This document shows positions 1 to 27,826 of a stretch of DNA of 27,826 bases, piece by piece. The stretch lies in the IMG/VR virus record IMGVR_UViG_3300027608_000125, positions 1-27,826 of that record; one strand, given 5' to 3'. How positions within the stretch are numbered: the first letter of the stretch is position 1; each line of letters opens with the position of its first letter. The notes beneath the pieces are model-generated. The model was not told the DNA's origin and did not search any database. It was given only the letters and a program-made list of their open reading frames with translations. Made by a program: the position numbers and the translations under genes. Source of the DNA: a virus.

Positions 1-143
1 AAAGCAGGAGCCCAGCCCCCAATAACTTCTGGGTTTCCTTGGCGAAAACGAATTTTGTCGCACTCATACCAACCACCCTCAGTGGTATAGCGCGTGTTCT
101 CTTTATTCACGCCCGGCTTGAACAGGATTTTTTGTAATGGCAT
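1..143 (-). CDS. Phage structural protein, N-terminal fragment
   Basis: The first 47 codons of a leftward gene that runs off the left end of the window; too short and incomplete for simple ORF calling. It begins MPLQKILFKPGVN and continues with YTTEGGWYECDKIRFRQG and IGGW. This opening resembles large structural proteins of podovirus-like environmental phages, which start with a similar LxFxPGIN and GGWxxCDKIRFR pattern (recalled family pattern, not searched). It follows the endolysin gene by 30 nt and continues the late transcription unit. The SD is weak (GGGA about 10 nt upstream). Exact role unknown. Confidence 0.75.
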   Translation of the reverse strand, partial: MPLQKILFKPGVNKENTRYTTEGGWYECDKIRFRQGNPEVIGGWAPA

Positions 144-173
144 GGCTTATTTTCCCATTAATTAGGAACCGCA

Positions 174-602
174 TCAAGCATACAGCCGAGTGCCTTGTTT
201 GTCGATAATTAACGCTTGTTTTTTGGGCGCAGTTGTTGGGGTGTTGGGGATGCTCACATGCGTCCAGCGATCAAACTCGCGGATGACTTGGTCATACGAC
301 AAGCCAGCAGCAATAATAGTTTTGACAACCTCGTCAGGAGTCACGCCAGGAACCCGAATGTCAGCAGCACAGCCGATGCGATGCTGAGAAGTATCCTTTG
401 AGCCCACAGCATCATTGACTTGCTTACTACGAAAAGCTGAATTAACCATAATTGGTCGTCCGCCCAAGGCAGTTTTGACCTCCTCAAGGAAGGCGGCAAG
501 TCGTTTAATATTTTCAAGTTCAGCCTCATTTGGTTCATTGTCAAACTGGCGATGGTCAGTGTGGGTCAACTCTTCAAGAGTAAAGTGTTCTGTCAAGTTC
601 AT
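174..602 (-). CDS. Endolysin, M15 family zinc peptidase
   Basis: Predicted peptidoglycan-cleaving enzyme that degrades host cell-wall cross-links at the end of infection. The 142-residue protein has the hallmark of the M15 (D-Ala-D-Ala carboxypeptidase/VanY-like) fold: SAFRS at 55-59, then SQHRIGCAAD at 72-81, giving zinc ligands H74 and D81, and a third histidine (H115) in WTHVSI. The length suits a single-domain phage endolysin with no separate wall-binding domain. There is no signal peptide, so it would depend on a holin for export. Its start overlaps the stop of the upstream holin gene (ATGA). Family call is firm; the exact bond cut is inferred. Confidence 0.9.
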   Translation of the reverse strand: MNLTEHFTLEELTHTDHRQFDNEPNEAELENIKRLAAFLEEVKTALGGRPIMVNSAFRSKQVNDAVGSKDTSQHRIGCAADIRVPGVTPDEVVKTIIAAGLSYDQVIREFDRWTHVSIPNTPTTAPKKQALIIDKQGTRLYA

Positions 603-1006
603 TTCTTTATCCTATCGGCAATCTTTTCCATAGTGCGGCCACCAAAATAAAAACTCATAACTAACATGCCCCACTGACCTAGTAGTTCTACGTATGCGCC
701 ACGAGTTTCATACTCAAAGATAGACGCAACAGCAAAACCGCTATAGGCAGCCAACAAGAAGATTAATGTCATTGGGCGGATGTTTTTAGATAGCCATGAG
801 TCACTGGACATGTCTGCTTCAACGCGGCGAGTAACGTTCTCTTGCTCAACCTCATAGAGTTTAGTCTCATTAGCCATCTTAGCTAATTCACCGTCTTGGG
901 CCATCTTAGCCAGTTCAAGCTGCGCTTTGGCCTTAGCCTCTGGGTCAGGAATTAATTTATCGATGAGTTTGCCACCAACCTGTAGCAGTGCGTCTAATCC
1001 TAACAT
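599..1006 (-). CDS. Holin, three-TM GTA-type family
   Basis: Predicted holin that forms inner-membrane lesions for endolysin release. The 135-residue protein starts with an amphipathic/hydrophobic segment (MLGLDALLQVGGKLIDKL), has a charged Ala/Lys/Glu-rich helix over about 21-65, and then two clear hydrophobic segments near 78-97 and 107-123, ending in a basic tail. This layout matches the 3TM holins described for gene transfer agents and phages (Pfam PF11351 as I recall). It overlaps both neighbours: the endolysin downstream by 4 nt and the two-TM protein upstream by 7 nt, giving a compact lysis cassette. Confidence 0.85.
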   Translation of the reverse strand: MLGLDALLQVGGKLIDKLIPDPEAKAKAQLELAKMAQDGELAKMANETKLYEVEQENVTRRVEADMSSDSWLSKNIRPMTLIFLLAAYSGFAVASIFEYETRGAYVELLGQWGMLVMSFYFGGRTMEKIADRIKK

Positions 1007-1272
1007 TTTGGATCCTTTGGTTTAGAGTCTTCATTCTGCATGAGTTTGATACCAGACAGGAACCCAATCATGCCGCCGATAAGAGTAGAAAAAGCGGGTG
1101 AAATCATTTTAAATATCTCGGCGTTGTCCACTTCCTTTGCCCATAGTCCTAACATAAAGGCTGTCACCATGGCCAGCACCGAGACACAAAGGGTGGTGCT
1201 TACCATCAACGTGACGTACAGCGTTAGCTTCTCTTTGGTGTCCCGTATCGGTTCTTGCGGTTTCTTGGTCAT
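1000..1272 (-). CDS. Small two-TM membrane protein in lysis cassette
   Basis: A 90-residue membrane protein with hydrophobic segments at about 17-43 and 57-76 and charged ends (MTKKPQEPIRDTKEK and a Lys/Asp-rich C-terminus). The short loop between the helices and both charged tails suggest N-in/C-in topology. It sits directly upstream of the holin and overlaps it, so it could be a second holin, an antiholin or an accessory lysis protein. No catalytic motif is visible. The position supports a lysis role, but the function is inferred from context only. Confidence 0.75.
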   Translation of the reverse strand: MTKKPQEPIRDTKEKLTLYVTLMVSTTLCVSVLAMVTAFMLGLWAKEVDNAEIFKMISPAFSTLIGGMIGFLSGIKLMQNEDSKPKDPKC

Positions 1273-1508
1273 ACGTATTTGTCAAAATGTTTTGTGTTGT
1301 TAAAGATTTCCAACTCAATCGTGTTTTGTCGCGCTCGTTTGTTGTACAACTCAATCTCAAGTGCGTCAACTGCTTTGTTTATCTTTTCGGCTTTTACAGC
1401 CTGTTTGTACTCAGCCTCCAGCCGTTCTGCTCTACGCTCCGAAGCTATTGCTCGGACATCGTATGGAGTGGGGAACACAAACGGATACCATTTGCGAAGC
1501 TGGATCAT
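1269..1508 (-). CDS. Small charged coiled-coil protein, unknown
   Basis: A 79-residue protein without a membrane segment or signal peptide. Residues about 20-65 are rich in Ala, Glu, Lys and Arg and look helical or coiled-coil. It overlaps both neighbours by 4 nt (stop/start ATGA style), so it is co-translated with the lysis and signal-peptide genes. Spanin proteins often lie here, but this one lacks the N-terminal membrane helix an i-spanin needs, so I do not call it one. Function not recognised. Confidence 0.65.
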   Translation of the reverse strand: MIQLRKWYPFVFPTPYDVRAIASERRAERLEAEYKQAVKAEKINKAVDALEIELYNKRARQNTIELEIFNNTKHFDKYV

Positions 1509-1792
1509 TTCTTTTCACGTTTAATCGCTTCTTCATAGCCACGCAAAATTAAAGATCGGGCTTCTGCCGAATCTGCTGTACCCGCCCACATAGGCAGGTT
1601 GTTCCAGATCACCACATAGTCTTCTGGCTTGCAATACTGTGCATTGTTCTTTAGCCACGCAACCATTTGCTGATGGCGCTCGGATGGGTTGTGAATTGTG
1701 TAGCCGATCCCATAGAACTCGCGCACATGGCAACCATTCTTGGCTACGGCTCCAACTAGCCCTAATAACAATAACAGAATGAGCCAACGCAT
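1505..1792 (-). CDS. Secreted or membrane-anchored small protein
   Basis: A 95-residue protein opening MRWLILLLLLGLVGAVAKNG, a strong signal peptide or membrane anchor. The rest is soluble, with several Trp and Tyr and a basic end (EEAIKREKK). A Cys follows the hydrophobic stretch, but the preceding residues (AKNG) do not form a lipobox. It lies within the lysis cassette and overlaps the next gene by 4 nt, so a role in disrupting the envelope is possible. Family not recognised. Confidence 0.7.
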   Translation of the reverse strand: MRWLILLLLLGLVGAVAKNGCHVREFYGIGYTIHNPSERHQQMVAWLKNNAQYCKPEDYVVIWNNLPMWAGTADSAEARSLILRGYEEAIKREKK

Positions 1793-1795
1793 TCA

Positions 1796-1888
1796 TCACA
1801 CCAAAGTCCATGCAATTATGTACGTGCCAAAGATAACAAAGGCCACAAGACAGGCTGCGGCAATGAATGCTTCAGCCCAGTCCCACAT
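1796..1888 (-). CDS. 30-residue single-TM peptide
   Basis: A very short gene, read directly from the reverse strand: MWDWAEAFIAAACLVAFVIF then GTYIIAWTLV and TGA. It is almost entirely one hydrophobic helix. Its start lies 2 nt after the stop of the upstream gene and its stop is 3 nt before the next start, so it fills the gap exactly, which supports a real coupled gene. It may be a lysis regulator or membrane peptide of the cassette. Function unknown; the evidence is spacing and composition. Confidence 0.6.
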   Translation of the reverse strand: MWDWAEAFIAAACLVAFVIFGTYIIAWTLV

Positions 1889-1890
1889 GG

Positions 1891-2313
1891 CTAGAACGTA
1901 ACCCAGTTGACTGTTGCCTCATCCCATTCATAGTACACGTTACCGCCATTATTGACCGCATCAGTTGGCATTGCTAGTGGTGCATCCCAAGTCATTGTGT
2001 CTAAATTACCAACCCAAGACGGGTAAGGCTTACGGGCTTCATGTTCTGCGGTTCTAGCAGCGGTGTACTCTGCTTCAGTCAATACTTGCAATACACCAGC
2101 AATAGTTGTGTCGGCATCGTCATCACAAGTGCCATAGTACTTGGGTGCGCGAAGGTATGTGCCTGTAGAGTCTGTGCTGATAGGCCATGTTGACTCATCT
2201 TGCCATGTGATTTGCAAGCCCTTAACTGAAGGCATAGACGGCCCTGTACGCTGTGGCTCAACAGTGCAAGGGATGCGGGTGTTGTAGTCAACTTCTGTTA
2301 CAACAATGTACAT
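1891..2313 (-). CDS. Tail-fibre-associated type protein
   Basis: A 140-residue protein with a Trp-rich C-terminal half: KPYPSWVGNLDTMTWDAPLA followed by YYEWDEATVNWV. The PYPSWV...TWxAP...YxWxE...W pattern recurs in small proteins encoded beside tail fibres of marine and freshwater phages (recalled pattern). It lies after the fibre-like genes and before the lysis cassette. A good SD (AGGAGA) precedes the ATG. Exact role (fibre tip, chaperone or structural) is not determined. Confidence 0.7.
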   Translation of the reverse strand: MYIVVTEVDYNTRIPCTVEPQRTGPSMPSVKGLQITWQDESTWPISTDSTGTYLRAPKYYGTCDDDADTTIAGVLQVLTEAEYTAARTAEHEARKPYPSWVGNLDTMTWDAPLAMPTDAVNNGGNVYYEWDEATVNWVTF

Positions 2314-2347
2314 AATGGCTCTCCTAATTTAACAAATTTTGCAAGTT

Positions 2348-3538
2348 CTAAACGGCAACTTTCCGAATTGCCCGAACACGATCAAAATTGTTCTTAGCAG
2401 GACTGAACTGATTGCCGCTATTGAAGGACGCCATCCATGCGTTCAAAGCAGATTCCTCCGTACTAGACCAGTAATTGGACTGCGAGTACGCTTGTGCGCC
2501 TCCTACTTGGAAATCTGCTGATGAGCTTTGAGCAGGTGTACCAGAAGTGTAATTACTACCACGACTTGGAACGGCATTGGTGTTAGTGCCTGAAGATGTG
2601 TTATTTGGGTCTGCATTTGGTTTTAAATTGAAATAGCATATCTCTAGTTCGTTCTTAGCAGGCATATACCAGTCTGTAAAACCCCCAATTGATAAAGCTT
2701 CACAGAACTCAGCCGCTGGATGAGATGCATTATTCATTGCTGCGCTATTGGCAGCGCCATTGACAACTGAACTTGTGCCAGCAGTTGTTGTAGCTGTAGT
2801 TTTCCACTGCTTGTTTGTGGTTTGAGCGGTAGATACTGGGCCAACTACTAAATTGTAATCTGCAATACCGTTACCAGCGGTTGAGATTTGGCCTGCAAAG
2901 AAGCCACCGCCAAAAGCCTGACCAATAACAGGAGTTGTAGTAATACCGTTACTTGAACCGCTTGCTGCACTTGTACCGGCTGAATTGGTTGCTGTAACAG
3001 TAAATGTGTATGAAGTGCCACCACTTAATCCAGATACAGTAATTGTTCCAGAACCAGCCTGACTTAGTGTGCCTGTAATACCGCTAGGTGACGATGTCGC
3101 TGTGTATGTCGTAATCGTAGCGCCGCCGTTGCTTGCTGGCGCTGTGTAGGCAACCGTTGCTGTAGTAGTACCTGTAGATGTAGCTGTTCCAATTGTTGGT
3201 GCTCCGGGAACCACCGCCGCTACTGTCGCCGTTGTGTTGGAATTAGCCGTAACTCCAGATGGCGCAACTGAATTAGTAGCTCTTACTTGACAAAAGATAC
3301 CAAACCCAACGTCCCCTGCAACCAACACATAAGTACTAGAAGTTGCGCCGCTAATTGACGTACTTGGACTTCTAAACCACTGATAAGTAAATGTTGGCGC
3401 TGGCGCTCCTGTCCACGTTCCATTTGTAGTCGTAAGCGTAGAGCCAAATGTGGCTGTACCTGTGACTGCTGGAGCTACAGTATTGACGGGCGCACTCCCG
3501 TAGGAGTTGCCCACAGAAGCCATCAATATACCTGTCAT
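2348..3538 (-). CDS. Ig/FN3 receptor-binding type protein with DUF1566-like end
   Basis: A 396-residue virion protein likely exposed on the tail and contacting the host. From the chosen start (MTGILMASVG) it has an Ig-like domain at about 16-108 (TWTGAPAPTFTYQWFR), a fibronectin type III domain at 111-203 (PGAPTIGTATSTG, then LSGGTSYTFTVTATNSAGTS) and a C-terminal domain from about 205 with GGFTDWYMPAKNELE, NYWSSTEE and VRAIRKV. The last resembles DUF1566/Lcl-type lectin-like domains. The reading frame extends 18 codons further upstream, but the ATG at 3538 overlaps the previous stop (ATGA) and has an AGGG SD, so it is preferred. Confidence 0.85.
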   Translation of the reverse strand: MTGILMASVGNSYGSAPVNTVAPAVTGTATFGSTLTTTNGTWTGAPAPTFTYQWFRSPSTSISGATSSTYVLVAGDVGFGIFCQVRATNSVAPSGVTANSNTTATVAAVVPGAPTIGTATSTGTTTATVAYTAPASNGGATITTYTATSSPSGITGTLSQAGSGTITVSGLSGGTSYTFTVTATNSAGTSAASGSSNGITTTPVIGQAFGGGFFAGQISTAGNGIADYNLVVGPVSTAQTTNKQWKTTATTTAGTSSVVNGAANSAAMNNASHPAAEFCEALSIGGFTDWYMPAKNELEICYFNLKPNADPNNTSSGTNTNAVPSRGSNYTSGTPAQSSSADFQVGGAQAYSQSNYWSSTEESALNAWMASFNSGNQFSPAKNNFDRVRAIRKVAV

Positions 3539-4422
3539 GTTACGTTCCCTGTGACAACACAAACAGTACCAGAGATAAACAACACGTTGCAAACGCCGCG
3601 TGTTGCCAACGAGATAGTAGCTTTGTCAGCGTCTGTGCCGCCAATATAAGCAGTGGTAATTGTCATAGTCAACGTGATTGCGCCAGAGGTGTTGTTAAAG
3701 ATAACAACAGCATCACCAGCAGCAAAAGTAGCATTGGGTACCACAATTGATCCGCTAGCGCCAACTTCAATAAACTCACCAATATCGCCTAAAGCAAGGG
3801 TGTAGCTAGTTGTTTTAGCTGCGCCAGACTGAGGGATGTTGAGGTAGCCTAATGAGCCAGATGACGGCAATGTCAAACTTGTAGATGCGCCAACAGTAAA
3901 TGTTGTTGGGAAACTACCTGAAATTGTCAGTGTGCTAGCGGCGTTGTTTGATACGCCTGTGCCACCATTTGCAGGACCTACTACGCCAGTTAAGGCAGAC
4001 AGCAAGCTTGACGATACTTTTACGTAATCAGTGCCGTTGTAGTAGACAAAACACTTTTCACCGACGGCAATTGACACACCTGTTTGGCCGGCAGCTTTAA
4101 ACGTTACTATGTTTGTAGCACCTGCGTGATCTACCATGTACAGCTTGCTGTAGCTGGGCCCTGTGATAACTTTAGCTACTGTTTGAGTGCCGGTAATACG
4201 AATCACCATGTACTGCGCTGTGGTAGTAGTTATTGAATTTCCTGACGAGTTACCTGTAGTGTTTGCCAAAGTAATAGCACCATCACCTGCAAAAGATAAT
4301 GTGCCTGCAATAGCAATATCAAGGTAGTCAGTAATACCGTAGTTGACTGTATCGCCCCACGTACCAGAGAGTGTTCCCTGTGTGGGGGTGACTAAGCCTA
4401 AAAGAGTTGTCGTTGCTGGCAT
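3535..4422 (-). CDS. Tail fibre-like virion protein
   Basis: A 295-residue Gly/Thr/Ser-rich protein of predicted beta structure. It opens MPATTTLLGLVTPTQGTLSG with TWGDTVN, then TLSFAGDGAITLANTTGNSS, and later GPANGGTGVSNNAASTLTIS, a pattern common in phage fibre and tail proteins. No enzyme motif is visible. It is between the repeat-built fibre gene and the Ig/FN3 protein, overlapping the latter by 4 nt, so these probably form one fibre/receptor-binding set. The family type is recognised; the exact position in the virion is inferred. Confidence 0.75.
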   Translation of the reverse strand: MPATTTLLGLVTPTQGTLSGTWGDTVNYGITDYLDIAIAGTLSFAGDGAITLANTTGNSSGNSITTTTAQYMVIRITGTQTVAKVITGPSYSKLYMVDHAGATNIVTFKAAGQTGVSIAVGEKCFVYYNGTDYVKVSSSLLSALTGVVGPANGGTGVSNNAASTLTISGSFPTTFTVGASTSLTLPSSGSLGYLNIPQSGAAKTTSYTLALGDIGEFIEVGASGSIVVPNATFAAGDAVVIFNNTSGAITLTMTITTAYIGGTDADKATISLATRGVCNVLFISGTVCVVTGNVT

Positions 4423-4432
4423 TTAAATGCTC

Positions 4433-5440
4433 CTAGTTTGTTGCGACTGCAACCCAGTTGGCAGTCTGTGTATTATCAATTACATCCCAGAATGGTTGTG
4501 CAGTCAACCCATCTGTACCTGTTGCTAACTCGTTAATAGACGCTACAAAAGCTGCTGCTGCTATCAAAGTTTCTGCACTTACTGCATTTTCAACAATTGT
4601 ACTTTTAAATGCTACTTGTGCCGTAATTACATCTGACCCCGTAGCGGTTTCTGTAATTGCCGCATTAACTACAACTATCGCCGTTACTGCATCTGTTCCC
4701 GTCGCCGTTTCCTGCACATCACCAAAATATACAAGACTTCCAGCTATGTTATCTGTTCCGGTTGCTGTCTCTGCAACTGTAGCCGCGTACACAGGCACAC
4801 TAGATACCGCATCCAATCCAGTAGCCGTTTCGGTTATCGTTGTAGCATAGTTAGGTGTAGATGTAATTCCATCGCTACCTGTAGCCGTCTCAGTAACCTG
4901 TGCCGCAAACGCTGCTACCGCTACAACATTGTCTGTTCCCGTTGCCGTTTCCGTTACCGCTACGCTAATCCCCAACGTAGACGTTACAACGTCTGAAGCA
5001 AGAGCTAACTCACCAACCCCACCCCAAGAGTTGTAACCCCAAGCGCTTTCGCCCCAGCCCGTGCCCGCTATTACCGCATCGTATACTTCACCGCCTACTA
5101 CTGCATCTGTGCCCGTAGCAGTCTCAGTAATTATTGCATCTACAGCTATAACCGAAGAAATTACGTCTGTTCCTGTGCTTGCCTCTGTTACCGTTGTAGC
5201 ATACAACGGCCCCCCTTCGGTAGCGTCTGTGCCTGTAGAGGTTTCCGTTATGTCTGAGGTAAATATCTTACCTGCCGCAATTACATCCGATCCAGTAGCT
5301 GTTTCACCTACTAAACCAGATGTGTCAAACTTTGCTACAACCGCGTCTGTGCTGGTAGAGGTTTCGTCGATGGTGCTGTCGTAGGCGACAAAGCCGCCCC
5401 AACCGCTGTCACCCCATGCGCCATCACCCCACCCGGCCAT
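4433..5440 (-). CDS. Tandem-repeat fibre protein (ETATGTD repeats)
   Basis: A 335-residue protein built almost wholly from repeats of about 20 residues centred on (T/A)ET(A/S)TG(T/S)D, each followed by a short Val/Ala/Ile-rich stretch and often Tyr/Phe-Ala. About fourteen units, some degenerate, can be counted. A Trp/Gly block opens the protein (AGWGDGAWGDSGWGGF) and a related block (GWGESAWGYNSWGG) recurs near residue 130. Such regular acidic repeats suggest an elongated beta-solenoid fibre shaft, with the Trp-rich parts as docking segments. The SD is weak and the start lies 2 nt from the previous stop, pointing to coupled translation. Confidence 0.8.
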   Translation of the reverse strand: MAGWGDGAWGDSGWGGFVAYDSTIDETSTSTDAVVAKFDTSGLVGETATGSDVIAAGKIFTSDITETSTGTDATEGGPLYATTVTEASTGTDVISSVIAVDAIITETATGTDAVVGGEVYDAVIAGTGWGESAWGYNSWGGVGELALASDVVTSTLGISVAVTETATGTDNVVAVAAFAAQVTETATGSDGITSTPNYATTITETATGLDAVSSVPVYAATVAETATGTDNIAGSLVYFGDVQETATGTDAVTAIVVVNAAITETATGSDVITAQVAFKSTIVENAVSAETLIAAAAFVASINELATGTDGLTAQPFWDVIDNTQTANWVAVATN

Positions 5441-5441
5441 A

Positions 5442-6020
5442 TTAAGCCGCCAAGCTGAATGTGTAAGTCACAGACAAAGTATCGCTGTTCACCACAGAAC
5501 GGTCACCGGGTGAGCCAAAGTCAGCCGCAGAGAACAATGTTCCTGTTGTGCCGCCTTTAACACTGCCGCTTGTTAAAAACGCGCCACCTATGGTGGTGGT
5601 TCCATTGATGTTAAACACGGCTGGTGAAGCTGAGTTAGTCACTACAGATGGATTGGCTGTTGTAGCAGTTACAAAAGTAGCAGCTACGCGGGTTCCGTTG
5701 CTATAGTTTGTATCTTCTGTCCAACCAGCGTGAGAGGCCATTGTATCACCCGCCGCAGGCGTATTAGAAGCGCCAGCGCCGTACAACCCAAGGAAGAAAG
5801 ATGTAATCTGAGTGACTGAAGTTAGAGCAGTCCCAGCCATGTAAGCTAGACCCGCGTTGACCACCAAGTTTTTAGACTCGGCTTGCCATTTAAAATTGCC
5901 ATCTTTATCACGGCAAATTATGTTAAATACGCCGGTTGCTTGTGCAGCTTCTCCAGCTTTGGTGTTGCAAGTCAGACCACTAGAAACAGTGTCAGTGGCT
6001 TTGGTTTTTTCAATAGTCAT
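5442..6020 (-). CDS. Virion protein, tail region
   Basis: A 192-residue protein. An N-terminal part carries GVFNIICRDKDGNFKWQAES, followed by a small-residue-rich region with WTEDTNYSNGTR and a C-terminal beta-rich stretch ending LSVTYTFSLA. The style (KDGNFKWxxExKNLVVNAG, then GWTEDTNY) is common to small structural proteins of environmental podovirus-like phages. It is immediately upstream of the repeat fibre gene and 9 nt after the previous one, in a tail gene cluster. Function by context only. Confidence 0.7.
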   Translation of the reverse strand: MTIEKTKATDTVSSGLTCNTKAGEAAQATGVFNIICRDKDGNFKWQAESKNLVVNAGLAYMAGTALTSVTQITSFFLGLYGAGASNTPAAGDTMASHAGWTEDTNYSNGTRVAATFVTATTANPSVVTNSASPAVFNINGTTTIGGAFLTSGSVKGGTTGTLFSAADFGSPGDRSVVNSDTLSVTYTFSLAA

Positions 6021-6029
6021 GATGACTCC

Positions 6030-6449
6030 TTAGTTAGAACTACGAATAAGAGCCGCCGTAGCGGTATTTGCTGGCATGGTGATTGTAAATGTAACAGTAG
6101 ATATTTTGTCAGATCCAAAGTCCAAAACGGCTATAGATTTGTTACCTTGGCTGGAGTTATAAATCAATGCGCCTCGAGCCGTAATAACTCCTGTCCATGA
6201 GATGTTAGGGAAACCCACAAAAGCTGTGTATCCAGAAGACGATACCGTGATGGGTGTTAACTGTGCCCCACCAGCAACGTAAGTGCCTGTATTAGGTACT
6301 TCGTTGGTTGCGCTGTACACAGTCGTGTCTTCGTTTAAATTTGCGCTGGCTGTGTACAAAGCAATCTTTATAACGTCAGTCGTCAAGTCATGTATGCCTT
6401 TATAAAGCTCTGCCTTAAAACTTGTGGTCTGGGTTTGAGCAATAGCCAT
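6030..6449 (-). CDS. Virion protein, tail region
   Basis: A 139-residue protein with no enzyme motif. The N-terminus has SFKAELYKGIHDLTTDVIKI followed by ALYTASANLNEDTTVY and NEVPNTGTYVAGG. This ordering is typical of small phage structural proteins that accompany tail and fibre genes. The start overlaps the adaptor gene stop by 1 nt, so the two are translationally coupled. Position suggests a tail tip or adaptor-attached component; the exact role is unknown. Confidence 0.7.
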   Translation of the reverse strand: MAIAQTQTTSFKAELYKGIHDLTTDVIKIALYTASANLNEDTTVYSATNEVPNTGTYVAGGAQLTPITVSSSGYTAFVGFPNISWTGVITARGALIYNSSQGNKSIAVLDFGSDKISTVTFTITMPANTATAALIRSSN

Positions 6450-7363
6450 TAGGTCACCGCCTGTCTAAATTGACCAGAACGGTAAGCATCTTGACGCTCC
6501 ATACCATCACCCAAACGTTTAGCCAATGCAAGCGCTTCCATGAACTTCTGGTTGTACAACTGCATCATGTCGGTTTCACCCTTCATGTATGTGTAAGCTT
6601 CAACCAAAGATGCGTACAAAAGCACTGGATCAAAGTTATCGCCTAGCCAAGACGTACCGCCTGCGTTAGTCACAGAAGCAACAGGAACGGAAAAACCAGA
6701 ACCTGTCCCACCAATATTGGCTGCGGCAGCAGACAGTGTATTTGCGACTCCATATTGCAGGCCACCATCTGTAATAGTTACGGCTGTTACTGCGCCGCCT
6801 GAAACAGTAATAGTAGCCAATGCCCCGCTTCCAGTACCGCCAGTCAAAGGCACATCAAAGTATGTACCCGCTGTGTATGCGCTACCGCCCGTAATAGTTC
6901 CTAATGTAGCCACAGGGCTTTGAACAATTGAAGGTGGGTAGAAGAAATAGTGCAGTTCCGCCCCGTATGCGGCATCTGGCGTTGGGCCAAGAATAAAAGT
7001 TAGCTCAGCCGGATTGTCTGAACGTGGGCCAAACAAAGCATAGTACCTAGGAAGCCCTGTGTCTGTGGGCTGTGGGTATGCTTGCCGGATAAAGTTAACG
7101 TCTTTGTTTAACAAGTACTCGTACTCACCACTGGCGCTAATAATGGCCAATGAATACACCGCTAAGAAATCCGTGGGGCACTGCAAATACTTGTTGTTTG
7201 TTGTAGTTGCGCCTGTCACATTACTGCGCAAAGACGGAAACTGTACCGAGTTGAATATACGCTCTTCAGCTTGCTGAACGAACACGGGGATATTAGCCAC
7301 GAAATCTGCTTCCGTGTTCTCCGTGTACGCTTGGATAGCGTTGCTGAGTTGCGTGTAATTCAT
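6449..7363 (-). CDS. Head-tail adaptor-type protein with inserted Gly-rich module
   Basis: A 304-residue protein whose ends match phage adaptor/connector proteins (SU10-type adaptors as I recall): IPVFVQQAEERIFNSVQFPS near 25-44, LQCPTDFLAVYSL, PRYYALFG, and after the insert DNFDPVLLYASLVEAYTYMK. Between about 153 and 236 sits an inserted Gly/Thr-rich beta module (TGGTGSGALATITVSGGAVT, then GGTGSGFSVPV). It likely joins portal to tail. The module splits the adaptor fold between YFFYPPS and the helical end. Start overlaps the upstream stop by 4 nt. Confidence 0.8.
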   Translation of the reverse strand: MNYTQLSNAIQAYTENTEADFVANIPVFVQQAEERIFNSVQFPSLRSNVTGATTTNNKYLQCPTDFLAVYSLAIISASGEYEYLLNKDVNFIRQAYPQPTDTGLPRYYALFGPRSDNPAELTFILGPTPDAAYGAELHYFFYPPSIVQSPVATLGTITGGSAYTAGTYFDVPLTGGTGSGALATITVSGGAVTAVTITDGGLQYGVANTLSAAAANIGGTGSGFSVPVASVTNAGGTSWLGDNFDPVLLYASLVEAYTYMKGETDMMQLYNQKFMEALALAKRLGDGMERQDAYRSGQFRQAVT

Positions 7364-7617
7364 GCCATCGGACCTCTAGCAATCGTGCCTTTGGTTGCCG
7401 CGCCGTTACCACGGGTGACGATACCAGTTGTTTTAGCTTCTGGTGCTGACCTGCGGTTAATGCCTGCAACAGACATATTGACTGTAGACGCATCGCTTCG
7501 GTCAGGACGGGAATTAGAAGCGGCTTTAACAGGCTTGCCCGTCATAGTGTGTGGAGGCGCATAGACCGCCGCATCACCAACTTCTTTGCCCATTATTTTT
7601 TTGCTAAACGTAGCCAT
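7360..7617 (-). CDS. Small virion-cluster protein, unknown
   Basis: An 85-residue basic protein rich in Ala, Thr, Lys and Arg, with no hydrophobic segment. It starts MATFSKKIMGKEVGDAAVYA and ends GNGAATKGTIARGPMA. It overlaps the adaptor gene by 4 nt and directly follows another tiny basic gene. Probably disordered and virion-associated or DNA-binding. Family not recognised; the evidence is coupling and position in an unbroken late operon. Confidence 0.65.
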   Translation of the reverse strand: MATFSKKIMGKEVGDAAVYAPPHTMTGKPVKAASNSRPDRSDASTVNMSVAGINRRSAPEAKTTGIVTRGNGAATKGTIARGPMA

Positions 7618-7618
7618 A

Positions 7619-7816
7619 TCAAGCTCCTTTTTTGTACGTAAAGGAAGACTTTTTCTGGTTAGCTACTTTAGCCAAACCACGACCCAGAGATTTCATCTGT
7701 GCGTTAGTTTTGCCGCCTTTGGCTAATTTAGTCATAGGCTTGCCGGGATGCAGCTTTTTCTCGTGCTTATGTACAGCACCAGCCACCATTTTTTTATCCT
7801 GTTTCATATCATTCAT
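7619..7816 (-). CDS. Small Lys-rich protein
   Basis: A 65-residue, strongly basic protein (MNDMKQDKKMVAGAVHKHEK, ending KKSSFTYKKGA) with a KLAKGGKTNAQMKSLGRGLA core. An AGGAG SD lies 8 nt before the ATG. It resembles the set of small Lys/Gly-rich genes further upstream (9190-10766) and may bind packaged DNA or pack inside the head. Function unknown. Confidence 0.65.
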   Translation of the reverse strand: MNDMKQDKKMVAGAVHKHEKKLHPGKPMTKLAKGGKTNAQMKSLGRGLAKVANQKKSSFTYKKGA

Positions 7817-7825
7817 TTTAAGCTC

Positions 7826-8248
7826 CTAAGATATTGTTACTGTACCAACATTTGTCGTTGCCACCAAGTAGTTTGGAGTCAATGCCACATCAAAATTACT
7901 AGCTCCGCCAACCGGATACCAGCCCCATTGAAACACCCTGCTACCGCCCTCTGGATAACCAAACCCATCAGGGGCTGTACTGTTAGTTAATATAATCTGC
8001 AATCCGCTAGTTCCCGACTGTGTATAGCTTACATCAGGACGCGGCTCTCGTACAGCTTGTGGATCATCTACGGGGTACATACCCAACTGCAGTTGAGGTT
8101 GATCAGGGTCCCAACACTCAGGACACACTTTTATGTTGAACAAGCGTGTCTTGATAATTTCTTTCTTCAGGTTTTTAAGCATGTACCGCTGACCACACCT
8201 ATCGCACTCTGCAATACTATTTTTGCCTGAAGCGTATCTACTTGACAT
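7826..8248 (-). CDS. Zinc-ribbon structural-cluster protein
   Basis: A 140-residue protein with an N-terminal zinc ribbon: CDRC (C15, C18) and CPEC (C42, C45), separated by a Lys-rich helix. Next comes a Pro/Asp-rich linker (YPVDDPQAVREPRPDVSY) and a C-terminal beta-rich part ending VATTNVGTVTIS. The four cysteines have zinc-binding spacing. Proteins of this layout sit in the connector/tail gene block of similar phages. It lies between two adaptor-like genes, so a structural or assembly role is likely. Metal binding is inferred from the motif. Confidence 0.75.
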   Translation of the reverse strand: MSSRYASGKNSIAECDRCGQRYMLKNLKKEIIKTRLFNIKVCPECWDPDQPQLQLGMYPVDDPQAVREPRPDVSYTQSGTSGLQIILTNSTAPDGFGYPEGGSRVFQWGWYPVGGASNFDVALTPNYLVATTNVGTVTIS

Positions 8249-8251
8249 ACA

Positions 8252-9190
8252 TCACCTGTAGAACGACTGTCTTGGAACATAGCGATCAGGAGCCTTCTCG
8301 CGGTCTTCCTGCGACGCTAACGTCCACTGTTCTTCATAAGCCGCTTTAAGCATCACAATACGCTCCATAGGCACGTCAGCGCGCTTAGAACCAACATAAT
8401 AGGCTAGACCAGCCACTACGCATGGAATCAGCCGGAATGGAATATCTTGCACGTTAACGCCGTTGCCAGCGTCTTGCATGCGGCGCATACGCCAGTAGAC
8501 AAACACATACTGATCCCCAGGGGCATTGGGCGTAGGCCACACGTTTACACACGTGAGGTTATTAACCGTTACGGTAGCGCTAATTGCGTGAGATGCGGCA
8601 GTTGTATTAGTGCTGCCATTGTACTGACCACGATAGCAATTAAGTAGTTGATTACCGCTGACGTTAGCGTAGAAGATTGTTTCTGAATCAATTGTGATAA
8701 ATCCTGTTGCGGGTAGGCTTGTAGTAGAACTAAGAGTAATAGTCGTGTCTGTTGCCGCTATCGTTGCTGCTACAGTTGCCGTAGACAAATAACTCTCATT
8801 AGACTGCCGGTTAATCCACATCTGAATAGGGCGACCTTGGGCCAGCTTGTTTGGTAGCGTTGACCACGTTGATTCAGAGATGCGGCTAATGTTGATATCG
8901 ATCTGGTTGATCGTAGTCGCCTGTGTACGGATAACTTGATCCAACAGATCAATTGTAGTATTAGGCAAAGCATAGACGCCCTGCCCAGTGTTCATTACGA
9001 ATTGGCCTTGCTCAATAGTCCATAAATTGATGCCACGGTTAGCCCATTCAATCGTAAGCATATTGAAAGACCGGCGTGCGGTACGAAACTCATAGCCAGT
9101 ACGAACCTCAATACCCGCCCGCTCATACGCTTCTTCAACGATATCGTTAAAGTCTAGGTTAAATGCGGAGGTTCCTGAAGTGCTAGCCAT
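8252..9190 (-). CDS. Connector/adaptor virion protein with inserted beta module
   Basis: A 312-residue phage structural protein. The N-terminal helical part (DFNDIVEEAYERAGIE, then FRTARRSFNMLTIEWANRGI with LWTIEQG) and the C-terminal helical part (IPFRLIPCVVAGLAYYVGSK) are typical of connector or adaptor proteins. Residues about 137-208 form an inserted beta-rich module (TDTTITLSSTTSLPATGFIT, DSETIFYANVSGN, YRGQYNGST, then AASHAISATV). It probably docks to the portal. Start overlaps the previous stop by 1 nt. Family type is recognised; exact position in the virion is not. Confidence 0.8.
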   Translation of the reverse strand: MASTSGTSAFNLDFNDIVEEAYERAGIEVRTGYEFRTARRSFNMLTIEWANRGINLWTIEQGQFVMNTGQGVYALPNTTIDLLDQVIRTQATTINQIDINISRISESTWSTLPNKLAQGRPIQMWINRQSNESYLSTATVAATIAATDTTITLSSTTSLPATGFITIDSETIFYANVSGNQLLNCYRGQYNGSTNTTAASHAISATVTVNNLTCVNVWPTPNAPGDQYVFVYWRMRRMQDAGNGVNVQDIPFRLIPCVVAGLAYYVGSKRADVPMERIVMLKAAYEEQWTLASQEDREKAPDRYVPRQSFYR

Positions 9191-9423
9191 TATCTAAATC
9201 CCGCCGTTTTCTTTGCGATTGTTTTGGGTTGGGCTACGAATTGTTTTCCGGCGGCTTTTCCTGCACGCTTGGCTTTGGTCGTCGCAGCGTACTCAGCAGA
9301 GCTGAGACTTTTAATCGCAGCGCTTGGAAGGTATCTTTCACCTGTGTCAGAAGATTTTTTACCACTTTTGGTTCTCCATTTTTGGTCGCCCCAATCCTTC
9401 AATGATTTTTGAGGAGCTTTCAA
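9190..9423 (-). CDS. Small basic protein of structural cluster
   Basis: A 77-residue, Lys-rich protein: MKAPQKSLKDWGDQKWRTKS, then GERYLPSAAIKSLSSAEYAA, then KRAGKAAGKQFVAQP. The W-x-x-Q-K-W-R-T-K-S-G-K...T-G-E-R-Y-L-P pattern is widely shared among small uncharacterised phage and giant-virus proteins, as I recall. It overlaps both neighbours (1 and 4 nt). First in transcription-downstream order of a block of six very small genes. Possibly DNA-binding or head-internal; function unproven. Confidence 0.7.
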   Translation of the reverse strand: MKAPQKSLKDWGDQKWRTKSGKKSSDTGERYLPSAAIKSLSSAEYAATTKAKRAGKAAGKQFVAQPKTIAKKTAGFR

Positions 9424-9695
9424 TCTCGGTAACCCCCGCCAGCCGCCTTGTACTTCTTGGCAACTAGCTGAGCTTTACGTGCTGACCACTGACCTGCGCC
9501 AGTACCCTGCGTAGCTGCGGCTTTTACTTGAGACACAATCCTCTTGCGAAGACTAGGCTTTGTGTAATTGCCAGCAGCGTTTACCTTGCCACCCTTTTTG
9601 TACTGCGTAAAGTCAGTGTCATCCCGTCGGGCTTTCTCTACGCCTTTAGGCATTTTAGAAGGGTTAATATCGCCCATACCACGAGATGCCAACAT
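9420..9695 (-). CDS. DUF5872-like small protein
   Basis: A 91-residue basic protein. Its C-terminal half has NYTKPSLRKRIVSQVKAAAT followed by GAGQWSARKAQLVAKKYKAA and GGGYRD. The LRxRI...GQWSARKAQL...Y..GGGY signature is that of DUF5872 as I remember it, a family of unknown function found in phages and large DNA viruses (unsearched). The first ATG is used; MGDINPSKM six codons later is an alternative. It lies in the cluster of tiny Lys-rich genes. Confidence 0.7.
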   Translation of the reverse strand: MLASRGMGDINPSKMPKGVEKARRDDTDFTQYKKGGKVNAAGNYTKPSLRKRIVSQVKAAATQGTGAGQWSARKAQLVAKKYKAAGGGYRD

Positions 9696-9697
9696 GA

Positions 9698-9934
9698 TTA
9701 CACCATCTTTCCGCGTGTCTTACCTTTGGTACAGCAGCCATCAGCGCGCTTAGAAGCTGAGCCAACAGAGCCACCTTTAGCGTAACCACGCTGACCACGA
9801 ACTGCGTCACGCGGGTCTTTCTTTTCGGGAGCATATTCGGTATTACGCAAAGACTTTGTATACGCGGCTTCAGTAGCCGTATTCATCTTGCGGTCAGCCA
9901 TATCTTCCCGTGCTTGTTTTTCTGCTGGACTCAT
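9698..9934 (-). CDS. Small basic protein with KGKTRGKMV tail
   Basis: A 78-residue hydrophilic protein with a charged N-terminal half (MSPAEKQAREDMADRKM) and the C-terminal sequence GYAKGGSVGSASKRADGCC followed by TKGKTRGKMV. The SASKRADG..xxGKTRGKMV tail is shared by many small phage structural-cluster proteins as I recall, and a related KGKTKGKMI occurs in the neighbouring gene. An AGGAG-type SD (forward complement AGCTCCT) precedes it. Likely virion-associated; function unknown. Confidence 0.7.
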   Translation of the reverse strand: MSPAEKQAREDMADRKMNTATEAAYTKSLRNTEYAPEKKDPRDAVRGQRGYAKGGSVGSASKRADGCCTKGKTRGKMV

Positions 9935-9948
9935 TTGAAGCTCCTAAA

Positions 9949-10341
9949 TTAGCAAGTTTTGCCGCCGCTTTTCATGGTAATCATCTTGCCTTTGGTTTTA
10001 CCCTTAGACTCAATGCCGCCACCTTTAGCCATGAAAATAGGCACTTTCTTGCCATCTTTCATTTTCATAGGCATGCCGCCTTTTTTCATACCCATCATGG
10101 AAGTATCAGCCATAGGAGTAGGCTTTTTCATGCCGTCTTTGGCAGTGCTCATACCGGGTTTCATTGTGGGCTTGCCCATTTTTGTAGTAGCCATGTGGCC
10201 TCCTGTAGAAAATTTTTTGCCTTTATCGGCATCGTTGAACTCTTTGCCCACGGACTGTGGGACGCCTGCTTTCTTAGCAAAAGATGGGTTATTAGCCACC
10301 GCTGCCATGAAATTGTGTTGTTTTTTACTCACTGACGGCAT
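9949..10341 (-). CDS. Met/Lys/Gly-rich protein with DUF3008-like start
   Basis: A 130-residue protein. The first 45 residues (MPSVSKKQHNFMAAVANNPS, then FAKKAGVPQSVGKEF and ADKGKKF) resemble the DUF3008-type short motif and its phage relatives. The rest is a low-complexity run very rich in Met, Lys and Gly (KMGKPTMKPGMSTAKDGMKK) ending KGKTKGKMITMKSGGKTC. The Met-rich, strongly basic tail is unusual and is probably disordered. It overlaps the small membrane gene by 17 nt. Function unknown. Confidence 0.75.
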   Translation of the reverse strand: MPSVSKKQHNFMAAVANNPSFAKKAGVPQSVGKEFNDADKGKKFSTGGHMATTKMGKPTMKPGMSTAKDGMKKPTPMADTSMMGMKKGGMPMKMKDGKKVPIFMAKGGGIESKGKTKGKMITMKSGGKTC

Positions 10342-10519
10342 TATCTGCCTTCTTGCGATTAGTTAAATTACGGACAGTATCTGTCTCCCAGATACGAAGC
10401 CCAAGGTAAATGATCGTGAACAAAGAAGCCAAAGGCGGAAGCCACGTAACCATAACGCCAACAGTCGTTAAGACTGCTGCGCCGTCTGCAACTGCTTTAG
10501 CTGTGTCGTGTTGAGTCAT
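10325..10519 (-). CDS. Small two-TM holin-like membrane protein
   Basis: A 64-residue protein using the ATG at 10519. The reading frame extends upstream only to a GTG without a good SD, so the ATG 1 nt after the previous stop is preferred. It has two hydrophobic stretches (AAVLTTVGVMVTWLPPLASL then FTIIYLGLRIW) separated by a Pro-Pro turn and a charged C-terminus. Such class II holin-like proteins occur inside structural clusters of podovirus-like phages. A second holin or an entry-related membrane protein are both possible. Confidence 0.7.
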   Translation of the reverse strand: MTQHDTAKAVADGAAVLTTVGVMVTWLPPLASLFTIIYLGLRIWETDTVRNLTNRKKADNAVSE

Positions 10520-10520
10520 G

Positions 10521-10766
10521 TTAACAATTCCACGCTCTAAGAGCTTTGTTGATTCTTGAATCTGGATCGTTGGCTGTCTTTGCACTCGTTAGCTTCTTTT
10601 TCATCCCACCCATCCGCGCACAGAACGAGTCTTTGCGAGAGCCGCCTTCCGGCTGGGGACGTTTCAAGTTCATACCTTGCGCTTTTGCGGAGGCTCGGCC
10701 TTTGGCGTTTAAACCGCCCTTCTCGGACTTGCCCTCTTTCCTCTGCCATGCTGGAGACTTAGCCAT
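10521..10766 (-). CDS. DUF6321-like small Lys-rich protein
   Basis: An 81-residue basic protein starting MAKSPAWQRKEGKSEKGGLN, then AKGRASAKAQGMN, PEGGSRKDSFCARMGGMKKK and NDPDSRINKALRAWNC. The AWxRKEGK..GGLNxKGR and SFCARMxGMKKKLT signatures match what I recall as DUF6321, found in phages and large DNA viruses, function unknown. The frame opens earlier at a TTG without an SD, so ATG 10766 is used; it overlaps the preceding gene by 8 nt. Confidence 0.72.
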   Translation of the reverse strand: MAKSPAWQRKEGKSEKGGLNAKGRASAKAQGMNLKRPQPEGGSRKDSFCARMGGMKKKLTSAKTANDPDSRINKALRAWNC

Positions 10767-11274
10767 AATAAATCTGCGCTGCGTCAATTGCGCTCATGTA
10801 GGCATAAATTCCATTGACTGCCAACACGCCTTCACCGGGAATAACGGGGGCATTTTGGAATTCATCTGATGAATGAGTTTCGTAAGTCATTAACCAACGA
10901 TTTGCGCCACTGACATAAAGCGCTGCTGGAGAACCTGTAATGTCTCCAGTATTAATGTCTACTAAAGTAAACGAGTTTGCATTTACTCTAGTAATTACAT
11001 AGTTACCATCTGTGGCAGCGCCGCCTGAACCAGCAGCAAAGTGAATACCTACAACATCGCCAGTTGACAAGCCATGAGAATTTTTAGCTACAGTAACTAA
11101 TGTGCCTACACGACCATAAGATACGCTTGAAGTTACTGGGGCTGTGGTTGTATCAAACAAAACCAAAGTTCCGCTGCCACCGTAAAAAGAAACACCTTTT
11201 ACACGGTTGCGCCCAAGCACAAAAAAACCGCTTTGGTTTAAATGCCCTTGTTTGACATCATATTGCATCGTCAT
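10759..11274 (-). CDS. Virion protein with beta-rich 'HGLSTGD' module
   Basis: A 171-residue structural-type protein. The N-terminus has QGHLNQSGFFVLGRNRVKGV, the centre a beta module (SHGLSTGDVVGIHFAAGSGG, then DGNYVITRVNANSFTLV) of a kind recurrent in phage tail and decoration proteins, and the C-terminus ends YAYMSAIDAAQIYYG. No catalytic residues are evident. It overlaps the small coiled-coil gene upstream by 17 nt. Probably an external capsid or tail component; exact role inferred. Confidence 0.7.
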   Translation of the reverse strand: MTMQYDVKQGHLNQSGFFVLGRNRVKGVSFYGGSGTLVLFDTTTAPVTSSVSYGRVGTLVTVAKNSHGLSTGDVVGIHFAAGSGGAATDGNYVITRVNANSFTLVDINTGDITGSPAALYVSGANRWLMTYETHSSDEFQNAPVIPGEGVLAVNGIYAYMSAIDAAQIYYG

Positions 11275-11425
11275 TTTTTTGCTCCGGTTTTGGTGCGTCT
11301 AACATGCGGGCTTTTAACTCCGCATTTTCTTTTGCCATCGCCGCTACGATTCCCATAGCGTGATCTCTTTGGCTTTCCAAAAGCCCAAGCATGGCTTGAA
11401 CTTCTGGATCTTTATGAGTCAACAT
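11258..11425 (-). CDS. 55-residue helical protein
   Basis: A short protein starting MLTHKDPEVQAMLGLLESQR with a helical, coiled-coil-like middle (AMGIVAAMAKENAELKARML) and a polar C-terminus. The ATG at 11425 overlaps the upstream stop as TAATG, a classic re-initiation signal; the longer frame start at 11452 has no such support. It is wedged between two virion genes. Function unknown. Confidence 0.6.
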   Translation of the reverse strand: MLTHKDPEVQAMLGLLESQRDHAMGIVAAMAKENAELKARMLDAPKPEQKNDDAI

Positions 11426-12171
11426 TAGGCAGCGCGAGTAACTAATTTCCAAGTTGGGCTGGTAATCAGCCCCGTCTGGATATAAAGGTTTGCACCGGTA
11501 ATGTCAATATACATGGAGCCGGGGCCAGCAAAGTTGTCACCAGTACCACTTGCACCGCTAGTAGGAACACCCGCGTCAACCATGACCACGACATCATCTT
11601 CCATGCGAATGTTGGCTTTGGTATAAGGAATGACACCAGTAGGGCCACCACCATCAAGAACAGGGTCTTGCATCTTCAAGTCGATACCAAACTCAAATCC
11701 AGAACCGGGGGTAGTTTGAGCCATGGCAACACCAAAAGCTGCACGGGCAGTTGTCACGCCAGAATCACCCGCCATGAAAGCCATCACAGCAGCATCGCCA
11801 GACAAAGTGTTGGTGTTGATAATACCCATTACACCAGCCATCAAGCCGTTGTTAGAGTAAGTGCCAATTACCGCAAAGTTGCCAACAACGCCAGCCATGT
11901 GGTTAAAGGTGGTTGAAGGGACTGTTGCAAAAGGAGCGCCGGACTGAGTACGGCCAAACACTCCATAAGCCTCACCGGGCGTTGCAAACGCGCTAGAACC
12001 AAACCCTACAGTAGGTTCAACACGGGCATAAAAACCATAAGCACCGGTGCCTTGGTCAACTTCAATAACTTCACCAGTATTAATAGTTGTAGGGGTGAGT
12101 GGCTGTTGCGCAGCGGCGGTGCCGCCTTGATAACCAGCCCTGACTGGGCCCGAAAAAGAAGTACGTGCCAT
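11425..12171 (-). CDS. Virion protein downstream of capsid terminator
   Basis: A 248-residue Gly/Ala/Thr-rich protein beginning MARTSFSGPVRAGYQGGTAA. It has repeated small hydrophobic-Gly segments (MAGVVGNFAVIG and LMAGVMGIINTNTLSG) and ends YIQTGLITSPTWKLVTRAA. The MARTSFSGPV opening is shared by virion proteins of similar environmental phages as I recall. An AAGGAG SD lies close to the ATG. It is the first gene after the terminator that follows the capsid gene. Possibly head decoration or spike; the role is inferred. Confidence 0.7.
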   Translation of the reverse strand: MARTSFSGPVRAGYQGGTAAAQQPLTPTTINTGEVIEVDQGTGAYGFYARVEPTVGFGSSAFATPGEAYGVFGRTQSGAPFATVPSTTFNHMAGVVGNFAVIGTYSNNGLMAGVMGIINTNTLSGDAAVMAFMAGDSGVTTARAAFGVAMAQTTPGSGFEFGIDLKMQDPVLDGGGPTGVIPYTKANIRMEDDVVVMVDAGVPTSGASGTGDNFAGPGSMYIDITGANLYIQTGLITSPTWKLVTRAA

Positions 12172-12273
12172 GATGGCTCCTTACATACAAGTTAAGTGCA
12201 TCAATCAGTATGTTGTCTGCCGGGACAGTTTGATGCACCGGAAAGCCCGGATTAAAGTCAATATACAACAAAA

Positions 12274-12299
12274 GAAAAGGGGGCGCAAGCCCCCTTTTC
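12274..12299 (-). terminator. Intrinsic terminator after major capsid gene
   Basis: A perfect 11-bp stem (GAAAAGGGGGC / GCCCCCTTTTC) with a 4-nt loop. Read leftward, it is followed by TTTTGTTGTA. It lies 20 nt past the capsid stop codon and would reduce read-through into the tail genes, keeping capsid transcripts in excess. The remainder of the 147-nt gap (12172-12318) holds the leader of the next gene and no ORF. Confidence 0.85.
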
Positions 12300-12318
12300 A
12301 TATATTTCCTAAAAAATA

Positions 12319-13230
12319 TTAAGCGCCAGGTGAACCAAACATACCCAGAGGGTCTGAGAAGCCAAAAGAATAGCGCTCGCGTGATTTATAACGCACGTTG
12401 CCGGTGTCAAAATCACCGTCCATGCTGTTAGACAGCGGTGTACGGATGAAGTGCTTCATGCCGTTAGGCACGTCAGTGCATAAGAACCAAGCATTGGTAT
12501 CAGTCAGGTAGTGGTTAATTGTGTAACCACCGGGGATTGATCCATTGTTCTTTAACGCATTGATGTCGTTGTCAGCAGTACCAACACGCAATTCAGTCTC
12601 AAGCAAACGAGTTGCCGTAAACTGCAATGCAGGTGGAACTACCAACTTACTAGGTTTAGAAGCAATCAGCAAACCACGCTCATCTGTCCAAGCAGCAATT
12701 TGAATAACAGAGTTTTCCAACGATGTTTCATTCAAATCAGCAGGGGTAGATGGAGTGTTACTGTTTACACCGCCAGAGATCAAGGGGTGCTGTGTAGAAA
12801 ACAAAGCAACACCGTCACCACCAGCGTAAACACCGCCTGTGAAGCCGTTGTTTAAGATGGCAGCAGCTTTAACTTGCTTGGTGTAAGCCATAGCACGAGC
12901 CAGACCTTTGGTGTAACGAGCAGACAATGAGTCATACAAGTTATCTTCGATAGCTTCTTCAGTCAAGCTAAAGCCCAAAGCAATGGTTTCGTGGTTGTAA
13001 CGAGCCGTAAACGCTTCTTGCGCATTGTCATAAGCGATGGCAGAACCCTCGTTTTTGACAGGAGCAGCAGAGAAACCTGACAGTTTTGTCTCTTCTTCAA
13101 AGCTACGCTCAGATGTCTCTGTTTCGTAGATCTCTTTATGCTCTTCGCCGTACTGTGCGTACTCTAAACCAAACAATGCGTTTAGACCGGGGAGCAGTTC
13201 TTTAAGTAATTGTGCGCGGGAAATAGCCAT
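12319..13230 (-). CDS. Major capsid protein (Mu gpT-like, HK97 fold)
   Basis: A 303-residue major head subunit. It starts MAISRAQLLKELLPGLNALF, then EEETKLSGFSAAPVKNEGSA, YNHETIALGFSLTEEAIEDN, ARAMAYTKQVKAAAILNN and FSTQHPLISGGVNS. This is the hallmark pattern of Mu-like gpT capsid proteins common in environmental phages. No N-terminal delta domain is visible, consistent with the separate scaffold gene at 14315-15292. It lies between a decoration-like gene and a strong terminator, the arrangement expected for a highly expressed capsid gene. Confidence 0.92.
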   Translation of the reverse strand: MAISRAQLLKELLPGLNALFGLEYAQYGEEHKEIYETETSERSFEEETKLSGFSAAPVKNEGSAIAYDNAQEAFTARYNHETIALGFSLTEEAIEDNLYDSLSARYTKGLARAMAYTKQVKAAAILNNGFTGGVYAGGDGVALFSTQHPLISGGVNSNTPSTPADLNETSLENSVIQIAAWTDERGLLIASKPSKLVVPPALQFTATRLLETELRVGTADNDINALKNNGSIPGGYTINHYLTDTNAWFLCTDVPNGMKHFIRTPLSNSMDGDFDTGNVRYKSRERYSFGFSDPLGMFGSPGA

Positions 13231-13242
13231 GATTTATGCTCC

Positions 13243-13848
13243 TTATACACCGAGTGCGTTGTTGTACTGATGCATAGTCGCATTGATCTTGACAATAACT
13301 TCAGGGAAGTTATCAGCAGCAGTTGCGGTGTCCCGAACTACATCAATGATACGAATAGGCAGCGTATTGGTTGTTGCAGTAGTAGCCAAAATAGCTACAG
13401 CAGAGTTACCTGTCGTGGTGCTACCTGCATTCTGTACCAACGTGGCGTTATTTCCGATGGCGGTAATGCCAACACCAGAAATAGTCGTTCCGCTAGACAC
13501 AACAGCTACTTGAAACAACGTGTCAGGATCATCAGCGACCACAGCAAAAATCTGCGTGCCAGACTTGATAGACTGACTTGCTGGATAAAACTGTTGTTGC
13601 TGGACTTGACCAGTTGAACCATTGGTAAACTGAACACCTAAGAAAATACCGCAAGGCGTGGCAGTTGTTGTGCCGACGTCTTTTTCGATAGTTCCACCAG
13701 CTACACGTTGTACCAAGTCACCATAGAAAATGTTAGTAGCGTAGCCACTAGCAATTTGCATCAAACGGGTTGAACCCGCAAATACCTGTCCACCTATTAG
13801 GTTTACAGGCTTTAGACCGTAAGGGGCCGAGACTGTAGGGTATGCCAT
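13243..13848 (-). CDS. Head decoration-like protein
   Basis: A 201-residue protein encoded just upstream of the capsid gene. It opens MAYPTVSAPYGLKPVNLIGG then FAGSTRLMQIASGY and has a Thr/Ala/Val-rich beta-strand body with a Gln run (GQVQQQQFYPASQS). Such proteins, starting with AYGLxPVNLIGGxVFAG, accompany capsid genes of this type in similar phages as I recall. It probably decorates or stabilises the capsid. It is separated from the capsid start by 12 nt. Confidence 0.75.
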   Translation of the reverse strand: MAYPTVSAPYGLKPVNLIGGQVFAGSTRLMQIASGYATNIFYGDLVQRVAGGTIEKDVGTTTATPCGIFLGVQFTNGSTGQVQQQQFYPASQSIKSGTQIFAVVADDPDTLFQVAVVSSGTTISGVGITAIGNNATLVQNAGSTTTGNSAVAILATTATTNTLPIRIIDVVRDTATAADNFPEVIVKINATMHQYNNALGV

Positions 13849-13864
13849 TTAAGACTCCTAAAAA

Positions 13865-14314
13865 TTAAGTACCTTTACCAAAGCTGGTCGAAGATTTCCG
13901 CTCATTGAAGATTGGCATCCGCGCATCGCTTTGACGCATTAAATTATTATCTACAGCCTCTTCCTGTGCTCGTGTCATATCAGCAAAGTGTTTAACTCGC
14001 TGACCAACAAACTCAGTAGGAGTCTTACAGAGTAACAATCCGCCAATCTCAATGCTGTCTTTAAAACGGCTATTGGGATCAACTAGCAGTTGAAATTTAG
14101 GTTGCTCTTCTACATTTACCACCTCCCAACCTTCGCGCAATTTAGCGGAGAGGTTACGAGGATCAGCATTGTTCAAAGTAGAAACCCGAATCCATCTGTA
14201 CGCGTAGCCCGGAGTCTTATCTGGCTCCGGTAGAAGTTCCGCCTGCTGCCACTGCTTGGGGCGCTCTTGGGTAGTTCTATTTGTAATCTCGCGTTGTAAT
14301 CTGCTTTCAGCCAT
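13865..14314 (-). CDS. Capsid-cluster protein, unknown
   Basis: A 149-residue polar protein. The centre has YAYRWIRVSTLNNADPRNLS and KLREGWEVVNVEEQPKF, followed by FKDSIEIGGLLLCKTPTEFV and a helical Gln/Glu/Arg-rich C-terminus. The RWIR...DxxNxxxxxxEGWE pattern is shared by proteins encoded between scaffold and capsid genes in similar phages as I recall. Start is immediately after the scaffold stop (14315), so translation is coupled. It may be head-completion or assembly related; not proven. Confidence 0.7.
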   Translation of the reverse strand: MAESRLQREITNRTTQERPKQWQQAELLPEPDKTPGYAYRWIRVSTLNNADPRNLSAKLREGWEVVNVEEQPKFQLLVDPNSRFKDSIEIGGLLLCKTPTEFVGQRVKHFADMTRAQEEAVDNNLMRQSDARMPIFNERKSSTSFGKGT

Positions 14315-15292
14315 TTAGGCCTCCAATTTCATGAGTTCACGAGCATATTGCTCGTTGGTTAATCCAAATTTCTTTGCCAAGCCCACCTGCGTCTTAGAAA
14401 GAACTACTTTTTTAGGAGCAGTACTCCTCTTAGCTGGTGCGACCACCGTGCTTGGTTTTGTACGTTGAGGTTTATCTTCCTCTTCGTTGTAAGTAGCGCC
14501 AAATTCTTCTGGGAACCGACGTTGAACTTCTTTATCTATTGCTGCATAGTACTCATTCGTACCAATGTAGCCTCGACCATATTTAGCTTCTAAGTCCTCG
14601 TGGACACCTTCAGCATATCTGCGCATAGATCGTTTATTCTGGTCAACGAACCATGGGTTTTTTGACACCCATGACGCAACTTTCGGGTCCATTTGAGGGT
14701 TTTGAGGCCTCTGTAAATTGGTTTGTACATCATTTTGGTCATTTTGTACAGTGGGCCTGAAATTTTTTGCTTTATCTAATTTAAGCTGGGCACGGATCAT
14801 TTCCTGCTGAGCTTCTAAAAGCTTGTCAGAATCACCCGAATCGTAGGCTTCTTTGTAGTTACGGCTAGCCTTATCAACCTCCATTTCAGCGGAGTTCTGA
14901 TATGTAGAAATAAGTTCTTTTTCCCCCGTATGCAAGACAGATTTTAACTGGCGATTCTCATCAAGAATACGCTGGGCAACGGCTAAAGACTCTTGTTGCT
15001 CACGTATTGCAGCCTCTTTCTCTCTACGCTCGTCGTGCCAAGCCTTCTTGTACTGCTTAAATTTAAGCTTTACGTTATGAGAGTAGTCTTCAGAGTCGTC
15101 AGCCTTCTCTAAGTCTTCTTTAATGGCCTCGGGAAGAGGTTCTACAAACCGATCTTCAGGGGGAGTATCGTCTTGTACATCTACTTTAATTTCAATGTCA
15201 TCTCCCTCAATCGAAATATCAAGGGTATCTTCGGGTTTACCCTTATTTTCTTGCTCGTCGGGGAATTTATAGCTATCGCTAAATCTAGGCAT
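14315..15292 (-). CDS. Scaffolding protein
   Basis: A 325-residue, highly charged protein with an acidic N-terminus (DLEKADDSEDYSHN), a long helical coiled-coil segment (KQYKKAWHDERREKEAAIRE, then VAQRILDENRQLKSVL), a Pro/Gln linker and a basic C-terminal helix (KVVLSKTQVGLAKKFGLTNE). This acidic/coiled-coil/basic layout and the position between portal and capsid genes fit a scaffolding protein that co-assembles with the capsid and is then released. No protease motif is visible. Identity rests on layout and synteny. Confidence 0.8.
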   Translation of the reverse strand: MPRFSDSYKFPDEQENKGKPEDTLDISIEGDDIEIKVDVQDDTPPEDRFVEPLPEAIKEDLEKADDSEDYSHNVKLKFKQYKKAWHDERREKEAAIREQQESLAVAQRILDENRQLKSVLHTGEKELISTYQNSAEMEVDKASRNYKEAYDSGDSDKLLEAQQEMIRAQLKLDKAKNFRPTVQNDQNDVQTNLQRPQNPQMDPKVASWVSKNPWFVDQNKRSMRRYAEGVHEDLEAKYGRGYIGTNEYYAAIDKEVQRRFPEEFGATYNEEEDKPQRTKPSTVVAPAKRSTAPKKVVLSKTQVGLAKKFGLTNEQYARELMKLEA

Positions 15293-15301
15293 GTGCGCTC
15301 C

Positions 15302-15721
15302 TTATTTGCGTTTTATGCCGCGTGGATCGTCAACAATACCTTCTACAGTATCGTCGTTGATGATGCGGAACTCTCTACCGTGGATGACTAATCGTGAGCC
15401 AGCGTAGGGCCGGACCAAGACAAAGTCGCCTTGTTTACACCAAGGTCCCGTCGGGAACTTTGTTGTATCTTTGTAACAGTCTGGGCCAAGCTCAACTACA
15501 AACAAGACCGTTGTGAGGGTCTCTTCGTTGCGCATGGTTTCGTCTGCTTTTATCAAACCAATCTCGCTGTCTTCAAACTGCTTCTCCGCTTCCGGAATTG
15601 CACAAAGAATGCGATAGCCTGTTGGCTTTGGTAGTTGTTTTGCTTTCTCTTCCGCTTTTTTGTGCATCAGTGCTGATAAATCAACAACTTTGCTCAAGTC
15701 CAGCGTAGGTAAATCACTCAT
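15302..15721 (-). CDS. groES: GroES-like phage co-chaperonin
   Basis: A 139-residue protein whose residues about 34-130 match the Cpn10/GroES fold: PTGYRILC corresponds to the N-terminal strand, TTVLFVVELGPDCY to the GEVLAVG segment, and QGDFVLVRPYAGSRLVIHGR to the KVGDIVIFNDGYG segment. The stretch between IPEAEKQFED and NEETLTT would be the GroEL-contacting mobile loop. It has an extra N-terminal helix of about 33 residues compared with cellular GroES. Phage T4 gp31 sets the precedent of a phage co-chaperonin for capsid folding. It sits between the portal-side and scaffold genes, so capsid folding is the likely use. Confidence 0.85.
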   Translation of the reverse strand: MSDLPTLDLSKVVDLSALMHKKAEEKAKQLPKPTGYRILCAIPEAEKQFEDSEIGLIKADETMRNEETLTTVLFVVELGPDCYKDTTKFPTGPWCKQGDFVLVRPYAGSRLVIHGREFRIINDDTVEGIVDDPRGIKRK

Positions 15722-15914
15722 CCGAGTTCTCCATGTTTTTTGTCAAGTCTGCGATGTTTCTGCGAGCTGTGAGTAGACCTGTGATAACCCCACATTTATT
15801 GCAGTACTCCTCGTAAGACTTAGCAGATTTGGCTCCTAAGTCTTCCTCGATTTGTTTGATGCTTGCATCAATTTGCTTGACCAAAAGGTCTAAGGCTTGT
15901 TTAGTTTGGTACAT
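15714..15914 (-). CDS. Small coiled-coil protein
   Basis: A 66-residue, mostly helical protein (KQALDLLVKQIDASIKQIEE, then TARRNIADLTKNM) with two cysteines in CNKC, which could bind metal or form a disulphide. It overlaps the portal stop by 1 nt and the co-chaperonin start by 8 nt. No family recognised. Its place in the head-assembly block suggests an assembly partner. Confidence 0.65.
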   Translation of the reverse strand: MYQTKQALDLLVKQIDASIKQIEEDLGAKSAKSYEEYCNKCGVITGLLTARRNIADLTKNMENSDE

Positions 15915-18436
15915 CAGTCACCTCCCTTTGGTTTCTGCTGTTTTGATCTGCTCTCTGTTTGCAGCCGAGCAATCTCCCTCTGATTAGCCAGCATCGTTTG
16001 ATGCTTTTGTAAATCCATACCGGTTGTAAAGCCAGCTTGTTCATGCGCGTGATCACGTTGCTGTTTATCAGCTTGCGCCTTCATCGCAATCTTCACACCT
16101 TCAGTCTCCTGCTGTGCATTGATCCGCTCACGCTCAATCTGTAGTTGAGCCTGCTTGAGCATGACATCTGCCTGATCTTTAGCCGCCTTGCGTTGCTGCT
16201 CTTGGGCTTTAAGCTGAAGTTCTTGCTGCTGCAACTGAATGAGCGGATCTTCCTGCATCTGCTTGTTCTTCTGCTGTTGAGCTTGTTGCTGACTCTGCTG
16301 TAGAAGCTGTTGCGCAGCTTGTGCCGCCATTTGAGATATCTGAACTTCCATCTCTGGAGACATATCAACTTCATCCGCATCTTCGTTGAATGGAGGTAGC
16401 GTTTGACCCATGGCTTGCTCAATCTGCTTACGCATCTCCATACCCAAATGTTCGGCAACGTGCGCCGAACCCACAGCCATAAGCTGCTGCGCCAATTGAG
16501 GACTCTGACCTAACATCTGTTGGATACGAGGATCTTGAGCCATGGCCATGTGAACCGCGATGTGAGCTTTATGGTCTTGATACAGGAACGCTTTAACAGG
16601 CTTGTTGTTGAGCATGTTTTGGTTCTCTGTGACAGGGTCACGAGGCTTCATATCATCTTGCATTGGCACAAGTTTCTGATAGTTCTTGATGCCAAGCACA
16701 TCTAACATCTGACGGTGCAAGAGAGGCAGGTCATACAACTGAGGAGCTGTCTGCGCAAGCTGCAGCGCCGCCTGATACTGAACAACTTTCTGAGCCATCG
16801 TTGCCGCGTTAGGATCACTTACTGGGATGACATCAACCATGTCATAGTCAGACTGCTTAGCCCTACGTTCGCCTTCAATTGGCTCGTAGCTATAGTCTGC
16901 TGGCGTGTAGTCACGGATGATTATTTTTAAGAGCTTAAACTCTTGTTTCATCGAGTAGTGAATGCGCGCCTGAACAGCCGACATTGTCTTGAGTTGCCTC
17001 TCAAGAATGGCCAGTGTTGTGCCTACGGGAGCTTGCGCCGACATATCTGATGTCTGCAACTCAACCGCGCCCGCAAACTTGCGGCCCTCTTCTATGATTT
17101 GATTTAACAGAGCTAACAGAACTTGGCTCGGCTCTTTGTACGGCAAGGGCATGATGTTGTCACGCATCGTGCCGCTAGGAACGTCTACATCACGGAACTC
17201 GCCGGGGGATATTGGGGTGTCATCACCTTTGGTGCGAAGTCCTCTAGTCTTAAAACCACCGGGGAGGTTTGATAGAGTTCCAGCATCAACCAACTGACGA
17301 AGAATAGAAGTACCAGATTTAGCAAAAGCACCAATAAGGTGGACAAGGCCAAAATTATAAAAACCGAACCCGGGAATATAACCGTAGTGGACGAAGTGCG
17401 TGCGTTTCTGACAGAGTTTGTCGTCTGGTTCCCAGTTGCGCCGGATCGCAAGGATGTTTGTTGTACCCTTCTCAATCGTGACGATGTATGGGAGCGCAAT
17501 ACCCGTCTCTTCGCCGCTGTCTTCGTCTTTATGCTCATAGCCTTTGAGGTCTAGATCGACCTGCATCTCCAAGAGTTTAAATCGGTCATCCTCTGTTGCG
17601 CGAAAGCCCATCTTCTCTGCAATGCGCTTCTCTACTTCGTCCATTGTCTGAGTTGGTTCACCCAAGTCAATGTCACGGTAGAAACCTTCATGCTGTAGTC
17701 GTTTCAGATCATTCTTATTTTTGCGCATGACGTGCGTAATACGTTCTGCATCAGCAAGGCTTGATGCGCCGTATGGCACGAGAACATCTTCTGCTGGCGC
17801 ATACATAGATACCTGACGACCAAGGGCTGGGTCGTAGTACACCTTCTTAAACGCGTTACCAGCAAGGCCCAAGCCCCAGAGCATGCGCTCATGCTCGGGT
17901 CTGTATTCTTTCATCACGTCAGTAAGCTGATAGTTCATGTCTTCTTGAACTCGCTCCGCCGCTTCTTTCTTTTCTACAGTCTCTTTGCCAATGATCTTAG
18001 TTTTGACAGGTCCCATTGCAGGGAATGTCTCCATCATGGTCTCAGCTTGGAACTTTACTACAGCTTCGGTTAAAAGTGGGTGATACACACCGCAAGCGCC
18101 TGCCCACGGCTCTGATCTTTCTTCCATTTTTAAACCAAGTAGCTCAAGACCATCAACATAGGTCTGTACCCAGTCTTTGCGAGAAGACACGTCAGTCTCA
18201 AAATCACCAATCAACTCACTGGCAAGTGAGGCAAGAACATCATCAGGGATATCTTCAGCTAAGTTTTTACTAAACTCATCATCGCCTTCTTCTGGTTCAA
18301 TCTCAATCTCTATATCCCCTGTCTTGATGCGTACTGACTCAGGGTCTTCAATCTCAATTTCAATTGGCTCTTCTTCCCCCAACTGATCCAGTCCTTTAGG
18401 AGCCTCGTACAGAGCCTTGTCTATATTTGTTGCCAT
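15914..18436 (-). CDS. Portal protein
   Basis: An 840-residue portal (head-tail connector, DNA entry channel). The N-terminus is acidic. The core has SEPWAGACGVYHPLLTEAVV, AETMMETFPAMGPVKTKIIG, and YYDPALGRQVSMYAPAEDVL followed by PYG, then a helical region. The size and motifs match the large portals of podovirus-like phages of the phiEco32/SU10 kind. The last roughly 140 residues are extremely Gln-rich (AAQQLLQQSQQQAQQQKNKQ) and predicted coiled-coil. It lies 9 nt after the terminase stop. The portal call is firm; the virus subgroup is a tentative recollection. Confidence 0.9.
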   Translation of the reverse strand: MATNIDKALYEAPKGLDQLGEEEPIEIEIEDPESVRIKTGDIEIEIEPEEGDDEFSKNLAEDIPDDVLASLASELIGDFETDVSSRKDWVQTYVDGLELLGLKMEERSEPWAGACGVYHPLLTEAVVKFQAETMMETFPAMGPVKTKIIGKETVEKKEAAERVQEDMNYQLTDVMKEYRPEHERMLWGLGLAGNAFKKVYYDPALGRQVSMYAPAEDVLVPYGASSLADAERITHVMRKNKNDLKRLQHEGFYRDIDLGEPTQTMDEVEKRIAEKMGFRATEDDRFKLLEMQVDLDLKGYEHKDEDSGEETGIALPYIVTIEKGTTNILAIRRNWEPDDKLCQKRTHFVHYGYIPGFGFYNFGLVHLIGAFAKSGTSILRQLVDAGTLSNLPGGFKTRGLRTKGDDTPISPGEFRDVDVPSGTMRDNIMPLPYKEPSQVLLALLNQIIEEGRKFAGAVELQTSDMSAQAPVGTTLAILERQLKTMSAVQARIHYSMKQEFKLLKIIIRDYTPADYSYEPIEGERRAKQSDYDMVDVIPVSDPNAATMAQKVVQYQAALQLAQTAPQLYDLPLLHRQMLDVLGIKNYQKLVPMQDDMKPRDPVTENQNMLNNKPVKAFLYQDHKAHIAVHMAMAQDPRIQQMLGQSPQLAQQLMAVGSAHVAEHLGMEMRKQIEQAMGQTLPPFNEDADEVDMSPEMEVQISQMAAQAAQQLLQQSQQQAQQQKNKQMQEDPLIQLQQQELQLKAQEQQRKAAKDQADVMLKQAQLQIERERINAQQETEGVKIAMKAQADKQQRDHAHEQAGFTTGMDLQKHQTMLANQREIARLQTESRSKQQKPKGGD

Positions 18437-18445
18437 GATCTATCC

Positions 18446-19963
18446 TTAGTAGTACGCAGCTTTCTTGCGATACGATTTTAAAAAATTATCTTCCGGCTCA
18501 TCTGTCGGAAGTCGTAAAAACCCACCCTGCCGGAATCTTAACAGTGCAAGGGTTGTAGAGTCCACCAAGTCGTCATTAGTGCCGGCTGGAAAGTCGTTGC
18601 ACTCTTCTATGACTTCCTTAGCCCACCTGCGGTCGGGAGCAAACACAATACCTGACGCAAACAAGTCAGACACTGCGTTCACACGCGCTATTTTGTCCTG
18701 TCCTTTGCCCGGCGTAAACTCCCCTACAGGCACGCCCATGCGCCTAAACTCTTGATAAAGCGCCGATCCGTTAGATTTCTTCTCCACCATGAACGCGTCT
18801 GGCTCCCACTCTCTATATTCTTCAAGCACCAGCTTTTTAAGCTCTGGGTACTCCATCCTTTTCTTAATGGCATTGAGCAAGATGATAGAAAAGTTCTGTG
18901 TTTCCTCGTTATAGAACACACCCCATGTTGTCAGTGCGTTGTAGTCAGCCCTATTGTTAGCTTCTTGTGCAGCATCAAGCGACATAATGATAAATTCGCA
19001 CTCGGGAGGGTCATCTTTCTCCCAAATTTTCCACCATTCTCTCTTAATTAGCGCCCCTTCTTCAGAAGTGGGCTGCTGCATGTACTGTGCATTCCAATAA
19101 CGAACGTCTAAAGCCGCTTTTTTAGCCAATAACTCGTCAACATCCCAAAATTCTGGCCAAAGTGCCGTGCCATCATCCTTAATAGCAGGAAATTCAATTA
19201 CTTCCCACGGATCAACGTCTTCATTTCGTTCAGTTTGCCGAACAATCATGCCTGTCAGGTCTAATTTAGACCAACGAGTCATCACTATGACAATAGCGCC
19301 ACCTGGCATAAGACGCTGAAGAGGACCAGATTGAAACCACTCCCAAGCAGGAAGAAAAACATCAGGTCTACCCGTTTTGGCCTCTTGTTCAGAGTGTGGA
19401 TCGTCAATAATGAAAAGGTCAGCACCCCTACCAGCAAGAGCACCCCCAACACCAATAGCAAAATATTCGCCATTAAAGTTAGTCCCCCATCTTGATGCAG
19501 ATTTAGAGTCCGACTGAAGTTCTACTTGCGGAAATATGCCCTTATAAGCTTCCGATCCAACGAGGTTACGCACGCGACGGCCAAAGTTAACAGCCAGATC
19601 CGCCGTGTGAGATCCCATGATAATCTTTTTCTGTGGATACTTACCCAAGAACCACGCGGGTGCGAGATAGGATATGAGTTCAGATTTACCATGTCGCGGA
19701 GCGATGTTAACAATAACTCGTTTTTTCTTACCGGCAGCAATATCTTCAAAAATTTGAATAAGCTTGAGATGGTGCGGTCCCACTTTATAACCTGGATAGA
19801 CGTGGTTGATAAAATCAAGAAAACTCTCCTTACCCAAACTCTGGGTCATCTGTGCATCATAAGTTTTTAACAACTCAAGAGTACGCCTTTTCTTTTTGTC
19901 AGGCATGCCCGGCAATGCTTGTCGCAGCTTAAATAATGCTTCAGGCGTCAGAGTTTGATTCAT
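18446..19963 (-). CDS. terL: Terminase large subunit
   Basis: A 505-residue DNA-packaging motor with N-terminal ATPase and C-terminal nuclease. Walker A is APRHGKSE at 88-95, without the usual first Gly, as common in terminases. Walker B is LFIIDDPH at 183-190, with a coupling-type motif VMTRW at 228-231. The nuclease acidic residues are D330 in IIMSLDAAQ, E393 in FMVEKKSNG, and D464/D465/D468 in NDDLVDST. Full length for the family. It overlaps the small-subunit-like gene by 23 nt and leads to the portal gene, so packaging genes are contiguous. Confidence 0.95.
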   Translation of the reverse strand: MNQTLTPEALFKLRQALPGMPDKKKRRTLELLKTYDAQMTQSLGKESFLDFINHVYPGYKVGPHHLKLIQIFEDIAAGKKKRVIVNIAPRHGKSELISYLAPAWFLGKYPQKKIIMGSHTADLAVNFGRRVRNLVGSEAYKGIFPQVELQSDSKSASRWGTNFNGEYFAIGVGGALAGRGADLFIIDDPHSEQEAKTGRPDVFLPAWEWFQSGPLQRLMPGGAIVIVMTRWSKLDLTGMIVRQTERNEDVDPWEVIEFPAIKDDGTALWPEFWDVDELLAKKAALDVRYWNAQYMQQPTSEEGALIKREWWKIWEKDDPPECEFIIMSLDAAQEANNRADYNALTTWGVFYNEETQNFSIILLNAIKKRMEYPELKKLVLEEYREWEPDAFMVEKKSNGSALYQEFRRMGVPVGEFTPGKGQDKIARVNAVSDLFASGIVFAPDRRWAKEVIEECNDFPAGTNDDLVDSTTLALLRFRQGGFLRLPTDEPEDNFLKSYRKKAAYY

Positions 19964-20513
19964 GCTTTAATACTTCGCGTGCTTCAACATCAATAACCTT
20001 ACCTTCAAGGCTTTGTAAGGTCTCTAAAAGTTCTTTTTCTACCTCTTCGGCAGACATAATTTTGTGTGTAACTTCTGATCGTTTCTTGAACGCGTCTACA
20101 CCATCTACTTCACCTAATTTAGACAGTGCTGCAACCCTTACTTTTGGGTCTCGTGCGTTCTCTACTTCCGCAACCAACTTATTAACTACGTACATTTTTA
20201 GATCGGACAACTCGTCTACGATTGATACGTTCATCTGCGCAACCATACCTGCTAGAAACGCTAAAGTTTCGTTTGGGTAGTTAGCAAATTCTGGTCTATG
20301 AGTAGGATCAGCCGCCATCTTACGAGCTAACTCTGTAGCTTGTGTGGCGTTATCTTTGGTAGGGGATATCTGCTGACCCGTAAGGTCAGACATTAGTTTG
20401 ATGACATTGGCTCGCATCTGCAGTTCTTCAGCAGGCGACAACTCAGGGAACGCCTCTTTAGCGTTCTGTGGCAGAGGAATGTTTTCCTCAATGTGCGGTA
20501 CTAATTCATCCAT
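19941..20513 (-). CDS. Terminase small subunit-like protein
   Basis: A 190-residue helical, acidic protein, the first gene of the leftward unit. It has LSPAEELQMRANVIKLMSDL, NYPNETLAFLAGMVAQMNVS and a C-terminal part with DPKVRVAALSKLGEVDGVDA followed by FKKRSEVTHK. The last motif and its position directly upstream of the large terminase suggest the small subunit that selects the packaging start. The frame opens earlier only at TTG; ATG 20513 with AAGGAG upstream is preferred, though the SD spacing is long (about 11 nt). Function by synteny. Confidence 0.72.
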   Translation of the reverse strand: MDELVPHIEENIPLPQNAKEAFPELSPAEELQMRANVIKLMSDLTGQQISPTKDNATQATELARKMAADPTHRPEFANYPNETLAFLAGMVAQMNVSIVDELSDLKMYVVNKLVAEVENARDPKVRVAALSKLGEVDGVDAFKKRSEVTHKIMSAEEVEKELLETLQSLEGKVIDVEAREVLKHESNSDA

Positions 20514-20545
20514 GTCAGCGAAGACTCCTTCGGCAGTTTGCGCAA

Positions 20546-20574
20546 ATGTAACACATAAATATATCTTTGTGCAA
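20546..20574 (-). promoter_or_regulatory. Leftward promoter of packaging/late operon
   Basis: Read leftward: TTGCAC, a 17-nt spacer, and TTACAT preceded by TGTG (extended -10). The predicted start lies near 20538, about 10 nt before the AAGGAG site and about 25 nt from ATG 20513. This is the best sigma70-type match ahead of the terminase genes; hexamers are imperfect. Confidence 0.5.
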
Positions 20575-20625
20575 GGGGAGGTTAGGAATCCTACCGGGGG
20601 GGTGTCCAAGAAGTCCAAGACATGA

Positions 20626-20759
20626 CGGTCGTGTGTAATTTGGACAGGGGGTGGGGTACTTTAGATGGGGATCGAAATCGGCGATAAGTACCCGCCAAGA
20701 TGTACCTTGATGGCTGGCAAGCTAATGGCTATGCGGGTTTCACGAATTACACACGACCG
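20626..20759. repeat. 15-bp perfect inverted repeat pair
   Basis: CGGTCGTGTGTAATT at 20626-20640 has its exact reverse complement at 20745-20759, with 104 nt between the arms. Partial copies of the GTGYGTAATT core follow further right. An inverted pair flanking a promoter region suggests operators that could be bridged by a protein, or a packaging/replication signal. Confidence 0.7.
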
Positions 20760-20970
20760 GTGATCCGAGTTTTACTATACATAAAATATATTTTTGGATT
20801 GACCGGGGTGCGTAATTGGAGGGGGTGGTTGGACAGGTTGGACGGGATGTTTGTTGTTTTGGGGTAATTGTTTGCGTGGTGCCCCTGTGTAATTCAGATG
20901 GAAATTTGAAAAAATGTGGAGTTATTTGTGCGTGTTAGGGGGTATGGGGTATGCGGGGGGACCCATTGCA

Positions 20971-20997
20971 GGGCTTGGGGGGTGGGGGGATGGGGGG
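20971..20997 (+). other. G-quadruplex motif
   Basis: Four G-runs of 3, 6, 6 and 6 with loops CTT, T and AT, giving a very strong quadruplex consensus on the + strand. A further G6 run lies at 20955-20960. It is about 15-40 nt upstream of the first rightward promoter box. Confidence 0.75.
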
Positions 20998-21009
20998 TGT
21001 CCCCGTCCA

Positions 21010-21047
21010 AACTTTACTTATGCCCCCCTTCTACGCTAATCTATACC
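21010..21047 (+). promoter_or_regulatory. Rightward promoter box, copy A
   Basis: AACTTTACTTA at 21010-21020 followed by an A/T-rich -10-like sequence (CTATAC, 21041-21046). The same 11-nt box stands ahead of the two paralog genes at 22395 and 23296. TTATGC to CTATAC has 17-nt spacing. Which hexamer is the true -35 is uncertain. Confidence 0.5.
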
Positions 21048-21050
21048 CAA

Positions 21051-21070
21051 TGCATCACACAGCGGATGCA
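21051..21070 (+). promoter_or_regulatory. 5' leader hairpin
   Basis: TGCATC (21051-21056) and GATGCA (21065-21070) form a 6-bp stem with an 8-nt loop, falling near the predicted transcript start of promoter A. A 5' end hairpin of this sort may protect the mRNA. Confidence 0.4.
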
Positions 21071-21093
21071 GATTCTCTTGAAAGGAGACTGAC

Positions 21094-21255
21094 ATGTACA
21101 CAGTAAATGTACGTTGGGGTGAGCTTACAAAGACTCACAAGGCTTGGACACTTAGCAGTGCCAAGGCATGGATGTACACATACCCTAACAAGGATGTGTT
21201 CGCAAAGGTGACCAACCTGTTTGGTCGGACAGTTGCAGTGCGGTACAAACGCTAA
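21094..21255 (+). CDS. 53-residue protein, unknown
   Basis: A small basic protein read from the sequence: MYTVNVRWGELTKTHKAWTL, then SSAKAWMYTYPNKDVFAKVT and NLFGRTVAVRYKR. A strong SD (AAAGGAG) lies 7 nt before the ATG. It is the first gene of the rightward module and would be expressed early. There is no membrane segment or known motif. The good SD and position after a promoter box support a real gene despite its size. Confidence 0.7.
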   Translation: MYTVNVRWGELTKTHKAWTLSSAKAWMYTYPNKDVFAKVTNLFGRTVAVRYKR

Positions 21256-21262
21256 GCAACAA

Positions 21263-21285
21263 GGGGGATGGTGACAGCATCCCCC
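21263..21285 (+). promoter_or_regulatory. Intergenic hairpin
   Basis: GGGGGATG and CATCCCCC pair perfectly (8 bp) around the loop GTGACAG. No T-run follows; instead the AAGGAG site of the next gene is 6 nt on. This fits an mRNA processing or stability element rather than a terminator. Confidence 0.55.
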
Positions 21286-21301
21286 ATCTTAAGGAGATGG
21301 T

Positions 21302-21460
21302 ATGTACTTAGGTCTAGCTTTGGTGGTCAACACGATCATCTTCGCCCTGTCGTTATCCATGTTGATACCACAAGGTATGTGGCTTGGGTTGATAGGTTTG
21401 GTAATCAGTACGATATTGATTACATTGATCTTGCCTGAGATCAAACACAAGGACGACTGA
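21302..21460 (+). CDS. 52-residue two-TM protein
   Basis: Read from the sequence: MYLGLALVVNTIIFALSLSM, then LIPQGMWLGLIGLVISTILI and TLILPEIKHKDD. Two hydrophobic helices with a short PQGMW turn and a charged C-terminus. AAGGAG precedes the start by 5 nt. Its stop codon TGA (21458-21460) lies inside the CUGAUGA core of the first hammerhead, and its last codons form one strand of the ribozyme stem I, so translation and ribozyme folding would compete. Function unknown. Confidence 0.72.
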   Translation: MYLGLALVVNTIIFALSLSMLIPQGMWLGLIGLVISTILITLILPEIKHKDD

Positions 21461-21502
21461 TGAGGCTTTAGTAGCCGAAACCGCAGGGATGCGGTCTCGT
21501 TC
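21451..21502 (+). ncRNA. Hammerhead ribozyme, type I, copy 1
   Basis: All core positions are present: CTGATGA (21457-21463); stem II GGCT/AGCC with loop TTAGT (21464-21476); GAAA (21477-21480); stem III CCGCA/TGCGG with loop GGGA (21481-21494); then TC (21495-21496) giving the GUC cleavage triplet. Stem I pairs GGACGA (21451-21456) with TCGTTC (21497-21502), one G-U included. Stems II and III are closed by loops and stem I is open, so this is type I. Predicted cut after 21496, leaving a 24-nt leader before ATG 21521. The fold is fully canonical; activity is predicted, not shown. Confidence 0.9.
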
Positions 21503-21520
21503 ATTAACAAGGAGAATAGC

Positions 21521-21820
21521 ATGAGAGATTATGACGCGGGTTATTTGGGGTGGGATGTTCAAGTCACTTTAGATGAGTGCAAGTCAGACAATGTACCTTG
21601 CAAGTACATAGGCATTGGTCATGTAGATGCTGATGACTACAAGTCAAATTACTACCCAATGTATGAAATCGAATTAGAAGGTTTTATTATCACAGACCTG
21701 ACTAACAACGAGATCCGTATTCGTTGCAAAGAGTCAGGTGAGGCAGGTGTATTTGATCGTGATGCCTATTGGACTAGAGGCGGTCAATCCCTTGCTGAGT
21801 TCTACGCAAAGAACTTCTAA
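21521..21820 (+). CDS. 99-residue protein, unknown
   Basis: An acidic, soluble protein: MRDYDAGYLGWDVQVTLDEC, then SNYYPMYEIELEGFIITDLT, NNEIRIRCKESGEAGVFDRD, with many Tyr and Asp. No known domain recognised. An AAGGAG SD lies 7 nt upstream. It is flanked by two hammerhead elements, one 24 nt before its start and the second beginning right after its stop codon, so its mRNA would be cut out as a monocistronic piece. A role in early host takeover is possible but unproven. Confidence 0.75.
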   Translation: MRDYDAGYLGWDVQVTLDECKSDNVPCKYIGIGHVDADDYKSNYYPMYEIELEGFIITDLTNNEIRIRCKESGEAGVFDRDAYWTRGGQSLAEFYAKNF

Positions 21821-21872
21821 GAACAACTGATGAGGCTTTAGTAGCCGAAACCGCAGGGATGCGGTCTTGTTC
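21821..21872 (+). ncRNA. Hammerhead ribozyme, type I, copy 2
   Basis: Same core, stems II and III and loops as copy 1: CTGATGA (21827-21833), GAAA (21847-21850), stem III (21851-21864), TC (21865-21866). Stem I pairs GAACAA (21821-21826) with TTGTTC (21867-21872), six Watson-Crick pairs. Compared with copy 1, the second pair has changed from C-G to U-A on both strands, a compensatory change that supports the fold. Predicted cut after 21866, again exactly 24 nt before the next ATG (21891). Stem I could extend through a bulged A using the preceding stop codon TAA. Confidence 0.9.
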
Positions 21873-21890
21873 ATTAACTAAGGAGATAGC

Positions 21891-22136
21891 ATGAGCTATG
21901 AGATAGCGTACGCTGACATCGGGTCAGCAGAAACAAAGCAAAAGGCTTTGTTGGACATCAAAGACTACTGGGGTGCAAAGCACTACAAAAAAGTCACTAA
22001 GGCATTGGCTGATGATCATGGTAGATCTAGTAGACAGATGATCAACATCAGCCTGATGATGTGCGGTGTTCAAGGCTACCCAGCCGAGGTGTTGTTAGAC
22101 ACCTACTGGACACCACAGATGTTGTTGGACCTCTGA
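21891..22136 (+). CDS. 81-residue protein, unknown
   Basis: A small soluble protein: MSYEIAYADIGSAETKQKAL, then YWGAKHYKKVTKALADDHGR and SSRQMINISLMMCGV. The region KYKK..ALADDHGRSSRQM looks helical and basic, possibly nucleic-acid binding, but no family is recognised. The SD AAGGAG sits 6 nt upstream, directly after the second hammerhead. Its stop overlaps the next start (TGATG). Confidence 0.7.
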   Translation: MSYEIAYADIGSAETKQKALLDIKDYWGAKHYKKVTKALADDHGRSSRQMINISLMMCGVQGYPAEVLLDTYWTPQMLLDL

Positions 22137-22249
22137 TGACACGCGGCCAGATTAACCTCTGGCGCGCTCATGTTCAGCGTGCCACGTTCTGCGCAAAGCT
22201 TGATGGCTTTGAATACAGTAGGTTGCCTAGCAACTACTTCAGGAGATGA
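22136..22249 (+). CDS. 37-residue protein, unknown
   Basis: A tiny gene starting in the stop of the previous one (TGATG): MTRGQINLWRAHVQRATFCA followed by KLDGFEYSRLPSNYFRR. It is basic and terminates just before an intrinsic terminator, closing the operon. The coupling and terminator position support it being real. Function unknown. Confidence 0.6.
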   Translation: MTRGQINLWRAHVQRATFCAKLDGFEYSRLPSNYFRR

Positions 22250-22251
22250 CC

Positions 22252-22278
22252 AAGGGAGCTTCGGCTCCCTTTTCTTTT
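22252..22278 (+). terminator. Intrinsic terminator of first rightward operon
   Basis: AAGGGAGC (22252-22259), UUCG tetraloop, GCTCCCTT (22264-22271), then TTCTTTT. A stable 8-bp stem with a T-rich tail. Confidence 0.85.
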
Positions 22279-22318
22279 GCCCCCACTTTATCCCACATAT
22301 GGTAATGGTGCGCGTGAT

Positions 22319-22354
22319 ACCAGTTATTTTCCGTCGCGCGTATGAGTGCGTGCG
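22319..22354 (+). repeat. GC-rich repeat R, copy 1
   Basis: Starts ACCAGTTATTTTCCGTCGCG and runs through CGTATGAGTGCGTGCG. Copies 2 (23219) and 3 (24054) lie after the terminators of the two paralog genes. It separates the terminator from the next promoter. Confidence 0.75.
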
Positions 22355-22386
22355 AGTAGGCAAGGGCGCTGAATAGGGACTCACTC

Positions 22387-22438
22387 CCCAGTGAAACTTT
22401 ACTTAAGAGTCCCACTAGCGTAAGGTTATATCACTGGG
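22387..22438 (+). promoter_or_regulatory. Promoter box B flanked by inverted repeat
   Basis: AACTTTACTTA at 22395-22405 with TTAAGA (22403-22408), 17-nt spacer and TTATAT (22426-22431). CCCAGTGA (22387-22394) and TCACTGGG (22431-22438) form a perfect 8-bp inverted repeat around it, a candidate operator. Another CCCAGTG follows at about 22453-22459. Confidence 0.6.
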
Positions 22439-22495
22439 TCAGCAATTCAGCCCCCAGTGTTTTCTCAAACCGTTCATTCTTATGGAGATTTGAAC

Positions 22496-23155
22496 ATGGC
22501 AAAATCAGCCGCAAAAGCCGTAGAATCCGCTACGCAAGTATCTTTCACTTCCCTGAAAGACTCAGCCTACCAACAAGCGGGAGCCGCTAAGACTCTTGAA
22601 GACGTAGCACGCTACGCTCTGACTCAGATCAAAGACTTCCCCAAAGAAGTCCCAACTGAAGCTAAAGACCAACTGTATGAAGGTTATCGCATGAAGTTCA
22701 ATGCGCTTCAACCCGCTACCATGTATGCGGTTATCAATGACCACTACGTTCGTGCCACGCCTGAGCATATCAAGGCTGACAATGTAGAGAAAATTGAGAT
22801 CGGTGTTCCGTATGCTTACAGTTACTCGGCTCAAGAGTTTGGTAAGTTGGCAAACACCAACCCCGCTCTCCACGCTCTTGTGAAGAGTATCAGAGAGAAG
22901 TGTTCTACTTATTGCTCGAATCGACTGGGCGACTTGAAAAGAGCCGCTACGAAGATTCTCAAAGAGGGTCAAGAGGGGCGAGCCAGAACCGCCAATAAAA
23001 ACTTCGGTGAGTTTATCGAAGATTGGTTCAAAGAAGCCGCACCAACTAGGCTGATATCCGCTAAGAATCGGGGCGACAAAACCGCTGACGATAAACGATG
23101 GAATGAAGCTAAAGTCGCCTTTATGGTGAAATGGAAACACTCTGACGCTAAGTAA
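22496..23155 (+). CDS. Paralog A, unknown family
   Basis: A 219-residue soluble protein from MAKSAAKAVESATQ (GGAG about 9 nt upstream; the frame also opens at 22457 without support). Conserved blocks shared with the next gene: SLKD..YQQAG, YALTQIKDFP, MYAVINDHYVRAT, EKIEIGVPYAYSYS, QEFGKLANTNPALH and YCSNRLGDLKRA. The C-terminus is basic and variable. No domain recognised. It has its own promoter box and terminator, so it is a single-gene unit. The strong conservation suggests a defined structural or catalytic core, possibly nucleic-acid related. Confidence 0.8.
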   Translation: MAKSAAKAVESATQVSFTSLKDSAYQQAGAAKTLEDVARYALTQIKDFPKEVPTEAKDQLYEGYRMKFNALQPATMYAVINDHYVRATPEHIKADNVEKIEIGVPYAYSYSAQEFGKLANTNPALHALVKSIREKCSTYCSNRLGDLKRAATKILKEGQEGRARTANKNFGEFIEDWFKEAAPTRLISAKNRGDKTADDKRWNEAKVAFMVKWKHSDAK

Positions 23156-23165
23156 TTAGCTGACC

Positions 23166-23202
23166 AACCCCGCAGATCGAAAGGTTTGCGGGGTTTTTTT
23201 TT
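23166..23202 (+). terminator. Intrinsic terminator after paralog A
   Basis: AACCCCGCA (23166-23174) pairs perfectly with TGCGGGGTT (23187-23195), followed by an uninterrupted T-run. Confidence 0.9.
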
Positions 23203-23218
23203 CGCCCGTTATTTTGAA

Positions 23219-23252
23219 ACCAGTTATTTTCTGTCGCGCGCGGGAGTGCGTG
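23219..23252 (+). repeat. GC-rich repeat R, copy 2
   Basis: ACCAGTTATTTTCTGTCGCG, then CGCGGGAGTGCGTG. Differs from copy 1 at a few positions. Copies 2 and 3 also share the preceding TTATTTTGAA/TTATTTGAA stretch. Confidence 0.75.
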
Positions 23253-23295
23253 CGTGACCCGTAAAACCCTTAAATAGTACCCCACACCCCAGTGG

Positions 23296-23330
23296 AACTT
23301 TACTTAAGACCCCACATGTGTCAATATAAA
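23296..23330 (+). promoter_or_regulatory. Promoter box C before paralog B
   Basis: CCCCAGTGG then AACTTTACTTA (23296-23306), CTTAAGA and TATAAA at 23325-23330. Nearly identical to box B upstream of the box, but lacking the downstream TCACTGGG arm. Confidence 0.55.
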
Positions 23331-23384
23331 CCATCGTTTAGAAAACACCTAAACGATATTTCATTAACTTTATCGGAGGACATT

Positions 23385-23990
23385 ATGTCTACCATTTCAT
23401 CATTGAAGGATTTGGGCTATCAACAGGCAGGGACAGGGGACAGTTTAGACGCACAGGGCGAATATGCCTTGGCACACATTGCAGGGTTTCCAGAGGACAT
23501 CCCAAGCGAAGCAAGGGAAATGCTTTACGATGGTTATCGCTTACGCCATGGCGAACGTCATCCTGCCAAGGTCTATGCCGTTGTTAACGATCACTATCTG
23601 CTAGCAACAGAGGAACAGATCAAAAACAAAAAAGTAGAAAAAATCGAAATTGGTGTGGCTTATGCCTTTGCCTATTCATCGCAGGAATTTGGCAAGCTCA
23701 AAAACACTAACCCAGCATTGCATGGCATCGTAAAGGTGATACGTGACGATGTGGCAGATTACTGTTCTAACCGATTAGGTGATCTTAAACGTGCCTGTAA
23801 ACGCATCCTTGCAAAGCGTAACGGCACAACGACAACACGCACAACATTGTTTTTTGAGGAATCGATGAAAACAATTTTTGACGCACAGGCAAAATCTGTG
23901 AAAGTGAAAGAAGCAAAACGTGACGCCACAGCAAACAGCGCCAAGTATGCGCTTGCCGTAAAAGCGTTTTGGATGACATACAACAAATGA
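23385..23990 (+). CDS. Paralog B, unknown family
   Basis: A 201-residue protein from MSTISSLKDLGYQQAG with GGAGG 7 nt upstream (a longer frame start at 23292 is not supported). It is clearly paralogous to the gene at 22496: shared blocks are YALAHIAGFP, VYAVVNDHYLLAT, EKIEIGVAYAFAYS, QEFGKLKNTNPALH and YCSNRLGDLKRA. In the 58-residue core from EKIEIGV to the IL after GDLKRA, 42 residues are identical by hand count, while most synonymous codon positions differ. The C-terminus is Lys-rich and different. Function unknown; has its own promoter box and terminator. Confidence 0.8.
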   Translation: MSTISSLKDLGYQQAGTGDSLDAQGEYALAHIAGFPEDIPSEAREMLYDGYRLRHGERHPAKVYAVVNDHYLLATEEQIKNKKVEKIEIGVAYAFAYSSQEFGKLKNTNPALHGIVKVIRDDVADYCSNRLGDLKRACKRILAKRNGTTTTRTTLFFEESMKTIFDAQAKSVKVKEAKRDATANSAKYALAVKAFWMTYNK

Positions 23991-24001
23991 TGTTGTGACC
24001 C

Positions 24002-24038
24002 AAGCCCCTGATCAGAAATGGTCAGGGGCTTTTTTTTG
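24002..24038 (+). terminator. Intrinsic terminator after paralog B
   Basis: AAGCCCCTGA (24002-24011) pairs with TCAGGGGCTT (24022-24031), 10 bp, followed by a T-run. Confidence 0.9.
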
Positions 24039-24053
24039 TCCGTGTTATTTGAA

Positions 24054-24090
24054 ACCAGTTATTTTTCGACGCGCGCGAGAGGGCGCGCAT
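24054..24090 (+). repeat. GC-rich repeat R, copy 3
   Basis: ACCAGTTATTTTTCGACGCG then CGCGAGAGGGCGCGCAT. No gene follows directly; instead the repeat-rich origin-like region begins, so the cassette series ends here or a third gene has been lost. Confidence 0.7.
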
Positions 24091-24117
24091 GGCGGGACAA
24101 GGCTCTTATTTAGCATC

Positions 24118-24131
24118 CCACGCATGCGTGG
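24118..24131 (+). promoter_or_regulatory. CCACGCAT palindrome (leader element, orphan copy)
   Basis: CCACGCATGCGTGG is a perfect 14-nt palindrome preceded by TTAGCATC. AGCATCCCACGCAT also occurs in the leader at 24703, and AGCGACCCACGCAT in that at 27259. Here no strong promoter or gene accompanies it. Confidence 0.5.
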
Positions 24132-24226
24132 TATTTGCTTTGCATCGCCTACCGTTTTCAGAACTGACAGGGCTAAAAATGTGGTTGCGTCATTTACCGT
24201 TTTCTTAACTGATAGCTTTGTAGTTT

Positions 24227-24565
24227 TGTTCTACTTTTCATAGAACATTGTACTGCGTAGTGTTTGAGAATAGAACAGAAAATCTGAGTATCCATGCGGG
24301 TTGCGAGCATTCTGTTCTAATGTTCTACGGTTTTGGCAGGATATGGGTGTTTTTGATAAAAACTGTGCGAGCAAGGTCTTCTCAGCCAATGCAGAAAAAA
24401 TCATCAAAAAGAGGAGCATATATCCTTTTTCCTTAGAACATTAGAACATCTATATATTTATTATATAAATACTTAATAAAAACAACAAGTTAGCTCACTC
24501 AGACCCCCCCTTTTCCGTTCTATAAGCACAGTTTCAAAAGTAGAACAAGCTAGAACATTAGAACA
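24227..24565 (+). other. Candidate replication origin with TAGAACA iterons
   Basis: Ten perfect TAGAACA copies: seven direct (24241, 24271, 24434, 24442, 24541, 24551, 24559) and three inverted (24227, 24313, 24321), plus a partial at 24517. The paired 15-mer TAGAACATTAGAACA occurs at 24434 and 24551 and inverted at 24313. Immediately right of the 24434 pair lies a 21-nt run of only A and T (24451-24471), continuing A/T-rich to about 24484. Iterons beside an easily melted tract are typical of replication origins; operators for a repressor are the main alternative. No credible ORF in 24040-24628. Confidence 0.65.
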
Positions 24566-24628
24566 AGATCCAGCGCCCTGTTCCCCTGCCTCCAACTGCC
24601 GTACAAAACTACTTTTTTTATTAAGAGC

Positions 24629-24657
24629 TTGACTCATATGTCAAGTTGTGGTATACT
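24629..24657 (+). promoter_or_regulatory. Strong sigma70-type promoter with embedded palindrome
   Basis: TTGACT (24629-24634), 17-nt spacer, TATACT (24652-24657). CTTGAC TCATAT GTCAAG (24628-24645) is a perfect 6+6 palindrome over the -35, a likely operator. The same arrangement recurs at 27185. Confidence 0.85.
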
Positions 24658-24702
24658 TGAGTTTGGGTCGGGAGGTAGATGGCAAGCGGCCCTAATCAGC
24701 AT

Positions 24703-24718
24703 CCCACGCATCCGTGGG
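24703..24718 (+). promoter_or_regulatory. 5' leader hairpin CCCACG-CATC-CGTGGG
   Basis: Six-bp stem, 4-nt loop, followed by TTTTGTTTCAACCAA. The same leader layout follows the 27185 promoter. Too short a T-run for certain termination; attenuation, protein binding or mRNA stability are options. Confidence 0.6.
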
Positions 24719-24768
24719 TTTTGTTTCAACCAATCGGTATCCTTTGCAGGAACCACAAGGAGATGGAA

Positions 24769-25098
24769 ATGATAGTATCGTTTATGAGAGCATTACCTGT
24801 TGAGCAGGTAGAAAAGGCAACAGACTGGATGAAAGCTATGCCTCGTTCAGTCCGTAAGACTTTGCGTCTTACTAAGTCCCGTCAACCCAATGTCAATACC
24901 CACGATGGCGTGGATGACTATTTGGCAGTTGACTGCCGCATTGACACGTACCACACACAGAACCTTGAGTTCCTTGATCGTGAGTTCGGCTTCGATGAGT
25001 TCAACGACATCGACGATGAGCATGAGGGCTTGACGATCACTTCTGCTATGTCAGAGGTTGAGGCGTTTGAGTACCTCACAGGCTACGACATCATCTAA
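24769..25098 (+). CDS. 109-residue acidic protein, unknown
   Basis: The ATG at 24769 is chosen because AAGGAG sits 6 nt before it; the frame also opens at 24679 inside the leader. The protein starts MIVSFMRALPVEQVEKATDW and has a basic middle (PRSVRKTLRLTKSRQ) and a very acidic C-terminal half (REFGFDEFNDIDDEHEGL). The acidic tail resembles those of DNA mimic proteins, but no family is recognised. First gene of the promoter-led operon. Confidence 0.75.
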   Translation: MIVSFMRALPVEQVEKATDWMKAMPRSVRKTLRLTKSRQPNVNTHDGVDDYLAVDCRIDTYHTQNLEFLDREFGFDEFNDIDDEHEGLTITSAMSEVEAFEYLTGYDII

Positions 25099-25116
25099 TC
25101 ACATTTGCAACTAAGC

Positions 25117-25134
25117 ACCCACGGCAACGTGGGT
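25117..25134 (+). promoter_or_regulatory. Intergenic hairpin with GCAA loop
   Basis: ACCCACG and CGTGGGT pair over 7 bp around the GNRA tetraloop GCAA. The stem is the same CCCACG/CGTGGG as in the operon leader. No T-run follows; an AGGAG site for the next gene lies about 10 nt on. Confidence 0.55.
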
Positions 25135-25153
25135 CTTCAATCAGGAGATCATT

Positions 25154-25402
25154 ATGGGAAAAGTAAAAGTTCAATACGCACCGCTCGACTTCGCACCTGA
25201 GCAGGAACAACAACAGGAGACAGCAAACCGCAACATGTTTCTGCTTCTGTGCAACGGCAAGCCCTTGGCGTTGTATGACCATCGGGACACTGCCGAGTAC
25301 GAGATGCACATCTGCATCCAAGGCGACATGCACGAGGGATACGAGAACAAGTATCGCATCAAGACCATGGGCGTAGTCACCCACGCATACGAGGAGAACT
25401 AA
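25154..25402 (+). CDS. 82-residue protein, unknown
   Basis: A soluble protein: MGKVKVQYAPLDFAPEQEQQ then LLLCNGKPLALYDHRDTAEY and GYENKYRIKTMGVVTH. AGGAG lies 8 nt upstream. No domain recognised. The C-terminal half with alternating charged and hydrophobic residues looks like a compact alpha/beta fold. It is the second gene of the operon. Confidence 0.7.
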   Translation: MGKVKVQYAPLDFAPEQEQQQETANRNMFLLLCNGKPLALYDHRDTAEYEMHICIQGDMHEGYENKYRIKTMGVVTHAYEEN

Positions 25403-25404
25403 TC

Positions 25405-25641
25405 ATGCACTGGAACTATCGCATCGTAAACACCAAGTCCGAGAATGGCGGTGAGGATTGGTACTGTCTGCAAGAAGTCTATTACAACGAGAAAGGCGAA
25501 CCTTACGCGTATTGCAACGCTTGTACAGGTTCGGAGAGTATGGAGACTCTCAAGGATGTGTGGCACATGGTCAATGAGTCAATCACCTTGCCCCCATTGC
25601 AGGAAGAAGACTTTGTCAAGTACGAGGAGGATGAGGAATGA
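25405..25641 (+). CDS. MHWNYRIV-type small phage protein
   Basis: A 78-residue acidic protein opening MHWNYRIVNTKSENGGEDWY then CLQEVYYNEKGEPYAY. The M(H/N)WNYRV...EVYYDxxGxP pattern is one I recall from small uncharacterised phage and bacterial proteins. Starts 2 nt after the previous stop, with GAGGAG within that gene. Function unknown. Confidence 0.75.
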   Translation: MHWNYRIVNTKSENGGEDWYCLQEVYYNEKGEPYAYCNACTGSESMETLKDVWHMVNESITLPPLQEEDFVKYEEDEE

Positions 25642-25835
25642 CCCCCGAGGAGTTTCATTTTTCTTTGGAGAAAGACTATGTTCTGCGACAGGCGTATGAG
25701 GCGTTGGAGACCATGATCTACACCCTGAGTAGAGCCGAGGACACCATGCGTCAACGTGCCAAGTACGTTGCAGAGGCACAAGCCACGGCTTCTAAAGCTA
25801 TGACTGCCATAACAGAAGTATTGGAGAAACCATGA
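25638..25835 (+). CDS. 65-residue helical protein
   Basis: Overlaps the previous stop by 4 nt (ATGA). The sequence MTPEEFHFSLEKDYVLRQAY followed by TMRQRAKYVAEAQATASKAM is nearly all helix-forming, so a single helical hairpin or coiled coil is likely. No family recognised. Confidence 0.68.
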   Translation: MTPEEFHFSLEKDYVLRQAYEALETMIYTLSRAEDTMRQRAKYVAEAQATASKAMTAITEVLEKP

Positions 25836-26035
25836 AAGTCAGAGACATACGCAAGCGTAGAGCCAAGAGCAAGTACCAATCAAATGGTTCTTTCAGCTTC
25901 TTACGCCTAAGTCAGACCAAGCGTTGCCGTACCTACGAGGAGGGATGCTTTATCTGTGACCCATGGCACTTCTACGACACGCACAAGCGTTTCCCCACAT
26001 GGCACGAACTGATGGATGAAGGAGTCCTCAAATGA
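25832..26035 (+). CDS. 67-residue basic Cys/Trp-containing protein
   Basis: Starts MKVRDIRKRRAKSKYQSNGS, strongly basic, then FSFLRLSQTKRCRTYEEGCF followed by ICDPWHFYDTHKR and PTWHELMDEG. Three Cys and three His (RC, GCFIC, WH, TH, WH) could bind a metal. ATGA overlap with both neighbours. A nucleic-acid-binding role is plausible from charge but not shown. Confidence 0.68.
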   Translation: MKVRDIRKRRAKSKYQSNGSFSFLRLSQTKRCRTYEEGCFICDPWHFYDTHKRFPTWHELMDEGVLK

Positions 26036-26214
26036 AGTATTACCCAATGGTATGGATACTGTGGTGTAACTATCTCGATGAGCAAGGCAGTGACAATAGG
26101 ATTATGGAATTGTTTGCTCACAAGATAGATGCAGAGGCATTCATGCGTGAATGCAAAAAAGAAGATGACCCACTGAGGCTCTACTGGATACAAGAAAAGG
26201 AGGTGATTACATGA
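26032..26214 (+). CDS. 60-residue protein, unknown
   Basis: MKYYPMVWILWCNYLDEQGS followed by DNRIMELFAHKIDAEAFMRE. The N-terminal stretch is aromatic rather than a clear membrane helix. Probably a small alpha/beta protein. ATGA overlaps on both sides make it part of the coupled chain. Confidence 0.65.
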   Translation: MKYYPMVWILWCNYLDEQGSDNRIMELFAHKIDAEAFMRECKKEDDPLRLYWIQEKEVIT

Positions 26215-26423
26215 AAAACCACAAGCCTCATTGCCGTAACTGCGATGAACAGTACTCCACGGAACGGTGGAAGCTTGGTTACAAGCATTGCATGCCATGT
26301 GGAGAGAAACTCTCCAAGGAAGCAGTGCGTACAGTTGTGCCTATGCACAAGAGTAACTACATGATGATCACCGACATGGCTGATCTCAAGGGTATCAACA
26401 ACAAGGGAGGGTTTCACAGATGA
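26211..26423 (+). CDS. Four-cysteine zinc-finger protein
   Basis: A 70-residue basic protein with CRNC (C8, C11) and CMPC (C27, C30), a treble-clef or ribbon-type zinc site, followed by a segment ending HKSNYMMITDMADLKGINNK. The KSNYMxITD...L.GINNKGG tail is one I recall from small phage proteins with this zinc motif. Probably a DNA- or RNA-binding regulator. ATGA overlaps on both sides. Confidence 0.75.
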   Translation: MKNHKPHCRNCDEQYSTERWKLGYKHCMPCGEKLSKEAVRTVVPMHKSNYMMITDMADLKGINNKGGFHR

Positions 26424-26770
26424 ATGAGAAAACATTTATGTGCCTAGTGCAGGTACTGGATAAGTGCAAGCGTTGGGGCTACACCGATGTGTGGATGAAC
26501 ACGGTCACACCCCATACACCTGCATACTGGTCAGGCGGTCACATGGTTGCCTCGCCTCCGTCTAGGCGTAATGGCAGTAGCCCTGCGATATGGAGTCTAT
26601 CTTACGACCCACTGGAACGTGAGGTTCTAGGTAGAGGGGGTTGCGGTAACGCAATGGGTGAGAAGGCAGATCAGATGCAGTTTTACACTTTGGATAAATA
26701 CATTCCTCCCTCACACTACATGCTAGTGGGTGGAGATTGGTTATTAGAAGGAGAAGATGATGGGCTATAG
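26420..26770 (+). CDS. 116-residue protein, unknown
   Basis: MNEKTFMCLVQVLDKCKRWG then YTDVWMNTVTPHTPAYWSGG and VLGRGGCGNAMGEKADQMQF. Rich in Gly, Pro and Trp, with four cysteines spread out. Starts by ATGA overlap and ends 14 nt inside the next gene. No family recognised. Confidence 0.7.
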   Translation: MNEKTFMCLVQVLDKCKRWGYTDVWMNTVTPHTPAYWSGGHMVASPPSRRNGSSPAIWSLSYDPLEREVLGRGGCGNAMGEKADQMQFYTLDKYIPPSHYMLVGGDWLLEGEDDGL

Positions 26771-27164
26771 ATCAGATGTGGCGTACACGATTCGGTTCAC
26801 CGATGACCACGACACGAACAACGAGCAATCGTTTTATACATTCTTATTGGAGGCAAAGGCTAACCCCCAGTGCCAGATCGCCCTTGCGGAGGTGGAGATC
26901 AACCATAAGGAGAAGGCGTTCTACTACTCTGCAAGAGATGTGAAGTGGTACGAGAACTACCCCGATGTGATGAGCCACATGGCGTTGTTGCACCAAGCGG
27001 AGGATTGGGCTAAGCAAGTGAGTGAGGGAAAACTTGCTTGCACGATAGGTTCGATGTTTCTACGTGCGGGCGAGGAAACGAACGACACCGAAGAACGCTA
27101 TCACGGTGACTACGACCACGACTGGATGCACATGAGCAGACAAGTTATCACAGACTGGACGTAG
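26760..27164 (+). CDS. MGYRSDVAY-type phage protein
   Basis: A 134-residue acidic protein: MGYRSDVAYTIRFTDDHDTN, IALAEVEINHKEKAFYYSAR, DVKWYENYPDVMSHMALLHQ. The MGYRSDV start is a hallmark of a small-protein family common in phages and of unknown function. Two ATGs are adjacent (26757 and 26760). The second is 6 nt from the AAGGAG and matches the family start. It ends the operon before the next promoter. Confidence 0.8.
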   Translation: MGYRSDVAYTIRFTDDHDTNNEQSFYTFLLEAKANPQCQIALAEVEINHKEKAFYYSARDVKWYENYPDVMSHMALLHQAEDWAKQVSEGKLACTIGSMFLRAGEETNDTEERYHGDYDHDWMHMSRQVITDWT

Positions 27165-27184
27165 AAAAAAGTTGAGTAAACCCC

Positions 27185-27213
27185 TTGACTCAGAGGTCAA
27201 GTTGTGTTATACT
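27185..27213 (+). promoter_or_regulatory. Second sigma70-type promoter with palindrome
   Basis: TTGACT (27185-27190), 17-nt spacer, TATACT (27208-27213). CTTGAC TCAGAG GTCAAG (27184-27201) covers the -35. Differs from the 24629 copy at only a few bases between the hexamers, so both units are probably co-regulated. Confidence 0.85.
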
Positions 27214-27258
27214 TATAGCTAGTGGGGAGAGTTTTTTAACTACCCCGCTACTTAGCGA

Positions 27259-27274
27259 CCCACGCATCAGTGGG
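27259..27274 (+). promoter_or_regulatory. 5' leader hairpin, second copy
   Basis: CCCAC GCATCA GTGGG, a 5-bp stem, followed by ATTTATTTTCAACCAA and AGGAG. Same position and flanks as the leader at 24703, with a changed loop. Confidence 0.6.
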
Positions 27275-27301
27275 ATTTATTTTCAACCAAAGGAGAGCGT
27301 A

Positions 27302-27826
27302 ATGGAATTACACAAACCCGATCACCTCATAAGCCTTGCCTCATCAGCAGTCCTCGTGAGCGTGGATGTCAATGTATGGTCAGCGACAAAGCAAGACCGA
27401 GTTATCAGCAATGAAGTTACTGCATCAAAGAATGCAGACAAGAGCGCGGGGCGCTACGTCAAGAACCTCTTGGCAGATCACCCACGTCACAAGGCAATCG
27501 TCAACTATCGTCAGACTATCTATAACTGGGTCAAGCGCAGGACTTATAGATGGAACAACTCACAGGACTTGTTGCCGTCTGTGGATATGCCCAAGTTCAA
27601 GCAAGAGTATCACGGTCATCAGGCGGCATTCAATACCCTGCTTGGTGACTTCATCCTTGCCTACGATAGCATTGTCTCGGACATGGCGTTCAAGCAAGGC
27701 GATATGTTCGACCGCAATGACTACCCCGCTAAAGAGCAACTGGTATCTAAGTTTGGTGTCCAACTCTTTGTATCGGAAGTTCCCATGTCAGATTTCAGAT
27801 GTGGTATTGCGTCAGACATCGCAGAA
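27302..27826 (+). CDS. DUF3150-like protein, partial
   Basis: A gene open to the right end of the window (175 codons, no stop). It starts MELHKPDHLISLASSAVLVS, then VDVNVWSATKQDR, DKSAGRYVKNLLADHP, YNWVKRRTYRWNNSQDLLPS and NDYPAKEQLVSKFGVQLFVS. The order (I/VxxWxAxxxD, GxYxKxL, TxxWxxxxxLLP, DYPxxxxLxxxF, P..DFR) fits DUF3150 as I recall it, a family often encoded with a MoxR/CobS-type AAA ATPase. If so, that ATPase should lie just right of the window. SD AAAGGAG 6 nt upstream; driven by the promoter at 27185. Confidence 0.75.
   Translation, partial: MELHKPDHLISLASSAVLVSVDVNVWSATKQDRVISNEVTASKNADKSAGRYVKNLLADHPRHKAIVNYRQTIYNWVKRRTYRWNNSQDLLPSVDMPKFKQEYHGHQAAFNTLLGDFILAYDSIVSDMAFKQGDMFDRNDYPAKEQLVSKFGVQLFVSEVPMSDFRCGIASDIAE

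Follow-up and report, generated by a model that had tools for sequence, protein, structure and literature searches.

The two elements described here, located at 21451–21502 and 21821–21872 on the plus strand of a phage contig, are hammerhead ribozymes right to the base, and they probably act as self-cleaving type I hammerheads that punctuate a series of co-transcribed small accessory genes. Comparison with related loci shows the copies also behaving as borders of exchangeable gene units. The window, which is the whole stretch of DNA that was analysed, is a 27.8-kb contig of an uncultured phage taken from an IMG/VR record. The leftward genes of the window include terminase, portal and head genes, and the best relatives of the terminase among named phages are 48–53% identical (Pelagibacter and gammaproteobacterial phages). 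The rightward small genes begin near 21094.

Sequence and fold of the two elements

The 40-nt core CTGATGAGGCTTTAGTAGCCGAAACCGCAGGGATGCGGTC occurs exactly twice in the window, at 21457–21496 and 21827–21866 (+). In copy 1 the two strands of stem I, 21451–21456 and 21497–21502 (GGACGA/UCGUUC), enclose the core CTGATGA at 21457–21463, stem II at 21464–21476, GAA at 21477–21479, stem III at 21480–21495 and C17 at 21496, giving a predicted cut at 21496/21497. Copy 2 is arranged in the same order on the same strand, with stem I formed by 21821–21826 and 21867–21872 (GAACAA/UUGUUC), the core CTGATGA at 21827–21833, stem II at 21834–21846, GAA at 21847–21849, stem III at 21850–21865, C17 at 21866 and a predicted cut at 21866/21867. 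The minimum-free-energy fold of each 56-mer is the exact hammerhead, with energies of −19.5 and −18.2 kcal/mol and z values of −2.3 and −2.5 respectively. Both folds have the type I topology, in which stem I is the open end and stems II and III are closed by loops. The core that defines the hammerhead class (C3 U4 G5 A6 N7 G8 A9, G12 A13 A14, A15.1-U16.1 and H17) is exact in both copies, and the two elements are accordingly assigned as type I hammerhead ribozymes that are predicted to cleave themselves.

The first-pass annotation had described CTGATGA, a stem II closed by G-C, GAAA, a GUC cleavage site and an undamaged core in both copies, and this was borne out by the exact sequence and the fold. 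Its 5-bp stem III becomes 6 bp long when A15.1-U16.1 is counted. The copies differ in stem I only, by one two-sided and one one-sided change that both preserve pairing; these are a G-C to A-U replacement, changed on both sides, and a G-U to A-U replacement, present as had been claimed. The two copies are not independent, because they are parts of a 77-nt direct repeat of 90% identity that runs through ATGAG and represents a duplicated unit of both junctions.

The operon begins with a gene of 53 aa (21094–21255, +), which is the conserved upstream anchor in relatives, followed by ORF A (21302–21460, +), encoding a hydrophobic protein of 52 aa. The terminal codons of ORF A, GAC GAC, together with its stop TGA, provide the 5′ strand of stem I in ribozyme 1 and the beginning of the core. 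ORF B (99 aa, 21521–21820, +) is an accessory gene between the two ribozymes, with homologues that may or may not have a hammerhead in front, and ORF C (81 aa, 21891–22136, +) is an accessory gene after ribozyme 2. The stop of ORF C overlaps the ATG of a 37-aa gene (22136–22249, +) within CTGATGA at 22133–22139, and a terminator-like hairpin at 22252–22271 (+) marks the end of the operon. The next starts after the predicted cuts are ATG 21521 and ATG 21891, so that the ORF B and ORF C messages would have leaders of 24 nt each, 21497–21520 and 21867–21890 (+), containing the Shine-Dalgarno sequence AAGGAG at 21509–21514 and 21880–21885. The spacing of 24 nt between cut and ATG given by the first-pass annotation is thus exact for both cuts, after 21496 and after 21866, but its description of the operon as early is supported by no observation in this analysis. 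ORFs A to C gave no PHROG or Pfam family above the cut-off.

Several other repeated features were observed around the operon. Hammerhead-free junctions, such as 21262–21285 and the same junctions in relatives, often have a G+C hairpin before the Shine-Dalgarno sequence, and G+C hairpins and hammerheads may be alternative kinds of punctuation in this phage group. Three copies of a box ending in AAACTTTACTTA or GAACTTTACTTA (21000–21020, 22385–22405 and 23286–23306) precede the operon (21094) and the paralogous genes of a tandem pair (22496 and 23385), and may represent a repeated promoter or operator of the phage. Another repeat, which starts TGA(T/A)ACCAGTTATTTT, is also present in three copies (22315–22354, 23215–23254 and 24050–24089), each directly after a terminator-like hairpin, and occurs in relatives too. 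The tandem paralogues, at 22496–23155 and 23385–23990, are proteins of about 200 aa (SSLKD, YQQAG) that gave no Pfam or PHROG family above the cut-off; the first has relatives in 26 loci.

Hammerheads of related phages

Shuffled sequences contained no match to the 40-nt core, and 0.04 chance matches to a loose hammerhead pattern were expected per window. The same kind of pattern was found in at least 120 stretches of a viral collection. With a pairing filter, 138 matches were obtained in these viral loci against 0 when the same DNA was reversed or complemented. The filter itself demands pairing and both alignments described below were made from filtered matches, so the raw matches provide the cleaner control: among those listed with a stem III of at least 4 bp, 75/108 pair at 6/6 stem I positions, compared with 2.5% that are fully paired when the 5′ and 3′ strands of stem I are taken from different matches. 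Covariation was strong in two independent alignments: two-sided changes were present in 13/16 pairs of alignment A2 and in 12/15 pairs of alignment A3, with covariation scores that were reached by no shuffle, and the relatives show the covariation in all three stems that is expected of the hammerhead class. All of these viral scans were seeded by pattern, with ORFs called mechanically and contigs that are not phylogenetically independent.

A covariance model, R2, was built from other phages only, with the window copies held out. It scored copy 2 at 59.1 bits (E 8e-14) and copy 1 at 56.5 bits (E 5e-13), the E-values being rough and calculated for 280 kb. At least 158 matches to R2 were found in 88 loci, with 131 distinct sequences in the alignment, and in these G5, A6, G8, A9, G12, A13 and A14 are constant; the only other variation of the core is at N7, apart from one U4-to-C change. 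N7 is the hammerhead core position that tolerates changes. The residue at H17 is C in 129 of the distinct relatives and A in 2. The 35 matches that lay outside the reach of the search pattern have the same seven constant residues, with U4 replaced by C in one and T, C, A or G at N7.

The Rfam models gave a different result. Both window copies were missed at the gathering cut-offs, and at E up to 10 copy 1 had no match at all and Hammerhead_1 (RF00163) had no listed match in the window. The best Rfam score in the window was 25.6 bits for RAGATH-1 on copy 2, against a cut-off of 56.3. The first-pass annotation had pointed to an Infernal search as the check on its proposal, with scores under threshold in both copies as the refuting result; both copies are formally below threshold with Rfam, while scoring 56.5–59.1 bits with R2. 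The low Rfam scores are attributed to the Rfam models, because in 13 phage loci known to bear hammerheads the same search recovered not one of them at the gathering cut-offs, and Hammerhead_1 gave some of them 20–30 bits where its cut-off is 34. Many such elements are probably passed over by annotation pipelines.

The window copies and their relatives are members of one phage subtype, which is widespread and has a stem I of 6 bp that ends in G-C and a loop II of sequence UNANU. In the 131 distinct sequences this loop is conserved, as is the A...G-C...AA end of stem I, which would fit a putative tertiary contact between the two. A pseudoknot between loop II and the leader (UUAGU with ACUAA after stem I) was considered and rejected, as it fits copy 2 only.

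The position of the hammerheads relative to genes is also regular. An ATG-started ORF lies 20–34 nt after the cut in 109/177 distinct viral hammerheads listed (62%; control 8.4%), and in the clan of the window the start codon is 22–29 nt after the cut in 36/40 and 24 or 25 nt after it in 20/40. A gene ends on one side and a gene of the same strand starts on the other in 131/158 fully flanked hammerheads listed (83%; control 8.5%). The upstream ORF ends peak sharply at the first UGA of CUGAUGA, with 50/170 among the matches listed. All copies are on one strand in 32/32 of the multi-copy contigs listed, and two or more hammerheads beside small co-directional genes in phage DNA were found in the window and in at least 32 multi-copy contigs. 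The 51-kb contig L331 contains nine hammerheads in 4.3 kb (4446–8720), each right before a small ORF, and another contig contains seven. Several upstream stop codons (TAA) in L331 belong to stem I (GATTAA).

Single hammerheads were found in two named isolates, Flavobacterium phage elemo, where the ribozyme is 28 nt upstream of a start codon, and Pelagibacter phage Jormungand. In Flavobacterium phage elemoC (L250, 5995–6056) the hammerhead is unannotated and overlapped by a predicted ORF of the opposite strand, phanotate42, which is probably spurious. In Jormungand (L249, 3001–3065) the hammerhead is located at the 3′ end of gp49, and ardA, marR and an integrase gene lie nearby; the same three kinds of gene neighbour the Agrobacterium triple hammerhead of Perreault et al.

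The sequence of stem I is characteristic of each genome. This was measured in 19 multi-copy contigs of the first scan, which was blind to stem I; a few of these closely duplicate one another, which brings the effective number slightly under 19. At the outer four positions of stem I the agreement within contigs was 0.65 compared with 0.30 in shuffles, and 0/2000 shuffles reached 0.65. Stem II gave no signal (0.60 against 0.64 shuffled) and stem III little (0.63 against 0.52, p 0.008). When strands of stem I were swapped between copies, 56% paired at five or more positions within a contig, compared with 9% between contigs. In the nine-copy contig the 3′ strand is TTAATC in 9/9, combined with nine different stem II/III combinations. 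In this genome no enrichment of the stem I 3′-strand motif was seen in the leaders of genes that lack a hammerhead, and TTAATCTT is absent outside the ribozymes on their strand. Two readings fit a constant stem I. One is recombination tolerance, since stems II and III are each self-contained whereas the two strands of stem I flank the whole element; the other is that the processed message would be constrained at its 5′ end.

Gain, loss and exchange of hammerhead-gene units

Loci were compared between relatives with genes in common on both sides, and units consisting of a hammerhead and a gene were found to be gained, lost and swapped at orthologous places. In the hammerhead-free relatives L306 and L307, ORF A runs via CTGATGA directly into the 37-aa gene. 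Compared with L306, the window has an extra stretch of 676 nt (21464–22139, +) that contains the rest of ribozyme 1, ORF B, ribozyme 2 and ORF C and is bordered by CTGATGA at 21457–21463 and 22133–22139. A second filled and empty pair is formed by L312, which has a hammerhead-ORF B unit, and L316. The same ribozyme 1 is directly before ORF C in L127 and L292, while in L269 and L291 the gene after it is a different one, with a further hammerhead and a further gene behind. Elsewhere (L124–L126, L129 and L130), ORF B, ORF C and the L123-type gene each lack a preceding hammerhead. In a second clan, made up of L252, L261, L262, L266, L274, L277, L282 and L285, the small genes F2, F3, F6 and F11 change places among the hammerheads in the same way. 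A search of the phage collection for named relatives of the nine-copy and second-clan loci gave none of use. The modular gain and loss is established from the sequence, as are the fold, core, covariation, strand and spacing.

The hammerhead-free relatives L296, L311 and L317 share the terminal codons of ORF A (AAGGACGAC), and the stem I 5′ strand is therefore borrowed coding sequence. The usual 3′ strand of the clan, TTGTTC, would pair with the AAGGACGAC-derived 5′ strand via two G-U pairs. In copy 1 the 3′ strand is TCGTTC, a single change that improves one G-U to G-C and would make sense only for RNA pairing. At 3979–4022 of L291 the final codons of an accessory gene traverse the ribozyme core and stem II (ending EEQLMRLK, with the stop in stem II), and for this reason the C-terminus of the protein differs from that of its hammerhead-free homologues (L300 and L302).

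We tentatively suggest that these arrangements could be cassettes punctuated by hammerheads, in which a ribozyme and its downstream gene form one exchangeable unit, and the ribozyme is both a recombination-tolerant boundary and an RNA processing site. Such cassettes would be fitted into stop-start junctions, and since the core CUGAUGA contains the junction UGAUGA, the upstream protein would still end at the UGA inside the ribozyme. A stem I kept constant among the copies of one genome might let recombinants pair, or give all processed messages a common 5′ end, and hairpins II and III, each self-contained, would be free to vary.

Proposed processing of the operon and comparison with known systems

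The core, covariation, spacing, gene junctions, unit exchange and arrays together make intercistronic self-cleavage the best reading, and the mRNA processing proposed in the first-pass annotation appears supported by the co-directional gene junctions, short Shine-Dalgarno leader, covariation, invariant core and same-strand multi-copy arrays. For the infected cell we infer that the operon RNA, which reaches from 21094 (first gene) as far as 22271 (end of the terminator-like hairpin), would be cut after GUC by ribozymes that fold during transcription. The cuts would release separate messages for ORF B and ORF C, each with a 5′-OH and a 24-nt leader bearing the Shine-Dalgarno sequence, and the upstream message would retain the stem II and III hairpins and a 2′,3′-cyclic phosphate at its 3′ end. 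A 5′-OH and a 3′ terminal hairpin should slow decay of the RNase E/RppH type and by 3′ exonucleases, and each message would therefore have a lifetime of its own, whatever its neighbours, which would suit a locus with frequent gene exchange. With the stop codon of ORF A inside the core of ribozyme 1, a terminating ribosome would cover the ribozyme, and its cleavage should compete with translation of ORF A. Some points count against intercistronic self-cleavage. The Rfam scores fall under the gathering cut-offs, and stem I is only 6 bp, so that fast cleavage would depend on the putative contact between loop II and the end of stem I. Compactness alone could set the start-codon spacing, which is near the shortest that fits stem I and a Shine-Dalgarno sequence, and the hammerhead is dispensable since hammerhead-free relatives carry the same genes.

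Hammerheads that serve mainly as DNA-level boundaries for cassette recombination, with ribozyme activity secondary or incidental, would account for the units inserted or missing at orthologous places (window/L306, L312/L316 and F2, F3, F6 and F11 of the second clan) and for the core hexamer TGATGA, which is the stop-start junction of hammerhead-free relatives. This is nevertheless unlikely, as pairing is kept while the stems change and the core is invariant save N7, neither of which is needed for homology alone, and stems II and III, which are wholly different between copies of one genome, lower the homology. Similarly improbable is a role in transcript trimming or gene control, where cleavage is an on/off switch for the downstream gene rather than constitutive processing, coupled for example to salt, to temperature or to whether the upstream gene is being translated. 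In the 50/170 listed cases with the upstream stop within the core, the ribozyme would be masked by a terminating ribosome, and a regulatory role is suggested for a halovirus variant in PMC3088659, but the gaps hold only the ribozyme and a minimal leader, with no ligand-binding extension or alternative pairing.

A remnant of a retroelement or retrozyme, or a self-mobile hammerhead element, is very unlikely; against a retroelement-like remnant the first-pass annotation had cited the precise gene spacing. Presence and absence at orthologous sites would fit such an element, as would direct repeats at the edges (TAAGGA in L123 compared with L126, CTGATGA in the window compared with L306). These edge repeats are, however, pre-existing Shine-Dalgarno or stop-start sequences that vary by site, and the hammerheads are always on the gene strand and adjoin the next start codon. 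The locus showed neither a reverse transcriptase nor a long terminal repeat, its only repeated unit being the 77-nt junction, and the long terminal repeats, primer site or reverse transcriptase dependence and constant target duplication that define retrozymes and retroelements were not found. TAAGGA was rejected as a target-site duplication of a general mechanism, since other copies have different edge repeats and GGAC belongs to the clan's own stem I. The scores under the Rfam cut-offs would also fit a chance or degenerate, inactive look-alike, which is given almost no weight in view of the hold-out E-values near 1e-13 and the controls in reversed or complemented DNA, empty against 138 real matches; chance origin is already refuted.

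Clustered hammerheads that flank genes in prophages are described in Perreault et al. 2011 (PMC3088659), where processing into operon- or single-gene messages was proposed and three tandem sets were found to cleave, in vitro and, for one set, in E. coli. The principle of single-gene messages is therefore not new. A 2017 review noted that hammerheads flank ORFs of small non-conserved proteins and called their role open (PMC6155905), and a 2023 paper gave the reason for hammerhead gene associations as unknown (PMC10085705). The literature searched, which included few subscription papers and not the supplements of Perreault et al., contained no description of the junction geometry, of the cassette behaviour or of a stem I specific to each genome, nor anything relevant to hammerheads and accessory-gene exchange. 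The leader length, core stop codon, same-strand placement, genome-specific stem I and filled and empty sites make the question of their role directly testable, and isolated phages with such a ribozyme exist (elemo and Jormungand).

The elements resemble the clusters of Perreault et al. in having several nearby hammerheads that flank individual small genes in phage DNA. They differ from those clusters in coming from uncultured phages of other lineages with a uniform type I subtype and 6-bp stem I, and in the measured start/stop geometry, the empty sites at orthologous positions and the arrays, which reach nine copies. The open stem I, core, A15.1-U16.1 and cut after H17 are shared with Hammerhead_1 (RF00163), although the phage elements fall under its gathering cut-off. 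RAGATH-1 (RF03152) is the only Rfam hammerhead family to touch the window, where nothing but unrelated coding sequence matches its extra 5′ hairpin. Plant retrozymes and the hammerheads of animal satellite DNA are of the same ribozyme class, but the phage elements are without long terminal repeats or a satellite array and are tied to bacterial gene starts. The theta (HDV-like) ribozymes of gut phages (PMC10879173) are likewise self-cleaving with an RNA-processing role in phages, but belong to another ribozyme class and are involved in tRNA-based recoding.
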